A DNA stretch of 64,000 bases from Halopseudomonas oceani (GTDB taxonomy: Bacteria; Pseudomonadota; Gammaproteobacteria; Pseudomonadales; Pseudomonadaceae), in NCBI RefSeq assembly GCF_002903165.1, contig NZ_PPSK01000005.1:124001-188000 (forward strand), in the 5' to 3' direction. Below, piece by piece: positions 1 through 64,000 of the stretch. Within the stretch, counting starts at the first letter, position 1, and each line of letters starts with the position of its first letter. Under the pieces are notes generated by a model. That model did no database searches and was not told the origin of the DNA. It saw only the letters and a list, made by a program, of their open reading frames with translations. The position numbers were made by a program, and so were the translations under genes.

Positions 1-744
1 AGCACCCGCCGCGTGAGCCTGACCGAGGCCGGCCAGACCTTTTTGCAGCATTGCCAACGCCTGATCGACGCCCGCGACGAAGTACTGCAGGCCATCACCG
101 ATCTGGGCAGCGAGCCCAAAGGGCTACTGCGCATGACCTGCGCGGTAGCCTACGGCGAAAGTTTCATCATGCCGCTGGTCAACAACTTTATGCAGCAGCA
201 CCCGCAGCTGCGAGTGGAAATGACCCTGACCAACCAGACCCTTGACCTGCTGCACGGCAGCTACGACCTGGCCATTCGTCTGGGCCGGCTGCAGGACTCG
301 AGCCTGATCGCCACCCGCATTGCGCCGCGGCATATGTACCTGTGCGCCGCACCGTCATACCTGGAGCGTTTTGGCGCGCCGCACAGCCTCTCGGAGCTGC
401 CGCGCCACAACTGTCTGATCGGCAGCAGCGACGTCTGGTCCTTTCAACAGCGCGGTCGCGAACTGCCCGTACGTATACATGGCAACTGGCGCTGCAACAG
501 CGGTCAGGCGGTACTGGACGCCGCCCTGCGCGGCTTCGGCCTGTGTCAGTTGCCCGACTATTACGTGCAGGAGCACCTGCGCAGCGGCGCTTTACGTGCC
601 CTGCTGCCCCAGCACCAGCCACCGCATACTGCAGTCTGGGCACTGTATCCACAGCAAAGGCATCTATCGCCTAAGGTCCGGCAGTTGGTCGACCACCTCA
701 AACAAGGACTTGCCCGACGGCCGGAATACCAGCACAGCAGCTAA
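1..744 (+). CDS. LysR-family transcriptional regulator, 5'-truncated by window edge
   Basis: The reading frame is open from base 1, and the first codons (STRRVSLTEAG) are the end of a LysR winged helix-turn-helix, so the true start lies upstream of the window. The remaining roughly 247 residues are the linker helix and the two-lobed periplasmic-binding-protein-like effector domain. Its landmarks are LRMTCAVAYGESFIMPLV, the DLAIRLGRLQDSSLIATR segment and a late GFGLCQLPDYYV segment, which resemble the CrgA/DsdC-like subgroup common in Pseudomonas. The effector and target are unknown; LysR regulators usually control a divergent neighbour, which would be outside the window. A terminator-like hairpin follows the stop codon. 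Family call is firm, function is not. Confidence 0.9.
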   Translation, partial: STRRVSLTEAGQTFLQHCQRLIDARDEVLQAITDLGSEPKGLLRMTCAVAYGESFIMPLVNNFMQQHPQLRVEMTLTNQTLDLLHGSYDLAIRLGRLQDSSLIATRIAPRHMYLCAAPSYLERFGAPHSLSELPRHNCLIGSSDVWSFQQRGRELPVRIHGNWRCNSGQAVLDAALRGFGLCQLPDYYVQEHLRSGALRALLPQHQPPHTAVWALYPQQRHLSPKVRQLVDHLKQGLARRPEYQHSS

Positions 745-780
745 CGACTGCCGGGCAAACCACCTTCTCTGCGGCCATAA

Positions 781-803
781 GAAAAGGGGCCGAAGCCCCT
801 TTC
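781..803 (-). terminator. Hairpin between convergent genes
   Basis: A perfect 8-bp inverted repeat (AAAGGGGC / GCCCCTTT, 783-790 and 795-802, loop CGAA) lies between the convergent LysR and DUF4168 genes. The bases after the hairpin on the minus strand are T-rich (TCTTATGG), so it best fits as the terminator of the minus-strand gene, possibly serving both. Confidence 0.65.
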
Positions 804-819
804 CCGTGAGTCAATCAAA

Positions 820-1209
820 TCAGTTGAACTGCTGCGCACGCTCGCGCAACTCGGTATCGGTCTGCATGCGCGAGGCGATTTCATTGTAGCGAGCAACCTC
901 CATACCGGAGCTCTCAACCGCCTCAACCATTTCCTGCTGGGCATCGAACTGCAATTGCTGCGCCTGTTCCTGGTCACTGGCCGCGCCCAGTTCGTCGGTC
1001 AGCTCCTGGCGAATCTCGTTGACCTTCTCTTCTGCGCTGACGAATTTTTCCAAGTCGGCTTCAGACACAGGCGCAGCTGCCGCGGCTGCGGACGGTTCGC
1101 CGTATTGCTGGCCAGCGGCTCCACCTGCGGTTTGCGCAATAGCGAACGGAGCACCCGCACTCAGGGTCACAACACACAGAGCAGCGGTCAGTTTTTTCAG
1201 ATTCATCAT
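820..1209 (-). CDS. DUF4168 domain-containing exported protein
   Basis: A 129-residue protein. The start at 1209 (MMNLKKLTAALC) is preferred because GGAGAAG sits about 7 bases upstream; an in-frame ATG 33 bases further up has no such site. The N-terminus is a Sec signal peptide: Lys-rich n-region, hydrophobic core, and a probable cleavage at AIAQ-T. After a short Ala-rich stretch come two charged helical segments (VSEADLEKFVSAEEKVNEIR and a second repeat near the C-terminus), the pattern of DUF4168 proteins found in Pseudomonas and cyanobacteria. No catalytic motif is visible. The function is unknown; it is probably a small periplasmic helical protein. The promoter region upstream is unusually A+T rich. 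Confidence 0.75.
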   Translation of the reverse strand: MMNLKKLTAALCVVTLSAGAPFAIAQTAGGAAGQQYGEPSAAAAAAPVSEADLEKFVSAEEKVNEIRQELTDELGAASDQEQAQQLQFDAQQEMVEAVESSGMEVARYNEIASRMQTDTELRERAQQFN

Positions 1210-1375
1210 GGTGCTTCTCCTTCGTTGAAGTTCACCAGTCACAGAGCAGAGACCGTGCCAAAAACCCAGAAAACACCATAACCATATGATTTATAAAAAT
1301 AAAAACAAAAATCAAAAAAAATAAAACCACACCGGAGCCGGAACTATCAGCCATCAAAACGTATCTTTTTTAAAC

Positions 1376-2878
1376 ATGAGCAAAAAATATCCGTTCAAAT
1401 ATGACCCGCTAGCCTGGACAGGTATCAGCGGCCTGCAACGCACCGTCCTGCTGTTTGTTGTGCTGCCCCTGCTGCTGCTCACAGCGCTCGGTATCCGCTT
1501 CGGTTTGGAGCAGGCAAGCCAGTTTCAACAACAACGCCTGAAAGATGACCTTGAACTGATTGGCCGAGCCATCAGCATCCCTATTGGCAATGCACTGCGC
1601 GAGGGGGATCAGCAAGCGATCGAAGCGGCATTGAGCTCGGTCTTCATCATCGGCGAGGTCTATGGCGCGTCGGTGTTCGATGTGAATGGCGTGCGCCTGA
1701 GCGCAGCAGGGACCACCGAAAGCGACCTGTCGCGCACCGCCATTCCTGACCTGATCGTCTCCACCGGCCAGGCCCAACAGGGGTTCAGCCGAGTAGACGG
1801 ACGCAACCTGTTCTCCCACTTCATGCCGTTGTTTGATGCCGGCGGCAATATTCAGGGGTTGATTCAGATCAGCCGGCGCGCCAGCGACTTCGGGCGGGCG
1901 CTGGATCAACTGGAGATCATCGCCTGGCTAGCCTGGGCGGTACTGGCTATCGGCATTATCTGCGCAGTCATGCTCGGCCACTACGGCGGCGTCGGGCGAC
2001 ACGTGGACCGCCTACTGGAACATATGCAGCACGTAGCGGCGGGCAATCACGCACACCGGGCGGCGCTGGAAGGACCGACCGAGGTCGCCTCCCTGGCTCG
2101 CGGCTTGAACCAGATGCTAGACAGTATCGAGCAGGCGCAGCAGGAGCTTGACCAGCACCGCCTCGCGGAAACCCGGCTGCTGGCACAGCTCAAGGACCAG
2201 GAAAAGATGGCCGCCATCGGCGGCATGGCGCGCGGTGTAGCCCATGAGCTCGGCGCACCGTTGAGCGTCATTGATGGCCGCGCCCGCCGACTGCAGCGAA
2301 ACAGCGATACAAGCGCCGCCCAGACCCGCGAACTCAATGCCATTCGCGCCCAGGTTGCGCGACTGACTCGCACCGTTCGCCAACTGCTCGACTACAGCAG
2401 ACCCAGCGCCGTGCAGCCGCGCACCACCTCTTTACGACAGATCCTGGACAGTGCCACTGCGGCGATAACGCCAGAGCTGGACGATGCTGGGCGCCAGCTG
2501 GAGGTAGTGCCTCTTGCCTCAGCCCACCTGCCCAACATCACTGTTGACCCGGCACGGCTTGAGCTCGCCCTGCTCAACCTGCTGCGCAATGCGCTGCAAG
2601 CGAGCCGGTCCTGCCTGAGGGTAACGGTGAGTCAACAACAGGATTACCTGCGCATCGATATCGAAGACGACGGCCCGGGCCTGCCCGAGGCGACGCATGC
2701 GCAATTGCTGGAACCGTTCTTCACGACCAAGCCGCCTGGCGAGGGCACCGGACTCGGGCTGGCAATCGTCGACACCATCGCCGAAGAGCACGACGGCGAG
2801 CTGCAACTGGGCAGCAGCGACCTTGGCGGCTGCCGAGCCACCCTGCTGCTGCCGACCAACAGAGAGAGCACCGCATGA
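1376..2878 (+). CDS. Membrane sensor histidine kinase
   Basis: A 500-residue kinase. Residues about 23-41 form a first membrane helix, followed by a roughly 135-residue periplasmic sensor region, a second helix near residues 180-203, a HAMP linker, and a HisKA domain with the phospho-accepting His at about residue 290 (GVAHELGAPLS). The HATPase domain has the N-box (LLNLLRNALQAS), G1 (DDGPGLPE) and G2 (GEGTGLGLAIVD). The upstream region is A+T rich. Its stop overlaps the next start by ATGA, so kinase and sigma-54 regulator are translationally coupled and form a cognate pair. I cannot assign the signal; it is not FleS, NtrB or PilS by sequence. Confidence 0.92.
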   Translation: MSKKYPFKYDPLAWTGISGLQRTVLLFVVLPLLLLTALGIRFGLEQASQFQQQRLKDDLELIGRAISIPIGNALREGDQQAIEAALSSVFIIGEVYGASVFDVNGVRLSAAGTTESDLSRTAIPDLIVSTGQAQQGFSRVDGRNLFSHFMPLFDAGGNIQGLIQISRRASDFGRALDQLEIIAWLAWAVLAIGIICAVMLGHYGGVGRHVDRLLEHMQHVAAGNHAHRAALEGPTEVASLARGLNQMLDSIEQAQQELDQHRLAETRLLAQLKDQEKMAAIGGMARGVAHELGAPLSVIDGRARRLQRNSDTSAAQTRELNAIRAQVARLTRTVRQLLDYSRPSAVQPRTTSLRQILDSATAAITPELDDAGRQLEVVPLASAHLPNITVDPARLELALLNLLRNALQASRSCLRVTVSQQQDYLRIDIEDDGPGLPEATHAQLLEPFFTTKPPGEGTGLGLAIVDTIAEEHDGELQLGSSDLGGCRATLLLPTNRESTA

Positions 2879-4248
2879 GTCACACCGAACACCTGCTGCT
2901 GGTCGAGGACGACCCAGGGCTACGTGAACTACTGCAGGAGGAGCTGGAGGCCGAAGGCTACCGCGTCACCCCATGTCCCAGCGCCGAAGCCGCCCACGCC
3001 CTGCTTAAGCAGGGTGACGTCGATCTGCTGATCAGCGATCTGCGTCTGCCAGGTGCCGATGGCCTCAGCCTGCTCCCTGTCGCCCAACGCGCGAGCCCCG
3101 CCCCAGCAATTCTGATCATCACCGCTTTCGGTTCCGTTCAGCAGGCAGTGCAGGCGCTGCAGGAAGGGGCAGACGACTTCCTGACCAAACCCTTGGAAAT
3201 GGATCATTTTCTGCTGACAGCCAGTCGACTGCTGGAGAATCGCCGCCTGCGCCGCGAAGTGCAGCGCTACCGTTCAATCATGGCCCTTGAGCAATTTCAC
3301 GGGATCATCGGCCAGAGCAACGTCATGCGCCGGCTGTTTCAGGACATTCGCCAGGTCGCAGGCGCCGATGGCCCGGTTCTGATCCAGGGCGAGAGCGGTA
3401 CCGGCAAGGAGCTGGTCGCTCGCGCAGTGCATGAGCAAAGCGCCCGTTCCAGCGCCCCTTATATGGTTGTCAATTGCGGCGGTATCCCGGGCGAGCTGAT
3501 GGAGAGCGAGTTCTTCGGCCACGCCGCCGGAGCCTACACCGGGGCACGCAAGGCACGCGCGGGCCTGTTCCAGCAGGCCGACGGCGGCACCCTGCTGCTT
3601 GACGAAATAGGAGAAATGCCGCTCGCCCTGCAGGCCAAGCTATTGCGCGCCCTGCAGGATGGCAAGGTGCGCCCGGTGGGCAGCGACCACGAGATCCAGC
3701 TGAATGTGCGTGTAATCGCCGCGACCAACCGCCAGTTGACCGACTGTGTTGCCGACGGCAGCTTCCGCGAAGACCTGTTCTACCGACTGGAAACATTCAC
3801 CCTGCAAGTTCCACCCTTGCGTGAACGCGCCGAAGACATTCACGCGCTGGCCGACTTCTTCCTGGCACGATTCAATGCCAGACAGCAGCGCCAGATCAAA
3901 GGCTTCAGCGACGACGCTAGAGCAGCGCTGCAGCGCCACCCATTCCCGGGCAATGTGCGCGAGCTGCAGAATGCAGTCGAACGTGCGGCCACCTTCTGTA
4001 CCGGCAACCTGATCGAGCTCGTCAACCTGCCTGAGCGCTTGCAGCAGAACGAGGCCGACCTTCCCGGCGCACCAGCGGTACCGATGCTCGACAACCTCAC
4101 CGGCGAAGCGCTGGACCAGCTTCCCAGCCTGGAGACGGTACAACGGCAATACATCCACCAGGTGCTCAGCGCAACCGGTGGCAACAAGCGTCGTGCAGCG
4201 GACATTCTTGGCATCACCCGCCGCACCCTCTACCGCTGGATAGAATGA
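2875..4248 (+). CDS. Sigma-54-dependent response regulator (NtrC family)
   Basis: A 457-residue regulator with three domains. The receiver domain has an acidic pocket (VEDD) and phospho-acceptor Asp55. The AAA+ sigma-54 interaction domain has Walker A (GESGTGKE) and Walker B (GGTLLLDEIGEM). A C-terminal Fis-type helix-turn-helix (RRAADILGITRRTLYRW) binds DNA. The sigma-54 contact loop reads GAYTGA instead of the canonical GAFTGA, and the preceding segment is EFFGHAAG instead of the usual ELFGHEKG. Tyr is the mildest substitution at that position, so activity is expected. It should activate RpoN promoters once phosphorylated by the kinase encoded immediately upstream (4-base overlap). Targets are not evident. 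Confidence 0.93.
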   Translation: MSHTEHLLLVEDDPGLRELLQEELEAEGYRVTPCPSAEAAHALLKQGDVDLLISDLRLPGADGLSLLPVAQRASPAPAILIITAFGSVQQAVQALQEGADDFLTKPLEMDHFLLTASRLLENRRLRREVQRYRSIMALEQFHGIIGQSNVMRRLFQDIRQVAGADGPVLIQGESGTGKELVARAVHEQSARSSAPYMVVNCGGIPGELMESEFFGHAAGAYTGARKARAGLFQQADGGTLLLDEIGEMPLALQAKLLRALQDGKVRPVGSDHEIQLNVRVIAATNRQLTDCVADGSFREDLFYRLETFTLQVPPLRERAEDIHALADFFLARFNARQQRQIKGFSDDARAALQRHPFPGNVRELQNAVERAATFCTGNLIELVNLPERLQQNEADLPGAPAVPMLDNLTGEALDQLPSLETVQRQYIHQVLSATGGNKRRAADILGITRRTLYRWIE

Positions 4249-4327
4249 GTGCGGCGATGCAGGACAGCCGCGCTCTGGGTTACAGTAGGCCCGAACCTCG
4301 AATAACCTCTCAACTCAGGAGCACAAT

Positions 4328-4783
4328 GTGGCAAGCGCCCTGCGGCTGAATGCCCTGCTGGACCATCAATTCCAGCCGGGAGACCGACTTCTTTGCACCC
4401 TGCGCAACGAATTGAAACTGCTCGATGGCCTGTGTCGTACGCTAGGTGTCGCCGAACTGAGCCAGTTCATTGATACCACCGCGCTTGAGCTGCAAGCCGC
4501 CGTTGCCATGCTTGGTGAAGAAGGGCGCACAGCGGAGGTGCCGGAGGTTGACCCAGCAACCGGCCAGGTGTGGGGTATCGAAGACGTCAGTTGGCAACCG
4601 GTTGCCGCCGGCATGAGCACGCTAGAGGCGCTGGAGCAGCACCTGCGCAAAACCCCGCACAGTGGACTGAACAGCGCCAAGGTGCGCGACCTGCTCGATG
4701 AACTGGGCTACTGCACCACCCTGCTCACACCGCTTGAAGCCGAGGGTGCCCAGTTTCACCTGGCGCTCGAGGATCAGGGCTAG
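4328..4783 (+). CDS. Hypothetical protein, 151 aa
   Basis: I do not recognise this protein. The start is GTG at 4328, with AGGA at 4317-4320 (7-base spacing). The ATG two bases upstream is in another frame that closes after a few codons. The sequence is soluble, acidic and probably helical, with no signal peptide, membrane helix or metal motif. Recognisable stretches are LRNELKLLDGLCRTLG and LRDLLDELGYCTTL-like helices. It begins 79 bases after the response-regulator gene on the same strand, so it could be co-transcribed with it, but nothing in the sequence ties it to signalling. Confidence 0.7.
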   Translation: MASALRLNALLDHQFQPGDRLLCTLRNELKLLDGLCRTLGVAELSQFIDTTALELQAAVAMLGEEGRTAEVPEVDPATGQVWGIEDVSWQPVAAGMSTLEALEQHLRKTPHSGLNSAKVRDLLDELGYCTTLLTPLEAEGAQFHLALEDQG

Positions 4784-4825
4784 GCACCGGCGACAGCGTA
4801 GCGCCGCGCCGGTACCAACAAAGCG

Positions 4826-5206
4826 TTATTCGAATGGTGGCAAAGCCGCACCGGCCACCGGCTTGCCGGCCTCAGCCCAGGCATCAAAACCGCCCAGAAT
4901 CGACAGCACGTCCAGGTATCCCATCTCCTGCAGCGAACTGGCTGCCAGCGCCGAGCGACCACTGTTTTTGCAATAAAGCACCAGCTTCTGATCACGAGCC
5001 GACAACACCGGGTCATTGCTGAGCTTGAATTCCAACAACCCACGAGGGATGTTGATCGCGCCCGGGATATGGCCAGCCTGAAACTCGTCCGCCTCGCGTA
5101 CATCAATCAGCACATCGGCAGCCTGAATGGCTGCGTCAGCGGCCGTCAAATCAACCTCATTGACACGCGCCTTGGCGGCGGCGACCAGATCATGGGCGGT
5201 TTTCAT
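4826..5206 (-). CDS. Rhodanese-like sulfurtransferase
   Basis: A 126-residue single-domain rhodanese. The start at 5206 (MKTAHDLVAAAK) is chosen because CGGAG lies 6-7 bases upstream; the longer frame begins with residues that do not fit the family. The domain shows the DVREADEFQAGHIPGAINIP signature and the active-site loop YCKNSGRS, with the persulfide-forming Cys at about residue 79 followed five residues later by Arg. It has no signal peptide, so it should be cytoplasmic and act in sulfur transfer or thiosulfate/persulfide handling. It is convergent with the hypothetical gene before it and apparently monocistronic. The donor and acceptor are unknown. Confidence 0.9.
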   Translation of the reverse strand: MKTAHDLVAAAKARVNEVDLTAADAAIQAADVLIDVREADEFQAGHIPGAINIPRGLLEFKLSNDPVLSARDQKLVLYCKNSGRSALAASSLQEMGYLDVLSILGGFDAWAEAGKPVAGAALPPFE

Positions 5207-5425
5207 AAGTGACTCCGGTGTTAGACATGGCAGGTTCGAGCCCGCATGCACCGCACCGGCAACACAAGACAGCCATGTGCCGGACTTTCACGAGCTCTCA
5301 ATTAAGAAAAATATAAACTTTATTTTGATTCTATGCATAGCACAAAAAGGAATAACAAGCTCGCCGGAGATAAGCCAGCCTACTTACCTGACCGAAAACA
5401 GGGGCGCAAGGGAAACCAAGCCCAG

Positions 5426-6169
5426 CTACCCCAGCAACGCCGCGATACGCTGCCGGGTTTCTGCCATCAGCTCTGGCAGTTGCTCACGATCATAGCTGCT
5501 GGCGTCCAGCGGCTCACCGATGTGTACCGACACCTGCTGGCCTAGATTGAAACGCCAACTGCGTGCCGGAAGTACATTGTGAATACCGCGAATGGCAACC
5601 GGTACGATGATTGCGTCGGTATCCAGGGCCAGATGAAAACACCCCTTCTTGAACGGCAACAGCTCCCCGGTACGTGAACGCGTCCCTTCCGGCGCTGCCC
5701 AGAGCACAATCCCGGACTCCATCATATTCCGCGCCCGAGCCAGGTCGGCTATCGCCTGATTGCGCTTGTGGCGGTTGATTGAAGGGAATTCAGCCAACCG
5801 CATGGTGACCCCAAGCACCGGAATCCGATACAGCTCGGCCTTGGCGAGCATACGGATAGAGCCGGGCAAAGCGACGAAGCTGACCGGAATATCGTAGTGG
5901 CTGGCATGGGTGCAGAGAATGATATAGCGGCGACCGTCTGCGAAGTCCGGCGTTTTGCCGTATACCGTAACCTGCAGCCGCACCAGCCTCAGCAATTTGC
6001 TCGCCCAGCCGCGTGTGTAGCGGTCAACCCGGGCCCGATCCAGCTGCCTGAATGCGGCTCTCCAGATGACGTCCAGGCAGTACCCCAAGGTAACCAGCAC
6101 AGAGCCAACCACAACGCCAACACGGCGCAGCAAGGTGGCAGATTCAGCAACGGGTGACAGACTCAGCAT
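5426..6169 (-). CDS. 1-acyl-sn-glycerol-3-phosphate acyltransferase-like (PlsC/LPLAT family)
   Basis: A 247-residue protein of the lysophospholipid acyltransferase family. The start at 6169 (MLSLSPVAES) is chosen because a GAGAG site lies upstream; a longer frame opens at TTG 6262 without a ribosome site. Residues about 16-38 form a membrane anchor. The catalytic HX4D motif is HASHYD (His88-Asp93) and the phosphate-binding block is APEGTRSRTG. It should transfer an acyl chain to a lysophosphatidate-like acceptor at the inner membrane. It lies downstream of, and on the same strand as, the HD-GYP gene, 89 bases apart, so they may be co-transcribed. Whether it is the main PlsC or a paralogue cannot be told here. 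Confidence 0.85.
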   Translation of the reverse strand: MLSLSPVAESATLLRRVGVVVGSVLVTLGYCLDVIWRAAFRQLDRARVDRYTRGWASKLLRLVRLQVTVYGKTPDFADGRRYIILCTHASHYDIPVSFVALPGSIRMLAKAELYRIPVLGVTMRLAEFPSINRHKRNQAIADLARARNMMESGIVLWAAPEGTRSRTGELLPFKKGCFHLALDTDAIIVPVAIRGIHNVLPARSWRFNLGQQVSVHIGEPLDASSYDREQLPELMAETRQRIAALLG

Positions 6170-6258
6170 GACCACTCTCTTGTTATGGCTATCGACCCCT
6201 GCCGCGCCAGCAACCATCGGCAGGATGGCACAGATTGCCACAATTCCGTCATCTAGGG

Positions 6259-9150
6259 TCAAGCCAGCGGCTGGCTATCCTGCTCCGAGATCAGCCCCCA
6301 TTCACGCAACTGGGCAAGACACTCACTGACATCGACGTCATCACGCTGGAAACCGGACAGGAACAACTGTCCGTACTGTTCGTGCACACCGGTGCGCAGA
6401 AAGAGCGCCAGCAGTGTTGGGTCAATATGCCGATCCTTAGCCATGAACAGCATGATCTTGACCGCTTCAGACAGGGTCTTGGCTGACTTGTAAGGGCGAT
6501 CGGCCGCCGTCAGCGCTTCAAAGATATCAGCGATTGCCAGCACCCGATCCTGCACTGACAGCTGATCTTCGCCAAGCCGACGCGGATAACCGGTCCCATC
6601 AAGCTTCTCATGATGCGTCGCGGCCAATTGCGGCACATTGCGCAGCGCACGCGGGAACGGCAAGGTGCTGAGCATGATCAGCGTCTGCACAATATGATCA
6701 TTGATCTTGAACCGCTCCTCAGCTGTGAGGGTTCCACGCTGGATGGACAGGTTGTGCAGCTCACCCAGGTCGAAACTGTATTCCGGCGGTTCCATATCGA
6801 ACCCCCACTCATTGCGCGGATCATCACTGGCAACCGGCGGCTTGCGATCCCCCCAGGGCACCTTGTGCTCCGGCTTGTCGCTGAGCAGTTGCTCAACCAC
6901 CGGCAGCGGCAATTCGGGTACCGCTTCGAGCTGCCGCATTTCCTGCTGCGACAGGCCAAGCCGATCATCGAAGTGCCGCGTCCAGGTCTGCCGAGCGATC
7001 TGCTGCAACTGCGCAATATCCTCATCACGCATGAACTCGCCACCAACGTTAGCCTTGGCCACCTCGGCAAACTCGGCTTGCAGACGCGCATGGGTCTGGG
7101 CCAGCTCAGCGGCCAGTGCCGCTTCATCCTGCCCGTCTGCTCGCCCCTGCCAATAGCGTATCTCGGCGTCACGCCAGAGCACTTCAAAGCGCGTGCGAAT
7201 CTCGTGAATACGGTTGTAGATGGTTTCCAGCTTGGTCGCTTTGTCAACGACGTATTCCGGGCTGGTGATCTTGCCGCAATCGTGCATCCACGCGGCGATT
7301 CTGAAGGCATAGCGTTCATCCTCGTCCATGGAAAAGTCCGCCAGCGAGCCGTTTTCTGCACTCAACGCCCGATTGAGCAGCATCTCAGCCAACTGTGGCA
7401 CACGATCACAGTGGCCGCCGGTATAGGGTGACTTGGCGTCAATCGCCGTTGCCAGCAGGCGAATGATTGACTCCATCAAGCGCCGCTGGTCATCGAACAG
7501 CTGCCGCGTCTCGATAGCAACCGCTAGCGTGCCGGACAGGCTGTCGAGGAATTGCCGCAAACTCCGGAGGGCCTTGCCCGATAGCAACGGCGACACTTCC
7601 ACTGCCAGCACACCGATTAGGCTTTCCCGCCGATCACGCAATGCCAACGTCAGATAACGGTGATCGCGATCAAGCCGCGTCGCCAGCACCCGCTCCGGCT
7701 TGCTGCGCAATTCCTCGTCGAGAAGAATCGACTGAGGGTAATGGTCAGCGTTAATACCGCTGGCGAGTACCAGCTCAGCGCTCTTTTCTTCGTACAGAAA
7801 CACGGCGCCGCCGCGCCCCTTGGCCATTTCGATAAGATGGCCAAGCACCTCATCCAGCATTCGCTCAAGCCGAGCTTCACGACTGAGCGCCAGTGAAATT
7901 TGCTGAAAGTGATGAATGGCACTCGCCATTCGCCCTAGCACCTGGCCCAGTTCACTCACTTCACGAATACGCGAGCGCACGCCGATCTTCTGGCTGAAAT
8001 CCATGTCGGCCAGATAGCCAACCTGGTCAGCCAGCGATTTGAGTGGCCCTCCTAGTCGCTGCCCTAGTGCCCAACCAATCAGCACCAGCAGCAACATGAG
8101 CACCAGTGCCCAGACCGCCTGGTGCTTGAGAATATTGACTACGCCGGACAGCAGCTCCCTGCCGGGCATGGCGATCAACACACGCCCCAGATCCTCACCA
8201 ATCCGGCTCAACGGCAAACTGATGACGTACCAGTCACCATCCTCTCTCGGCAGGCGCCTGACCTCCGAGGAACCAATGCGCATCGCTGCCAACTCGCTCA
8301 ACACCGGCACGTTCAGTTCATCAATGGTCGCCAGTCTGGGAGACTCCGCCCCCTCCAGCACGATCAAGCGATCAACATCAGGGTAGGCAACAACGCGATT
8401 GCCACTGACGATTGCCATCTCGGTGCCTGGCGTAAGGTGCATGTCCTTGACCTCGACGGCCAAGTCATCGACTGCCGCGTCCAAGCCAAGCACGGTAGCG
8501 GTCAGTTGGCTGCGCAGCGCCATGGTCAGGCCAACCTGGTGGGTAGTGAAGTACAGATAGGGCTCAGTCAGCACAACCTCTGCAGACTGCTGCGCCATCT
8601 GATACCAAGGACGAGTACGGGGGTCGTAGCGATACTCCGGAACGGGCCGACTTCCCATCTGGTGCAGTTCCTTGTCAAAGAACAGCCAGCGGCCACGGAG
8701 CCCTTCACCGTCGCGCTCAATGGACTGCGCCAGAAAATGGGTACCTTCAGGCAAGTTGTAGCCATCAATCCCGCCCTCCGGCACCCTGCGCACCAGAAAG
8801 AAATCGCCGTCCGGATAGCCCGCATAAACAGCACTGACCGCAGTGCCATCACGCAGCAGTTGAACCAACGCCGGCAGCCGGTCAACCCGGTCAGAGAGGG
8901 TTCGCGCGCTGACCAGCGGATCGTGAACCAACAGACGCAAGGCGTTCTCGCTCGGGGTGAGCAGACGATCCGCACGCTCATCCAACAAAGCACCGAACTG
9001 CCTGGCGGAGTCAGCCGCCGCCGCAACCAGTACCGCTCGCGCGCCGCGATAGCCCTGGAAGGCAGTCACTGCCAGCATTGTCAGCAGACAGATAACAATG
9101 GACACGGCAATGAGCCCCTGCAGCGTAATCCACGGACGCACTCTTTTCAT
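6259..9150 (-). CDS. Membrane Cache-HAMP-GAF-HD-GYP protein (putative cyclic-di-GMP phosphodiesterase)
   Basis: About 963 residues from the start at 9150 (MKRVRPWITL, AGGA upstream). A membrane helix at about 10-32 is followed by a large periplasmic double-Cache-like region (RTRPWYQMA is typical of dCache), then a second helix (VWALVLMLLLVLIGW), HAMP, a GAF-like region, and an HD-GYP domain. The HD-GYP landmarks are MHDCGK (His at about residue 623) and HHEKLDGTGYP (about residue 846). In ordinary HD-GYP domains these two blocks lie about 60 residues apart; here the gap is about 220, so roughly 160 residues are inserted. Family knowledge predicts hydrolysis of c-di-GMP. The ligand sensed is unknown. 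Confidence 0.88.
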   Translation of the reverse strand: MKRVRPWITLQGLIAVSIVICLLTMLAVTAFQGYRGARAVLVAAAADSARQFGALLDERADRLLTPSENALRLLVHDPLVSARTLSDRVDRLPALVQLLRDGTAVSAVYAGYPDGDFFLVRRVPEGGIDGYNLPEGTHFLAQSIERDGEGLRGRWLFFDKELHQMGSRPVPEYRYDPRTRPWYQMAQQSAEVVLTEPYLYFTTHQVGLTMALRSQLTATVLGLDAAVDDLAVEVKDMHLTPGTEMAIVSGNRVVAYPDVDRLIVLEGAESPRLATIDELNVPVLSELAAMRIGSSEVRRLPREDGDWYVISLPLSRIGEDLGRVLIAMPGRELLSGVVNILKHQAVWALVLMLLLVLIGWALGQRLGGPLKSLADQVGYLADMDFSQKIGVRSRIREVSELGQVLGRMASAIHHFQQISLALSREARLERMLDEVLGHLIEMAKGRGGAVFLYEEKSAELVLASGINADHYPQSILLDEELRSKPERVLATRLDRDHRYLTLALRDRRESLIGVLAVEVSPLLSGKALRSLRQFLDSLSGTLAVAIETRQLFDDQRRLMESIIRLLATAIDAKSPYTGGHCDRVPQLAEMLLNRALSAENGSLADFSMDEDERYAFRIAAWMHDCGKITSPEYVVDKATKLETIYNRIHEIRTRFEVLWRDAEIRYWQGRADGQDEAALAAELAQTHARLQAEFAEVAKANVGGEFMRDEDIAQLQQIARQTWTRHFDDRLGLSQQEMRQLEAVPELPLPVVEQLLSDKPEHKVPWGDRKPPVASDDPRNEWGFDMEPPEYSFDLGELHNLSIQRGTLTAEERFKINDHIVQTLIMLSTLPFPRALRNVPQLAATHHEKLDGTGYPRRLGEDQLSVQDRVLAIADIFEALTAADRPYKSAKTLSEAVKIMLFMAKDRHIDPTLLALFLRTGVHEQYGQLFLSGFQRDDVDVSECLAQLREWGLISEQDSQPLA

Positions 9151-9376
9151 TGCCTGATCCTGTTCCCTGTCTGGATAGCGCCAGCTTCCACAACATGATG
9201 AGCATAGCTCAGCGACGGAGGATCGCATCATGTTCGCAACCAGCTCAGAGCCACTCTCCGCGAATCATGCACCAAACGGATATTCGCCACTTCGGCTGAT
9301 GAATGCGCATGCGACAATCGCGCCATTACGGCACCGATTTGCCATAGTGTCGGCTTCTGATTCTTTGGAGAGCAGC

Positions 9377-10345
9377 ATGCAGCAGACACAACAACAGCTG
9401 ATCAAGGTCAACGGCATCAGGCTCAGCGTGCATATTGCCGGTCCCGAAAGCGGCACGCCGGTCTGGCTGCTACACGGTTTCCCCGAGTGCTGGTATTCCT
9501 GGCGCCACCAGATTGCTGCACTGGCGGCACAGGGTTACCGCGTGTTTGCACCGGAAATGCGCGGTTATGGCGCAACCGAAGCACCGGAAGCGGTCGAGGC
9601 CTACGACCTGATCACCCTGTGCGCCGATATCCAGGGCGCAATGAACCATTTTGGCCATCAGCAGGTGGCCATGATCGGGCATGACTGGGGCGCACCGGTC
9701 GCCTGGCACCTGGCTCTGCTGGAACCGGCACGTATCAAGGCCGTCTGCGGCATGTCGGTACCCTTCGGCGGGCGACCGCGCCAGCCGGCCATCAACATGA
9801 TGCGCGAGGCCTACAAGGACCGCTTCCACTATATCCTCTACTTCCAGAAACCGGGGCTGGCAGAGGCCGAGCTGGCGGCCGACATTCCGCGCACCATGCG
9901 CCTGATGATGCACGGCCTGGATAGCCAGGAAGGCGGCGCACTGGTGCAGGACAAGCCAGCGGACGCGGCCTGGCTGGACGACTACACCGATCCCGGCAAG
10001 CCGCCTGCGTGGTGTTCGGATGAGGCCTTCGACGTCTATGTTAAAACCTTCGAGCAAAGCGGCTTCCGTGGCCCGGTAAACTGGTATCGCAATTTCGAGC
10101 GCAACTGGGAGCGCACCGAAGCGCTGGCCGGCCGTCAAATCGAGCAGCCCGCACTGTTCCTGATCGGCGACCGCGATCCAGTCGGTACACTTGAAGCCTA
10201 TACCATCAAGAAAATGCCGGCCGTGGTGCCGCAGGTCGAGCAGCACGTGATTGCCGATTGCGGACACTGGATCCAGGCAGAGAAGCCAGCGCAGGTAAAC
10301 AGCTTGCTGCTGCCGTTCCTGGAACGCCATTTCCCGGCAAGCTGA
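9377..10345 (+). CDS. Soluble epoxide hydrolase (alpha/beta-hydrolase fold)
   Basis: A 322-residue enzyme. The start at 9377 (MQQTQQQLIKVNGIRL) has GGAG six bases upstream; the frame is open further up but no family homology is seen there. The oxyanion-hole motif is HGFPE (residues 33-37), the nucleophile is Asp103 in GHDWGAPVAW, and the catalytic His is in DCGHWIQAEKP. An Asp nucleophile with HGFP marks epoxide hydrolases (or fluoroacetate dehalogenases) rather than esterases, and the cap region carries Tyr residues that could polarise the epoxide. It should hydrate an epoxide to a vicinal diol. It is the first gene of a three-gene operon: the next gene starts 14 bases after its stop and looks like a halohydrin dehalogenase, which would supply the epoxide. 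Confidence 0.9.
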   Translation: MQQTQQQLIKVNGIRLSVHIAGPESGTPVWLLHGFPECWYSWRHQIAALAAQGYRVFAPEMRGYGATEAPEAVEAYDLITLCADIQGAMNHFGHQQVAMIGHDWGAPVAWHLALLEPARIKAVCGMSVPFGGRPRQPAINMMREAYKDRFHYILYFQKPGLAEAELAADIPRTMRLMMHGLDSQEGGALVQDKPADAAWLDDYTDPGKPPAWCSDEAFDVYVKTFEQSGFRGPVNWYRNFERNWERTEALAGRQIEQPALFLIGDRDPVGTLEAYTIKKMPAVVPQVEQHVIADCGHWIQAEKPAQVNSLLLPFLERHFPAS

Positions 10346-10359
10346 CAGGGAGAAGAACA

Positions 10360-11040
10360 ATGAGTCTGTGCGACCTGAGCAACAAGCGCATCCTGCTGAC
10401 CCAGGCAGGCGACTTCATGGGCCCGGCGCTGCAGCGCACGCTGGAGGCCTGCGGTGCCAACGTGATCGCCGACAAGCGCGACTTTCTGGACCCGAAAGCA
10501 CCACAGAAGCTGATTGCTGAAGCGGGCGAGGTTGACGTACTACTGCTCAATCTCGGGGTACCTGCGCCGAGCACACCTGCCGATCAGGTGGCAGACGAGG
10601 AATGGGGCCTGCTATTTCGCCACATGGTCGATCCGCTGCCCCGCTTCGCGCGGGCCGTTCTGCCCTCCATGATCAACCGTGGCAGCGGCAAGATACTGCT
10701 GATGGGTAGTGCCTCTGCCCTGCGCGGCATGAAGCGGGCCTCCAGCTACAGCGCCGCGCGCGGAGCGCAGCTGGCCTGGGTACAAGCGGTCGGCGCAGAA
10801 GTCGCTGCCAAGGGCATCCAGGTCAATGCCATCGCTCAGAACTTTGTCGACAACCCAACCTACTTCCCGCCCGAGATTCAGGCCAACCCGGCGTTTCAGG
10901 CCCGACTGCAACGTGAAGTGCCGCTCGGACGCCTGGTCTCGGCAGACGAAGATACCCACTTCGCCGCCTACCTGTGCTCGGACGCCGCCAACTGTTTTGT
11001 CGGCCAGGTGTTCCCGGTCTGCGGCGGCTGGAGCCATTAA
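10360..11040 (+). CDS. Halohydrin dehalogenase (SDR-related haloalcohol dehalogenase)
   Basis: A 226-residue SDR-fold protein; ATG 10360 has AGGGAG about 7 bases upstream. It lacks the Gly-rich cofactor motif of dehydrogenases. At that place it has T14-QAGD-F19-M-G21, matching the T-X4-F/Y-X-G halide-pocket motif of halohydrin dehalogenases. The catalytic triad is Ser117, Tyr130 and Arg134 (S-X12-Y-X3-R) instead of the Ser-Tyr-Lys of SDR oxidoreductases. The C-terminal NFVDNPTYFPPE segment and a GQVF-V-GGW end also recall the HheA/B/C proteins. Expected reaction: reversible conversion of a vicinal haloalcohol to an epoxide with release of halide. The preceding epoxide hydrolase would pull the reaction forward. 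Physiological substrate unknown. Confidence 0.85.
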   Translation: MSLCDLSNKRILLTQAGDFMGPALQRTLEACGANVIADKRDFLDPKAPQKLIAEAGEVDVLLLNLGVPAPSTPADQVADEEWGLLFRHMVDPLPRFARAVLPSMINRGSGKILLMGSASALRGMKRASSYSAARGAQLAWVQAVGAEVAAKGIQVNAIAQNFVDNPTYFPPEIQANPAFQARLQREVPLGRLVSADEDTHFAAYLCSDAANCFVGQVFPVCGGWSH

Positions 11041-11051
11041 GGAAAATGTTC

Positions 11052-11768
11052 ATGCAAAGCACCATCCCGACCATCATTCGCAAGCGCTTCTGCGGGCCGC
11101 CAAATAGCGGCAACGGCGGCTACGTCTGCGGCCTGTTGGCCAACGCCATGGCCGAGCCCTGCCAGGTCACCCTGCACGCACCACCGCCGCTGGATACCGA
11201 ACTGCAGATTGTGCGCGACAGCGACGGTGCTCGCCTGCTGCAGGGCGATACCCTGCTCGGCAGCGCCAAACCCTACCAGCTGGAGCTGACGCCACCTGCT
11301 GCGATCAGCCTGGCCGACGCCGAAGCGGCGCGGCCACGGTTCAGCGGCTATAACGACCACGGCCTGCCGGGCTGTTTTGTCTGCGGCACCAACCGCTGCG
11401 AACACGACGGTCTGCTATTGCACACCGGCCCGGTCAGCGGCCGCACCAGCACTGTTGCCTGCCCCTGGACACCCGACAGCACACTGGATGCGGGCGACGG
11501 CAGCGTGGCACCAGAGTACCTCTGGGCGGCCCTGGACTGCCCTGGGTACTTTGCGGTCAGGGAACAGGCAGGCGTCGCCCTGCTAGGCCGCTTCGCGGCG
11601 CATATCGAGCGGCCAATCAAGGTGGGAGAGCAATTGGTAGTAGCCGGCTGGGCCATCGCCCACGACGGGCGCAAGCACCACGCCGGCACGGCCCTCTACG
11701 ACGCCGCCGGCCAACCGGTGGGCTGGGCCGAAGCGACCTGGATCAGCTTGCAGAAGCAGGCCGCCTGA
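11052..11768 (+). CDS. Uncharacterised protein, possibly hotdog-fold, third gene of the epoxide/haloalcohol operon
   Basis: About 238 residues. GGA at 11041-11043 sits eight bases before ATG 11052 (MQSTIPTIIRKRF); an ATG at 11046 is also possible but too close to the site. The N-terminal GPPNSGNGGYVCGLLA stretch recalls the start of acyl-CoA thioesterase-like hotdog domains, and GCFVCGTNR, with two Cys, is followed by a second half ending GWAEATWISL. I would guess a double hotdog-fold protein, possibly acting on a CoA or other thioester, but I see no catalytic residue I can name. It starts 11 bases after the halohydrin dehalogenase gene, so the three genes form one transcript and this product probably belongs to the same pathway. 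Confidence 0.65.
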   Translation: MQSTIPTIIRKRFCGPPNSGNGGYVCGLLANAMAEPCQVTLHAPPPLDTELQIVRDSDGARLLQGDTLLGSAKPYQLELTPPAAISLADAEAARPRFSGYNDHGLPGCFVCGTNRCEHDGLLLHTGPVSGRTSTVACPWTPDSTLDAGDGSVAPEYLWAALDCPGYFAVREQAGVALLGRFAAHIERPIKVGEQLVVAGWAIAHDGRKHHAGTALYDAAGQPVGWAEATWISLQKQAA

Positions 11769-11772
11769 CCTC

Positions 11773-13692
11773 TTACTCAGCGCTCAGGTAAGACGAACGC
11801 GTCAGGCCGAGTCGCAGCGCGTCCACAAAGCGCGTGCGCTCGGCCGGACTCAGGCGGGCGCCGGAGACCTTGTCGCGATACAGTGTCACCAGTTCGTCCG
11901 GCGCAAAGTGCACGTAGCGAAGCATGTCTTCGATGGTGTCGTGGGTTTCGATACCACCGTGCACTACCTTGCCATCCGGGCGCAGGTAGACGTTGACCGA
12001 GTCGGTGTCGCCGAACAGGTTGTGCATGTCGCCGAGAATTTCCTGATAGGCGCCGACCAGAAAGATACCCAGCAGATAATCCTCACCCTCGCGTAGCTCG
12101 TGTACCGGCAGACTGTTTTCAATACTCTGCTCATCGACATAATGGCGGATCTTGCCATCGGAGTCGCAGGTCAGATCCTGCAACACCGCCCTGCGCAATG
12201 GTTCTTCCTCCAGTCGATCCAGCGGCATAATCGGCAGTACCTGATCAATCGCCCAGGTATCCGGCAGGCTCTGGAATACCGAAAAGTTGCAGATGTACTT
12301 GTCGGCCATCTTGTCGTTCAGCTCGTCCAGCACCTGACGGTGTGAACGCTGGCGCGCCTTGAGCAGGGTATGCAGACGGTTACACAGTGCGTAGTAGCAC
12401 TGCTCGGCCAGCGCTTTCTCCGACAGCGTCAGCTTGCCTTCAGCATACTGCGCCGCTACATCCGCCATATAGTGGGTGGCCCGCCAGTAGGTCTCGGTCA
12501 CCATCTCGACATCGTGCTGATCCTGCAGCCTGACCAGGTTGCGTACCACCAGCGGCAACGCCTCCAGGTCGTCAATCTGCGGCATGACATCGTTGTAGCG
12601 CTCAACATCAGTCACCTGGACGATCAGCACCGCATGGTGCGCGGTCATCGCCCGACCGCTTTCGGAAAAGATATGCGGGTGCGGCAAGCCCTGCTCGTCG
12701 CAGAAGTCGCGTAGCATGCCGACTACGGTCTGGGCATACTCGTTGACGTCATAGTTGATCGAGCTGGCGTTGCGCGAGTGGGTACCGTCGTAGTCGACCC
12801 CCAGCCCGCCACCAACGTCGATATGATCGACCGGCAGGCCCAGCGCGCGCAGCTCACCGAAGTAGCGAATCGCTTCACGGAAGCCATGCTGATAGTCCGC
12901 CAGATTGGCGATCTGAGACCCCATGTGGAAGTGCAGCAGGCGCACCCCGTCCTGCAGATTTGCAGCACGAAAGGCATCCACTACGCGCAGCAACTGCGCC
13001 GCCGACAACCCAAACTTGGACTTCTCCCCTCCGGTGTCGGCCCACTTGCTGGACGCCAGCGAAGACAAGCGTACGCGCAAACCGATATTGGGCGTCACTC
13101 CGAGCTTTTCTGCCTCTTCGATGACCAGCCGAACCTCGGACTCCTTTTCGATAACGATGAACACCTTGTGACCCAGCTTCTGGCCGATCAGCGCCAGGTG
13201 GATGAACTCGCGATCCTTGTAGCCATTACAAACGATGGTGCCGCCTTTGGGTGCCAGCGCCAGCACCGCCATCAACTCCGGCTTGGAGCCCGCCTCAAGC
13301 CCGATGGAGACATTCTCGGTGGCGATCACATTCTCAACCACGGCCTCTTGCTGGTTAACCTTGATCGGATAGAGCGCGGTATAACCGCTGCCATAATCCA
13401 GCGCCTCAATGCTGCGATCAAAGGCACCGGTCAATTGCCGCACCCGCGCCTGCAGAATGTCCGGAAAACGTACCAGCAGCGGCAAGTCCAAGCCGCTTTC
13501 TCGCAGCTGGCCAACCAGTTCATGCAGGTCGATGCTGCCGCCCTCGGCCCCGCGTGGCATGACGTCCACATGCCCCTGTTCATTGACGTTGAAATAGCCG
13601 GCACCCCAGTGCCGAATGCCGTAAACGCTGCGGCTGTCAGCCACGGTCCAGGCAGATGCGTCTTCTTTGCGCGAACGTCGAACAGGTCCCAT
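11773..13692 (-). CDS. speA: Biosynthetic arginine decarboxylase
   Basis: About 639 residues from the start at 13692 ([17 protein letters not shown] upstream), close to the roughly 636-residue Pseudomonas SpeA; a start at 13743 lacks a site. [20 protein letters not shown] opens the protein, the PLP Lys is about residue 111 in LYPIKVNQQ, and the late [17 protein letters not shown] segment completes the alanine-racemase-like fold. It decarboxylates L-arginine to agmatine, feeding putrescine and spermidine through the AguA/AguB route. It is divergent from rhlG and convergent with the preceding operon, with only four bases between the two stop codons. Confidence 0.96.
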
Positions 13693-13925
13693 CACTACCT
13701 CACTTTGCTCAAATACAGGCTCGCCATTGTGAACGTCATACATGACAACAGTTCCGCTGGCTGATGTGCCAAAGGATAAGCCAAAAGCCAGATAATCACA
13801 GCGAAGGTCATCGTCGACCCATGAGCCAGTATTTGCGCTCTGGATAAACCTAGGGCCTGAAGCGAGCGCTGGTTTACCGTAAGGACCGGGCTATTACCCC
13901 ATCCGATTACATCAAGGAGACACCC
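13693..13925. other. Divergent intergenic region speA / rhlG
   Basis: This 233-base region must hold the promoters of speA (minus) and rhlG (plus). The only clear element is AAGGAG at 13914-13919, six bases before the rhlG ATG. I looked for a -24/-12 RpoN site and an AlgU-type site ahead of rhlG, both known for P. aeruginosa rhlG, and see no convincing match. Confidence 0.5.
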
Positions 13926-14696
13926 ATGCAGCACTACTTCAGCCTTGCCGGCCGCACCGCGCTGGTCACTGGCGGCAGCCGCGGCATCGGCCGCATGATC
14001 GCCCAGGGCTACCTAGAAGCCGGCGCCCGCGTCATCATCTGCTGCCGCAAGATCGCCGAGGGCATGCAAACCGCCGAGGAACTGAGCCAGTACGGCGACT
14101 GCACCGCCCTGGCCGCTGACCTCTCTACCGAGCAAGGCGCGCGCCAACTGGCGGAAGATGTGCGCGGCATTACCGAGCGTCTGGACATTCTGGTCAACAA
14201 CGCAGGCACCAGCTGGGGCGCCCCGCTGGAGGAGTTCCCGGTATCCGGCTGGGAAAAGGTCATGCAACTGAACGTGATCTCGGTATTCAGCTGTATCCAG
14301 CAACTGCTGCCGCTGCTGCGCAGTTCCGCCAGCGCAGAGAATCCGGCTCGCATCATCAACATCGGTTCAGTTGCAGGCATCAGCTCGTTCGGTGAGCAGG
14401 CCTACTCCTACGGCCCGAGCAAGGCGGCGGTGCATCAACTGTCGCGCAACCTTGCCCGCGAACTGGTTAGCGAACATATCAACGTCAACGTCATCGCTCC
14501 CGGCCGCTTCCCAAGCAAGATGACCAGCCACATCCATAACGACCCACAGGCAATGGCAGAAGACTGCCAGCACATTCCGATGAAGCGCTGGGGCCGTGAA
14601 GAGGAAATGTCCGCACTGGCAATCATGCTGGCGGGCACAGGCGGTGCCTACATGACCGGCAACATCATTCCCATCGACGGCGGTTTCACCCTGTAA
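13926..14696 (+). CDS. rhlG: RhlG-type NADPH-dependent beta-ketoacyl reductase
   Basis: A 256-residue classical SDR. It has the cofactor motif GGSRGIG (residues 16-22), NNAG at 91-94, and the catalytic Ser148, Tyr162, Lys166 (YGPSK). Long stretches match P. aeruginosa RhlG as I remember it: the MxxYFSLAGR opening, YPVSGWEKVMQLNV-like and SCIQQLLPLLR segments, INVNVIAPGRFPS, and the YMTGNVIPIDGGF-like end. RhlG reduces beta-ketoacyl substrates and has been linked to rhamnolipid and polyhydroxyalkanoate precursors, although its exact in vivo role is debated. The start is set by AAGGAG six bases upstream. A perfect hairpin follows the stop. It lies 49 kb from rhlA in this window. Confidence 0.93.
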   Translation: MQHYFSLAGRTALVTGGSRGIGRMIAQGYLEAGARVIICCRKIAEGMQTAEELSQYGDCTALAADLSTEQGARQLAEDVRGITERLDILVNNAGTSWGAPLEEFPVSGWEKVMQLNVISVFSCIQQLLPLLRSSASAENPARIINIGSVAGISSFGEQAYSYGPSKAAVHQLSRNLARELVSEHINVNVIAPGRFPSKMTSHIHNDPQAMAEDCQHIPMKRWGREEEMSALAIMLAGTGGAYMTGNIIPIDGGFTL

Positions 14697-14718
14697 CGTT
14701 CAAATGCAGTACTTTTGC

Positions 14719-14740
14719 CACCCGCTCTGACGAGCGGGTG
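14719..14740 (+). terminator. Hairpin downstream of rhlG
   Basis: A perfect 9-bp inverted repeat CACCCGCTC / GAGCGGGTG (14719-14727 and 14732-14740) with a TGAC loop lies 22 bases after the rhlG stop. It is followed by a C-rich rather than T-rich run, so it may be a weak or factor-assisted terminator. Confidence 0.55.
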
Positions 14741-14996
14741 CGCCCCCCTTCCGACACGCCCTTCCCCCTCTTCCCGATGCCCTATGCGCCAATCCAGACG
14801 CAGGCCTTGTCGCAGCTGGCTTTCAGGCAAAATCCTTATACTAAAAAACACTTTCATGACACATCTATTTAACAGCTATAAATATATGACAAGCGGGCAA
14901 AACCCATATAAATCAGCGCCTACAGGCGGTTGAGATAATTTTTTGGATGTGTTTATTATTAAAAAAGCATTTATGCATAAGCATTAGGAACTCGTT
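14741..14996 (+). promoter_or_regulatory. A+T-rich promoter region of the ectoine operon
   Basis: The second half of the 300-base rhlG-ectA gap is strongly A+T rich compared with its surroundings. A good sigma-70-type site is TTGAGA (14930-14935), 18 bases, TATTAT (14954-14959). As I recall it, the osmotically controlled ect promoter of P. stutzeri also has a TTGAGA -35 with an 18-base spacer, so this is the likely osmo-inducible start. AGGA at 14986-14989 is the ribosome site for ectA. Further A+T-rich tracts upstream (14835-14890) could add a UP-like element. No gene is seen in the gap. Confidence 0.6.
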
Positions 14997-16819
<1,823 letters not shown>

Positions 16820-16832
16820 GGAACCCGAATTC

Positions 16833-17222
16833 ATGATCGTACGTACACTGCAAGACTGTGAAAACTCCGAGCGCCGTGTCGCCACCGAGACCTGGGAAAG
16901 CACCCGGATGCTGCTCAAGGACGACAACATGGGGTTCTCGTTTCACATCACCACCATTTATGCCAACAAAGAGACCCACATCCATTACAAGAACCATTTG
17001 GAGTCGGTCTACTGCATGAGTGGCAACGGCGAGATCGAGACCCTGTCCGACGGCAAGGTGTACCAGATCCGTCCAGGCACGCTCTACATCCTCGACAAGC
17101 ATGACGAGCACATGCTGCGTGGTGGCAGCGAAGACATGAAGATGGCCTGTGTCTTCAACCCGCCACTGAGCGGCAAGGAAGTTCATGATAAAGACGGCGT
17201 TTACCCGGTTGATATGGACTGA
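16833..17222 (+). CDS. ectC: L-ectoine synthase
   Basis: A 129-residue cupin that cyclises N-gamma-acetyl-L-2,4-diaminobutyrate to ectoine with loss of water. It contains the three metal-binding residues described for EctC at the same numbers: Glu57, Tyr85 and His93 (HLESVY, GTLYIL, DEHML). The opening [16 protein letters not shown] and the late [12 protein letters not shown] segments are characteristic. TAAGGA precedes the ATG. The protein has the usual length. No ectD (ectoine hydroxylase) follows; a 317-base non-coding stretch separates it from the aspartokinase. Confidence 0.97.
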
Positions 17223-17539
17223 GTCATGCCTACGCCGCCGCGTGACCTGAACGCTCTCCAGACAGGAGACAACCGCGCTCAGGGTCACGCCGGCCGGAGT
17301 CACCCTGAAACAGGTCTCGACTCCGGCAGCGGCTCACAAAGACAGTGACCGCGTCCCACACGCCGCGCGTCAAATGCAACAAATAGATTCACTCAGACAT
17401 CTATTCCGACGGCAGCTTGATGTGGATAATCTGCCGGCTACGCCCAAAAGGGCAATTAACGGCCGGCGTTCGCGGCGGAGCATGAGGCTCCGACCTGCCA
17501 ATGGCAGGACAGCATTCACCAACGACAGAAACCAGGACC
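17223..17539 (+). other. Structured 317-base gap between ectC and ask_ect
   Basis: No credible gene is present. Several inverted repeats are. (1) GCGTGACCTGA (17240-17250) pairs with TCAGGGTCACGC (17279-17290), one bulge. (2) A perfect 9-bp repeat GCCGGAGTC (17293-17301) / GACTCCGGC (17319-17327). (3) TCAGGGT (17279-17285) can also pair with ACCCTGA (17302-17308), which would compete with both (1) and (2). (4) CGGAGC / GCTCCG with a 5-base loop (about 17475-17491). (5) CCTGCCA / TGGCAGG at about 17493-17508. None is followed by a T run. The alternative pairings resemble an attenuator or a processing leader. In related bacteria this position is often occupied by ectD. Confidence 0.55.
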
Positions 17540-18970
17540 ATGCATACAGTAGAGAAGATCGGCGGCACTTCAATGAGCCGCTTCGAGGAAGTACTGCAGA
17601 ACATTTTCATTGGCCAACGTCAGGGTGCTGAGCTGTACCAGCGCATTTTTGTGGTCTCTGCCTATTCAGGCATGACCAACATGCTGCTCGAACACAAGAA
17701 AACCGGCGAGCCCGGTGTGTACGAGCGCTTCGCCGACGCCCACAACGAAGACGCCTGGCTGGAAGCCCTGGACAACGTCCAGCAGGCCATGACCGCCAAG
17801 AACGCTGAACTGTTCGAGGGCGAATACGAGCTGCAAGCCGCCAACCGCTTCATTGAAGGCCGCATCAGCGACGTTCGTGACTGCATGGTTAGCCTGCAGC
17901 AACTGTGCTCCTATGGCCACTTCCAGCTGACCGAACACCTGATGAAAGTCCGCGAAATGTTGGCTTCACTGGGCGAGGCTCACAGCGCCTTCAATACCGT
18001 ACTGGCGCTGAAGAAAAAGGGCATAAACGCTCGACTGGCCGACCTGACCGGCTGGAACCAACGCGAGCCGAAAACCTTTCAGGAAATGGTTCGCGACAGC
18101 TTTGACGGTATCGACTTGAACAACGAACTGGTTGTTGCGACTGGTTATACCCATTGCAGCGAAGGCCTGATGAGCACCTTCGACCGCGGCTACAGCGAGA
18201 TCACATTCGCCCAGATCGCGGCAACCACAGGCGCCAGTGAAGCCATCATTCACAAGGAATACCATCTATCCAGTGCCGATCCGACATTGGTCGGAGTGGA
18301 TAAAGTGGTTACCATCGGGCGTACCAACTATGACGTGGCCGACCAGCTCTCCAACCTCGGCATGGAAGCGATTCATCCCAAGGCCGCGCGTACCTTGCGC
18401 CGCGCAGGCATCCACCTGCGCATCAAGAATGCCTTCGAGCCGGATCACGGTGGCACACTGATTAGCCAGGACTACTGCAGTGAGAAGCCCTGCGTCGAGA
18501 TCATCGCCGGCCGTAAAGACGTATTTGGCATCGAAGTCTTCGACCAAGAGATGCTGGGCGACGTTGAATACGATCTGGAGATCACCAAGCTGCTGAGAAA
18601 GCTCAAGCTGTACGTGGTGAACAAGGACTCAGATGCCAACAGCATTACCTATTACGTCTCGGCGTCACGCAAGATGATCAACCGCGCCTCGCGCCTAATC
18701 GAAGAGCGCTACCCGATGGCCGAGGTCAACGTGCATAACGTCGCTATCGTTTCAGCGATCGGCTCGGACCTCAAGGTCAAAGGTATTCTGGCCAAGACTG
18801 TGGCTGCCCTGGCCGAAGCAGGCATTAGCATCCAGGCAGTGCACCAGTCGATACGCCAGGTAGAGATGCAATGCGTGGTTCAGGAAGAGGACTATGACGC
18901 CGCGATTGCTGCGCTACACCGCGCACTGATCGAGCCGGAGAATCACGGCGATGTGATCGTCGCCGCCTGA
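17540..18970 (+). CDS. ask_ect: Ectoine-associated aspartate kinase
   Basis: A 476-residue aspartokinase. It phosphorylates L-aspartate, the entry to the aspartate-semialdehyde pool used by EctB. The start at 17540 (MHTVEKIGGTSMSRF) matches the KIGGTSM nucleotide-binding opening typical of the ectoine-linked isoform; a longer frame from 17501 adds 13 residues of no family character. Features include FVVSAYSGMTNMLLEHK, the roughly 80-residue insertion (about 65-150) peculiar to Ask_Ect, and two C-terminal ACT domains (VAIVSAIGSDLKVKGILAK). This isoform is known to be insensitive to normal lysine/threonine feedback in P. stutzeri. A strong terminator follows, closing the operon. Confidence 0.95.
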   Translation: MHTVEKIGGTSMSRFEEVLQNIFIGQRQGAELYQRIFVVSAYSGMTNMLLEHKKTGEPGVYERFADAHNEDAWLEALDNVQQAMTAKNAELFEGEYELQAANRFIEGRISDVRDCMVSLQQLCSYGHFQLTEHLMKVREMLASLGEAHSAFNTVLALKKKGINARLADLTGWNQREPKTFQEMVRDSFDGIDLNNELVVATGYTHCSEGLMSTFDRGYSEITFAQIAATTGASEAIIHKEYHLSSADPTLVGVDKVVTIGRTNYDVADQLSNLGMEAIHPKAARTLRRAGIHLRIKNAFEPDHGGTLISQDYCSEKPCVEIIAGRKDVFGIEVFDQEMLGDVEYDLEITKLLRKLKLYVVNKDSDANSITYYVSASRKMINRASRLIEERYPMAEVNVHNVAIVSAIGSDLKVKGILAKTVAALAEAGISIQAVHQSIRQVEMQCVVQEEDYDAAIAALHRALIEPENHGDVIVAA

Positions 18971-18992
18971 TTTGCACCTCGTTGACGCATCA

Positions 18993-19026
18993 GCACAAAC
19001 CCGGCAACTGCCGGGTTTGTGCATTT
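18993..19026 (+). terminator. Intrinsic terminator of the ectoine operon
   Basis: A perfect 13-bp stem, GCACAAACCCGGC (18993-19005) and its complement (19010-19022), with a 4-base AACT loop, followed by ATTTT. It lies 22 bases after the ask_ect stop. Confidence 0.9.
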
Positions 19027-19138
19027 TGGCTCCACACACTCGGCAAAGCCGCACCGAGTTCTATATAGTTTGGCCAGAGGAGGCCGCACAGCGCGGCCAT
19101 GACTGGGGGCATCCCCACACAAAAAATGGAATGCGGTT

Positions 19139-20719
19139 GTGATTGAAGCGGTCTGGATTGCCTTTGCCTTCGGCTTGGGCCTGCTGTTCAAGCAGGTCGG
19201 CCTCCCTCCCCTGATCGGCTACCTTGGTGCCGGCTTTGCACTCTCTGCGCTTGGCGAACGCGTCGGTGTAGGCCCCGAAGACAGCTACGTTCTCAATCAC
19301 ATCGCCCACCTCGGCGTGCTGCTTCTGCTATTTACGGTCGGCCTCAAACTCAAACTTAAGAACCTCGCCCGACCAGAAGTCATCGGCGGCAGCCTGCTGC
19401 ACTTTGGCCTATCTACTGCCCTGTTTCTACCAGCGTTCATGTTCTTTCTTGATATGCCGGTCAAGCAGGCCGTACTGCTGGCAATGGCACTGTCGTTTTC
19501 CAGTACCGTACTGGCAGCCAAGGTGCTGGAAAGCAAACGCGAGCTACGCGCCTTCCATGGCCGGGTCGCGATCGGCGTACTGATCATGCAGGACCTGATC
19601 GCCCTGGTGGCGATCAGCATTGCCAGCGGCCAGACACCTTCCGGATGGGCTCTGATGGTACTGATCCTGCCACTATGCCGCCCGCTACTGTTCAAGTTGC
19701 TGGATTTGAGTGGCCGAGAGGAGCTGATGGTACTGCTCGGCCTGTTGCTGGCACTGGTAGTCGGCGGTGCCGGTTTCGAAGCACTGGGCTTAAGCTCCGA
19801 GCTGGGCGCACTCGCATTTGGCGCCATGCTGGCCAACCACAAACGCGCTGGTGAGCTATCGCAGTCACTTTGGAGCCTGAAGGAAGTCTTTCTGGTTGGC
19901 TTCTTTCTCCAGATTGGCTTGGGCGGCCTGCCGGATCAGCACGCCATCCTGTTTGCGCTGGCATTGACTCTGCTGCTACCGCTGAAAACCGCCCTGTTCT
20001 TCTTTCTGTTCACCGGTTTCAAGCTGCGCGCACGCAGTGCCTTTCTCAGCAGCCTTACTCTTACCAACTACAGCGAGTTCGGCCTGATCATGGCTAGCCT
20101 GGTACTGCCTGAGTGGCTGATACCACTGGCGCTAACGGTTGCCTTTTCCTTTGTCATTTCCGCACCGCTCAACCGCATTGTGCACAGCATTTATGAATAC
20201 ATAGCGCCGCTGCTGACTCGCTTTGAGCGGGATATTCGCCACCCCGACGAACAGCCAATCACCCTGGGCGATGCACAGATACTGATCATGGGGCTGGGCC
20301 GCACCGGCCGCGCCGCCTATGACAACCTGTCGGAGAAAGGCTACCGCGTCATCGGCCTCGACTCCGACCCCGTCGCCGTTGAGGGCAGCCTGGCGTCAGG
20401 CCGACAGGCCCTGTTCGCTGACGCCGAAGACCCGGTGTTCTGGCAGAATCTGGATATGCCGAACATTCACTCGGTGATCCTCGCCATGAACGATGCCGAG
20501 GCGAAGACGATTACGGTCCACAACTTGCGCGGTCGCGGCTTCGACGGCCTGATTGTCTCGCATGCCATGTACGAGGATATCGCGCGGCGCATTATTCAGG
20601 CAGGCGCCGATCACACCTACCTGACCATGAGCGAAGCGGGCACCGGCTTAGCAGAGCACGTGGCCAGAAGCATCCAGGAACGCAGCGCGCTGCTTACCGA
20701 GCAGGCCAAGCGGGCATGA
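19139..20719 (+). CDS. CPA2-family cation/proton antiporter with TrkA-N domain (KefB/KefC-like)
   Basis: A 526-residue membrane protein. About a dozen hydrophobic helices cover residues 1-350 with the Na+/H+-exchanger fold (LPPLIGYLGAGFALSALGER, LGVLLLLFTVGLKL, ALSFSSTVLAAKVLESKREL, and QDLIALV). A cytoplasmic Rossmann RCK/TrkA-N domain follows from about residue 385 (ILIMGLGRTGRAAYD ... VIGLDSDP). It probably exchanges K+ or Na+ for protons. The start is GTG 19139, with a weak GGA upstream. Its place next to the ectoine operon fits a role in ion homeostasis at high salt, but that is inference. I see no glutathione-gating motif, so I do not call it KefC proper. Confidence 0.87.
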   Translation: MIEAVWIAFAFGLGLLFKQVGLPPLIGYLGAGFALSALGERVGVGPEDSYVLNHIAHLGVLLLLFTVGLKLKLKNLARPEVIGGSLLHFGLSTALFLPAFMFFLDMPVKQAVLLAMALSFSSTVLAAKVLESKRELRAFHGRVAIGVLIMQDLIALVAISIASGQTPSGWALMVLILPLCRPLLFKLLDLSGREELMVLLGLLLALVVGGAGFEALGLSSELGALAFGAMLANHKRAGELSQSLWSLKEVFLVGFFLQIGLGGLPDQHAILFALALTLLLPLKTALFFFLFTGFKLRARSAFLSSLTLTNYSEFGLIMASLVLPEWLIPLALTVAFSFVISAPLNRIVHSIYEYIAPLLTRFERDIRHPDEQPITLGDAQILIMGLGRTGRAAYDNLSEKGYRVIGLDSDPVAVEGSLASGRQALFADAEDPVFWQNLDMPNIHSVILAMNDAEAKTITVHNLRGRGFDGLIVSHAMYEDIARRIIQAGADHTYLTMSEAGTGLAEHVARSIQERSALLTEQAKRA

Positions 20720-21595
20720 CTACTCCCCCAGCAGTTGTGCGCGTACCGCGGCAGCGGCACTGGCCGGATGCTCCAGCATAAAGCAGTGACCGCCCGCCGT
20801 CTGATGCGCTGTTACATGACGATTGCTGGCGGCCAGACGACGCGCCGCACGCCCGACAAACGGATAGGTGCTATCACCATAGACGATCTGCGTCGGGGTC
20901 GTTAACCGCCGCAATGACGACCACAGTGCCGACGGCATCGTACGAAATACCTCAGCCTCGCGACTCGGCCGGCAGCACAACTCTACCCCGCCCGCCTCCC
21001 GGTCACGCAGCGCATGGGCAATATGTGCCTCAAAGGCAGTCTCGTCCCAGCCCTTAAACATGCCGCGGTTGTGCAGCCCGGCATGCGCCGCCGTGCGGTC
21101 TGGCCAGTAGTCCCGACGCGCAGCAGCACGTTTTGCCACCGGATGATCGTGCAAGCCGAACAACCCGAGACCACGCCGCAATGCAATCAGCCCCGGCGGA
21201 AAGAACACCGGATCAAGCAGTACCGTGCGCAGAAACAGGTCCGGTTGGCGAGCCATGATCAAGGCAGTCAAAACCCCACCAAAGCTGTGCCCGCATGCCA
21301 TCCGCGGCGCGTCACCGAACACCTTGCCCTGTTCGGAAAATGCCTCTGCAGCCAGCTCCGCGTTGCGGTTCCAGCCAACGAAGCGACCACCATGATCGCT
21401 CTGACCATGGCCCTGCAGGTCGCACAGCCAGAGATCGAAGTCTTCAACCAGTAACGCCAGCATCGGTTCGTAGGTCCGGGTGCAAAAACCATTGCCGTGC
21501 AAAAAGTGCAGAACCGGTTTACCACTCGGCTGGCTATGCCAACCGCGCAAGGTGAAACCAGCACTGCTTTCATGAGCCCAGGCCAACAAATCCAT
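20720..21595 (-). CDS. Alpha/beta hydrolase
   Basis: A 291-residue alpha/beta-hydrolase-fold protein. The oxyanion segment is FLHGNGFCTRTYEPML, the nucleophile elbow is GHSFGG (Ser), an acid lies in IVYGDSTYPFVG, and the His is in GGHCFMLEHP. The start at 21595 has GGGGAG seven bases upstream. There is no signal peptide, so it should be a cytoplasmic esterase or lipase-like enzyme of unknown substrate. It is convergent with the antiporter gene (no gap between stops) and divergent from the next hydrolase. Confidence 0.82.
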   Translation of the reverse strand: MDLLAWAHESSAGFTLRGWHSQPSGKPVLHFLHGNGFCTRTYEPMLALLVEDFDLWLCDLQGHGQSDHGGRFVGWNRNAELAAEAFSEQGKVFGDAPRMACGHSFGGVLTALIMARQPDLFLRTVLLDPVFFPPGLIALRRGLGLFGLHDHPVAKRAAARRDYWPDRTAAHAGLHNRGMFKGWDETAFEAHIAHALRDREAGGVELCCRPSREAEVFRTMPSALWSSLRRLTTPTQIVYGDSTYPFVGRAARRLAASNRHVTAHQTAGGHCFMLEHPASAAAAVRAQLLGE

Positions 21596-21704
21596 TCAGC
21601 AACTCCCCAAAAAACAAGTCAGCCAGTCTAATTCGCCCCTTTGCGGCTGTCAGCGGCATACCCGTCTGTTAATCTGGCAATTCGGCCTTGATGATGACAC
21701 CTAC

Positions 21705-22484
21705 ATGCTGAAGACAACAGTATCCGGCTCAGGCCCCTCGCTGATCTGGGCGCACGGCTTGATGCTTTCGATGACGCTCGAAGACACCACCGGCTGGTTT
21801 CACCCAACTCAGGAAGACGGCATACGCCGGATACGCTATGACGCACGCGGACATGGCCATTCACCGGGGGGCACCGCCAGTTCAGCCTATCTCTGGACGA
21901 GCCAGGCGGACGACATGCTCGGGGTCGCCAGTGAACACGCCACAACACCACGCGCCCTGGGGGGGCACTCGATGGGGTCCGCCAGCGCCCTGCTCGCGGC
22001 GTTGAAACAGCCGGAACTAACTTCCTGCCTGATTCTGGCGACGCCGCCGACGGCCTGGCAAACGAGACCGAATCAGGTACGCCGCTACCGGCAGATGCAA
22101 CGCCTCATTGAACAACGCGGTATTGCCAGCCTGCTCAGGCTAGCGGCACAGAACCCAGCTCTGCCCAACTGGCTGCTGCAAGCCCATCCTGATCACGCAA
22201 GCGCGTCACTGCGGGCCCTGAGCGGCATGCGCGCAGACGCACTAATGGCAATACTCGACGCCGCCTGCGCCTGCGACCTGCCTGCTGTGAGCGCGCTGCA
22301 GCAGCTGGAAGTACCAACGCTGATTCTTGCCTGGCGCGATGACCCGATCCATCCGCTGGAAACCGCAGAGCAGTTGGCCACAGCGTTGCCCCTGGCCGAG
22401 CTGCAGATCATCAGCGACGCAAACGACCTGCAGCACTGGCCCCGGACGATCAGCGATTTTGTCCGCAGACACGCACCGGGTTAA
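21705..22484 (+). CDS. Alpha/beta hydrolase
   Basis: A 259-residue alpha/beta hydrolase: LIWAHGLMLSMTLE (oxyanion region), YDARGHGHSPG, the nucleophile elbow GGHSMGSASAL, an acid in LAWRDDPIHPLET, and a terminal His in LQHWPRTI. It is distinct in sequence from the minus-strand hydrolase beside it, so the pair is not a recent duplication. The start at ATG 21705 has no clear ribosome site; two upstream ATGs are out of frame. Substrate unknown. Confidence 0.8.
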   Translation: MLKTTVSGSGPSLIWAHGLMLSMTLEDTTGWFHPTQEDGIRRIRYDARGHGHSPGGTASSAYLWTSQADDMLGVASEHATTPRALGGHSMGSASALLAALKQPELTSCLILATPPTAWQTRPNQVRRYRQMQRLIEQRGIASLLRLAAQNPALPNWLLQAHPDHASASLRALSGMRADALMAILDAACACDLPAVSALQQLEVPTLILAWRDDPIHPLETAEQLATALPLAELQIISDANDLQHWPRTISDFVRRHAPG

Positions 22485-22487
22485 CCC

Positions 22488-23204
22488 CTACTCCAAACTG
22501 TAATCAATGTTGGTGACAACGCGGATGCGCTTCACTTCCGGAGTAAACGGATCCACATCGTCGATTGAGAAATAGCCCTGGGAAGCACGACGAATACTGC
22601 CGACAGAAGCCCCGGAGTCGCGGGCAAACTGATCCGCCGCCGCACGGGCATCACGGGTCGCATCTGCAATCATATCGGGCTTGATCGCATCAAGCTGGGT
22701 GAAGAGAAAGGTGGGTTGAAACTCGTAGCTCTGGGTCAGTGCAACCCCTGACTTGACCAGTTCGCCGACCGACTGCATGCCCGCCTTGACGCCATCAACA
22801 TCGGCGGTGCGAACCAGCACAGTAACTTCCGCGCGATAGCGCTCGGGCGGAAGGTTGGCACCATAGCTGTTGGCATGCTGATCGACTATCTTGGGCATCG
22901 AAAGCTGAATGTCCTTTTCCTCGAACCCCTTGAGCAGTAAAAACGAACGCACCAACCCCTGCTGATGTTCAACATCGTCCTGCAGACGGTCCAGACTGTC
23001 GCCGGTAACGCTGAAATTGATCGGCCACAGTGCCAGATCCGCCGCCACCTGACGCTCTGCCAATCCTTTGACACTGACAACCCGGTCGGCGCCACGAAAC
23101 TCCAGCAGCCCGGTTTTCAGACTGACCCCGATAAACGCAAGCCCTCCCGCTACCAAGGCCGCCGCTACCACTGACCACAGCGAAACACGACTGAAAACCG
23201 CCAT
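22488..23204 (-). CDS. SIMPL (DUF541) domain-containing protein
   Basis: A 238-residue protein. A hydrophobic N-terminal segment (residues 8-28) serves as signal or membrane anchor, followed by a SIMPL domain: VVSVKGLAERQVAADLALWPI at the start, repeated beta-alpha blocks, and a C-terminal RRASQGYFSIDDVD...VVTNIDY segment. Proteins of this family form periplasmic oligomers and are tied to envelope or oxidative stress, but the molecular role is unknown. AGGAG about seven bases upstream fixes the start. It is divergent from pomA. Confidence 0.82.
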   Translation of the reverse strand: MAVFSRVSLWSVVAAALVAGGLAFIGVSLKTGLLEFRGADRVVSVKGLAERQVAADLALWPINFSVTGDSLDRLQDDVEHQQGLVRSFLLLKGFEEKDIQLSMPKIVDQHANSYGANLPPERYRAEVTVLVRTADVDGVKAGMQSVGELVKSGVALTQSYEFQPTFLFTQLDAIKPDMIADATRDARAAADQFARDSGASVGSIRRASQGYFSIDDVDPFTPEVKRIRVVTNIDYSLE

Positions 23205-23257
23205 GACATCTCCTCGAAACCTGGTGAATATCCGACTATCCTAAATGCATCTGACGT

Positions 23258-23285
23258 TTGCAATATTGGCTATCCAACTTAGAAT
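23258..23285 (+). promoter_or_regulatory. Candidate sigma-70 promoter of pomAB
   Basis: TTGCAA (23258-23263), 16 bases, TAGAAT (23280-23285), about 70 bases ahead of the pomA start. No RpoN or FliA-type site is seen here, unlike at the flagellar structural genes. Confidence 0.4.
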
Positions 23286-23355
23286 AGCCGCTATAGCCCG
23301 AGTGCGGGCACCCATTGCTGTCCACCCCGTCGCAATACATCCCAGGAGTCCCCGT

Positions 23356-24129
23356 TTGGATCTCGCAACCCTGATTGGCCTGATCGGCGCACTCGGCATC
23401 ATCGCTGCATCCATTCTACTGGGCACTGGTGCCCAGGTGTTCTTCAATGTGCCATCAATGCTGATCGTTTTTGGTGGCAGCCTGTTTGTGGTGCTTGCCA
23501 AATTCAATGTCGGTCAATTTATTGGCGCCATTAAAGTTGCAGGCCGAGCCTTTCGTTTCAAGCTCCCCGATACCGAAACCAGCATCAACGAACTGGTTGA
23601 ACTCGCCACCATTGCCCGCAAGTCCGGGTTGCTGGCCCTTGAAGAAAAGGAAATCGCCTCCCCCTTCCTCGCCAGCGGTATTCAGTTGCTGATCGACGGC
23701 CATCCGCAGGAAACCGTCAAGGCCATCCTCGAAAAGGAGCGGGTGCTGACCATGGAACGCAACCGCTGGGGGGCGAAGATCTTTTCTGCGCTGGGTGACG
23801 TCGGCCCGGCGATGGGCATGATCGGTACGCTGATCGGCCTGGTTCAGATGCTGTCCAACATGGAAGACCCGAAGTCTATTGGTCCGGCCATGGCAGTCGC
23901 ACTGCTCACCACGCTGTACGGCGCAATGCTGGCAACCATGGTCTGCCTACCAATCGCCGACAAGCTGGCCCTGCGCATGACCGAAGAAGCACGCATGCAA
24001 TCACTGTGGATCGACGCCATTCTGGCAATTCAGGAAGGCACCAACCCCCGTGTTATCGAACAACTGCTGAGCAGCTACCTGCCTGCCGATAAACGCAGCA
24101 AGGCGAACGACGAGGCGAAGGAAGGCTGA
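23356..24129 (+). CDS. pomA: Flagellar motor stator protein, PomA/MotA family (sodium-type)
   Basis: A 257-residue stator subunit. The start is TTG 23356 (MDLATLIGLIG), with AGGAG at 23343-23347; the frame runs further up to an ATG, but that extension is not homologous. The MDLATLIGLIGA opening, IVFGGSLFVVLAKFNVGQF, GDVGPAMGMIGTLIGLVQMLSNM and GPAMAVALLTTLYGAML are close to Vibrio PomA as I recall it, more so than to the Pseudomonas MotA or MotC sequences. Four membrane helices are visible. With PomB it forms the 5:2 ion channel that drives the flagellar rotor via FliG. Overlaps pomB by one base. Na+ specificity is inferred from similarity. Confidence 0.88.
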   Translation: MDLATLIGLIGALGIIAASILLGTGAQVFFNVPSMLIVFGGSLFVVLAKFNVGQFIGAIKVAGRAFRFKLPDTETSINELVELATIARKSGLLALEEKEIASPFLASGIQLLIDGHPQETVKAILEKERVLTMERNRWGAKIFSALGDVGPAMGMIGTLIGLVQMLSNMEDPKSIGPAMAVALLTTLYGAMLATMVCLPIADKLALRMTEEARMQSLWIDAILAIQEGTNPRVIEQLLSSYLPADKRSKANDEAKEG

Positions 24130-25076
24130 TGGAAGAGCAGGAAGACGACAGCCCCGGCATCCCCGCATGGGTCATGACCTTCGCCGATCTGATGTCGCTA
24201 CTGATGTGCTTCTTCGTACTGCTGCTGTCATTCTCCGAAATCGACGCGCAGAAGTTCAAGCAGATCGCCGGCGAACTATCAGCCGCCTTTGGCGTACAGC
24301 GCGATGTGCCCGCGCTGGAAATCCCGATGGGCACCAGTCCGATTTTCGACAAGTTCTCACCGGGCAAGCCCGAACCCACCCCCGTCGATAGCGTGCGCCA
24401 GCAGACCACCGAACAGGATCCAAAGCTGGATACCCTGCGCGAGGAAATGGAAGCAGACGTCCAGAAGCAGGTTCAGGAAACCACCAAGGAACAGATCGAT
24501 ACCAGCATGGACGCCCTGCGTGACGTACTGGAAAACGAATTGGCGCAGGGCCGACTGCAACTGGAACACGACCGCAAGCGGATCATCATTCGGGTAGAGG
24601 AGAAGGGCTCCTTCCCTTCCGGCTCGGCCGACATGACCGACGATTTTCGCGACATGCTGGACCGTATTGCCGAAGTACTGGCCAAGCTGCCGGGCGAAAT
24701 CACCATCGAGGGACACACGGATAACATTCCGATCCACACCAACCGCTTCCAGTCCAACTGGGACCTCTCCGCAGCGCGCGCCTCATCGGTCGCCAACGCC
24801 CTGCTGCTCAACGATACTATCAAGCCGGAGCGCATGCGGGTACAGGGCTACGCCGAGACCCGCCCTCGTGCCAGCAATGAGTGGCCGGAAACCCGTGCGC
24901 TTAACCGCCGGGTCGAGATCATTCTTGACCTGTCAGGCTCGATAGAAGAATACGAAGCAGAGCTGCGTCGTCTGATGGAGGAAGACCTGGGTGACCTGAT
25001 TCAGGACCTCGAGCTCCATAATGCCCCCTCATCCAGCGAGCCGCCACCCGACAGCCCGCCTCCCACCGCGCCCTGA
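24129..25076 (+). CDS. pomB: Flagellar motor stator protein, PomB/MotB family (sodium-type)
   Basis: A 315-residue partner of PomA. The single membrane helix (about residues 14-36) is TFADLMSLLMCFFVLLLSF, virtually the Vibrio PomB sequence, with the ion-carrying Asp20 and a Cys at 27. A plug/linker follows (GTSPIFDKFSPGKPEPTP also recalls PomB), then the OmpA-like peptidoglycan-binding domain (ITIEGHTDNIPI ... NRRVEIILDLSG) and a Pro/Ser-rich tail. It anchors the stator to the cell wall. The gene ends seven bases from flhB, tail to tail, at the edge of the flagellar cluster. Confidence 0.88.
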   Translation: MEEQEDDSPGIPAWVMTFADLMSLLMCFFVLLLSFSEIDAQKFKQIAGELSAAFGVQRDVPALEIPMGTSPIFDKFSPGKPEPTPVDSVRQQTTEQDPKLDTLREEMEADVQKQVQETTKEQIDTSMDALRDVLENELAQGRLQLEHDRKRIIIRVEEKGSFPSGSADMTDDFRDMLDRIAEVLAKLPGEITIEGHTDNIPIHTNRFQSNWDLSAARASSVANALLLNDTIKPERMRVQGYAETRPRASNEWPETRALNRRVEIILDLSGSIEEYEAELRRLMEEDLGDLIQDLELHNAPSSSEPPPDSPPPTAP

Positions 25077-25083
25077 AACAGGG

Positions 25084-26214
25084 TCAGTGCTTGAGATCGT
25101 CGGGAATATTCGGATCAGGCATCGGCCCCGGCCGCTTGCCCTGACCCGCGCGGTACTGGCGTAACTGGAATACGTACGCCAGGACCTGTGCCACCGCGAG
25201 ATAGAGACCGGACGGAATTTCATGGTCAATCTCGGTGCTGTAATACACCGCCCGGGCCAATGGCGGTGATTCCAGGATGATAATTTCGTTCTCGTTCGCC
25301 ACCTCGCGAATACGCTGGGCGACAAAATCAGCACCCTTCGCCAAAAGCACCGGCGCACCGGAAGCCATCGGATCATATTTCAGCGCTACAGCGAAATGGG
25401 TCGGGTTGGTAATGATAACGTCGGCCTGCGGCACATTGCTCATCATCCGACGCTCCGCCATCTCGCGCTGCAGCTGTCGAATACGCGACTTGACCTCGGG
25501 CTTGCCCTCCGAGTCCTTGTATTCGTCCTTGACCTCCTGCTTGGTCATACGCAATTTCTGCTTGTGATCCCATAGCTGGAACGGCGCATCCACAGCGGCA
25601 ATCAGAATCAGCGAACAGGACAGAATCAGCAAGGACGAGCCCAACACCCAGGCACAATGGATGATCGCTGCCGACAACGGCTCATTGGCCATGCTGAGCA
25701 GGTCTTCGGTGCGTAATTGCAGCACAACCAGCGCCACACCAAGGACCACGAGGAACTTGGCCAGCGCCTTGAGCAACTCAACCAGCGCCTTGACCGAAAA
25801 CATCCGCTTGAGGCCCGCCAGCGGGTCCATGCGCTCAAACTTGGGAGCCAGCGAACTGGCACTGAACAGCCAGCCGCCGAGCAGGATAGGCCCGACAATG
25901 GAGGCCACCAGCAGCACTCCAAACAGCGGGCCAAGCACTTCAAGCCCCTCACGCAGGGATGCAAACAGGTGCAGCCCCATGGCGTCGGTGCCGTACAGCG
26001 ACTCGCGCTCCAGGGCGAAGTTGAAAATCATGATGTCCATGAGCTTCTGGACCATGCCCGGCCCAAGCATCAGCAAGCCAATCGCCGCCGCCATCACCAC
26101 GGCCAACGTATTGAGCTCGCGTGATCGAGCAACCTGGCCTTTGTCGCGCGACTCTTTAAGTCGCTTGCCCGTGGGCTCCTCTGTGCGTTCCTGACCGCTG
26201 TCTGACTCTGCCAT
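25084..26214 (-). CDS. flhB: Flagellar export switch protein FlhB
   Basis: A 376-residue inner-membrane protein of the flagellar type III export gate. Four membrane helices lie within residues 30-210. The cytoplasmic domain carries the autocleavage site Asn-Pro-Thr-His (ITNPTHFAVALKY). The N-terminal region SDSGQERTEEPTGKRLKESR is diagnostic. It switches export from rod/hook to filament substrates together with FliK. Its ATG overlaps the fliR stop by one base. It is the last flagellar gene of this minus-strand run. Confidence 0.97.
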   Translation of the reverse strand: MAESDSGQERTEEPTGKRLKESRDKGQVARSRELNTLAVVMAAAIGLLMLGPGMVQKLMDIMIFNFALERESLYGTDAMGLHLFASLREGLEVLGPLFGVLLVASIVGPILLGGWLFSASSLAPKFERMDPLAGLKRMFSVKALVELLKALAKFLVVLGVALVVLQLRTEDLLSMANEPLSAAIIHCAWVLGSSLLILSCSLILIAAVDAPFQLWDHKQKLRMTKQEVKDEYKDSEGKPEVKSRIRQLQREMAERRMMSNVPQADVIITNPTHFAVALKYDPMASGAPVLLAKGADFVAQRIREVANENEIIILESPPLARAVYYSTEIDHEIPSGLYLAVAQVLAYVFQLRQYRAGQGKRPGPMPDPNIPDDLKH

Positions 26215-26990
26215 CAGCTCGCCCTCACCAGTCCACGTAGCCAGATCAGTGCATCGGCGGCGAGTTCCTGATACTGCCCCGGCACGTTACCCATCAGAAC
26301 CCACATGATGAATAGACCAAATACCAGCGTCAGCGGGAAACCGATGGAGAAAATATTCAGCTGCGGTGCCGCGCGCATCATCACACCAAAGGAAATATTG
26401 ACGATCAGCAGCGCCGTAATCGCCGGCAGACCAATCAAAATCGCGGCAGCCAGCACCCACGAGAAGCGCAACACCAGCGCTTGGAAATCCAACCGCCCCA
26501 GGCTCTCACCAACCGGCAAGGTAGTGAAGCTTTCAGTCAGGACTTCCAGCACAACCAGATGTCCATTCATGGCCAGGAACAGCAAGGTGACCAGCATGGT
26601 AAAAACCTGCGCCACCACCGCCACCGAGATCCCCGTGGTCGGGTCGTTCATGGACGCGAAACCGAGCCCCATCTGCATAGCAATGATCTGGCCCGCCAGC
26701 ACGTGGATCTGGAACAGCAGCTGCAGGGAAAATCCCATAGCAGCTCCGATCAAAATCTGCTCGCCAATCACCACCCAGGTACGCAACGACAATGCATCCA
26801 GCATCGGCACCTCGCCGACCTGCGGAGCGATCAGCATAGTCAGGGCAAGGGCAAAATAAAGACGTACCCGTGTTGGCAGTAGCTGCGTACCGATTACCGG
26901 CATCGTCATCAGCAGGGACGCAATACGAAACAGCACCCACAGGTAGCTCGCTACCCAGCGACTGATTTCGGCGCTGGACAGTTCGATCAT
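26214..26990 (-). CDS. fliR: Flagellar export gate protein FliR
   Basis: A 258-residue polytopic membrane protein, one copy per export gate beside FliP5 and FliQ4. Hydrophobic helices fill nearly the whole length (VASYLWVLFRIASLLMTMPVIG; ILIGAAMGFSLQLLFQ; TLVFGLFIMWVLMG). Length is typical. Starts overlap the fliQ stop by one base (26990). Confidence 0.96.
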   Translation of the reverse strand: MIELSSAEISRWVASYLWVLFRIASLLMTMPVIGTQLLPTRVRLYFALALTMLIAPQVGEVPMLDALSLRTWVVIGEQILIGAAMGFSLQLLFQIHVLAGQIIAMQMGLGFASMNDPTTGISVAVVAQVFTMLVTLLFLAMNGHLVVLEVLTESFTTLPVGESLGRLDFQALVLRFSWVLAAAILIGLPAITALLIVNISFGVMMRAAPQLNIFSIGFPLTLVFGLFIMWVLMGNVPGQYQELAADALIWLRGLVRAS

Positions 26991-27259
26991 CAGCCAATCA
27001 ATCCCGGGATCTGGCGATAGAGGTTATCGGTAAACTCGATCATCTGCGCCGCCAACCAAGGGCCAAGCCAGATCAGCGTGACAAAGGTAATCAGTAAACG
27101 CGGCAGGAAGCTCAGTGTCTGCTCGTTGATCTGCGTGGCGGCCTGAAACATCGCGACGATCAGGCCCACAATCAGGCTTGGCATGACCACAATGGCAACG
27201 ACCACAGCGGTAAGCCACAGCGCTTGACTGAACAATCCTACTGCCACTTCGGGAGTCAT
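26990..27259 (-). CDS. fliQ: Flagellar export gate protein FliQ
   Basis: An 89-residue protein with two membrane helices (ALWLTAVVVAIVVMPSLIVG and LLITFVTLIWLGPWL), the standard FliQ hairpin with QAATQINEQTLSFLPR between them. A subunit of the FliPQR export channel. It lies between fliP (11-base gap) and fliR. Confidence 0.96.
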   Translation of the reverse strand: MTPEVAVGLFSQALWLTAVVVAIVVMPSLIVGLIVAMFQAATQINEQTLSFLPRLLITFVTLIWLGPWLAAQMIEFTDNLYRQIPGLIG

Positions 27260-27270
27260 CTGCAGCCCTC

Positions 27271-28023
27271 CTAGGGAACAGCGAAGCTGGCAGCCAGGGT
27301 GCCAATGATCAGCGCCCAGCCATCCACCAGCACAAACAGCATGATCTTGAACGGCAACGAAATGATCAGTGGTGACAGCATCATCATACCCATCGCCATC
27401 AGGACGCTGGCCACCACCAGATCAATCACCAGAAACGGAATAAAGATCATGAAACCGATCTGAAAGGCTGTCTTCAGCTCGGAAGTCACAAACGCCGGCA
27501 CCAGAATGTGGAAAGGCACGTCATCCGGGCCGGTCAGATCGGTGCGCTTGGCCAGACGTACAAAGAGTTCAAGGTCGGTTTCGCGGGTTTGCGCCAGCAT
27601 GAATTCACGCAACGGCAGGCTCGCGGCCTGCAAGGCCTCCTGCGGCTGCATCTGCTCGTTGAGATACGGCTGCAGCGCCGCCTCGTTGATCTTGCTGAAT
27701 ACCGGCGCCATGATGAACAGGGTGAGAAATAGCGCAAGACCGATCAGAACCTGACTGGACGGTGTCTGTTGCAACCCCAGGGCCTGACGCAGAATGGCAA
27801 AGACAATGATGATCCGGGTGAAGCTGGTCATCATCATCACGAATGCCGGAATGAAGGTCAGCGCAGACATCAGCAGCAGCACCTGCAGGCTGACCGAATA
27901 GGTCTGCTGACCTTCGCTATCCGTGCTCAAGGTGATGGCTGGCAAGCTGAGCGGGTCCGCTGCCGTCTGAGCCAGTACCGACGGTGCCAGCAGCACCAGC
28001 AAAAGTCCGAGCCAGCGCATCAT
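27271..28023 (-). CDS. fliP: Flagellar export gate protein FliP
   Basis: A 250-residue protein with a cleavable signal peptide ([17 protein letters not shown]) and four membrane helices. Family landmarks are [41 protein letters not shown], and the C-terminal [24 protein letters not shown]. Five copies make the core of the export gate. Its start overlaps the fliO stop (ATGA). Confidence 0.97.
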
Positions 28024-28460
28024 GACTGATCTTCCCTTTTCAACAAGGCTTGCAGCTTGCGCGCGAAATCGCTGTTGCCGGCTACAGCCGCATTGAGGTC
28101 AGCCACCGGCTGATCAAATACATGCAACGTGTTGATCCGCCCCGGTGAAGCCCCCAGCAGCATCTGCTTGCCACCAACATCAACCAGCAGCAGGCGGTCG
28201 CGCGGCCCGAGCGGCAAGCTGCTGACCAGACGAATGTGTTGTCCACCCTGGGCAGCCAGCGGCCCGACCCGGCGCAACAACCAGCCCAGCAAGACAATCA
28301 GCCCGACCACGAAGCCGAGCCCCAGCGCCAGCTGTGCCAGCTGCAACGCGAGCGAGCCGCCACCGACGTTGCTCATTGCCGCTGCCGCCGGTTCGCCACT
28401 TTGCGCATTCACGCCGACTGGCAGGACCAGCAGCAACGCCAGCATCAGCCCCCGCATCAA
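28020..28460 (-). CDS. fliO: Flagellar biosynthesis protein FliO
   Basis: A 146-residue protein with an N-terminal signal peptide, one membrane helix ([21 protein letters not shown]) and a cytoplasmic tail with [25 protein letters not shown], the conserved FliO block. It helps assemble FliP into the export gate. Overlaps fliN and fliP by ATGA-type junctions. Confidence 0.93.
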
Positions 28461-28924
28461 CGCAGCTTCTTGATGCGTTCAGAAGGACTGATGACGTCAG
28501 TCAGGCGGATACCGAACTTCTCGTTCACCACCACCACTTCACCATGCGCAATCAACGTACCATTGACCTTCACATCCAGCGGCTCGCCCGCCAGCCGATC
28601 CAGTTCGACCACCGAGCCCTGATTGAGCTGAAGCAGGTTGCGAATGGTGATCTCGGTATTCCCCACCTCCATCGAGATAGTGACCGGAATATCCAGAATC
28701 ACGTCCAGGTTCGGGCTATCGCCGGGGTCCATATCCTCGCCACCGGTACGCGCAGGCGCATCGAACTCTTCCATCTGCATGCGTGGCTGCGCGCTAGTCT
28801 GCTCCAGCATCGCATCGATGTCGTCCTGATTAGCGTCACCGGCTTCGTCCAGCGCAGCCGCCCACTCGTCAGCCAGCGCTTGCTCTTCCGGGCTGATTTC
28901 GTCGGGTTTGTTGTCGTCAGCCAT
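28457..28924 (-). CDS. fliN: Flagellar motor switch protein FliN
   Basis: A 155-residue protein. The start at 28924 (MADDNKPDEISPEEQALADEW) is supported by AGGGGG about seven bases upstream and by the close match to Pseudomonas FliN; the frame could extend six codons to 28942 without a site. The C-terminal SpoA (surface presentation) domain contains VTISMEVGNTEITIRNLLQL and GEVVVVNEKFGIRLTDV. It forms the lower C-ring with FliM and binds CheY-P. The acidic N-terminal half is longer than in enteric FliN, as is normal in pseudomonads. Confidence 0.95.
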   Translation of the reverse strand: MADDNKPDEISPEEQALADEWAAALDEAGDANQDDIDAMLEQTSAQPRMQMEEFDAPARTGGEDMDPGDSPNLDVILDIPVTISMEVGNTEITIRNLLQLNQGSVVELDRLAGEPLDVKVNGTLIAHGEVVVVNEKFGIRLTDVISPSERIKKLR

Positions 28925-28958
28925 CTCGCTGCCCCCTGTCATTGATTGTTATGGTCGA

Positions 28959-29930
28959 TCAGCGCGGTCGCGCGAGCGGCCCGAGAATCTGCAGCGCCAG
29001 ATTGCCCTTGACTGAGCCCAGCTTGCTCTTGAACGTTGGCACGCCGTTGGCACAGAGCACCATATAGTCAGGCATCTCGACTGGAATCACATCACCCGGC
29101 TGCATACTCAGCAGGTCCTTCAGCTTGAGCTGGGTTTTTACCACGGTCGCGTTGAGCGGAACCTTGACCCCTGTTATCTCTTCACGGAGAGCGCGTACCC
29201 AGCGCTCGTCATGCTCATCGACATCTGACTGCACGCCCGAATCCAACACTTCGCGCAACGGCTCGATCATCGAATACGGCATGGTGACGTGCAGATCACC
29301 GCCGCCACCATCAAGCTCGATATGGAACGTGGACACCACAACCACTTCGCTCGGGCTAACGATATTCGCCAGGGCGGGATTCACCTCAGAATTGACGTAC
29401 TCGAACTGTACGTCGTGAACCGCCTGCCAGGCCTCCTTCAGATCGACAAATGCCTGATCGAGCACCATGCGCACAACACGCAGCTCGGTTGGGGTGAACT
29501 CGCGCCCCTCGATCTTGGCATGGCGACCGTCACCACCGAAGAAGTTGTCAACCAGCTTGAACACCAGCTTGGCATCCAGAATGAACAGGGCAGTACCGCG
29601 CAATGGCTTCATCTTGACCAGGTTGAGGCTGGTCGGTACGTACAGGGTATGCACGTACTCACCGAACTTCATAACCTGCACGCCGCCGACCGCCACATCG
29701 GCAGAGCGACGCATCAGATTGAACATGCTGATCCGGGTATAGCGGGCAAAGCGTTCGTTGATCATCTCCAGCGTCGGCATCCGCCCACGCACGATACGAT
29801 CCTGGCTGGTCAGGTCATAGCTTTTGATCGAACCGGGGTCACTATCCAGATCGGTATCAATGGCGCCATCATCCACCCCATGCAGAAGGGCGTCGATCTC
29901 ATCCTGGGACAGCAGATCCTGTACAGCCAT
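28959..29930 (-). CDS. fliM: Flagellar motor switch protein FliM
   Basis: A 323-residue C-ring protein. The N-terminal LLSQDEIDALLHG is the CheY-P binding peptide, the middle CheC-like domain includes MFNLMRRSADVAVGGVQVMKFGEY and the GGxG-like FGGDGRHAKIEGREFTPTELR, and the C-terminal SpoA domain (VKVPLNATVVKTQLKLKDLL) binds FliN. Located between fliL and fliN in the standard order. Confidence 0.97.
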   Translation of the reverse strand: MAVQDLLSQDEIDALLHGVDDGAIDTDLDSDPGSIKSYDLTSQDRIVRGRMPTLEMINERFARYTRISMFNLMRRSADVAVGGVQVMKFGEYVHTLYVPTSLNLVKMKPLRGTALFILDAKLVFKLVDNFFGGDGRHAKIEGREFTPTELRVVRMVLDQAFVDLKEAWQAVHDVQFEYVNSEVNPALANIVSPSEVVVVSTFHIELDGGGGDLHVTMPYSMIEPLREVLDSGVQSDVDEHDERWVRALREEITGVKVPLNATVVKTQLKLKDLLSMQPGDVIPVEMPDYMVLCANGVPTFKSKLGSVKGNLALQILGPLARPR

Positions 29931-29939
29931 CGGTATCTC

Positions 29940-30446
29940 CTATTGAAGAACCATGTTGGTAAACAGCACCGACTCGATGACGGGGTCGCCTACTTCCTTC
30001 TCAAGCAACGCCTTAACCGCGAGGGTCGCCTTGTCACGCAAAGCCTGCTTGCCTTCAGCCGTCGTCAACGCCTCAAACTCTTCACTGCCAAATAACATGA
30101 CCAACTGATTGCGAATCAGCGGAAGGTGCTGATTGAGTTTAGCCATGCCAGCCGCATCGCGACCCATCAATACCACACTGACCTGCATATAACGCTGCCG
30201 GCCAGAAACGGCGTAGTTGACGACAAACGCCGGATCCAGCGGCTGGTAGATTGCCTCCTGCTTGACCGGCTCAGCCGCGACCTCCTCAACCGGGGCGTCG
30301 TCGCCACTGAGCAGAAAGTAGGCCACGCCGCCCGCTGAAATCAGCAGCGCCAACAGGCCAACACCAATCAGGATAAAAAGTTTCTTGCGGCTTTTCGCCG
30401 GCTTTTCCTGCGCGTCGTCTTCAACAGGTTGCGCTTGCTTCGCCAT
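29940..30446 (-). CDS. fliL: Flagellar basal body-associated protein FliL
   Basis: A 168-residue single-pass inner-membrane protein. A Lys-rich cytoplasmic N-terminus is followed by the helix LFILIGVGLLALLISAGGVAYFLL and a periplasmic stomatin-like domain (DPAFVVNYAVSGRQRYMQVSVVLMGRD). FliL rings surround and stabilise stators under load. It is the first gene of fliLMNOPQR-flhB, behind a strong RpoN promoter. Confidence 0.95.
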   Translation of the reverse strand: MAKQAQPVEDDAQEKPAKSRKKLFILIGVGLLALLISAGGVAYFLLSGDDAPVEEVAAEPVKQEAIYQPLDPAFVVNYAVSGRQRYMQVSVVLMGRDAAGMAKLNQHLPLIRNQLVMLFGSEEFEALTTAEGKQALRDKATLAVKALLEKEVGDPVIESVLFTNMVLQ

Positions 30447-30495
30447 GCCAATATTCCGTCAATTAGGCTTTTCAGCCGCTGTTCAAGGAGGTGTA

Positions 30496-30511
30496 TGCAT
30501 TCTACGTGCCA
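30496..30511 (-). promoter_or_regulatory. RpoN (-24/-12) promoter of fliL operon
   Basis: On the minus strand the sequence is TGGCACG-TAGA-ATGCA, matching TGGCACG-N4-TTGCW with a single mismatch. It lies 50 bases before the fliL ATG, giving a leader of about 40 bases. Confidence 0.8.
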
Positions 30512-30613
30512 GCAACTCGGCAGCATACAGCCCTGCCCGATTCACTGGCAGTCTCCATAGGATACTGACTTGCAGGAAAAATGTCTTTTGCCGCCCGAGT
30601 TGGGCGCAGAGAT

Positions 30614-30637
30614 CCGGGGCAGTTGATACTGCCCCGG
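30614..30637 (-). terminator. Hairpin downstream of fliK
   Basis: A perfect 9-bp stem CCGGGGCAG / CTGCCCCGG with a 6-base loop lies 24 bases after the fliK stop codon. No T run follows on the minus strand, so it may be an imperfect terminator separating fliK from fliL. Confidence 0.55.
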
Positions 30638-30661
30638 CAGGAACGCAGGAAAGCCGCCGGA

Positions 30662-32092
30662 TCAGGCGTAGTAATCAACCAGCCGAGCGGCGGTCAGCCG
30701 GGTCTGCAACACGGCAGCCGGGTCGCTGGCAAGCGCATCGTCACTACCATCCATCCGCCCGGGAGTATTACCACCATCACCACGACCGCCGCCCTGATCA
30801 GCCAGCCCGGCGAAACTGCCCTGCGACTGACGCCCTTCCGCCGAGCCGTCCGACACATTGACGTCAACCAGTGAAGCTCCCTGCTGGGTGAACATATCAC
30901 GCAGCCGGTGCATCTGCCCTTCCAGCGCATCACGCACGCCAGCGTGCTGACTCACGAACTGCACCTGATGTTCCTGGCCGCGAGTCTGAATCTTGATTTC
31001 CAGCGGTCCCAGCTCTGCCGGGTCCAGCTGAATCTCAACCGATTTGACGTTCTGACTGGACATCCACATCACCTTGTTGACTACCGCCTCACTCCAGCCG
31101 GATTGCCCCATCGGCACCCCCAGCGTCTGGGTGGCGCCAGTCACCGGCCGCGCCGTCATCGCCACCTGTCCGTTGCTCTGCACCTGAGCTGCCGCCGCGC
31201 CTTTACCGTCATCAATAGCATTGCTATCCAGACTGCTGGCACGCGCAGCAAGACGCGACTCCAGCTGTTCAATCAGTTTGCCAACCGGAACCGGCTGCTG
31301 TTCAGTAGCGCCGGACTGCATTGCGCGTTGCTGTTGAACGTCCGCCTGCGTCTGGCGCTGGTTGGCATCAACTTGCGCAACAACCGCATCTGCCGACTTG
31401 GCGCTCCCATCACGCGCAGTCGCCTGGCCATCAGCAGTAGCGTTTGCTTGGGCTTCGCCACGCAAAATTGCGCGCAACTGGGCAGCCAGATCAGCAACAG
31501 TCGTGCCGCGCCCACCACCACTAGCCAGAACATCGTCCGCCCCAGACTCCGCCGCGGCTGCCTTTGCCGCGGCATCAATGGCGGCCAACGCCGCAACCGC
31601 CGGATTACTGTCGGCCGTCAAGGACTCGTCACCCCCCTCTTCCGCCGAGGGCTCGCCATCGCTCGGCAGCCGAGCCAGCCATTGCTGCCACTGCTGGCTA
31701 ATACCGGCCAGAATGCTGTCCGGGTCATCGGCATCAAGCCCCGCCACGTCCTCGCCCTCGCCGGGCGTCACGCCCTCGGCGCGATCACCATCAACGCTAC
31801 CCATCACCTGCGCGAGCTGTTGAAACCAGCCTTGCATGCTACCCGGCAATTCCTTGCCGTCCGCGGCAATCAACGAGGGCAACGGCAGGGTTGCGTCGAC
31901 GTCGCTGGTTACCTCGGCAAGCCGCTGCATCAGAGCATCCAGGTCCTCTGGCGTCTGCTCGGCAAGAATGGCCGAGAACGCTGCTGCCGCGCCGGAGCCT
32001 GCGCCCTTGCTGCCGCCGGAAGCAACACCGGCAAAACTGTCACGGGGAAAGTCAGCGCCAAAAAGCGCCATCAGATTCTGCCCGATTGGCAT
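30662..32092 (-). CDS. fliK: Flagellar hook-length control protein FliK
   Basis: A 476-residue secreted molecular ruler. The first roughly 330 residues are Ala/Gln/Ser/Asp-rich and low in complexity, as expected for the ruler part. The conserved C-terminal Flg_hook domain has WSEAVVNKVMWMSSQNVKS, VEIQLDPAELGPLEIKI and LEGQMHRLRDMFTQQGASLVDV, which interacts with FlhB to stop hook growth. GGAG eight bases upstream supports ATG 32092. The long plus-strand frame opposite is only its shadow. Confidence 0.92.
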   Translation of the reverse strand: MPIGQNLMALFGADFPRDSFAGVASGGSKGAGSGAAAAFSAILAEQTPEDLDALMQRLAEVTSDVDATLPLPSLIAADGKELPGSMQGWFQQLAQVMGSVDGDRAEGVTPGEGEDVAGLDADDPDSILAGISQQWQQWLARLPSDGEPSAEEGGDESLTADSNPAVAALAAIDAAAKAAAAESGADDVLASGGGRGTTVADLAAQLRAILRGEAQANATADGQATARDGSAKSADAVVAQVDANQRQTQADVQQQRAMQSGATEQQPVPVGKLIEQLESRLAARASSLDSNAIDDGKGAAAAQVQSNGQVAMTARPVTGATQTLGVPMGQSGWSEAVVNKVMWMSSQNVKSVEIQLDPAELGPLEIKIQTRGQEHQVQFVSQHAGVRDALEGQMHRLRDMFTQQGASLVDVNVSDGSAEGRQSQGSFAGLADQGGGRGDGGNTPGRMDGSDDALASDPAAVLQTRLTAARLVDYYA

Positions 32093-32141
32093 GATGTAAT
32101 CTCCACCTGAAAAGGCTTGGCCAATGATTCAGGGGAATAGC

Positions 32142-32157
32142 TGCAAACGACGGGCCA
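32142..32157 (-). promoter_or_regulatory. Candidate RpoN promoter of fliK
   Basis: Minus strand TGGCCCG-TCGT-TTGCA matches the -24/-12 consensus with one mismatch (TGGCAC to TGGCCC). It lies 50 bases before the fliK ATG. Its position at the same distance as the fliL site supports it. Confidence 0.6.
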
Positions 32158-32182
32158 ATCTGAAAAAGAAAGGAGGAAAGAA

Positions 32183-32560
32183 TCAACCGAGCAGCGGTTT
32201 GAGGCGCGTAAATGCCTGCTCAATATCAGCGAGCAGCACGCTCGCAGCCTGGCGGTCGCCCACAACACCTGCACCTTCAGCCTCAAGGCAGGCTTGCTCC
32301 AGCGCCAGCGCGCCCATATTGCCACAGCTACCCTTGAAGCTGTGCGCGGCCTGGCGGAACGCATCCATATCGCCTTTGCCAAGAGCGTCGTGCAATTGAC
32401 GCAACCGGTTGTCCGCATCAGCAAGAAAGGTTTCCAGCAGTAGCGCGTAATCGTCCTGCATCAACTCACGCAGCCCCTGCTGCACATTCAGATCTATATC
32501 TGGCTTGCGATCTGCCATCGCGCGGAGGTCCTTATCAGCGGAAGCTGAGTCAACTGTCAT
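32183..32560 (-). CDS. hptB: Histidine phosphotransfer protein HptB
   Basis: A 125-residue HPt domain protein with the phospho-accepting His in AAHSFKGSCGNMGA (about residue 73 from this start). The ATG at 32560 overlaps the hsbR stop as ATGA; an alternative ATG at 32518 behind AAGGA would give 111 residues, nearer the length of P. aeruginosa HptB. In P. aeruginosa HptB receives phosphate from several hybrid kinases and passes it to HsbR, controlling swarming and biofilm. The domain order of the neighbours (STAS, REC-PP2C, HPt) supports this assignment. Confidence 0.82.
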   Translation of the reverse strand: MTVDSASADKDLRAMADRKPDIDLNVQQGLRELMQDDYALLLETFLADADNRLRQLHDALGKGDMDAFRQAAHSFKGSCGNMGALALEQACLEAEGAGVVGDRQAASVLLADIEQAFTRLKPLLG

Positions 32561-34290
32561 TGCCCAGCAGTATGCCCAAGCGACCAATGGAAGACCACCC
32601 TGACCAGGCTTCCCTGTGCACTGAAGCTCACTTCGTCAGCGAGCGCTCTGATCAGCGCCAGCCCACGCCCGGCATAGTCAGCAGACGCACTGACGGCCGA
32701 GAACCCGGCACCACTGTCTTCACACTCGATCACCAGTCGCCCGCCATCTGCAACTGGCTGATGGTCCAGCGAAAACCGAATCCACCCGTCATCAAGCGTC
32801 CTGAGCCGCGCACTCCGCTCCTGATAGTAAAGCGCGAAACCGTCAGAGTCCTGCTTCCACGCAGACTGCAGGTTGAGCAGGCCGTGCTCCAGTGCATTGC
32901 TGTAGAGTTCGCTCAGTACCGTGAACAGGCTCCCGGCACGGCAGCGCAGCCCCGGAATCGAGAGCAGCGTCTGCAACAAAAAGGGCAGTGGGTTCTGTTC
33001 ACGAATGGCATTGGCCCGATAGGTGTAGTTCAGCTGCCAGTCATGTCCGCCCTGCGCTGCCGTCCCCAAGGAGGCCGGCGGTATCGGTGGCGACAGGTCC
33101 CGCGAGGGCATCACTACCTGCAGCAGGCTGATGTCGTCTTCAGGGCTACCATGAAAGCGCTCCAACGCATCCAGCAGGCCGTCAAACAAGGCGTCGGGGC
33201 GACCCGCGTGGGCGGCAACTGCCTGCAATACGCCGTCCTCACCAAACTGTTCACCGGCCGCGTTGCGGCACTCGATGACACCGTCAGTCCAGCACAACAA
33301 ACGCTCACCCGGATGCATCACCATAACCACCGGTTCGGGATTGAAGCGAACCCGGCTGGCAACGCCCAGCGGCAGGTTGGTCGACGCGGCCCGCTGAAGC
33401 AGTTGGCCCTCTCGTCCGAGAATCATCACTTCCGGCAGACCACCGTTCCAGACCTCAACCAACCCCTTGGCCGGATTGAGTTCAATCAGCACCGCGCAGC
33501 AGAAAATGCCGACCGGCAGAATGTTGCTGAGCTTGGCGTTAAGCTCCAGCAGAATATCCCGCAGGGCGAAACCCTTGGCCGTCATGGCATAGAAGACCTC
33601 TGCCAGCGGCATCGCCCCGATGGCAGCCGACAGACCGTGCCCGGTGAAATCACCGAGCAGCAGATGCATTTCGCCAGAGGGGCGGTGGGCTGCCAACAGA
33701 ATATCGCCGTTAAACATGGCATAGGCTGACTGCAGATACCGCAGGCAGGCGTCATCCAGCGCCCCGGCATGGGCGACCCGATCGAAGACGATCTTGGCCA
33801 GCTCCTGATCACGCAGTAACCCGGCGTGCTGCCCGGCGATCACATCACGCTGGCTCTGCAACGTTTGGTGCATCTCGCGCATTCGTCTGAAGGCGCGAAT
33901 CTTGGCCTCCAGAATCACCGGATTGTAGGGTTTGGTGAGAAAGTCGTCGCCCCCGGCCTCGAGGCATTTCACCAGGGCTCCGGTCTCGGTCAGGCTGGTG
34001 AGGAAAATAATCGGGACCAGATCTTCCCCGGCGTGCAACTTGATCTGGCGAGCAGCCTCAAAACCGTCCATGGTCGGCATCAGGGCATCAAGCAGGACAA
34101 TATCGGGAGACTGCTGAATGAACAGCTCAACGGCCTGCTGGCCATGCTCGGCCTGGCAAACGCGATGCCCGAGCCGCTCAACCAGACGCCCGAGGATCAT
34201 CCGGTCAGCAGGATTGTCATCGGCAACCAGCACCAACAACGGCTGCGCGCTCTGCTCGGCGCGTGCGCTGCTCGGGCTGGTGTTGGTCAT
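32557..34290 (-). CDS. hsbR: HsbR-type response regulator with PP2C phosphatase and HATPase domains
   Basis: A 577-residue, three-domain regulator. The receiver domain has an acidic pocket (VADDN) and Asp68 in IVLLDALMPTMDGF. The SpoIIE/PP2C phosphatase domain (LLLGDFTGHGLSAAIGAMPL; CWTDGVIECRNAAGEQFG) and a C-terminal anti-sigma-type HATPase (ALEHGLLNL; GAGF) follow. In P. aeruginosa HsbR phosphorylates or dephosphorylates the anti-anti-sigma factor HsbA depending on its own phosphorylation by HptB, thereby routing HsbA to FlgM or to the cyclase HsbD. Two bases separate it from hsbA. Confidence 0.85.
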   Translation of the reverse strand: MTNTSPSSARAEQSAQPLLVLVADDNPADRMILGRLVERLGHRVCQAEHGQQAVELFIQQSPDIVLLDALMPTMDGFEAARQIKLHAGEDLVPIIFLTSLTETGALVKCLEAGGDDFLTKPYNPVILEAKIRAFRRMREMHQTLQSQRDVIAGQHAGLLRDQELAKIVFDRVAHAGALDDACLRYLQSAYAMFNGDILLAAHRPSGEMHLLLGDFTGHGLSAAIGAMPLAEVFYAMTAKGFALRDILLELNAKLSNILPVGIFCCAVLIELNPAKGLVEVWNGGLPEVMILGREGQLLQRAASTNLPLGVASRVRFNPEPVVMVMHPGERLLCWTDGVIECRNAAGEQFGEDGVLQAVAAHAGRPDALFDGLLDALERFHGSPEDDISLLQVVMPSRDLSPPIPPASLGTAAQGGHDWQLNYTYRANAIREQNPLPFLLQTLLSIPGLRCRAGSLFTVLSELYSNALEHGLLNLQSAWKQDSDGFALYYQERSARLRTLDDGWIRFSLDHQPVADGGRLVIECEDSGAGFSAVSASADYAGRGLALIRALADEVSFSAQGSLVRVVFHWSLGHTAGQ

Positions 34291-34292
34291 GG

Positions 34293-34598
34293 TTACTCGA
34301 TACAGAACAGCTGTTCGAAATTGGAGATACTCAGGACCTTGCGTACGTCCGGGTTGCAGTGGACGATGCGAATATCGGCTGCATCACCGCCGGCGTGATC
34401 CCGCAGCAGCAGCAACATCCCCAGTGCGGAGCTATCGATATAGTCGGTATCCTGAAGGTCAACGACATACTGGTTCGGCGTCAGGCCACTGCGCTCGTAA
34501 GCATTGCGGAAGTCCTGATGCGCGCCGAAGTCAAAGCGCCCATTTACACTGATGGTCAGTACCTGGCTGTCGCTGGACATTGACGCCTGAATCGACAT
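34293..34598 (-). CDS. hsbA: HsbA-type anti-sigma factor antagonist (STAS domain)
   Basis: A 101-residue STAS protein. The phosphorylation site lies in DYIDSSALGML with Ser56, the same position as the known HsbA phosphoserine. When unphosphorylated such proteins bind the anti-sigma factor FlgM and free FliA. It is the first of the three signalling genes, 72 bases downstream of fliJ. In P. aeruginosa PAO1 these genes are elsewhere (next to flgM); here they lie inside the fli cluster as in other pseudomonads. Confidence 0.85.
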   Translation of the reverse strand: MSIQASMSSDSQVLTISVNGRFDFGAHQDFRNAYERSGLTPNQYVVDLQDTDYIDSSALGMLLLLRDHAGGDAADIRIVHCNPDVRKVLSISNFEQLFCIE

Positions 34599-34670
34599 GT
34601 TTTCTCCCTGTCAGGTGCCGCGCTACAAGAGACGTATTACTTCTCGTTTTAGCACAGCGTCGGACGACTG

Positions 34671-35126
34671 TCAGGAATTATTTACCCGTTGCGAGTGGGC
34701 ACGCTGAGACAATTCATCAAGCAGCTTTTGCTCCTGACGATCAGCTCTGGCTTGAGCTTCCTGGCGGTATTTTTCGATCAGTTTGCGTAGCGCCTCCAGG
34801 CGCTGGTAACGCTGCCGCCAGTTGTCCCGCGCGCGCTCGATGCTCTCGCCATGCCAGCGCACGGTCTGACGTTGCTGATCAATAGCCACCTCCATCTGGG
34901 CCATGAAGCGCTGGTAGTTCATCAACCAATCTCGCCCGACCCCCTGGGCTCCACGCTGAGTCCAGCCTTTGGCGTATTCGCTGCAATAGTATTCCAGGTC
35001 ACGCAGGCGAACTTCGGCGTCCTGGAATTGCTTCTGACACTGACCAAGCACTGTGGCAGCCTTGCGCTCCTCTTCCAGCGCCATATCCAGCACCGGAGCA
35101 AGGCGGCGAATCCGCGCTTCACTCAT
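34671..35126 (-). CDS. fliJ: Flagellar export chaperone FliJ
   Basis: A 151-residue, highly charged, almost wholly helical protein forming an antiparallel coiled coil ([22 protein letters not shown] ... [18 protein letters not shown]). FliJ sits in the centre of the FliI hexamer and couples it to FlhA. Its start overlaps the fliI stop by 8 bases. Confidence 0.9.
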
Positions 35127-36471
35127 TAGTCAGAATCTGTTCCAGCCCAGCTTGGCTGTCGGGCAGCGAGACACTTTCGTGCAATCCCTGGCGCAAAAAA
35201 CCCTGCATCGACGGCATCTTCTCCAGCGCCTTGTCTGTCAACGGATCGGACCCGGCGGCATAGGCACCAACGCTGATCAGGTCGCGGCTCTGCTGATAAC
35301 GCGCATATAGCTGCTTGAACAGCTGCGCCTTCTGCAAATAGTCCTGCGATACGATCTGCGGCATCGCACGACTGATCGACGCTTCAATGTCGATGGCAGG
35401 ATAGTGCCCTTCCTCGGCCAGTCGCCTCGACAGCACTACGTGACCGTCGAGAATCGCCCGCGAGGCATCGGCTATCGGGTCCTGCTGGTCGTCCCCTTCG
35501 GACAGCACGGTGTAAAACGCAGTAATCGAGCCTCCGCCCTGTTCAGCGTTGCCAGCGCGCTCAACCAGCTGCGGCAACCGGGCAAACACCGACGGCGGGT
35601 AGCCCTTGGTCGCCGGCGGCTCGCCAATGGCCAAGGCGATCTCACGCTGGGCCTGGGCAAAACGAGTGAGCGAGTCCATCAACAGCAGCACATTCTTGCC
35701 CTGATCACGGAAGTACTCGGCAATGCGCGTGCAATACATCGCGGCACGCAAACGCATCAGCGGCGCGTCGTCGGCCGGTGAGGCGACCACGACGGACCGT
35801 GCCATCCCCTCTTCGCCAAGGATCTGCTCAATGAACTCCTTGACCTCACGGCCCCGCTCACCGACCAGCCCGACAATGGTGATGTCGGCATCAGTGAAGC
35901 GGGTCATCATTCCCAGCAACATACTCTTGCCTACGCCGCTGCCGGCAAACAGGCCAAGCCGCTGGCCGCGGCCAACCGTCAACAAACTGTTGATCGAACG
36001 GATACCGACATCAAGGGGTTCCTCGATCGGATGGCGCTTGAGCGGGTTGATGGTTGGACCGTTGATATCGACCCAGTCTTCGGCCTTGAAGCCGCCCTTG
36101 CCGTCCAGCGGACGCCCAATGCCGTCCACCACGCGTCCCAGCATGCCCGAGCCCATTGGCAGCTTGCCGCCGCCGGCCGAAGGCACGACGCGGGCACCGG
36201 GCTGCATGCCTTCCAGTCGATCCACCGGCATCAGATAAATCTTGTTACCGGCAAAGCCCATGACTTCGGCCTCAATCTGGCTTTGGCCATGCAACGTGTC
36301 GCTGATAACCAGGCAACGGCTTCCCACCGGCGCCTTGCATCCCTCTGCTTCAAGCGTGAGGCCGACCATGCGGATCAGGCGGCCTTCAACGACCGGCTGG
36401 GCAGGTAACTGCAGCGCCTGCTGGTAGCCAGACAATCGACGCGCGAAGCTGATGCGCTCTGGCGTGTTCAT
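35119..36471 (-). CDS. fliI: Flagellum-specific ATPase FliI
   Basis: A 450-residue F1-beta-like ATPase. Walker A is [11 protein letters not shown], followed by the catalytic Glu region [10 protein letters not shown] and Walker [19 protein letters not shown]. It drives unfolding and delivery of export substrates. Starts overlapping the fliH stop (ATGA). Length and motifs are standard. Confidence 0.97.
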
Positions 36472-37250
36472 TCCTGCTCCGACGCACTGTCCGGGATCGG
36501 CAAGTCCGCCTCTGGCGGATGAGCACGCTGTTCGCGGCGCTGCTCGTAGAGCTGTTCAATCAACTGCTGCAGCCGGGTTTCCAGCGTAGCGTCAACCTGG
36601 CTGTGCTCGGTTTCGACGCGACATCCACCGGGCATCAATTGGTCATCCTCAAGCAGGCGCCAACTCTCTTCGTGGCGCTCGCGCAGCGCCTTGATGCTGT
36701 CAAAGTCGAGTGGATTGAGGTATATACGGATATTCTCGGCACCAACCGGCAGTGCCTTGAGTGCCGAGCGCAGCACGCCCATCACCTGATCACGATCCGA
36801 TTGCATTTCACGCTGCAGCACCGCACGCAGCATCTGCTCGAGCAGCACCAGCAGCATATCTTCAATCTGCTCGTCCTGCTTTTTCAGCGGCGCCATCAAC
36901 TGAACCATTAGCGCGTCCAGCTCGTCGGTGCGCTTGGCCAGAACGGCCTTGGCTTCCTGTTGCCCCTTCAGCTGACCAGCGTGAAACCCGTCTTTCTCAC
37001 CGGTTGCAAAGCCTTCGTTGTAGGCTTCTTCACGAATCTGCTCGAGTTCTTCGACGGTGAATGGTTTGACCGTCTCAAGCTCCTGCTCTTCTTCAGGCTG
37101 CGGGTCGGGCGCGGACTCCGAAGACGGCTCCGTTTCGCGCTCCAGGGCGATCTGATGCGGCTCAGCGTCAAAGCTAGGCAGATCCCAGCGACTGAATGCC
37201 GACACCTCGCTGCTGCGCAACAGCTCGCTTTCATTCTTGACCTGCGACAT
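36468..37250 (-). CDS. fliH: Flagellar assembly protein FliH
   Basis: A 260-residue acidic protein that regulates FliI and tethers it to the C-ring through FliN. It has a Glu-rich N-terminus ([17 protein letters not shown]), the helical stalk [24 protein letters not shown] with GxxxG-like repeats typical of FliH, and a C-terminal domain with [14 protein letters not shown] and [18 protein letters not shown]. Confidence 0.93.
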
Positions 37251-37322
37251 GACACCCTACCCCGCTTGGAAAACCCGGCCAGCATACCACCGCCAAACGC
37301 ACACGGCAGCGCGCTGCGTTCG

Positions 37323-38345
37323 TCAGATCATCTCTTCGCCGCCCTTGCCGCCCAGCACAATTTCGCCGGCGTCGGCCATGCGGCGCGCAATGGTGAGGAT
37401 TTCCTTCTGCGCTGCCTCCACTTCGCTGATGCGCACCGGCCCCTTGGCTTCCAGATCGTCCTGCAGCAGCTCCGACGCACGCTTGGACATATTGCGGAAG
37501 ATTTTTTCCTTGATCGCCTCATCGGCTCCCTTGAGGGCAACGATCAGCACTTCGGAAGACACCTCACGCAGCAGCGCCTGAATTCCACGATCATCCACAT
37601 CAGCCAGGTTGTCGAAGACAAACATCAGGTCCTCGATCTTCGAGGACAGGTCCTCATCAACTTCACGGATCGATTCAATCAACTGAGACTCGGCACTCGA
37701 CTCAAGGTAGTTCATGATATCTGCCGTACGCTTGACACCGCCCATAGAGGCCCGCGAGGTGTTTGAGTTACCAGCGAACTGCTTCTCGAGAATCTCGTTC
37801 AGCTCCTTCAGGGCCGAAGGCTGTACCGTATTGAGGGCTGCCACACGCAGCAAAATGTCGAGCCGTACCTTGTGATCAAAGTAACCGACCACCTCGGCCG
37901 CCATGTCAGGATCAAGATACGCGACAACGATTGCCTGAATCTGCGGGTGCTCGAAACGGATCACATCAGCTACCGCACGCGGCTCCATCCATTTCAGGCT
38001 GTCCAGACCAGAGGTGCTGCCACCCAGCAGAATGCGATCAACCAGGCTATTTGCCTTATCCTCGCCCAGCGCCTGGGTCAGCATGGTGCGAATATAGCTG
38101 TCAGCGCCAACCCCCAAGCCGGTCTGCTCGCCCACCACCTCGATGAAATCGCCCATGACCTCCTGTACCTGGTCACGCTGAACCGTACGCATACCGGCCA
38201 TCGCGCTACCGACCCGCTGAACCTCCTTGGGGCCCATGTGCTTGAGAATCGCCGCAGCATCAGACTCACCGAGACTGAGCAGGAAAATGGCCGCCTTGTC
38301 CAGTTTGGACATCTTCGCATGGCGTTTGCTGGCTTCTTCACTCAT
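37323..38345 (-). CDS. fliG: Flagellar motor switch protein FliG
   Basis: A 340-residue rotor protein. The N-terminal FliF-binding part has DKAAIFLLSLGESDAAAILKHMGPKEV, the middle ARM repeat includes EHPQ (RFEHPQIQAIVVAYLD) and the C-terminal torque domain contains the charged helix EIADE-like stretch and LLQDDLEAKGPVRISEVEAAQKEIL. It contacts the PomA/MotA stator. Start overlaps the fliF stop by 8 bases. Confidence 0.97.
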   Translation of the reverse strand: MSEEASKRHAKMSKLDKAAIFLLSLGESDAAAILKHMGPKEVQRVGSAMAGMRTVQRDQVQEVMGDFIEVVGEQTGLGVGADSYIRTMLTQALGEDKANSLVDRILLGGSTSGLDSLKWMEPRAVADVIRFEHPQIQAIVVAYLDPDMAAEVVGYFDHKVRLDILLRVAALNTVQPSALKELNEILEKQFAGNSNTSRASMGGVKRTADIMNYLESSAESQLIESIREVDEDLSSKIEDLMFVFDNLADVDDRGIQALLREVSSEVLIVALKGADEAIKEKIFRNMSKRASELLQDDLEAKGPVRISEVEAAQKEILTIARRMADAGEIVLGGKGGEEMI

Positions 38346-40050
38346 CGGCGTTGATCCACTCTTTCACGACTTGCGCCACCCGGCCCGGGTCTTCGGCCAG
38401 CAGGCCCTTGATGGCGTTGAGCTGCTGCTCATAACCCGCACCAGGCGGCGGCAGCAATACCGGGTTGGAAGCCGGTCCGGACAGGCTCACCTGATCATCT
38501 CGCAGAGCAGCATCCATCCCATCATACCCGCCACCGGCCAGCGCAGGGTAACCGTCACTGCCACCTTTGCCTGCGACAGTGAGATTCTTCAGCGCAGGGC
38601 GCAACACTGCAAACACCAGGACCAGCACGAATAGAATACCCAGTATCTGCTTGGCAACGTCCCAGAACCAGGGCTGTTCCCAGAATGGGATGGACGGTAG
38701 GGGTTCCAGCTCGGTTTCCGGCACGAACGGACTGTTGATGACACTGACGCTGTCACCACGGCTGGCGTCATAACCGACCGCATCCTGCACCAGGCGAGTC
38801 AGCCGAGCCATCTCGGCCTCACTGATTGGCGTCCGGGTGACCTCACCGGTCTGCGGATCCACCTGAGCAGGATCATCTACTACCACCGCAACCGACAACC
38901 GCTTCAGGCGGCCCTGCTGCTGGCGGGTGTGGCTGATCTGACGATCCAGCTCGTAGTTGCGCACAGCCTGCTCACGTTTATCCTGGGGTACCGCTGCCAC
39001 TACTGGCTGACCGGTTGCGGGGTCAATCACCTGCTCCGGCACCTGAGTAGCGCCGGGCGGCTGGTTAGACAGCGCACCTGGCACGCCCTGCGGACCCGCA
39101 TTGGCGGCACGCGCCTCGCTGACAACTTGTTCACTGCGCAGAGCTGCATCTGGACTGAACATTTCGGCGGTCGACTCGACTGCACTGAAATCCACATCAG
39201 CAGAGACCTCGGCCTTGTAACGACCTGAGCCCAGAACCGGCTGAAGAATGTTGTGAACCCGACGGGTGTAGGTGTCTTCCAGACGACGGGTGTAATCAAA
39301 CTGGCGACCGGCCACGGTGAGTTCGTTGAGCTCGCTTTGGTTGGAGAGCAGATTGCCGTTCTGGTCGACAACCGTTACCTCATCTTTGCCCAGCTCCGGA
39401 ACGCTAGTTGCCACCAGATTGACGATAGCCATTACCTGAGCCGGCTCGAGGCGGCGACCGGCATACATTTCCAGCAACACCGAGGCACTGGGCTTGCGGT
39501 CATCCCGCACAAAAACAGTAGAGCGCGGAATGGCAATATGCACACGAGCGCCCTTCACGTTATAGAGGCTGGAGATGGTCCTGGCCAACTCCCCTTCCAG
39601 GCCGCGACGGTAACGGGTGGTCTCCATGAATTGACTGGTGCCCAGCCCCTGCTCACGATCCAGAATCTCGAACCCGACATTGCCGTCTGTGGGCGAAATA
39701 CCGGCGCTGGCAAGGCGCATGCGGGCATCAGCCAGATCCTCACTGCGAACCAGCAACGCGCCGCTGTTGGGCTCCACCTTGTAGTCGATACGGCTCTGCT
39801 GCAGCAGCTCTACCACCTGGCCGGCATCGAAGCCATCCATGCTGTTGTACAACGGCCGATACTCCGGCTCCTGTGACCACAGCACGACAGCAAACCCGAT
39901 CGCCACACTCGCCGCCAACCCCACCAGCAAACCAAACTGGCGTAGCATCGGCAGTTGCGACAGGTTCTCCAGAAAGGTCAGCCCCATCAGCGGCTTGCGG
40001 TCAGCGACAAGCGGGTCACGGGTAGCCGGAGTGTTGCTGGCGGAATCCAT
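38338..40050 (-). CDS. fliF: Flagellar MS-ring protein FliF
   Basis: About 570 residues. The start at 40050 is preferred since AGGA lies about seven bases upstream; an ATG two codons earlier is too close to that site. Two membrane helices flank the periplasmic ring-building motifs (FGLLVGLAASVAIGFAVVLW and ILGILFVLVLVFAVLRPAL). YRRGLEGELARTISSLYNVKGARVHIAIP is the conserved ring-building motif, and the C-terminal tail (VAQVVKEWINADE) binds FliG. It forms the 34-mer base of the flagellum. Confidence 0.96.
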   Translation of the reverse strand: MDSASNTPATRDPLVADRKPLMGLTFLENLSQLPMLRQFGLLVGLAASVAIGFAVVLWSQEPEYRPLYNSMDGFDAGQVVELLQQSRIDYKVEPNSGALLVRSEDLADARMRLASAGISPTDGNVGFEILDREQGLGTSQFMETTRYRRGLEGELARTISSLYNVKGARVHIAIPRSTVFVRDDRKPSASVLLEMYAGRRLEPAQVMAIVNLVATSVPELGKDEVTVVDQNGNLLSNQSELNELTVAGRQFDYTRRLEDTYTRRVHNILQPVLGSGRYKAEVSADVDFSAVESTAEMFSPDAALRSEQVVSEARAANAGPQGVPGALSNQPPGATQVPEQVIDPATGQPVVAAVPQDKREQAVRNYELDRQISHTRQQQGRLKRLSVAVVVDDPAQVDPQTGEVTRTPISEAEMARLTRLVQDAVGYDASRGDSVSVINSPFVPETELEPLPSIPFWEQPWFWDVAKQILGILFVLVLVFAVLRPALKNLTVAGKGGSDGYPALAGGGYDGMDAALRDDQVSLSGPASNPVLLPPPGAGYEQQLNAIKGLLAEDPGRVAQVVKEWINADE

Positions 40051-40084
40051 TGTCATTTCCTCAGGCGGTCGGGCTCAAATAAGA

Positions 40085-40417
40085 TTAGATAGGCATTTTC
40101 ATGATGTCTTCGTAGGCGGCAACCATCTTGTTGCGCACCTGCGTCATTGCCTGGAAAGCAACGGACGATTTCTGCGAGGCAATCATCACTTCGGTCAGAT
40201 CGATACCCTCGACCCCACGCTCGTAACCAGTCTGCAATTCGGAGGTAGTTTTTTGCAATTCGTTGACGCGGTCGACGGCTTGCTTGAGCAGATCATCAAA
40301 ACCTGGACCGTTGACGCTCGGCTCGGTCGGCTTGACCGGTTGCGGCTTGCCCATGGCTTCCATTTGCATGGTGCGCATTTGCAGCATCAATCGATTGAAT
40401 TCAACACCCTGAGTCAC
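40085..40417 (-). CDS. fliE: Flagellar hook-basal body protein FliE
   Basis: A 110-residue adaptor between MS-ring and rod. The C-terminal block [38 protein letters not shown] is diagnostic in content and position. It is the first gene of fliEFGHIJ, behind an RpoN promoter. A 34-base gap separates it from fliF. Confidence 0.95.
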
Positions 40418-40473
40418 GTTTGCCTCCAGGCCGTCCGGTTTTTTGACGGCTACAGTCGCTTTACAGGGTACTC

Positions 40474-40489
40474 AGCAAGTTTGATGCCA
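40474..40489 (-). promoter_or_regulatory. RpoN (-24/-12) promoter of fliEFGHIJ
   Basis: Minus strand TGGCAT-CAAAC-TTGCT fits TGGCAC-N5-TTGCW with one mismatch, 57 bases ahead of the fliE ATG. In P. aeruginosa this operon is activated by FleR with RpoN; fleR is the neighbouring upstream gene here. Confidence 0.8.
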
Positions 40490-40529
40490 AAAGCGCATCC
40501 TGCGCCAACGGGCACAGGAAAACGACCTA

Positions 40530-40549
40530 CGCCAGCCGAGAGGCTGGCG
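40530..40549 (-). terminator. Terminator-like hairpin after fleR
   Basis: A perfect 8-bp stem CGCCAGCC / GGCTGGCG with a 4-base loop lies about 28 bases after the fleR stop and just upstream of the fliE promoter. The following minus-strand bases are only weakly T-rich. Confidence 0.6.
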
Positions 40550-40577
40550 CAGAAGAAGGGGAATATAGGGTGAGGGG

Positions 40578-41999
40578 TCAGAAGCCCGCGAACAGACTGC
40601 CTTCCACATCCAGCCCTGCATCACGCATCTGCGCGAGCTTGTAGCGCAACGTCCGTGGGCTGATACCGAGCCGCTCCGCTGCCTCCTTTCGACGTCCCCG
40701 CTCGGCGCGCAGGACATTGATAATCAATTGGAACTCACGTTGCCGCACACCGGTACCCAGGTCACAACCAGCCTCCTGCCCAGCATCAGCCAACGGCTGC
40801 TCAACCAGCGGGTCAAGCCGACTGGCTGGCACCCTACGCAAAACCGGCGTGCCGCCGTTGGCCTGCAGATCCAGGCACAAGTCTGACGGCTGAATTACAC
40901 CACCAGCCTGCAGCACCAACGCCCGCTGTATCGCATTATCCAATTCACGCACATTGCCCGGCCAGGGATGCGCCTCTAGTGCCTGAACCGCCTGCGGCGA
41001 AAAACTGACACTGGCCATGCTCATCTTGCCCGCATGCTTGGCCAGCAAGCGCTCGGCAATCGGCAGAATGTCTGCCGGCCGCTCACGCAGCGCGCGCCAC
41101 TGCAGCGGGAAAACACCCAGCCGGTAGAACAGGTCCTCACGAAACCGGCCTGCCGCAACCTCGGCAGGCAGATCGCGGTTGGTGGTGGCAATGATGCGGA
41201 TATTCAGTTCAATCAACTTGCGCCCGCCAACGCGTTCAACCTCCCGCTCCTGCAACACGCGCAGCAGTTTCGCCTGCAACCCAAGTGGCATTTCGGAAAT
41301 TTCGTCCAGCAGCAGGGTGCCACCGTTGGCCTGTTCAAACTTGCCTGGCTGCGCGGCTACCGCACCGGTAAACGCCCCCTTTTCGTGACCGAACAGGGTT
41401 GCTTCAAGCATGTTGTCGGGAATGGCTGCGCAATTGATCGCAATAAACGGCTGTTCGGCACGTGAAGACTGCTGGTGAATATAGCGCGCCAGCACTTCCT
41501 TACCGGTACCGGACTCGCCTGAAATCAGCACTGTCGAATCACTGACCGCCACCCGCGCTGCCAGCTCCAGCAACTGCACGCTACCTGGATCGACCGCCAC
41601 CGGGCCGCTACCCGGCGCCGAACTCAGGCGCCCCTGGGTGTGCTGCGCTATCAGGTCCAACAACGCTTTGGGGGCAAAGGGTTTTACCAGATAATCGACA
41701 GCCCCCTCACGCATGGCGCTGACAGCTTGCTGCACAGTGCCATAAGCTGTCATCAGCAGTACCGGCAATTGCGGATAATCGGCACGCAACGTCCGCAGCA
41801 GCGCATGACCGTCCATGCCCGGCATGTTCACATCACTGACCACCATGCTCACTTGCTCGCGCCCGAGTAGGGTAATCGCCGACTCGGCATCAGCCGCCTG
41901 AACGCAGGCGTACCCCGCCAACAGCAGGGTATCTGCCAGAGCCTCACTGAGGCTGGCATCGTCTTCAACCAGCAGGATACGGATATCAGACTTGCTCAT
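40578..41999 (-). CDS. fleR: Sigma-54-dependent flagellar response regulator FleR
   Basis: A 473-residue NtrC-family activator. The receiver domain has Asp56 (MVVSDVNMPGMDG), the AAA+ domain has [14 protein letters not shown] and GGTLLLDEISEM, and the C-terminal helix-turn-helix is RRKEAAERLGISPRTLRYKL. Phosphorylated by FleS, it activates class III genes such as fliEFGHIJ and flgBCDE with RpoN. It overlaps fleS by 14 bases. Confidence 0.95.
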   Translation of the reverse strand: MSKSDIRILLVEDDASLSEALADTLLLAGYACVQAADAESAITLLGREQVSMVVSDVNMPGMDGHALLRTLRADYPQLPVLLMTAYGTVQQAVSAMREGAVDYLVKPFAPKALLDLIAQHTQGRLSSAPGSGPVAVDPGSVQLLELAARVAVSDSTVLISGESGTGKEVLARYIHQQSSRAEQPFIAINCAAIPDNMLEATLFGHEKGAFTGAVAAQPGKFEQANGGTLLLDEISEMPLGLQAKLLRVLQEREVERVGGRKLIELNIRIIATTNRDLPAEVAAGRFREDLFYRLGVFPLQWRALRERPADILPIAERLLAKHAGKMSMASVSFSPQAVQALEAHPWPGNVRELDNAIQRALVLQAGGVIQPSDLCLDLQANGGTPVLRRVPASRLDPLVEQPLADAGQEAGCDLGTGVRQREFQLIINVLRAERGRRKEAAERLGISPRTLRYKLAQMRDAGLDVEGSLFAGF

Positions 42000-43242
42000 G
42001 GTCTAGCTCCTTCGCGGCAGGGAGCAACCGCAGCGGCAGCAGGATTTCAGCACTGGTTCCCCAACCGGCCTTGCTATGCAGATGAAAGGCACCACCATGG
42101 GCACTCACCACCGACTTGACGACGGTCACACCAAGACCGGTGCCCTGCGGCTTGCTGGTATGAAAGGGCTCGCCGATATGTGCCAGCTGCTCGACCGTCA
42201 TGCCCTGGCCAGCGTCGACCACGCACAGGCTCAGCTGCCCTTCGATCAGGCGCGCCACGACTTTCAGTCTGGGTGCCGGCATGCCTGCCTGCAGCGCGTT
42301 CTCAATCAGATTGATGACCGCGCCGACCAACGTATCCCGGTTGCAGCGGAGCATCGCATCCTGTGGCAACAGGTTGACCCAGCGACAGATTCCGCCACGC
42401 GCTTCGATGACGCTTTCAGCCTGACTCTGCAGCCATTCAAAAAAAATGGAAACCGGCAGCAGATCGTTGATTGGCAGATCACCCTTGGCAAACTGCAGCA
42501 TGTCACGAATCTGATGCTCAATACTCAACAGCCGTCCATGCAGACGACTGGAAAAACGGGTGCGGTGCTCGGTCGGCAGCGTCTCATCACCGAGATGCTC
42601 GGCGTACAACAGCGCAGAGGCCAGCGGCGTACGAATCTGGTGTGCCAGTGAGGCCACCATACGGCCCAGCGCGGACAGACGCTCATTGCGCGCCAGCTCA
42701 GACTGTAGCGCACGCGTCTCGGTCTGGTCCTGAATCAGAATCAACTGACCCGGCTCGCCTTCCAATGAACGGGTCGCCAGCGAGACACGCCGTCCACTGC
42801 GCAACGACACTTCATGGTAATCGTCTTCGCGCGGGGCAAAGCGCTGCTGGATAAGGTCGCGCCACAGCTGCCCCTCAAGCGGCTCACCAAGCAATTCGCG
42901 AGCAGCCGGATTAGCCTCACGTACCACGCCTCGACCATCAAGAATGATGACGCCACCGGGCAACAGATTGAGCACATTCTGCAAACGGCCTGCCAGTCGA
43001 GCCTTTTCGGCCAGCTCCCGGGTACGTTGGGCCTGACTGTCAGCCAACTGCCGTTTAAGCAGCACAACCTGCCTTTCCAGCAGCGCATGAGAAGCCCCCA
43101 ACTGGGCAGACATCGATTGAAAGCGTTCGAACGCGTCGTGCAGCTGGTCGCTGTCGGTCGCACGATCCGATGTCATCACCTCACGAACGATATCGTCGAG
43201 GTAATCTGCCGGGTTCTGATTGGGTTGCACGTTGGCCGCCAT
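41986..43242 (-). CDS. fleS: Flagellar sensor histidine kinase FleS
   Basis: A 418-residue cytosolic kinase; no membrane helix. The start at 43242 (MAANVQPNQNPADYL) is supported by AGGGGA six bases upstream. It has an N-terminal coiled coil (ERQVVLLKRQLADSQAQR), a PAS domain, the H-box GRMVASLAHQIRTPLASA, the N-box AVINLIENALQAG and G2 PQGTGLGVTVVKS. The cognate regulator FleR is encoded by the overlapping next gene. Confidence 0.95.
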   Translation of the reverse strand: MAANVQPNQNPADYLDDIVREVMTSDRATDSDQLHDAFERFQSMSAQLGASHALLERQVVLLKRQLADSQAQRTRELAEKARLAGRLQNVLNLLPGGVIILDGRGVVREANPAARELLGEPLEGQLWRDLIQQRFAPREDDYHEVSLRSGRRVSLATRSLEGEPGQLILIQDQTETRALQSELARNERLSALGRMVASLAHQIRTPLASALLYAEHLGDETLPTEHRTRFSSRLHGRLLSIEHQIRDMLQFAKGDLPINDLLPVSIFFEWLQSQAESVIEARGGICRWVNLLPQDAMLRCNRDTLVGAVINLIENALQAGMPAPRLKVVARLIEGQLSLCVVDAGQGMTVEQLAHIGEPFHTSKPQGTGLGVTVVKSVVSAHGGAFHLHSKAGWGTSAEILLPLRLLPAAKELDHEQV

Positions 43243-43282
43243 GGGGTATCCCCTGAATACATGAAGCACACAGGGGAAGCAC

Positions 43283-43298
43283 AGCAAACCTTATGCCA
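43283..43298 (-). promoter_or_regulatory. RpoN (-24/-12) promoter of fleSR
   Basis: Minus strand TGGCAT-AAGGT-TTGCT matches TGGCAC-N5-TTGCW with one mismatch, 41 bases ahead of the fleS start. In P. aeruginosa fleSR is an RpoN/FleQ-dependent class II operon, and fleQ is the next gene upstream. Confidence 0.8.
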
Positions 43299-43352
43299 AG
43301 AAGAAGTTCTCCTTTAAAAACAGGATCTTAAAAAAAGATTAGCGTAGTCACG

Positions 43353-44822
43353 TCAGTCTTCTGACGCATCAGCACCACGATTGAGTCCATACTTGCGCAT
43401 CTTCTCGACCAGGGTAGTACGGCGAATACGCAAGCGCTCCGCCGCCCGCGCCACAACACCACCACACTCGTCCAGCGCCTGTTGAATCAGCGTTTGTTCC
43501 AGTCCCGCCAAATACTCCTTCAGGTCCAACCCCTCCGGTGGCAGAAACGCAGGACTGTCCAGGCCGACCAAGCCGCTGAAGGCATCGCTGCGCTCATCCT
43601 CAGTCTCTCGCAGCTGGCGCAGATCATCCTGATCATCCTCCACATAGCGGAACTTACGCGGCAGCTCGCCAACACCAATTACGCCATGGGGGTGCATGAT
43701 GGCCATGCGTTCAACCAGGTTGGCCAACTCACGAACGTTGCCCGGCCAGTCGTGCTGACACAGCGACATGATTGCCGATGTACTGAAGCGAATGGAGCCA
43801 CGCTTTTCGGTTTCCATCCGAGTGATCAGCTCGTTGAGCAACAACGGCAGGTCCTCGATACGCTCGCGCATGGCTGGCATATCGATGGGGAATACGTTGA
43901 GACGATAGTAGAGGTCTTCGCGGAAGGTGCCATCCTCAATCATCTGCTCGAGATTTTTGTGCGTTGCCGCGATGACGCGGACATCAGCGCTCTGCACCTT
44001 GTTGCTACCAACCCGCTCAAAGGTTCGCTCCTGCAGCACCCGCAGCAGTTTTACCTGCATCGGCAACGGCATGTCACCGATCTCATCCAGGAACAAGGTG
44101 CCACCCTGCGCCAGCTCAAAACGCCCTGCCCTGCTGGTGATAGCACCAGTAAAGGCACCTTTTTCGTGGCCAAACAGCTCGCTTTCCAGCAGCTCGGCCG
44201 GGATAGCACCGCAGTTGACCGGCACGAAGGGAGCGTCCTTCCGGCGGGAATGGTAATGCAGATTGCGGGCAACTACTTCCTTGCCGGTGCCAGACTCGCC
44301 GAGGATCAATACGGTGGCTTCGGTGTCAGCCACCTGCTGCATCATCTGCCGTACCGACTGAATAGAACGGCTGGTGCCAACCAAACTGCGAAACAGATTG
44401 GGTTCGCGCTGACGCTGACGGTTGGCGTTCTCTTCAAACACCTCGCGATAGACTTGGGCACGATGCAAAGCGTCAAGCAGATGGTTGTAGCTGAGCGGCG
44501 GCTCCATTACCGCGAGCAGACGCTGCTTCAGATGGTCCGGCCAACTGACCGACTGACTGGGATCAAGCAGGATGACGGGCAGATTCTCGTCCCACTTGTC
44601 GAGCTGACCCAACAGTGCGGGCAGCCCTTGGTCAAGATCGCAACGCCCAAGAATGACGCATTTGACCTCGCCTGCCGATTCGACCTGGTTGGCGGCAACC
44701 TGCAGCCAGTCGGCACTGTCGGCGATGATTGCATCTTCCCCGAGAAACTCCAGAACGACACTCAGATCGTGACGACTCTGAGCGGAATCATCAATCAGCA
44801 AAATATGATTGTTTGGCAGCAT
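43353..44822 (-). CDS. fleQ: Flagellar master regulator FleQ
   Basis: A 489-residue sigma-54 activator. The N-terminal FleQ/REC-like domain ([23 protein letters not shown]) lacks a phospho-acceptor at the usual place ([14 protein letters not shown]), as in P. aeruginosa FleQ. The AAA+ domain carries [14 protein letters not shown] and [12 protein letters not shown]. The C-terminal helix-turn-helix is [21 protein letters not shown]. FleQ starts the flagellar cascade and in P. aeruginosa also controls exopolysaccharide genes in response to c-di-GMP and FleN. The ribosome site is poor: AGGA lies about 14 bases upstream. Confidence 0.95.
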
Positions 44823-45149
44823 AGACGGGGCGCTATTCCTGTTAGCAGGCTTGAGCAGTGCGCATCACCATGATGGCGCTGCGCCACACTCTGTTATGGT
44901 CCGATAATGTAGTCAGAAACGACTAGCGAGTCAAATAGTTGGCGCATCGCTGTCGGCGCCAAATTGGCAGGCAGGTATTCCCGCAGGTGGCCTGACAAAC
45001 ACAGCCGAGGCGACCAACGTCGAGCAAAAAGGCACGAAAATGCTCAAACCTCGCATCACGCCACTCCAGCACCGGGGAACATGATACCCAGCGGACGCAC
45101 GACCGGTATTAGCCTCAGTAGGGACGATCGAGAACGTTTCACCAGTCGG
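44823..45149 (-). promoter_or_regulatory. fleQ promoter region
   Basis: This 327-base gap between fliT and fleQ holds no gene. On the minus strand a good sigma-70 site is TTGACT (44929-44934), 17 bases, TACATT (44906-44911), giving a leader of about 77 bases. This fits the sigma-70 control of fleQ in P. aeruginosa. Just upstream of the -35 lies an inverted repeat TTGGCGC / GCGCCAA (44939-44945 and 44956-44962) that could be an operator or the tail of a fliT terminator. I could not identify a clear Vfr site. Confidence 0.65.
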
Positions 45150-45446
45150 CTAGCGAAACATCTGATAGACCTTTGCTCCCTGACGCCCCCGCTGCAGCCC
45201 CTGCAGCTCTTCGGCAAGCTTGCCTTGAACCGCCTGGCACAAAGCAACCACCTCGCGGTAGGTTTCGCTTAATTCCTCAAGCGTGGACGCTACCTGCTGA
45301 TCATCTCTCGCAGGATCTTCCATTGCAGCGCGCACCTGCTCACGGCAAGCCTTGTCCAGCTCACCGACCTGCTGCCAGTCACACGCCTGCACGGCCGCTA
45401 TCAGCGACGCGTGTGTTTCCTGCAGTTTTTCTACAGCATTGGCCAT
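45150..45446 (-). CDS. fliT: FliT/FleP-like flagellar chaperone
   Basis: A 98-residue helical protein; the start at 45446 (MANAVEKLQETHASL) has AGGA about eight bases upstream. It consists of helices rich in Glu/Gln (VALCQAVQGKLAEELQGLQRG) without other motifs. Position downstream of fliS and upstream of fleQ corresponds to the P. aeruginosa fleP gene and to fliT elsewhere. FliT chaperones FliD; the assignment rests mainly on position, size and helical character. Confidence 0.7.
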   Translation of the reverse strand: MANAVEKLQETHASLIAAVQACDWQQVGELDKACREQVRAAMEDPARDDQQVASTLEELSETYREVVALCQAVQGKLAEELQGLQRGRQGAKVYQMFR

Positions 45447-45456
45447 GCTTGAATCC

Positions 45457-45840
45457 TCACGATTGGCGGATGCCGTCCCAGCCAGCCTTGACTTCGCGCA
45501 GTAGCTCCGCCACCTCGTCCAGCATACTGACGTCATTTTTCAGGTTGGCCTGACTCAGACGATCCTGCATGAAAGCATAAAGTCGATCCAGGTTGAGCGC
45601 CAGTTCGCCGCCTTGATCGGCATTCAGCGAATCACGCAGACCGCCAATAATCCCCAACGCCTTGCCAATGAGTTCGCCCTTGAGCGCAACATTACCATGT
45701 TGCATTGCCCCCCTGGCCTGAGCAATGCGCTGCAGACCGCCCTCCATCAGCATCTGAATCAACCGATGCGGGTCCGCTTCACTGACCTGAGCGTTGACGT
45801 TCACCGTCTGGTATTGCTTCATTGCTGCGTAGGCGTTCAT
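45457..45840 (-). CDS. fliS: Flagellar export chaperone FliS (second copy)
   Basis: A 127-residue FliS-family protein. The start at 45840 (MNAYAAMKQYQTVNVNAQ) has AGGA about nine bases upstream. Y-x-x-V-x-x-A-x-V-x-x-A-D-P-H-R-L-I is the classical FliS opening (SEADPHRLIQMLMEGGL), and KGELIGKALGIIGGLRDSLN follows. It should cap the flagellin C-terminus until export. It is the more canonical of the two FliS proteins, and appears to have its own FliA-type promoter, as a terminator separates it from the upstream copy. Confidence 0.9.
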   Translation of the reverse strand: MNAYAAMKQYQTVNVNAQVSEADPHRLIQMLMEGGLQRIAQARGAMQHGNVALKGELIGKALGIIGGLRDSLNADQGGELALNLDRLYAFMQDRLSQANLKNDVSMLDEVAELLREVKAGWDGIRQS

Positions 45841-45875
45841 CTGCAAGATCCTGCGTTGCTGTGGCACATGCCCCT

Positions 45876-45902
45876 GTATCGGCTAGCAGTCAAAAAGCTG
45901 AA
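45876..45902 (-). promoter_or_regulatory. Candidate FliA (sigma-28) promoter of the second fliS and fliT
   Basis: Minus strand TTCAGCTT, 11 bases, GCCGATAC, against the consensus TAAAGTTT-N11-GCCGATAA. The -10 is 7 of 8, the -35 about 5 of 8. It lies between a terminator and the fliS start, where a promoter would be needed. Confidence 0.55.
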
Positions 45903-45914
45903 GCGCCTTCGCAT

Positions 45915-45940
45915 AAAAAAACCGGCCAACCCAGGCCGGT
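45915..45940 (-). terminator. Intrinsic terminator after the first fliS
   Basis: A perfect 7-bp stem ACCGGCC / GGCCGGT with a 6-base loop, followed on the minus strand by six T residues. It lies 33 bases after the stop of the first fliS, so fliD-fliS ends here and the second fliS-fliT is a separate unit. Confidence 0.88.
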
Positions 45941-45972
45941 TCCTCAGTTAACCAATAATCACAGGACCAGGT

Positions 45973-46341
45973 TCAGGCTGGTTCAATAGCGTCCCACGCT
46001 TCCTTGATCTCGCCCAACAACTGCTGCACCTCATCCAGCGAGCGGGGCGTGTCGTCTACGGCTACGCCGACCAGCTTGCGCGTCATGTACTCGTAAAGAG
46101 CATCAAGGTTCTCGGCAATCTCACCGCCCATATCCTTGTCCAGCGAAGCCTGTAGCGCACCAATGATGCTGATGGTGCTGCTGACCGCGACACCACGACG
46201 CTCTGAATTGCCTAGCGCCTGTGCGTGCCGTGCAAGCTTCAAACGCTCGATGGCACCATCAAGAAGCAGTTGTACAGCACGATACTGCGACACTTCCTGG
46301 GTAACATTTACCTGCTTGTAGGTATCAATAGGGTTTGCCAT
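45973..46341 (-). CDS. fliS: FliS-family flagellar chaperone (first copy, divergent)
   Basis: A 122-residue FliS-like protein four bases downstream of fliD. The family pattern is visible ([66 protein letters not shown]) but the usual A-D-P-H-R-L/ S-P-x-x-L segment is replaced by [10 protein letters not shown]. It ends in ALDE-type acidic helix. It differs considerably from the second copy, so the two may chaperone different clients, for example flagellin and FliD or glycosylated forms. Confidence 0.85.
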
Positions 46342-46345
46342 AAGT

Positions 46346-47800
46346 TCACGACTCCTTCGCTATACCAGGCAGGTTGGCTAATTGGCTAGCCAGAAAAGAA
46401 CTGGTACTGGACAAACCAGCCACCAGGGTGTCCATCGCGTTGAATTGCGCCAGCAGGCGTGTTTCCAAACTTGCCAGCCGCGCTTCCAGACGCTCCCGCT
46501 GATCGTCGATACCGGACAGCGTATTCTGCAGAGACGTCGTACGCTTCTCCAAAATGCCATCGTCTTTGGTATAAGGCTCAATCTTCGCGTTCAGTCGGCT
46601 CATCAGACCGTCGTCGCCGGCCAGAAAGGTGCTTAGCGACTCAAACTTGTTCTCAAGCGCGTCATCCAGCTTCTCGGAATCAATTTCCAGAGTACCATCC
46701 GACTTTGTGGAAATGCCCAAGTCAGCCAGAATTCTGACATCGCCTTTGGCAACCGTCCCCATCTCGGTACGCAGCGCTGCCGTCAACGAACGGACAGATG
46801 CATCACCAACCAGAGCAGCGGCCAACGGCTCGCCATCATCACCACCGACAGGAGTAACCGAAGTGAGGGAGTTGATACTCTTCATCATGGCGTTATAGCC
46901 ATCAACGAATGACTCCAGCGAGGTCCGGACACTTGATTTGTCCAGCCCTACCGACAGGCTGATAGTCGAACCGGCATCAATATCTTCCTGGCTTTGAGCC
47001 TTCTTCAGCGTAATGCTGACGCCGTCGATAGCATCAGAGATCGTATTACTGGTACTGCTGATCGCCAGGCCGTCGATCGACAGATTGGCATCGCGCGCGT
47101 AGGAAACAACGCGCGGCCCCAACGGATCCATCGGATCGCTCGGGGTAGGTTCAAAATCCGTGGTTGCAGGCGGCGTATACGCCAGCACACTAAGGTCACC
47201 GGTGTCACTGCCATCGGTTGTCACGGCAACACTGATGTCGTTACCGGTGCCCGCAGTATTGGAACTGAGTACCAAACGGGAGCCACCTGCGCCATTAGGG
47301 TCAGTCACAACCGTCGCTGTAATCCCGCTGTCAGCGCTTTTCGCATTGATAGCATCACGAATACCCGAGAGACTGCTGTTATCTTCGATAATTTCGACAT
47401 CAATTGACGTGCTGCCGGCAGACAGCGTCAGGGTCCCGGTACCAACCGGATCAGTCGCGTTGGCTTGCCCGCGCAGCGCCACCTTGCTGGTCTGGGCAAG
47501 ATTAAAGACCTGGAGGTCATAGCTGCCTGCCGAAGCCGCCGAGTCTGCCGTTACCGAGAAGACCTTGGAGTCACCGGAGGTTGCACTGCGAGCATTGTAG
47601 AGATCAGCGCTGTTCAGCTTTTCCAGAACCGACTGAAACGTCGACAAGGCACTGCGAAAACTACCCAGCGCAGTGAACTTGGAGGTTGTTGCGTTCTCAA
47701 GGCGAGACAGCTGGGCCGTCTTTGGCGCGCCATCCGCACTCACCAGAGCGCTGACAATCTTGTTGATTTCGAGACCTGAGCCAATACCGGTAATAGCCAT
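46346..47800 (-). CDS. fliD: Flagellar filament cap protein FliD
   Basis: A 484-residue cap protein. The N-terminal [20 protein letters not shown] and the C-terminal coiled-coil region ([41 protein letters not shown]) are the conserved D0 segments; the central part is Thr/Ser/Asp-rich and variable, as in B-type pseudomonad FliD. It folds flagellin at the tip and can mediate adhesion. RpoN promoter found upstream. Confidence 0.95.
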
Positions 47801-47863
47801 AGTACTTACCTCGCGACCGTTTTTTGACGTATCGCCTGCCGAAAAGAAGGTTCCGGTCTATCA

Positions 47864-47879
47864 GGCAAGTTACGTGCCA
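47864..47879 (-). promoter_or_regulatory. RpoN (-24/-12) promoter of fliD
   Basis: Minus strand TGGCACG-TAAC-TTGCC matches TGGCACG-N4-TTGCW except for the last base. It lies 64 bases ahead of the fliD ATG and overlaps nearly the end of the flaG gene (stop at 47898). Confidence 0.8.
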
Positions 47880-47897
47880 GCAAACCGGCAAGCAGAG

Positions 47898-48302
47898 TCA
47901 GGCCTCTGCTTCGAACAACACGCTGCGAATTTCCGACAGGTTCTCGGCCAGCCGCAACGCTTCCTCCGAGGGAATCTGGCGAATCACATCGCCGCTGGTT
48001 GCCTCGGTGACGTTGATAACCACCCGGCCGCTGTCTTCATCAAGGTTGAAGTTGATATCGCGGCGCACCGACTGGACAAAACCCTGAATATCCGACACTG
48101 CCGCCTGCAGCTTCTCGCGCTCGGCTTCGGGTGACTGCTCAACCGCAGAGCGGGTCTGGGTTGCCACCTGTTCGGATGAGGAGGAACGATTCTGTGCAGC
48201 ATCCATCTGCTTGACCTGACTTGCGTCAGTACCCGCTTCCACCGCAGCTGCGCGACTGGCAGGACGGGTCACTTCAAACGGTTTGATAACACCCATATCC
48301 AT
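47898..48302 (-). CDS. flaG: Flagellar protein FlaG
   Basis: A 134-residue protein. The N-terminal half is Ala/Ser/Gln rich and probably disordered; the C-terminal FlaG domain has SVRRDINFNLDEDSGRVVINVTEA and GDVIRQIPSEEALRLAENL, the diagnostic block. FlaG limits filament length and is usually found between fliC and fliD, as here. Confidence 0.93.
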   Translation of the reverse strand: MDMGVIKPFEVTRPASRAAAVEAGTDASQVKQMDAAQNRSSSSEQVATQTRSAVEQSPEAEREKLQAAVSDIQGFVQSVRRDINFNLDEDSGRVVINVTEATSGDVIRQIPSEEALRLAENLSEIRSVLFEAEA

Positions 48303-48319
48303 GGTGCTTACCTCGCAAC

Positions 48320-48356
48320 GGACAAAGCGGGGAGAAGGCTGAAGCCCTCCCCCCGC
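48320..48356 (-). terminator. Terminator of fliC
   Basis: A 13-base imperfect stem (48327-48339 with 48344-48356, two mismatches) with a 4-base TGAA loop, followed on the minus strand by TTTGTCC. It lies about 20 bases downstream of the fliC stop and only about 18 bases upstream of the flaG start, so flaG is reached by read-through or by a separate promoter. Confidence 0.65.
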
Positions 48357-48376
48357 ATATTACCCCGGATCGTTTC

Positions 48377-49576
48377 TTAGCCCAAGAGGCTGAGAACGGC
48401 CTGAGGCAGCTGGTTGGCCTGGGCCAGGATCGCAGTACCTGCCTGTTGCAGGATCTGGTTCTTGGTCAGGTTTGCAGTTTCAGCCGCGTAGTCAGTGTCC
48501 TGGATCCGGCCGCGAGCGGCAGAGGCGTTCTCGGACACGTTCTGCAAGTTAGCGATGGTCGACTCGAAGCGGTTCTGAATCGCACCGAGGTCAGCTCGCT
48601 GAGAGTCGATGGACGCAATCGCCTCGTCGATGATGTAGACCGCTTCCTGAGCAGATTTCGCATCGCTGATGTCGATATCTTTCACAGTGTTTTTAGTGGT
48701 CACGTCGGCCAGTGCTACGTCAGTGGCAGAACCAGCTGCAGTCTCTGCTGCCGCCACGGTCGCACCAGTAGCAAACGCGAAGGACAGCTCGCCCTTGGCA
48801 GTACCAACATCGGCGTCAGTAACCACAGAGATAGTGCCATCATCCTGTACGAAGGCACCCACACCCATGTTGGCATCGTTGATCACGGTTGCCAGCAGTT
48901 GGGTCTGTTCAGCTGCAGTTGCGCCAGACGCGTATTCAGCGCTGATGGTGAAGACACGGTCAGTGCCGTCAGCGCTGCCGGATGCCACGGTAAAGGTGAC
49001 TGCAACGGCACCAGAAGCACTAGCGGCGGCCTGAGCAGCAACCGAACCGGAGCTGATCGAATCGCTCTTCAGCTCTTTGGTGCTAACTTCATCCAGCTTG
49101 ATGCTGATCGCTTCGTTAGCAGCGCTACCAACCTGGAAGGTTTCGGTACCAAAGCTGCCATCAAACAGTTTCTTGCCGCCGAACGCAGTAGTGTTGGCGA
49201 TACGATCCAGCTCTTTCTTCAGCTCGGTCACTTCGGCGTTCAGAGCGTCACGCTCGGTTTCACCGTTGGAGCCGTTGGCTGATTGCAGAGCCAGGTCACG
49301 CATACGCTGCAGAATGTTGGTGGACTCTTGCAGAGCACCTTCAGCAGTTTGTGCGATGGAGATACCGCTGTTGGCGTTCTTCGCAGCGACGCCCAGACCA
49401 TTAATCTGACTGGTCAGGCGGTTGGAGATCTGCAGACCGGCAGCATCATCTTTTGCGCTGTTGATGCGCGAACCGGAGGACAGACGCTCAAGAGAAGTGG
49501 CCAGCGCGTTGGAGGAAGATCCCAGGTTGCGCTGAGCGTTCAGAGAAGCTGTGTTTGTGTTGACTGTAAGGGCCAT
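48377..49576 (-). CDS. fliC: Flagellin FliC
   Basis: A 399-residue flagellin. The start at 49576 ([18 protein letters not shown]) has GGAGG seven bases upstream. The conserved D0/D1 N-terminus ([23 protein letters not shown]) and C-terminus ([36 protein letters not shown] in outline) flank a short, Ala/Ser/Thr-rich variable centre (about 175-295), the likely surface domain and site of glycosylation. The central region has many Ser and Thr, including [16 protein letters not shown]. The glycosylation locus lies immediately upstream on the same strand. Confidence 0.97.
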
Positions 49577-49714
49577 GGTATTGCCTCCAAAGGACCTGAA
49601 AATGTTTGCCTGAGCTTGCGACTCGTGGGCCGGACCTGCCCAGGCACCCATTGAGTTCGCATTCGATTACTTTATCGACACCTTGTCCGAAAGCTTTAGG
49701 AGGAAATTCATTTT

Positions 49715-49741
49715 TTATCGGCGAATTCTTCCAGTCAGCTA
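49715..49741 (-). promoter_or_regulatory. FliA (sigma-28) promoter of fliC
   Basis: Minus strand GCCGATAA (49715-49722) is a perfect FliA -10. Eleven bases upstream the -35 is TAGCTGAC, a weak match to TAAAGTTT. The start point would lie about 130 bases ahead of the flagellin ATG. Confidence 0.7.
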
Positions 49742-49829
49742 TAGCGTGACTGGCAACCATGCCAGCCACGATCCATGTATCGACCTCAGGCAGAAATCCT
49801 TTAGCGACCGTTCGTCACTGCCCAACGGT

Positions 49830-52800
49830 TCAGGGCAACCAGCCCTGCTGCCAGGCGGTGAGCCCCTGCTCGTCCAACATCCAGCGCGCACGCACCGCCT
49901 GCTGCAGGGCCCTGCCCTGGCTGGCTGAGGCGGCAGCGTCGGCCAGGTGCATGCGAATCGCCTCCATCCAGTCGCGATAACGGTTCTTCACTCGAGTTAC
50001 CGGCAAATCACCCGCGTAACAGCGTACGTCCGAGCAGATGACCGGGTACGCGCAGATGCCATATTCGAGCAGACGCAGATTACTCTTGCACTCGTTGAAC
50101 AGGTTCTCTTCAACTGGGGCCAATGCCAGGTCCAGATTAAGGCTTGCCAGCTTACGCGGATACTCGTCGATCCGTACACCGGGATGAAATTCATGCACAT
50201 AGGGCCTGATCGCATCCGGACACATCCCAAAGAACACCCACTCAACCTCACTTGCCAGATCACGAACAACATCCATGATCAGTTCAAGGTCACCAGTATG
50301 ACTGGAGCCACCAGCCCAGCCGACGCGCGGTTTTCCGGACTGCCCCCGCAGAGACTCCGGCAGGTTGCCCCAAATGCGCGGCTCCAGCCGATTGGGGACC
50401 ATGCGAATATCAGGGTGATAACCACTCAGCGCCTCAGCCAACGGTTCGGTGGAAACAACGAACCGGTCTACCAGCGCAAGACCGCGCTTGAGCGAGCGCA
50501 CGATGTCCTTGGGCATATGTGCCCGGTGAACACTCTTCATCGGCAGATTGGGTAGATAGTCGTCAAGCTCATACACTTTAAAGGCTGGAGAGAAGGCTTT
50601 CATGCGCCGCATCGCTTCCAAACGCTCGTCACCGATCTGGCGCTGCAAAATGATCACATCCGGGTTGTATCGCTCAAGGTCAGCAGGGTGCATCAACCCT
50701 TGTGAAAGCGCACCGTCCACCAGCCCGGCCGCCAACAACGCGCCGAACGGTTGAATCACACGATAGTGCCCGCAACCAAAGATGTCGGCAGGGTGCGCCA
50801 GCACAACTGGACTGGGCCGCCAGATATCCAGCGGCCGCCAGGAAATCTGCGTATCAGTCAGCTTGAAGCCGCCCTTCCTTACTAAGGAAAAATTCGCGTT
50901 ATAGGCAGGATCCCGTGCCAAGCGTGGCAGCCAACGTTGATAGAGTTTGTCCTCAACCTCAGTAGGCAACGCCTCAGGTGTGCTCGCAAGCAACAGCGTA
51001 GCCGCCGGCGTCCAGACCAACAGATGGCCGTTTGCCGTCAACCGCAGGCACAGATCCAGCAGCGCCGCTTGACCATCAAACTCGACAGCGTCAAGACCAC
51101 CAAGCTCAACGTAGACAGACTTGCGGACCAGCACACAGCCCGCACCCAGCGCGCTTGGATTCAGGTCAACCTGCAGGCGCTGCATATAGCCGGGCGCATC
51201 GACCGACTCACCGACAAACACCCTGCCCGCGGGCCCCTGCAGCCCAAGTACAAGACCGGCACTGGTTACCTTGCCATCAGCATCAATCGCTTTGGCACCT
51301 ACAGCGCCCACCTCCGGCCGCAGTCCATGATTGAGCAGCGCGTCCAGCCAACCGGCCTCCAGCACCGCCGCCTCTGCCTGTAACAACAACAGATAGTCAC
51401 CCTCGGCGTTCAAGGCTGCCTGGTTGTATAGGTCGCTGTCGGACAGCTCCGTGGCTGAACGCAGGACCAGCAGTTGATCACTCGCCATCTCTTCAACCGA
51501 CTGCAGCCACTGCAGCGTTGCCGGATCAGAGCTCGCGTTATCCACCAGCAGAATCTGATATCTGGGGTACCGAGTATGCTCCAGCACACTCATGACACAG
51601 CGCTGGGCTGCCGCCAGTTGGTCTCGTACGATAATGACGATGGAGACTAAAGGCTGCTCGCTGTGTCCGTATTCGACCCGATACTGCCCAGGCCGAACCG
51701 CCACAACAGCAGCCTGGTCATAGCCACGCGCACGCAGATGCCGGGTGATGGCGTCACGCTCGTTTACGGAGTCGGTAAGCAGTGATGCCGAGTTCAGCAC
51801 CAGTGGCTCGGAAACATGCCCAAAACCGCTCACTCCCTGCTGGTTGATCAGACGCAACACCACATCCAGCTCCATGGCCTCGCCACTATCTTGCGCGAAG
51901 CCTCCCAGCCCCAGTAGTTCGGTGCGTCGGAACAACCAGTTACCGATCAGGCCACGAGGAAAACTCAACAAGTAGTCGAGGTTGAAGTCCGGACGCAAAA
52001 GGGGACCAAGGTCATCACCTTCCTGGTGCCACAACGCATCCGCATAGATGGCACGGCAGTCGGGGTTGGCCAACAATTCCAGCGACACCACCTGCACCCC
52101 GCTGGAAACCAGCTCATCGCCGGCCTGCAACAACATGACCCAGTCGCAGGTCAGCTCTGCCAGCAAACGGTTTAGCGCTTCGACCCAGTCTTGCTGCTCA
52201 CATTGACTCCAGGCTGGCATCGAGTTATCCGGCCGCGCGCCGGTACTCAACACATGCAGCGAGATGTTCCCGGCATCGACGTCGCAGGTCAGTGAGCGGA
52301 TCGACCGCGCCAACGCAGCTGCGTCGGCAGCCATATCCAGTACAAGAACAGTCAGCGTCGCGCCAGCGGATCGACACGCTTCAATGTGCTCCTTCGCAAG
52401 TCGCTGCTGCACCGGCGTCATCACCCGAGAAGCGAGCCAGGTGCGCACTGGCGTCGCATCGACCTTGCCGGTCACCCCAAGGCTTCGGAGCTGAAGCGCT
52501 CGCCCCTTGCGAACACGGTCACTGGCCAAATCAGAATGGCGTCGATAGATCTCCTGGTATAAAGAGGCGAACCGCTCTCGTTCGCGGCTCAACATATGAT
52601 CATCCGAACCGCTTCCAGCTTCCCGGGTCCGCACCTCGGCGGTGACGTCCGCCACATGCACCAGAGGGAAGCGAGCCGCCAGGCGCAGCAGCAGGTCCCA
52701 ATCTTCGAGCGCGGTCAGGCTGGTATCGAACTGCCCGACGTCGCGCAGCATAGAGCGCGGATGAGCCCAGGTATTTACCGGTATGTAGTTATGAATGAAC

Positions 52801-54152
52801 AGTCGCTCACGGTCATAACTGTCGTGTACAAACTGGACTTCACGCGAGAGCTCTACCCGTTCACCCGCCTCAATACGTTCGGCAACGTATTCTACCCCGG
52901 TATAAACAACACATTCGCCGTGCTCCTCGAACGCCGCAAGCAGCGTCTGCAGGTGAGATGGCGCATAGCAGTCGTCGTCATCCAGGTAGCAAACGTAGCG
53001 CCCGCGCGCCAGCGCCAGTGCCGAGTTGCGCGCAGCAGACAAACCCTCGTTGCGCCCCTTGTAGATATACGTGAGCGGAAAATCAAACTCACCCAGCAGC
53101 GCTTCCACTGGCTCACCGTGGTCATTCACCAGAATCACTTCGAAGTCACGCAGAGTCTGGGCAGACAGACTGCGTAATGCGTCCAGCAGCATCGCCGGAC
53201 GGTTGTAGGTGGTCACCACCACAGAAAAAAGAAAATCGGAACTCGCCTCATCCACCTCAGGAAGAGCAAAGAGCAAACGTCGCACTCGCGTAATATCGTC
53301 GCGGTACTTGGCAACCACCTCTGGCGAGAAATGCGACATGCGCCCCTCGACCAACTGCCAAACCCTTTCAGCTGCCGCTTGCAGGCGCGGCCGAGTCGCC
53401 AGATCAAGCAGGTTCAGTTCGAGGATGTGCAGATGCTCCCATAGCGGCCGCTCGGAGCGATAAAAATCCTGAGATACCTGGTTGCCGTGCACCCGATAGC
53501 CTACCGACGAGCGTCTGACAAAGGCGAAGTTCGGGTGATGGCGGGCAATCCGAACCCACAGCTCCCAATCACCCGCGAGCATCCCTTCTTGCGCGTAATC
53601 GCCGTTCTCGAGGCGAATATCATCCAAAATGCTGCGACGCAGCATCACCGTCGAGGGCGTGATGTAGTTGTCGAATGACAACAAATCAACAACCTCATCT
53701 CGCCCACCGGAATAGGACTGGGGCAGGTGTCCGCGATGGTCCACATACTTCAGCACCTTCCCGGCCTCATCAATCCACGTACATTGCGAATAGGCCAGGG
53801 CAGCCTCAGGATTGGCATCCAGGGCCTTGACCAGCTCGGCCAGGTGCCCGGGATACAGAACATCATCAGAGCCAAGCACGACAACATAGCGGCCCGTTCC
53901 GCAGACCACACACTTGTTGAAGTTGCCGGTCTGTCCGAGGTTCTCAGCGTTTACCTGCACGCTGAGCCGCGGGTCTTTCTGGTAGCGGCGGACAACATCC
54001 AAAGAGCCGTCAGTGGAGCAGTCATCCACAATGATCAGCTCAAGCTCAACATCCTGCTGGGCCAGAACCGATTCGATGGTCTCACCGATGTAGCGTGCAT
54101 TGTTGTACGACATGACAACAACGGAAACATCAACAGGTTTTTCAACGCGCAT
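49830..54152 (-). CDS. Five-module glycosyltransferase, probable flagellin glycosyltransferase
   Basis: A 1440-residue soluble protein. Module 1 (1-230) is a GT2 domain with VVVMSYNNARYIGETIESVL and a VLGSDD motif. Module 2 (about 305-540) is a second GT2 domain (SVVVTTYNRPAMLLDALRSL; CYLDDDD). Module 3 (about 597-810) and module 4 (about 832-1070; VSIVIIVRDQLAAAQRCVMS) keep the GT-A outline but have no clear DxD (MLLQAGDE; LLLLQAEA), so they may be inactive. Module 5 (about 1112-1425) is GT-B-like, with WAGGSSHTGDLELI and LRLLEYGICAYPVICSD. It is the gene just upstream of fliC and resembles the large Fgt-type transferases at this place in other pseudomonads. No membrane helix. Acceptor and sugars are inferred. 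Confidence 0.85.
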   Translation of the reverse strand: MRVEKPVDVSVVVMSYNNARYIGETIESVLAQQDVELELIIVDDCSTDGSLDVVRRYQKDPRLSVQVNAENLGQTGNFNKCVVCGTGRYVVVLGSDDVLYPGHLAELVKALDANPEAALAYSQCTWIDEAGKVLKYVDHRGHLPQSYSGGRDEVVDLLSFDNYITPSTVMLRRSILDDIRLENGDYAQEGMLAGDWELWVRIARHHPNFAFVRRSSVGYRVHGNQVSQDFYRSERPLWEHLHILELNLLDLATRPRLQAAAERVWQLVEGRMSHFSPEVVAKYRDDITRVRRLLFALPEVDEASSDFLFSVVVTTYNRPAMLLDALRSLSAQTLRDFEVILVNDHGEPVEALLGEFDFPLTYIYKGRNEGLSAARNSALALARGRYVCYLDDDDCYAPSHLQTLLAAFEEHGECVVYTGVEYVAERIEAGERVELSREVQFVHDSYDRERLFIHNYIPVNTWAHPRSMLRDVGQFDTSLTALEDWDLLLRLAARFPLVHVADVTAEVRTREAGSGSDDHMLSRERERFASLYQEIYRRHSDLASDRVRKGRALQLRSLGVTGKVDATPVRTWLASRVMTPVQQRLAKEHIEACRSAGATLTVLVLDMAADAAALARSIRSLTCDVDAGNISLHVLSTGARPDNSMPAWSQCEQQDWVEALNRLLAELTCDWVMLLQAGDELVSSGVQVVSLELLANPDCRAIYADALWHQEGDDLGPLLRPDFNLDYLLSFPRGLIGNWLFRRTELLGLGGFAQDSGEAMELDVVLRLINQQGVSGFGHVSEPLVLNSASLLTDSVNERDAITRHLRARGYDQAAVVAVRPGQYRVEYGHSEQPLVSIVIIVRDQLAAAQRCVMSVLEHTRYPRYQILLVDNASSDPATLQWLQSVEEMASDQLLVLRSATELSDSDLYNQAALNAEGDYLLLLQAEAAVLEAGWLDALLNHGLRPEVGAVGAKAIDADGKVTSAGLVLGLQGPAGRVFVGESVDAPGYMQRLQVDLNPSALGAGCVLVRKSVYVELGGLDAVEFDGQAALLDLCLRLTANGHLLVWTPAATLLLASTPEALPTEVEDKLYQRWLPRLARDPAYNANFSLVRKGGFKLTDTQISWRPLDIWRPSPVVLAHPADIFGCGHYRVIQPFGALLAAGLVDGALSQGLMHPADLERYNPDVIILQRQIGDERLEAMRRMKAFSPAFKVYELDDYLPNLPMKSVHRAHMPKDIVRSLKRGLALVDRFVVSTEPLAEALSGYHPDIRMVPNRLEPRIWGNLPESLRGQSGKPRVGWAGGSSHTGDLELIMDVVRDLASEVEWVFFGMCPDAIRPYVHEFHPGVRIDEYPRKLASLNLDLALAPVEENLFNECKSNLRLLEYGICAYPVICSDVRCYAGDLPVTRVKNRYRDWMEAIRMHLADAAASASQGRALQQAVRARWMLDEQGLTAWQQGWLP

Positions 54153-54234
54153 GGGATTCCCTGATTCCTGGATTAACCGGGTGAGAAAGAGCCCCCCGGC
54201 AATAAATAAACGTCATCGCAACAGCACTGATGGA

Positions 54235-54642
54235 TCAGCGCGATGCTGCCGCACAGAACTGCTGGTAATCGCGAAAATAGTCACTCTCGTCATAGTGCGC
54301 GGAGGCCAACACCATGCAGACAGAACCACCTGAAAAGTTGTCCATCTCTCGCCACACCATCGGCGTAATCAGCAGGCCATAATGCGGCCGAGCCAGGTGG
54401 AACTTTCTCTTTTCGCACCCGTCATCCAGCAAGATGTCGAAGCTGCCGGACATCGCGATGATCAACTGAGACAACTCGCGATGGGCATGCCCACCACGGT
54501 GCGAGCCGGCAGGAACGTCATACAGATAGTACGCACGGCGTATATCGAAGGGTACGTGACGTCCGCCCTCGACAAAGGTCAAATTGCCACGCTGATCATG
54601 TACTTGCGGCAATTCGATAATTCGACAATCGTCCAGCGCCAA
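54235..54642 (-). CDS. fdtA: dTDP-4-keto-6-deoxyglucose 3,4-ketoisomerase (FdtA/QdtA family cupin)
   Basis: About 135 residues of the WxcM/FdtA cupin family. The TTG at 54642 lies eight bases after AGGAG and yields the usual family length; an ATG at 54705, inside fdtB, would add 21 residues without homology. Features: DQRGNLTFVEGGRHVPFDIRRAYYLYDVP, the catalytic His pair HRGGHAHRELSQLI, and MVWREMDNFSGGSVCMVLASAHYDESDYIR-like end. It turns dTDP-4-keto-6-deoxyglucose (from RmlB) into the 3-keto sugar aminated by FdtB. Whether the product is gluco (Qdt) or galacto (Fdt) cannot be read from sequence. Confidence 0.88.
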   Translation of the reverse strand: MALDDCRIIELPQVHDQRGNLTFVEGGRHVPFDIRRAYYLYDVPAGSHRGGHAHRELSQLIIAMSGSFDILLDDGCEKRKFHLARPHYGLLITPMVWREMDNFSGGSVCMVLASAHYDESDYFRDYQQFCAAASR

Positions 54643-54661
54643 GGTGAGGTCTCCTGTGTTG

Positions 54662-55780
54662 TTATTCGGACCAAGCCGCACCGGAGAACCGATTGCAGGC
54701 ATCAATGACAGACTGCGAGTCCACCCCAGGATAAATCGGCAGACTGAGCACGCTTTCCGACAGACGCTCGGTAATCGGCAAGACCCGGGTGCTCAAATCA
54801 GCATAGGCTCCCTGGCGATGTGGCGGCAGCGGGTAATGTATCAGGCAACCGATACCTTCGCGGGTCAGGTGCTCGCGCAAGCGCTCGCGCTCGCGACAGC
54901 GCACAACGTAAAGGTGCCAGGCATGCTCGTCTAAGACACCCGTCGGCAGTTTGAGTGCAGAATTGGCAATTCCCTGCTGATAAGCCAGCGCTGCCGCCCT
55001 GCGCCCAGTCAGATGTTGTTCCAGTTCGTTCAGCTTGATATTCAGAATCGCTGCCTGTAACTCATCCATCCGACTGTTGCTTCCCTTAACGGGAAAAATG
55101 TACTTCTCACTGGATCCGTAGTTTGCAAGACAGCGCACCACGCCTGCCAGCTCCGGATCCGAGGTCGTCACCGCGCCGGCATCTCCGAGAGCGCCGAGCA
55201 CCTTGCCCGGGTAAAAGCTAAAACCGGCAGCGTGCCCCCAACTGCCGGCCCGCTGTCCCTCACACGTCGCGCCATGCGCCTGAGCCGCATCTTCCAGCAC
55301 CAGCAAGCCGTGCTCCTGTGCCAGCGACATAATCGCCGGCATGTCGACCATACGACCATACAGATGCACCGGCAAAACCACGCGTGTACGCGCTGTGAGC
55401 GCACGCCGAACACCGTCTGCGTCAAGATTGAAAGAGTCAGCATCGGGGTCAACCGGCACCGGCACCAAACCGCTGGCGCTGATCGCCAGCAGCGTTGCGA
55501 TGTAGGTGTTGGCGGGCACGATGACTTCGTCGCCATCGCTCAGTTGCCCGAGTTCCTTCCACCCTCTCAGCACCAGGGTAAGCGCATCCAGCCCATTGGC
55601 CACGCCGATAGCGGCAGCGCACCCGCAGTAGCGCGCAAACCGACCCTCGAAAGCGGCAACCTCCTCGCCGAGCAGGTAATAACCCGAATCCATAACACGG
55701 TCCAACGCTTCTCGAATTGCCGGGCGAAAAGGCTCGTTAAGCGCTCTCAGATCGAGAAACGGAACACGAGCATCAGCCAT
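54662..55780 (-). CDS. fdtB: dTDP-3-keto-6-deoxyhexose aminotransferase (FdtB/QdtB family)
   Basis: A 372-residue DegT/DnrJ/EryC1 PLP aminotransferase. The start at 55780 ([18 protein letters not shown]) matches the family opening; the open frame goes 25 codons further. It has [27 protein letters not shown] (Asp for the PLP nitrogen) and the PLP Lys in [17 protein letters not shown], plus the [11 protein letters not shown] segment. It should transfer an amino group to C3, giving a dTDP-3-amino-3,6-dideoxyhexose. It overlaps the methyltransferase stop by 8 bases and lies 20 bases before fdtA, so the two act in order. Confidence 0.9.
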
Positions 55781-56516
55781 CGGACGCACTCGCCAGACGG
55801 ACACGCACAGCCAGATTTGCAAGCAATTGCGCAGGCAACTGCTCACTGAGTGCATTGAGCCCTGCGATCAGCCCCTCGCTGTACTCAAGCATCATTGAGT
55901 TGGGCAGCGTCTTGAGGAAAAACCCCTTGCTCTCGATCACCTCAAAACCACCGGCTTCAAGGTCAGCAATCAACCCGGCGAGGTCATACACTCGCTGATG
56001 TCCCACGACCTTGTCGCGGGCGCTAAGCGTATCCAGCTCTGGCTGCAGCCCCATCAAGACCGCAAGACGCCGGTGCAACGACTCACTGTTGGGAACGACC
56101 ACGATCATCTCCGAATCCGGCCCCATCCAATTGGCCATGTGGCGCAGCAGGCTAACCGGATCGTCAACGTGTTCCAGAACATGCAACGCCAAGACCCGGT
56201 CGTAGGGCTGCGCAGACTGATGCTCCTCAAACAATTGATGCAGAACCTCAACCTTCGGATGCTCACGCCGCACACGCTCCGCGAGGCTCTTCGCGCCTTC
56301 GATTACCCGGTAACTCGGAACCAGCGGACTAAGCCGAGAGAGGGTTATTCCGTCACCATATCCCAGTTCCAGCACGCTTTCTGCGCCTTGCAGATGACCA
56401 GCGATCCAATCACAGCAGTAGTGTTGGCAAGCACTTTCAATAAAGCGGTCCGGCACCTCATCACTGAGATGGTAGCGCTGAGCGATATGCTCAAGACTTT
56501 CCAGAGAATCCGTCAT
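55773..56516 (-). CDS. Class I SAM-dependent methyltransferase
   Basis: A 247-residue methyltransferase. Start at 56516 ([18 protein letters not shown]), overlapping by one base the stop of the upstream FAD-type protein. SAM motif I is [15 protein letters not shown], motif II/III includes [20 protein letters not shown] and [15 protein letters not shown]. It lacks membrane segments. Its place in a sugar/flagellin glycosylation operon suggests methylation of a sugar or acyl group on the glycan, for which the sequence alone gives no proof. It is similar in outline to the second methyltransferase of the operon. Confidence 0.85.
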
Positions 56517-57922
56517 CAATGGCTCCAGGTTCGGGCCAGCTTGAGCCCTTGAATAATCTGATCGTTGAATGAAGAAACGCCCATTCCGAGCAAGCTCGCG
56601 GTCAGCTCCAGTCCAGGCCATTGAGCGGCGGCGTCGCCAAGCTGGCGGCTGAAGTCCAACAGCGACTGATCGGCAAATGGCAACGCACCGCTCGCATCGA
56701 TACTGCGCAGCAGGCGGAAGTCTTCTGGCTGACTGATAACACCGAACTCGACCAGCTCCGCAAAGACCCTATTCTGCAATGCAGCATCATCCAGGCCAGG
56801 GTAAACGTGCTCGGCCCACTGTGGATTCAGCTCGACCGTCACTCGACAGAGAGGATCGTCAGTCCCGGCCGCGACATCCTGGTTGGTTACACGGTAAATG
56901 GCATACCGCTCATCCAACACCAACAGACAACTGTCCAGACTTAAGAGACTGGTTCTCGGAATCAGCCCGAAGCAGATCCGCACCGAGGCGCCCACGGGCG
57001 GCTTCTGCCCAATCCCAAGCAGCTCGGCTGCCCGCCCCTGAGCCAGGCCCATGACCAACACCGGGGCACGCCAACTACTGCCATCAACGGTCGTAACCAG
57101 CCCACCACAGGCCTCAGGTTCACAGCGCTCAAGCGGAGTCTCGACGAGGGTCACGCCGGCAGCGAGCATGCTCGCCTGCAACTCCCTGACGAACGCCCCG
57201 GTAAACCCCTCTTGCGCGGCGCGAAACGGATATTCTGGCAACCCGCAAGGCTCGCCCTGCAACGCCGCCTTGAGGGTCTCTGGGTAGTAGAGAGGCAGCC
57301 ACGCCAAGCGATGCCAGGGTGCCAGAATATCGCGACTGGAGCGGCGGGTTATCTTCTGCACCAGCCCTTCGAACAACGCGTGCAGCGGCGCGCCATGGTT
57401 TGCCAGCGAAGCCTCCTCATAGCTGACCCACTGATAGCCGGGCGTCAGCTTGCGAGAAGCGTGCAGCACGCCCGGATCGGGCAGCGCAGCCACAGCTTCA
57501 GCCAGCTCCGGGCGACAGGCAGCGGACGCAAAGTAATCAAGCCGGTTGGCAATCACAAAGTCAGGGTGGCGTTGCCCATCAAGCCATACTGACGGTGTAG
57601 GCACCGGCACCGTCGTCACAAACTGCCCGACATATTCGGCGACTACCGCCGCAAACCGCGCAGAATCGTTGCGGACCCGATCATCGTAGCCAGTTACATC
57701 CGTCGACTGTTCGCCACGCATCACCTGCTCAAACAGCACCATCCCGATATCGAAGTCGTAATTATCGATACGCATTCCGGTGAAATGGGCACCGGGACGC
57801 TTGCTATCGGTAAGCATGATTACCGAGCGCCCCTGCAAGGCGAGCTCTCGTCCAGCGACCATCAGGGCAAGATTGTTGCCCAGCAATACAACATCGGCGT
57901 CAGCAGAGTTTGGCATTGGCAT
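56516..57922 (-). CDS. FAD/NAD(P)-binding Rossmann protein, unassigned
   Basis: A 468-residue protein. The opening DVVLLGNNLALMVAGRELALQGRSVIMLTDS is a dinucleotide-binding beta-alpha-beta unit, but the Gly motif is degenerate (GNNLAL in place of GxGxxG). Later segments such as GLPEYPFRAAQEGFTGAFVREL and VETPLERCEPEACGGLVTTVDGSSW, then APVLVMGLAQG, are laid out like amine-oxidase / UDP-galactopyranose-mutase-type flavoproteins. CGGAG lies just upstream of ATG 57922. It sits between two methyltransferase genes with overlaps on both sides. I do not know its reaction; oxidation or ring modification of a nucleotide sugar or its acyl group is a guess. Confidence 0.6.
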   Translation of the reverse strand: MPMPNSADADVVLLGNNLALMVAGRELALQGRSVIMLTDSKRPGAHFTGMRIDNYDFDIGMVLFEQVMRGEQSTDVTGYDDRVRNDSARFAAVVAEYVGQFVTTVPVPTPSVWLDGQRHPDFVIANRLDYFASAACRPELAEAVAALPDPGVLHASRKLTPGYQWVSYEEASLANHGAPLHALFEGLVQKITRRSSRDILAPWHRLAWLPLYYPETLKAALQGEPCGLPEYPFRAAQEGFTGAFVRELQASMLAAGVTLVETPLERCEPEACGGLVTTVDGSSWRAPVLVMGLAQGRAAELLGIGQKPPVGASVRICFGLIPRTSLLSLDSCLLVLDERYAIYRVTNQDVAAGTDDPLCRVTVELNPQWAEHVYPGLDDAALQNRVFAELVEFGVISQPEDFRLLRSIDASGALPFADQSLLDFSRQLGDAAAQWPGLELTASLLGMGVSSFNDQIIQGLKLARTWSH

Positions 57923-58634
57923 ATATCTCCGAACCGAACGCCGGCAATCGCCGGCACAGTTTGAACAAGCCTTCTAGGTGGTCAGCAGTCAGCATCCCCT
58001 GATCAACCAGCTGCTGCATCTGCGCATGGGTAAACGGCTTAATGAAAAAACTGCCACTGTCCTGGACTGCAAAACCGTTGGCCTCAAGCAACGACTGCAA
58101 CGACTCCTGGCTGAAAGTGCTGTGCTGCTGCATGCGGGTCTGAGTGCCGGATAGAGTAAAGGGGTCTTCAATCAGCCCCATTTCGACCGCCAGCAGGCGG
58201 TGAATCGAATACGCATTGGGCACGTTGAAATGCACCAGCGTGTCAGTACCGCAGATCCGTCTGACCGCAGCCAACAGCGCCTCAGGATGCTCAACCTCAT
58301 GCAACAGACTGCTGACAATGACCATATCGGGTTCGCCATCGAGCTGATCGGCAACGTCTTCCAGACGCCCCTCCAGGACATGCACACGAGGGTCATCAGC
58401 CGACAGGACACGGGCGTTGGAGGCAAACTCGGCGGCCGGCTCGACCACCGTGATCACCTCTGAACCAGTCCAGTCACAGAACAACGGGCGCAATCCACAA
58501 CCCACTTCCACCAGCCGTCGCGGCTCGCAGGCGGCGATCTGCTCCAGAACCACGCGCCGCCGGAACGACAGTTGCGTCGCCTCGAACGGCAACGCGTGAT
58601 AGTCCTGTTGATACTGCTGCAAGTCACGACTCAA
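57900..58634 (-). CDS. Class I SAM-dependent methyltransferase
   Basis: A 244-residue methyltransferase. SAM motif I is RLVEVGCGLRPLF, followed by an acidic residue at the next strand end (VITVVEPAAEFA) and VIVSSLLHEVEHPEALLAAV. Its C-terminal half (FNVPNAYSIHRLLAVEMGLIE) parallels the [21 protein letters not shown] stretch of the other methyltransferase in the operon, so the two are paralogues with different N-terminal details. It overlaps the FAD-type gene by 23 bases and the upstream acyltransferase by 11 bases. Confidence 0.85.
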   Translation of the reverse strand: MSRDLQQYQQDYHALPFEATQLSFRRRVVLEQIAACEPRRLVEVGCGLRPLFCDWTGSEVITVVEPAAEFASNARVLSADDPRVHVLEGRLEDVADQLDGEPDMVIVSSLLHEVEHPEALLAAVRRICGTDTLVHFNVPNAYSIHRLLAVEMGLIEDPFTLSGTQTRMQQHSTFSQESLQSLLEANGFAVQDSGSFFIKPFTHAQMQQLVDQGMLTADHLEGLFKLCRRLPAFGSEIYANAKLC

Positions 58635-59541
58635 GGGTTTTCTCCAGTCTGAATTTCAGCGAAGCCTCGCAGCCGAGCCCCCGCTTAAAGCGAATCAGGC
58701 CGTGATTGGCCTGACCGTCAGCGCTTGCAGTACCAATATCGAGCAGGGCGATGGCCTGCTGTTGACAGTATTCATAGATGGCACTGGCAAGCAGGGTTAT
58801 GGGGCTAAACTGGGAAAACGCCGCCTCATCGCCCCAATAGAAAACATAAAGCACTTCAGGCGACACCCGCAGACACACCGCCGATGCGACCATCTGCTGT
58901 GCAGCATGACAAGCAAACAACTGAACCTGCTCCGGGAAAAGCACCTGCATCTGGGTAAGTTGCGCGAGGGTCATGGTCATTGGATACCCTTTGCCCAACC
59001 GGTTGCGCGCTATCACCTGATAAATTGCCGGCAGCTCAGTCGGCTCTGCCATTCTGGCGGCAAAGCCCTCACGCTGGCACTTGTTCAAGCGCTTTCGATT
59101 AGCATAATTGAGGTGTTCCAGCAGCGGCCTGGTGTCCACGTCAATCGCATAGTTGGCATCGCAGAGCGATTCGGTGAAGCCCAAAGAGCGCAACACAAAA
59201 AACTGCTCCGCGGCCCGTTCCTCGGCGTGCGCCATGGGGGGCAACAGTATTTCCAGGCGCTCAACACCCTGTCGGTGCAGATATTCCAGTACCGCAACCA
59301 GAAACGCCTCAAGCTCCTGCACGCTAACGTCCGCAAAGAAGCTAACCCCACCATAGGTACCGCGTCGCGGGGACCGCCAGCAACCGGGGTTTACCTCGCT
59401 GGCATGCAGGCACATGACCGCGCGCCCTTTGAGAACCCATTGGAAAAAGCAGGCATTGTCCGGCGCATGCAAACGGAAGAATGCCTCGGTATTAAACAGC
59501 CTGTCCTGTGGCTGGCTCACAAACTGATTAACGCTCAGCAC
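58624..59541 (-). CDS. FemAB/GNAT-type acyltransferase
   Basis: A 305-residue protein with duplicated GNAT-like halves of the FemAB/BioF2-like family. The C-terminal half shows AACHAAQQMVASAVCLRVSPEVLYVFYWGDEAAFSQFSP-like order and LLDIGTASADGQANHGLIRFKRGLG, the conserved block before the C-terminus. Such proteins transfer acyl or aminoacyl groups to amines. As first gene of this operon, it may acylate the amino group placed by FdtB. It starts at 59541, divergent from rmlB. Donor and acceptor are inferred from context. Confidence 0.7.
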   Translation of the reverse strand: MLSVNQFVSQPQDRLFNTEAFFRLHAPDNACFFQWVLKGRAVMCLHASEVNPGCWRSPRRGTYGGVSFFADVSVQELEAFLVAVLEYLHRQGVERLEILLPPMAHAEERAAEQFFVLRSLGFTESLCDANYAIDVDTRPLLEHLNYANRKRLNKCQREGFAARMAEPTELPAIYQVIARNRLGKGYPMTMTLAQLTQMQVLFPEQVQLFACHAAQQMVASAVCLRVSPEVLYVFYWGDEAAFSQFSPITLLASAIYEYCQQQAIALLDIGTASADGQANHGLIRFKRGLGCEASLKFRLEKTLES

Positions 59542-59674
59542 ACGCCACCTCCGGCGTCCGGAATTCTTTACATCGACTTATCATCTACCAACAATCCATG
59601 GGCTGCCTGACATAAACTGCGTAACGACCAAAACCTGACACTTAACATCCGATTTGGTAAGGGAGGCAATTATC

Positions 59675-60772
59675 TTGCCAGCCAACAGCAACAGCCCTGC
59701 TCGCAAACTGTTAATCACCGGTGGCGCCGGCTTCATAGGTTCTGCCGTAGTCCGCACTCTGCTGGCAAGTACAGCTCATCAGGTACTGAACGTCGACAAA
59801 CTGACATATGCTGGCAACCTGAACTCACTTCCGGGTGCCACTGAGTCGCCGCGTTACCGATTCGCCCAGCAGGACATCACCGACCAGGCGGCAATGAGCC
59901 TGCTGTTACAGGAATTTCAGCCGGACATCGTCATGCACCTGGCTGCCGAGTCGCACGTTGACCGCTCCATCGACGGCCCCAACGAGTTTATTCAGACCAA
60001 TATCGTCGGCACCTACAACCTGCTGGAAGCCTGTCGCGGCTACTGGCAAGGCCTGTCACAAGAGCACCAGGCCCGCTTTCGCTTTCACCACGTTTCGACC
60101 GACGAAGTGTACGGCGACCTCGAAGGTGACGAAGATCTGTTCCGCGAGACCACGGCCTACGCACCCAGCTCCCCTTATTCCGCCAGCAAGGCAGCCTCTG
60201 ACCACCTAGTGCGTGCGTGGCAACGCACCTTCGGTCTGCCGACAGTCATAACCAACTGCTCCAATAACTACGGCCCCTACCACTTCCCGGAAAAGCTGAT
60301 CCCGCACATCATTCTCAACGCGCTCCAAGGAAAGTCCCTGCCGGTGTACGGCGACGGCGCTCAGGTGCGCGACTGGCTGTATGTCGAAGACCACGCCAGG
60401 GCGCTGATTGAGGTCGCAACCCGAGGAGAAGTTGGCCAGACCTACAACATCGGCGGGCACAACGAGAAACGCAATATCGAGGTAGTCGAAACGCTGTGTG
60501 CGCTGCTAGACGAGCTGGCGTCCGCTGAACGGCCTGCACAGATCACCAGCTATCGTGAGTTGATTACATTCGTCAAAGATCGACCCGGGCATGACCGACG
60601 CTACGCCATCGACGCGTCAAAAATTCAGCGCGAGCTAGGCTGGGTACCACAGGAAACCTTTGAAAGCGGCATCCGCAAGACCGTGGAATGGTATTTGCTT
60701 AACCGACGATGGTGGCAAGATGTTCTCAACGGCAACTACAAGTTGAACAGGCTCGGCAACACCGAACACTGA
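59675..60772 (+). CDS. rmlB: dTDP-glucose 4,6-dehydratase
   Basis: A 365-residue extended SDR. The start is TTG 59675 ([17 protein letters not shown]), with GGGAGG eight bases upstream; a TTG at 59654 would include the ribosome site. Motifs: GGAGFIGS for NAD+, the STDEVYG block with the catalytic Asp-Glu, and YSASKAASD (Tyr-x3-Lys). It converts dTDP-glucose to dTDP-4-keto-6-deoxyglucose, the branch point shared by RmlC/RmlD (rhamnose) and FdtA/FdtB (amino sugar) of this window. First gene of rmlBACD. Confidence 0.97.
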
Positions 60773-60793
60773 CTCCAACAACAGGAAACGCGC

Positions 60794-61672
60794 ATGAAAG
60801 GCATCATTCTGGCTGGCGGCTCCGGTACTCGGCTGCACCCGATCACCCGCGGTGTTTCCAAGCAACTGCTGCCTATCTACGACAAGCCGATGATCTACTA
60901 CCCGCTGTCAGTACTTATGCTCGCTGGCATTCGGGAAATCCTGATCATATCCACACCGCAGGACCTTCCGAATTTCCGCAACCTGTTGGGTGACGGCAGC
61001 GACTTCGGCATCCAGCTGAGCTACGCAGAACAACCCTCACCCGACGGGCTCGCCCAAGCTTTTCTGATCGGCGAGCAGTTCATTGGCGACAGCAACGTAT
61101 GCCTGATTCTTGGCGACAACATTTTCTACGGTTACGGCTTCAGTTCCATGCTCAAGGAGGCTTCGGCACGTGCAACAGGCGCCACGGTTTTTGGCTACCA
61201 CGTCAGCGATCCGGAGCGCTTCGGTGTCGTTGAGTTCGATGCCGGCGGCACCGCCATATCGATTGAGGAAAAACCTGCAACGCCAAAGTCCAACTATGCT
61301 GTTACCGGGCTCTACTTCTATGACAACGACGTGATAGAGATCGCCCGCAACATCAAGCCCTCCGCCCGTGGAGAACTTGAAATAACCGATGTCAATATGG
61401 CCTACCTGCGCCGTGGCGATCTCAAGGTCAGCCTGTTGGGGCGTGGCTTTGCCTGGCTGGACACCGGAACCCACGACTCACTGATGGATGCCAGCGCCTT
61501 TGTCCAGACCATTGAAGCGCGCCAGGGATTGAAGGTGGCCTGCCTTGAGGAAGTCGCCTTTCGCCAGGGCTGGTTATCGGCGGAGAAGCTTGAAGCAGAG
61601 GCCACTGCCCTGAGCAAGACGGGCTACGGCCAGTACCTGCTCCGCCTGCTACAGCAGGAAGGCGATCAATGA
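60794..61672 (+). CDS. rmlA: Glucose-1-phosphate thymidylyltransferase
   Basis: A 292-residue nucleotidyltransferase with the [20 protein letters not shown] signature, [24 protein letters not shown] and the [16 protein letters not shown] end. It makes dTDP-glucose from glucose-1-phosphate and dTTP and is feedback-inhibited by dTDP-rhamnose in known enzymes. ACAGGAAA precedes the ATG; a 21-base gap follows rmlB. It ends overlapping rmlC (ATGA). Confidence 0.97.
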
Positions 61673-62214
61673 AAGTACAGCAGACAACACTGCCTGGAGT
61701 CCTGTTGCTGCAACCCCAGACATTTGGTGACGAGCGCGGCTTCTTCCTGGAGAGCTTCCAGAGCCAGCGCTATCGCGACATCGGCATCGAGCTGCCCTTT
61801 GTTCAAGACAACCATTCGCGATCGGGCCGAGGCGTGCTTCGTGGTCTGCACTTCCAGCGTACCCGGCCACAGGGCAAGTTGGTGCGCGTAAGCCGTGGCA
61901 GTGTATTCGACGTTGTAGTCGACATTAATCCCCAGTCAGCGACCTTCGGCCAGCACGTCGCCGCCACGCTCTCCGACGAAAACCACCTGCAGATGTGGAT
62001 TCCGCCCGGCTACGCCCATGGTTTTTGCGTCACCAGCGATGTCGCCGACTTTGAATACAAGTGCACCGACTATTACCTGCCGAGCGACGAAGGGGGCGTT
62101 TTGTGGAGCGATCCCGAACTGGCCATCGAGTGGCCGGTAGCCGACCCCATATTGTCTGACAAGGACCGCAACCACCCACTTTTGCGCGCTCTGATTCAGA
62201 CCGAGAATACTTGA
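61669..62214 (+). CDS. rmlC: dTDP-4-dehydrorhamnose 3,5-epimerase
   Basis: A 181-residue cupin epimerase. [34 protein letters not shown] (catalytic His), [18 protein letters not shown] and [10 protein letters not shown] are the family landmarks. It epimerises dTDP-4-keto-6-deoxyglucose at C3 and C5. Sandwiched with overlaps between rmlA and rmlD. Confidence 0.97.
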
Positions 62215-63092
62215 TGCGGGTATTGCTGATTGGCGGAAGCGGACAGGTCGGGCAGGCCCTGCTGGACTGCAAACCTGATGCGGTAGAGTGCATTGCACCA
62301 CACTCTACCGAGTTGAACCTGGAGAACAGAGAGCAGGTCCGCCAATGGATTGCTCACACGCGCCCGCATTTGATCATCAATGCGGCCGCCTACACCGCAG
62401 TGGACAACGCAGAAGGTGAACCTGAGCGTGCATTTCAGATCAACGCTGCGGCTGTAGCGGCCCTGGCAGCGGCCGCTGCCGAAGCCAATGCCAGGCTGTT
62501 CCAGCTGTCAACCGACTATGTTTTTGACGGCAACGCTGAGGCGCCCTATCCGGAAACAGCGGCCTGTCATCCACTCAGCGTCTATGGCGCCAGCAAGCTG
62601 GCAGGTGAGGAAGCGGTTCTGGAGCTGGGCAGGGCCGGCCTGGTAATGCGCACCAGCTGGGTCTTCAGCTCGCATGGCAGCAACTTTGTCAAAACCATGC
62701 TGCGACTCGGTGCCGAGCGCAAGGAGCTCGGCGTAGTGGACGATCAAATCGGCGGCCCGACTCCTGCTGGGGCCATTGCCACGGCGCTCTGGCAACTGGC
62801 CGACCACGAGAACGCCAGCGGCATCTACCATCTGAGCGGGACACCCAGCTGCAGCTGGTACACCTTTGCCGGTCAGATATTCGCCGACGCCACCGCCTGC
62901 AGACTATTACCCCAGAGCCCGGCGCTGTCTCCCATCACCAGTGCACAGTTCCCGACCGCGGCCCGTCGCCCCGGCTGGTCGGTACTCGACTGCAGCAAGC
63001 TGAAACTCGAATGCGGTATCACGCAGCCTGACTGGCGGCCAGCGCTAAGGGCGATGATCGAGGAGTTGGCCAGTCAACAGGCTGTTGAATGA
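62214..63092 (+). CDS. rmlD: dTDP-4-dehydrorhamnose reductase
   Basis: A 292-residue SDR. GGSGQVG at the N-terminus, INAAAYTAVDNAEGEPERAF, STDYVFDG and YGASKLAGEEAVL define RmlD, which reduces the 4-keto group to give dTDP-L-rhamnose. ATG 62214 overlaps the rmlC stop as TGATG; a TTG one codon earlier is possible. Last gene of rmlBACD; rhlA starts 122 bases later on the same strand. Confidence 0.96.
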   Translation: MRVLLIGGSGQVGQALLDCKPDAVECIAPHSTELNLENREQVRQWIAHTRPHLIINAAAYTAVDNAEGEPERAFQINAAAVAALAAAAAEANARLFQLSTDYVFDGNAEAPYPETAACHPLSVYGASKLAGEEAVLELGRAGLVMRTSWVFSSHGSNFVKTMLRLGAERKELGVVDDQIGGPTPAGAIATALWQLADHENASGIYHLSGTPSCSWYTFAGQIFADATACRLLPQSPALSPITSAQFPTAARRPGWSVLDCSKLKLECGITQPDWRPALRAMIEELASQQAVE

Positions 63093-63214
63093 CACCCTGA
63101 TGAACACAGACAAACGGCAACCTGATGCAACGCCCCTGTCATCTGCCTGGGGTTAGCTGGGGGCACTCCGGTCGGCGCACCGCGTCGGCAACCCCTACTG
63201 ACATCGAGGTGCCC
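63093..63214 (+). other. rmlD-rhlA intergenic region
   Basis: 122 bases. The rhlA ribosome site GAGGT is at 63206-63210. I see no convincing lux-type palindrome (the RhlR/LasR box upstream of P. aeruginosa rhlA) and no RpoN site, and no obvious terminator after rmlD, so rhlA may be partly co-transcribed with rml. Confidence 0.45.
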
Positions 63215-64000
63215 ATGTACGCTGAGAAAGCTGTTATTCGCGTGCACCGTGATTTGCAGGTGCACACCTGGTTTTACCCCAATCCCGCCAGCGAGACGAC
63301 CATCATCCTGGTCAACGGCTCGCTGGCAACCAGTGCATCCTTCGGCCAGACCCTGCGTTATCTGCAGCCGCTGTGCAATGTGGTGCTGTTCGACCAGCCG
63401 TACAGCGGTCACTCGCGCCCGCACAACCCCTCGCTGCCGTTGATCGGCAAGGAAGATGAAGCACTGATCCTGCTCGACCTGATAGAACACTTCCAGGCCG
63501 ATCAGGTCATGTCGTTCTCGTGGGGAGGCGTGGCCACCATGCTGGCGCTGGCGCAACGGCCGTCACGTATTCAGCGTGCCGTCATCTCCTCTTTCTCGCC
63601 CATACTCAACCCGCACATGCAGGACTACCTGACGCGCGGCAAGACGCATTTGGCAGCCTGTGATCGACAGGCTATCGCCCTGCTGATCAACGATACCATC
63701 GGCGAACATCTACCTTCGCTGTACAAGCGTTGCAATTTCCGTCATGTCAGCAGCCTGGATGAACACGAATACAGCCAGATGCTGTTCCACATACGTCAGG
63801 TACTGGAGCTCGACGCAGGGCAGTACATGAGCTGCGTGCGCAACATCGACATTCCGCTATTGTTCATCAATGGCGCATGGGACAAGTACACCAGCGTGGA
63901 GGATGCCCGCAGCTTTGGTCGGTTGGCGACCAACGCGCGCTTCGTGAGCGTCGCGCATACGGGGCACTTTCTGGAGATGGAGCATAAAACAGCGATGCAG
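63215..64000 (+). CDS. rhlA: RhlA, 3-(3-hydroxyalkanoyloxy)alkanoic acid synthase, 3'-truncated by window edge
   Basis: The frame is open from ATG 63215 to the last base (262 codons), so the C-terminus is outside the window. It is an alpha/beta-hydrolase-fold acyltransferase. The triad falls at exactly the P. aeruginosa RhlA numbers: Ser102 (FSWGG), Asp223 (INGAWDKYT) and His251 (HTGHFLEME). LVNGSLATSASF and VVLFDQPYSGHSRPHNP also match closely. RhlA joins two 3-hydroxyacyl groups into the HAA lipid of rhamnolipids. Its place right after rmlBACD links lipid and sugar supply. rhlB, the rhamnosyltransferase, would be expected downstream but is not in view. Confidence 0.93.
   Translation, partial: MYAEKAVIRVHRDLQVHTWFYPNPASETTIILVNGSLATSASFGQTLRYLQPLCNVVLFDQPYSGHSRPHNPSLPLIGKEDEALILLDLIEHFQADQVMSFSWGGVATMLALAQRPSRIQRAVISSFSPILNPHMQDYLTRGKTHLAACDRQAIALLINDTIGEHLPSLYKRCNFRHVSSLDEHEYSQMLFHIRQVLELDAGQYMSCVRNIDIPLLFINGAWDKYTSVEDARSFGRLATNARFVSVAHTGHFLEMEHKTAMQ

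Follow-up and report, generated by a model that had tools for sequence, protein, structure and literature searches.

Three adjoining genes of Halopseudomonas oceani are best explained as a Halopseudomonas operon in which a D-type halohydrin dehalogenase (HHDH), HheD, was added once to a resident epoxide hydrolase (EH), with a double-hotdog gene following behind in many species, and it is probable that the operon supports a route from haloalcohol through epoxide to diol. The genes lie in the window, the stretch of 64,000 nucleotides analysed here, as three intact open reading frames of 322, 226 and 238 aa, and their coordinates and strand, as well as the positions of both HHDH motifs, agree with an earlier sequence-only reading. 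The features of the locus are as follows:

9377..10345, + strand: EH gene, alpha/beta-hydrolase fold, EphA/sEH type, 322 aa (EphA/sEH matches, catalytic residues)
9683..9685, + strand: codon of the presumed nucleophile Asp103 (GHDWG) in the EH gene, placed by residue position, with a role assumed from the sEH family
10360..11040, + strand: D-type HHDH gene, HheD, 226 aa (65% identity to HheD2, HHDH side of the tree)
10399..10422, + strand: HHDH motif 1, T14-QAGD-F19-M-G21, halide/nucleophile pocket (motif definition in PMC4989007, PMC11976700)
10708..10761, + strand: HHDH motif 2, S117-X12-Y130-X3-R134, catalytic triad, residues in place
11052..11768, + strand: gene 3, double-hotdog protein with a predicted TesB-like fold, 238 aa (profile and model)
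11773..13743, - strand: speA, biosynthetic arginine decarboxylase, convergent, a conserved flank that marks the locus outside the operon
6259..9231, - strand: HD-domain (HD_5) protein gene, divergent, the conserved other flank, also outside the operon

The three genes are closely packed, with gaps of 14 nt between EH and HheD and 11 nt between HheD and gene 3 (for which an ATG at 11046, 6 nt earlier, is an equally possible start), and a purine-rich, ribosome-binding-like stretch can be seen by eye 5' of each start. The HHDH had been described as fused into an operon with the EH; the two genes adjoin, but they are separate. A simple scan of 9150-11900 returned no sigma-70-like promoter and a single terminator-like site, located inside gene 3 and representing fewer such sites than in shuffled sequences, so that co-transcription of the three genes is inferred from spacing and conservation. 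Elsewhere in the window, ectA/ectB are found at 14997-16819, in keeping with the earlier guess of a saline organism, and a second SDR is encoded at 13926-14696. A search of the organism's own genome for a type II haloacid dehalogenase gave six matches, none above the cut-off.

The assignment of gene 2 as a D-type HHDH is strong on sequence grounds, because both published motifs, T-X4-F/Y-X-G and S-X12-Y-X3-R (PMC4989007, PMC11976700), are present, the cofactor motif is absent, and HHDHs of subtypes HheA/B/C/D stand apart from 16 SDRs. The first motif (T14-X4-F19-X-G21) occupies the place of the Rossmann cofactor pattern, the second (S117-X12-Y130-X3-R134) supplies an S-Y-R rather than an S-Y-K arrangement, and none of the 16 SDR sequences carries either. 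Identity reaches 65% to HheD2 (PDB 7b73, identified as a halohydrin dehalogenase by PMC9629495), within the range of 57-95% given for verified D enzymes (PMC4989007), followed by 63% to 8xxb, 42% to HheB and 28-30% to HheA and HheC (30% over 174 aa for HheC), against 21% to the second SDR of the window. The matches to solved structures follow the same order, with 310 bits for 7b73, 296 for 8xxb and 155 for HheB. In a phylogeny of 44 sequences, which contains many long branches and covers HheA-HheD without HheE, HheF and HheG, the 28 HHDHs are split from the 16 SDRs (15 of the 35 SDR places listed for this genome plus the second SDR of the window) with support of 100/98; this is the comparison with SDRs that had been proposed earlier, and it places gene 2 among the dehalogenases. 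The part uniting subtypes D and B is supported at 99/98, and gene 2 falls in the same clade as HheD2, with HheB among the D sequences (beside 8xxb, 82/90), so that this tree does not show subtype D alone as one clade. Among the best 80 of 325 HheD-encoding stretches found in genome contigs, motif 1 is kept in 79 and motif 2 in all 80.

Gene 1 is supported as a complete EH with an alpha/beta-hydrolase fold and of EphA/sEH type, in line with the predicted Asp nucleophile, by 287 bits to EphA (5cw2) and 234 bits to human soluble epoxide hydrolase (sEH), and by the presence of H33GFP, D103, Y155, Y237, D267 and H297 in alignment with both. These residues we take, from what is known of the sEH family, to be the HGXP motif (H33GFP), the nucleophile (Asp103), two lid tyrosines and an Asp-His relay.

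Taken together, these identities suggest how the two enzymes, whose activities and coupling are predicted, could cooperate. HheD would need no nucleotide cofactor: its Ser117, Tyr130 and Arg134 would convert a vicinal haloalcohol into an epoxide by ring closure, and a pocket lined by Thr14, Phe19 and Gly21 would hold the halide that is released. This reaction would be reversible, and the neighbouring EH would hydrolyse the epoxide to the diol through an ester intermediate on Asp103, thereby drawing the equilibrium forward and clearing away a toxic epoxide.

Conservation within the genus strengthens the case for such a two-step route, which had been put forward from the single locus and remains plausible with both activities predicted. 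Across 37 Halopseudomonas genomes, EH occurs in 36 and is thus a core gene of the genus, HheD is patchy (22 genomes) and the hotdog gene is found in 24. HheD adjoins EH in 17 of the 22 genomes that bear it, with no more than about 85 nt between match ends and at HheD identities down to 68%; in the remaining five (G307, G311, G318, G319 and G323) it lies away from EH, G318 having no EH match. The hotdog gene stands within 150 bp behind HheD in 12 of the 22 (G000, G293, G294, G300-G303, G305, G309, G310, G324 and G326), about 1 kb behind it in G298, and beyond an intervening GGDEF gene in locus L009. Gene order is also conserved in H. aestusnigri (locus L001), whose HheD is 94% identical to that of the window. 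Since EH is core to the genus with or without HheD, it should have another job too; of 12 further genomes sampled from the Pseudomonadaceae, 7 carry it as well.

The order of assembly can be approached from the same genomes. In a tree of 47 HheD sequences, the 11 EH-linked sequences group in a single clade (99/97) with that of G307, whose EH is some 2 kb distant, and a separate clade (100/100) occupies another locus in four genomes, which points to two acquisitions of HheD in the genus, one of them beside EH. The EH region was fetched from 12 genomes that lack HheD; in 11 of them EH has speA and/or the HD-domain gene nearby (L123 has neither), and other genes follow EH in these genomes. HheD was therefore probably added once, directly downstream of a resident EH: the flanking genes argue that EH was already in place, and the single clade of EH-linked sequences argues for one addition.

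Beyond the genus, the linkage dissolves. A strong EH resembling that of the window lies just upstream of HheD in 10 of the best 80 loci fetched (L001-L007, L009-L011), all of Halopseudomonas type, and the hotdog gene lies within 2 kb downstream in six of the 80 (L001-L005, L009), again all of Halopseudomonas type. None of the other 70 loci, six of which have less than 1 kb of upstream sequence, has a strong EH of this kind beside HheD; weak alpha/beta-hydrolase matches (at most 68 bits) occur in L016, L018, L045, L053 and L057, that of L018 lying 7 nt behind HheD, and an EHN-type EH used as query against the open reading frames of the same 80 loci gave one weak match (L018, 23 bits). A general HheD-EH linkage is accordingly rejected, and HheD would generally operate with no EH of this family linked to it. 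Of 70 co-directional neighbours listed, 56 were scanned (the 14 omitted mostly resemble wrong-frame calls of a crude gene finder), and they are mixed (GNAT 8, DnaT 6, HMGL-like 3, HbpS-like 2, Abhydrolase_1 2), so that a shared operon partner of HheD at large is rejected as well. On plasmids, the only match of the window's HheD at E 1e-30 among 72,556 is on pSA2 of Novosphingobium resinovorum SA1 (L156, 42% identity). This HHDH-type protein is nearest HheB (246 bits), and its gene follows that of an EHN-type epoxide hydrolase after a gap of 11 nt; such an independent pairing, with an EH of another family, speaks for a functional connection of the two activities.

The scattered context of HheD elsewhere bears on the most serious alternative, namely that HheD has a true HHDH fold with a natural job other than dehalogenation, opening or closing epoxides with another anion such as nitrite, cyanate or thiocyanate, or catalysing some other cofactor-free reaction, while the EH serves general epoxide clean-up. 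Most fetched loci encode HheD without a linked EH of this type, including those of Desulfatitalea, which are sulfate reducers, and in L130 the second HheD lineage has a nitronate monooxygenase-like gene close by. HHDHs are also described as accepting azide, nitrite, cyanide, cyanate and thiocyanate (PMC11976700); a 2016 review leaves room for other physiological functions of HHDHs (PMC4989007). However, the halide-binding and catalytic residues of the window's HheD are unchanged and the EH-HheD pair is conserved in Halopseudomonas, and we regard this alternative as unlikely.

The third gene had been proposed as possibly hotdog-fold and as a new partner of the pathway. The first proposal is borne out by both profile and structure prediction, with whole-length matches: the AlphaFold2 model (pLDDT 76.7, pTM 0.76, from an alignment of seven sequences) shows two beta-alpha-beta4 halves, and gene 3 is predicted to encode a double-hotdog protein with a TesB-like fold. 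Its closest known kind are the TesB-type double-hotdog acyl-CoA thioesterases (3cjy, 4r9z, 1c8u). Pfam 4HBT_3 does not match gene 3 at E up to 1, and it matches 2 of 22 relatives, with a best E of 0.00023. Asp162 is invariant in all 22 sequences and sits, in the model, in helix 154-168 of the second hotdog, the helix that presumably provides the catalytic acid in TesB/4HBT_3 thioesterases. A weak inference is that this protein probably cleaves the thioester of an acid bound to CoA or a carrier, at a step preceding or following the haloalcohol route.

The second proposal, partnership with HheD, is met by a mixed distribution, in which the gene's place close behind HheD in 12 genomes is set against a family that is widespread, usually solitary and mostly away from HHDHs. 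Across 293 Pseudomonadales genomes, HheD and the hotdog family each occur in 21 and together in 10, against 1.5 expected (p 7.6e-8), or by genus in 6 of 9 against 0.9 expected (p 1.9e-5). HheD and EH share 9 of 21 genomes (3.0 expected, p 9e-4), and the hotdog family and EH 4 of 21 (3.0 expected, p 0.35). All these p values are uncorrected for relatedness, and the HheD sequences, taken at E 1e-50, include five of 40-50% identity (G039, G081, G179, G200, G255) that possibly fall outside subtype D. The co-occurrence of HheD and hotdog in the order is mostly unlinked: none of 19 hotdog loci from other Pseudomonadales genomes has HheD or a clear EH within 1.5 kb, and one of the hotdog loci (L095) shows a 39-bit alpha/beta-hydrolase match. 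When the 13 Halopseudomonas genomes with a linked pair are set aside, the hotdog gene is present in 7 of 9 genomes with HheD and 4 of 15 without (p 0.02). In a class sample of 369 genomes, of low power with HheD in 5 and hotdog in 7, the window's own genome is the sole one to have both (0 of the 4 others with HheD), and of 130 genomes of the phylum it is again the only one with HheD, while three have the hotdog family; the family is also found in Streptomyces and Nonomuraea records. Since the family is common without HheD, gene 3 as an HHDH-specific partner is rejected, and a loose functional tie to HheD is possible. A stronger version, in which HheD, EH and the hotdog family form a route through which marine Pseudomonadales process halohydrins and epoxides that derive from lipids or alkenes and are bound to CoA or a carrier, with the hotdog protein as a true third step, seems quite unlikely; if true, such a three-enzyme route would identify a natural role of D-type halohydrin dehalogenases. 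For HheC, the compounds tested are described as probably not its natural ones (PMC11976700).

Adjacency could also be purely historical, HheD having inserted between EH and speA, at a site that readily takes up insertions, without a working link to EH or the hotdog protein. In relatives, the gap behind EH holds a 217-aa Vut_1-like transporter with a protein of about 550 aa, a chemoreceptor-like gene or GGDEF genes; EH is core and HheD patchy; and in G307 the two lie about 2 kb apart. Against this stand the short gaps and the adjacency retained in 17 of 22 genomes despite HheD divergence, the pairing of another EH family with another HHDH on pSA2, and the co-occurrence of HheD and EH in the order (uncorrected for relatedness), which together make this historical reading quite unlikely. 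It is scarcely credible that gene 2 encodes a conventional SDR reductase using NAD(P): Pfam adh_short_C2 and adh_short match it, only from about residues 49 and 27 on, and FabG reductases (80 bits) rank above HheG (5o30, 74 bits), HheA (4z9f, 71) and HheC (4ixt, 58), a ranking common in BLAST searches with HHDHs (PMC4989007), whereas the missing Rossmann pattern, the S-Y-R residues, the identity to HheD2 and the position on the HHDH side of the tree refute this reading as far as sequence goes.

For the preferred explanation, an EH-HheD operon with a predicted haloalcohol-to-diol route, the conserved EH-HheD(-hotdog) cluster in cultivable marine bacteria offers a way into the natural substrate of HheD, for which a brominated or chlorinated metabolite had been suggested earlier, and its patchiness within one genus provides natural presence/absence pairs together with a candidate third enzyme.

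Both the enzyme and the type of EH-HHDH operon are already known. HHDHs have been catalogued in P. aestusnigri, P. pachastrellae, P. sabulinigri and others, with an important marine role suggested, and HheD12 of P. pelagia CL-AP6, which goes back to Schallmey et al. 2014, appears in the same 2018 listing (PMC6922532); the window's HheD is thus not new as an enzyme, the P. aestusnigri protein at L001 belonging to a species already listed there. HheD12 (L010) is 71% identical to it and also follows an EH, and HheD2 shares both motifs and its clade; by sequence all three should be the same kind of enzyme, the activity in the window being predicted. The window's EH likewise shares its catalytic residues with the EphA/soluble epoxide hydrolase family and differs in nothing notable. 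According to the 2016 review, only two HHDH genes were known in an operon with an EH (PMC4989007), and one of the two EH-linked genes of Schallmey et al. 2014 may come from Halopseudomonas; a search of the open-licence PMC literature brought up no publication that deals with the EH-HHDH arrangement of Halopseudomonas or with the hotdog gene there. In Agrobacterium radiobacter AD1, HheC forms an operon with an EH, with predicted joint action against haloalcohols, and the passage describing it mentions no hotdog gene (PMC11976700); the likeness is one of operon type, and HheC itself is a distant subtype. On pSA2, EH directly precedes the HHDH-type gene as in the window, but that EH carries an EHN domain and its similarity to the EH of the window is confined to a local match (25% over 134 aa), the HHDH has Ser for Thr in motif 1, and the cluster is larger and catabolic-looking, with no double-hotdog gene annotated in the stretch. 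Relative to these systems, what the present analysis adds for Halopseudomonas is the genus-wide conservation of the arrangement, the probable order of its assembly and the double-hotdog gene.

Halopseudomonas also harbours a second HheD lineage, found in four genomes (loci L130, L131, L132 and L147, in G311, G323, G319 and G318, respectively) and not located beside an epoxide hydrolase (EH) gene, which, as read from the sequence tree, is a separate acquisition. Upstream of this second-lineage HheD, L130 has genes resembling those for nitronate monooxygenase and LigT, and the first gene at L131 resembles, by eye, that of L130. All four genomes carry the double-hotdog gene elsewhere.

Further members of the double-hotdog family include two adjoining copies in one genome of the phylum (L151 and L153; G751:C1:1164748-1166316) and, on a Pseudomonas sp. 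plasmid (NZ_CP083747.1; L154:5001-5447), the C-terminal part of a relative (query residues 86-233). This fragment, unannotated in the plasmid record, follows an IS21-like element; genes for a chlorite dismutase-family protein and a class 1 integron integrase are found farther along.

The neighbours of HheD at other loci are varied, including an FlK-family (fluoroacetyl-CoA thioesterase-like) gene (L014:175-561) and a 4HBT_2 thioesterase-like gene (L043:7539-7982), each with HheD just downstream, as well as a co-directional HMG-CoA lyase-like gene after HheD at L041, L064 and L078. In a Steroidobacteraceae MAG, HheD is followed after 7 nt by an alpha/beta-hydrolase gene (L018:8679-9497); this gene scores only 39 bits against the window's EH and is possibly another hydrolase partner.

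HheD genes are likewise present in Desulfatitalea (L017, L029 and L079), with no linked EH of the window's type at these three loci, L079 having less than 1 kb of upstream sequence. Members of this genus are sulfate reducers, and the presence of HheD in them does not fit easily with a substrate, epoxide or haloalcohol, that derives from oxygen.

In the window itself, the following genes lie downstream of speA:

14997-16819, ectA and ectB (ectoine genes)
17501-18970, aspartate kinase gene, after ectA/ectB

Among the 80 HheD relatives checked (the best 80 of 325), motif 1 fails only in that of Plasticicumulans acidivorans (L033, 8001-8657), where Leu replaces Thr (L-X4-F-X-G) and motif 2 is intact. 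On plasmid pSA2 of Novosphingobium resinovorum SA1 (L156:4793-6666), an EHN-family epoxide hydrolase gene is directly followed by a halohydrin dehalogenase (HHDH)-type gene, annotated only as an SDR family oxidoreductase, in a cluster that also holds enolase-superfamily, acyl-CoA dehydrogenase, aldehyde dehydrogenase and enoyl-CoA hydratase genes. The product of the HHDH-type gene has Ser replacing Thr in motif 1 (S-X4-Y-X-G) and an intact motif 2, and is nearest to HheB.
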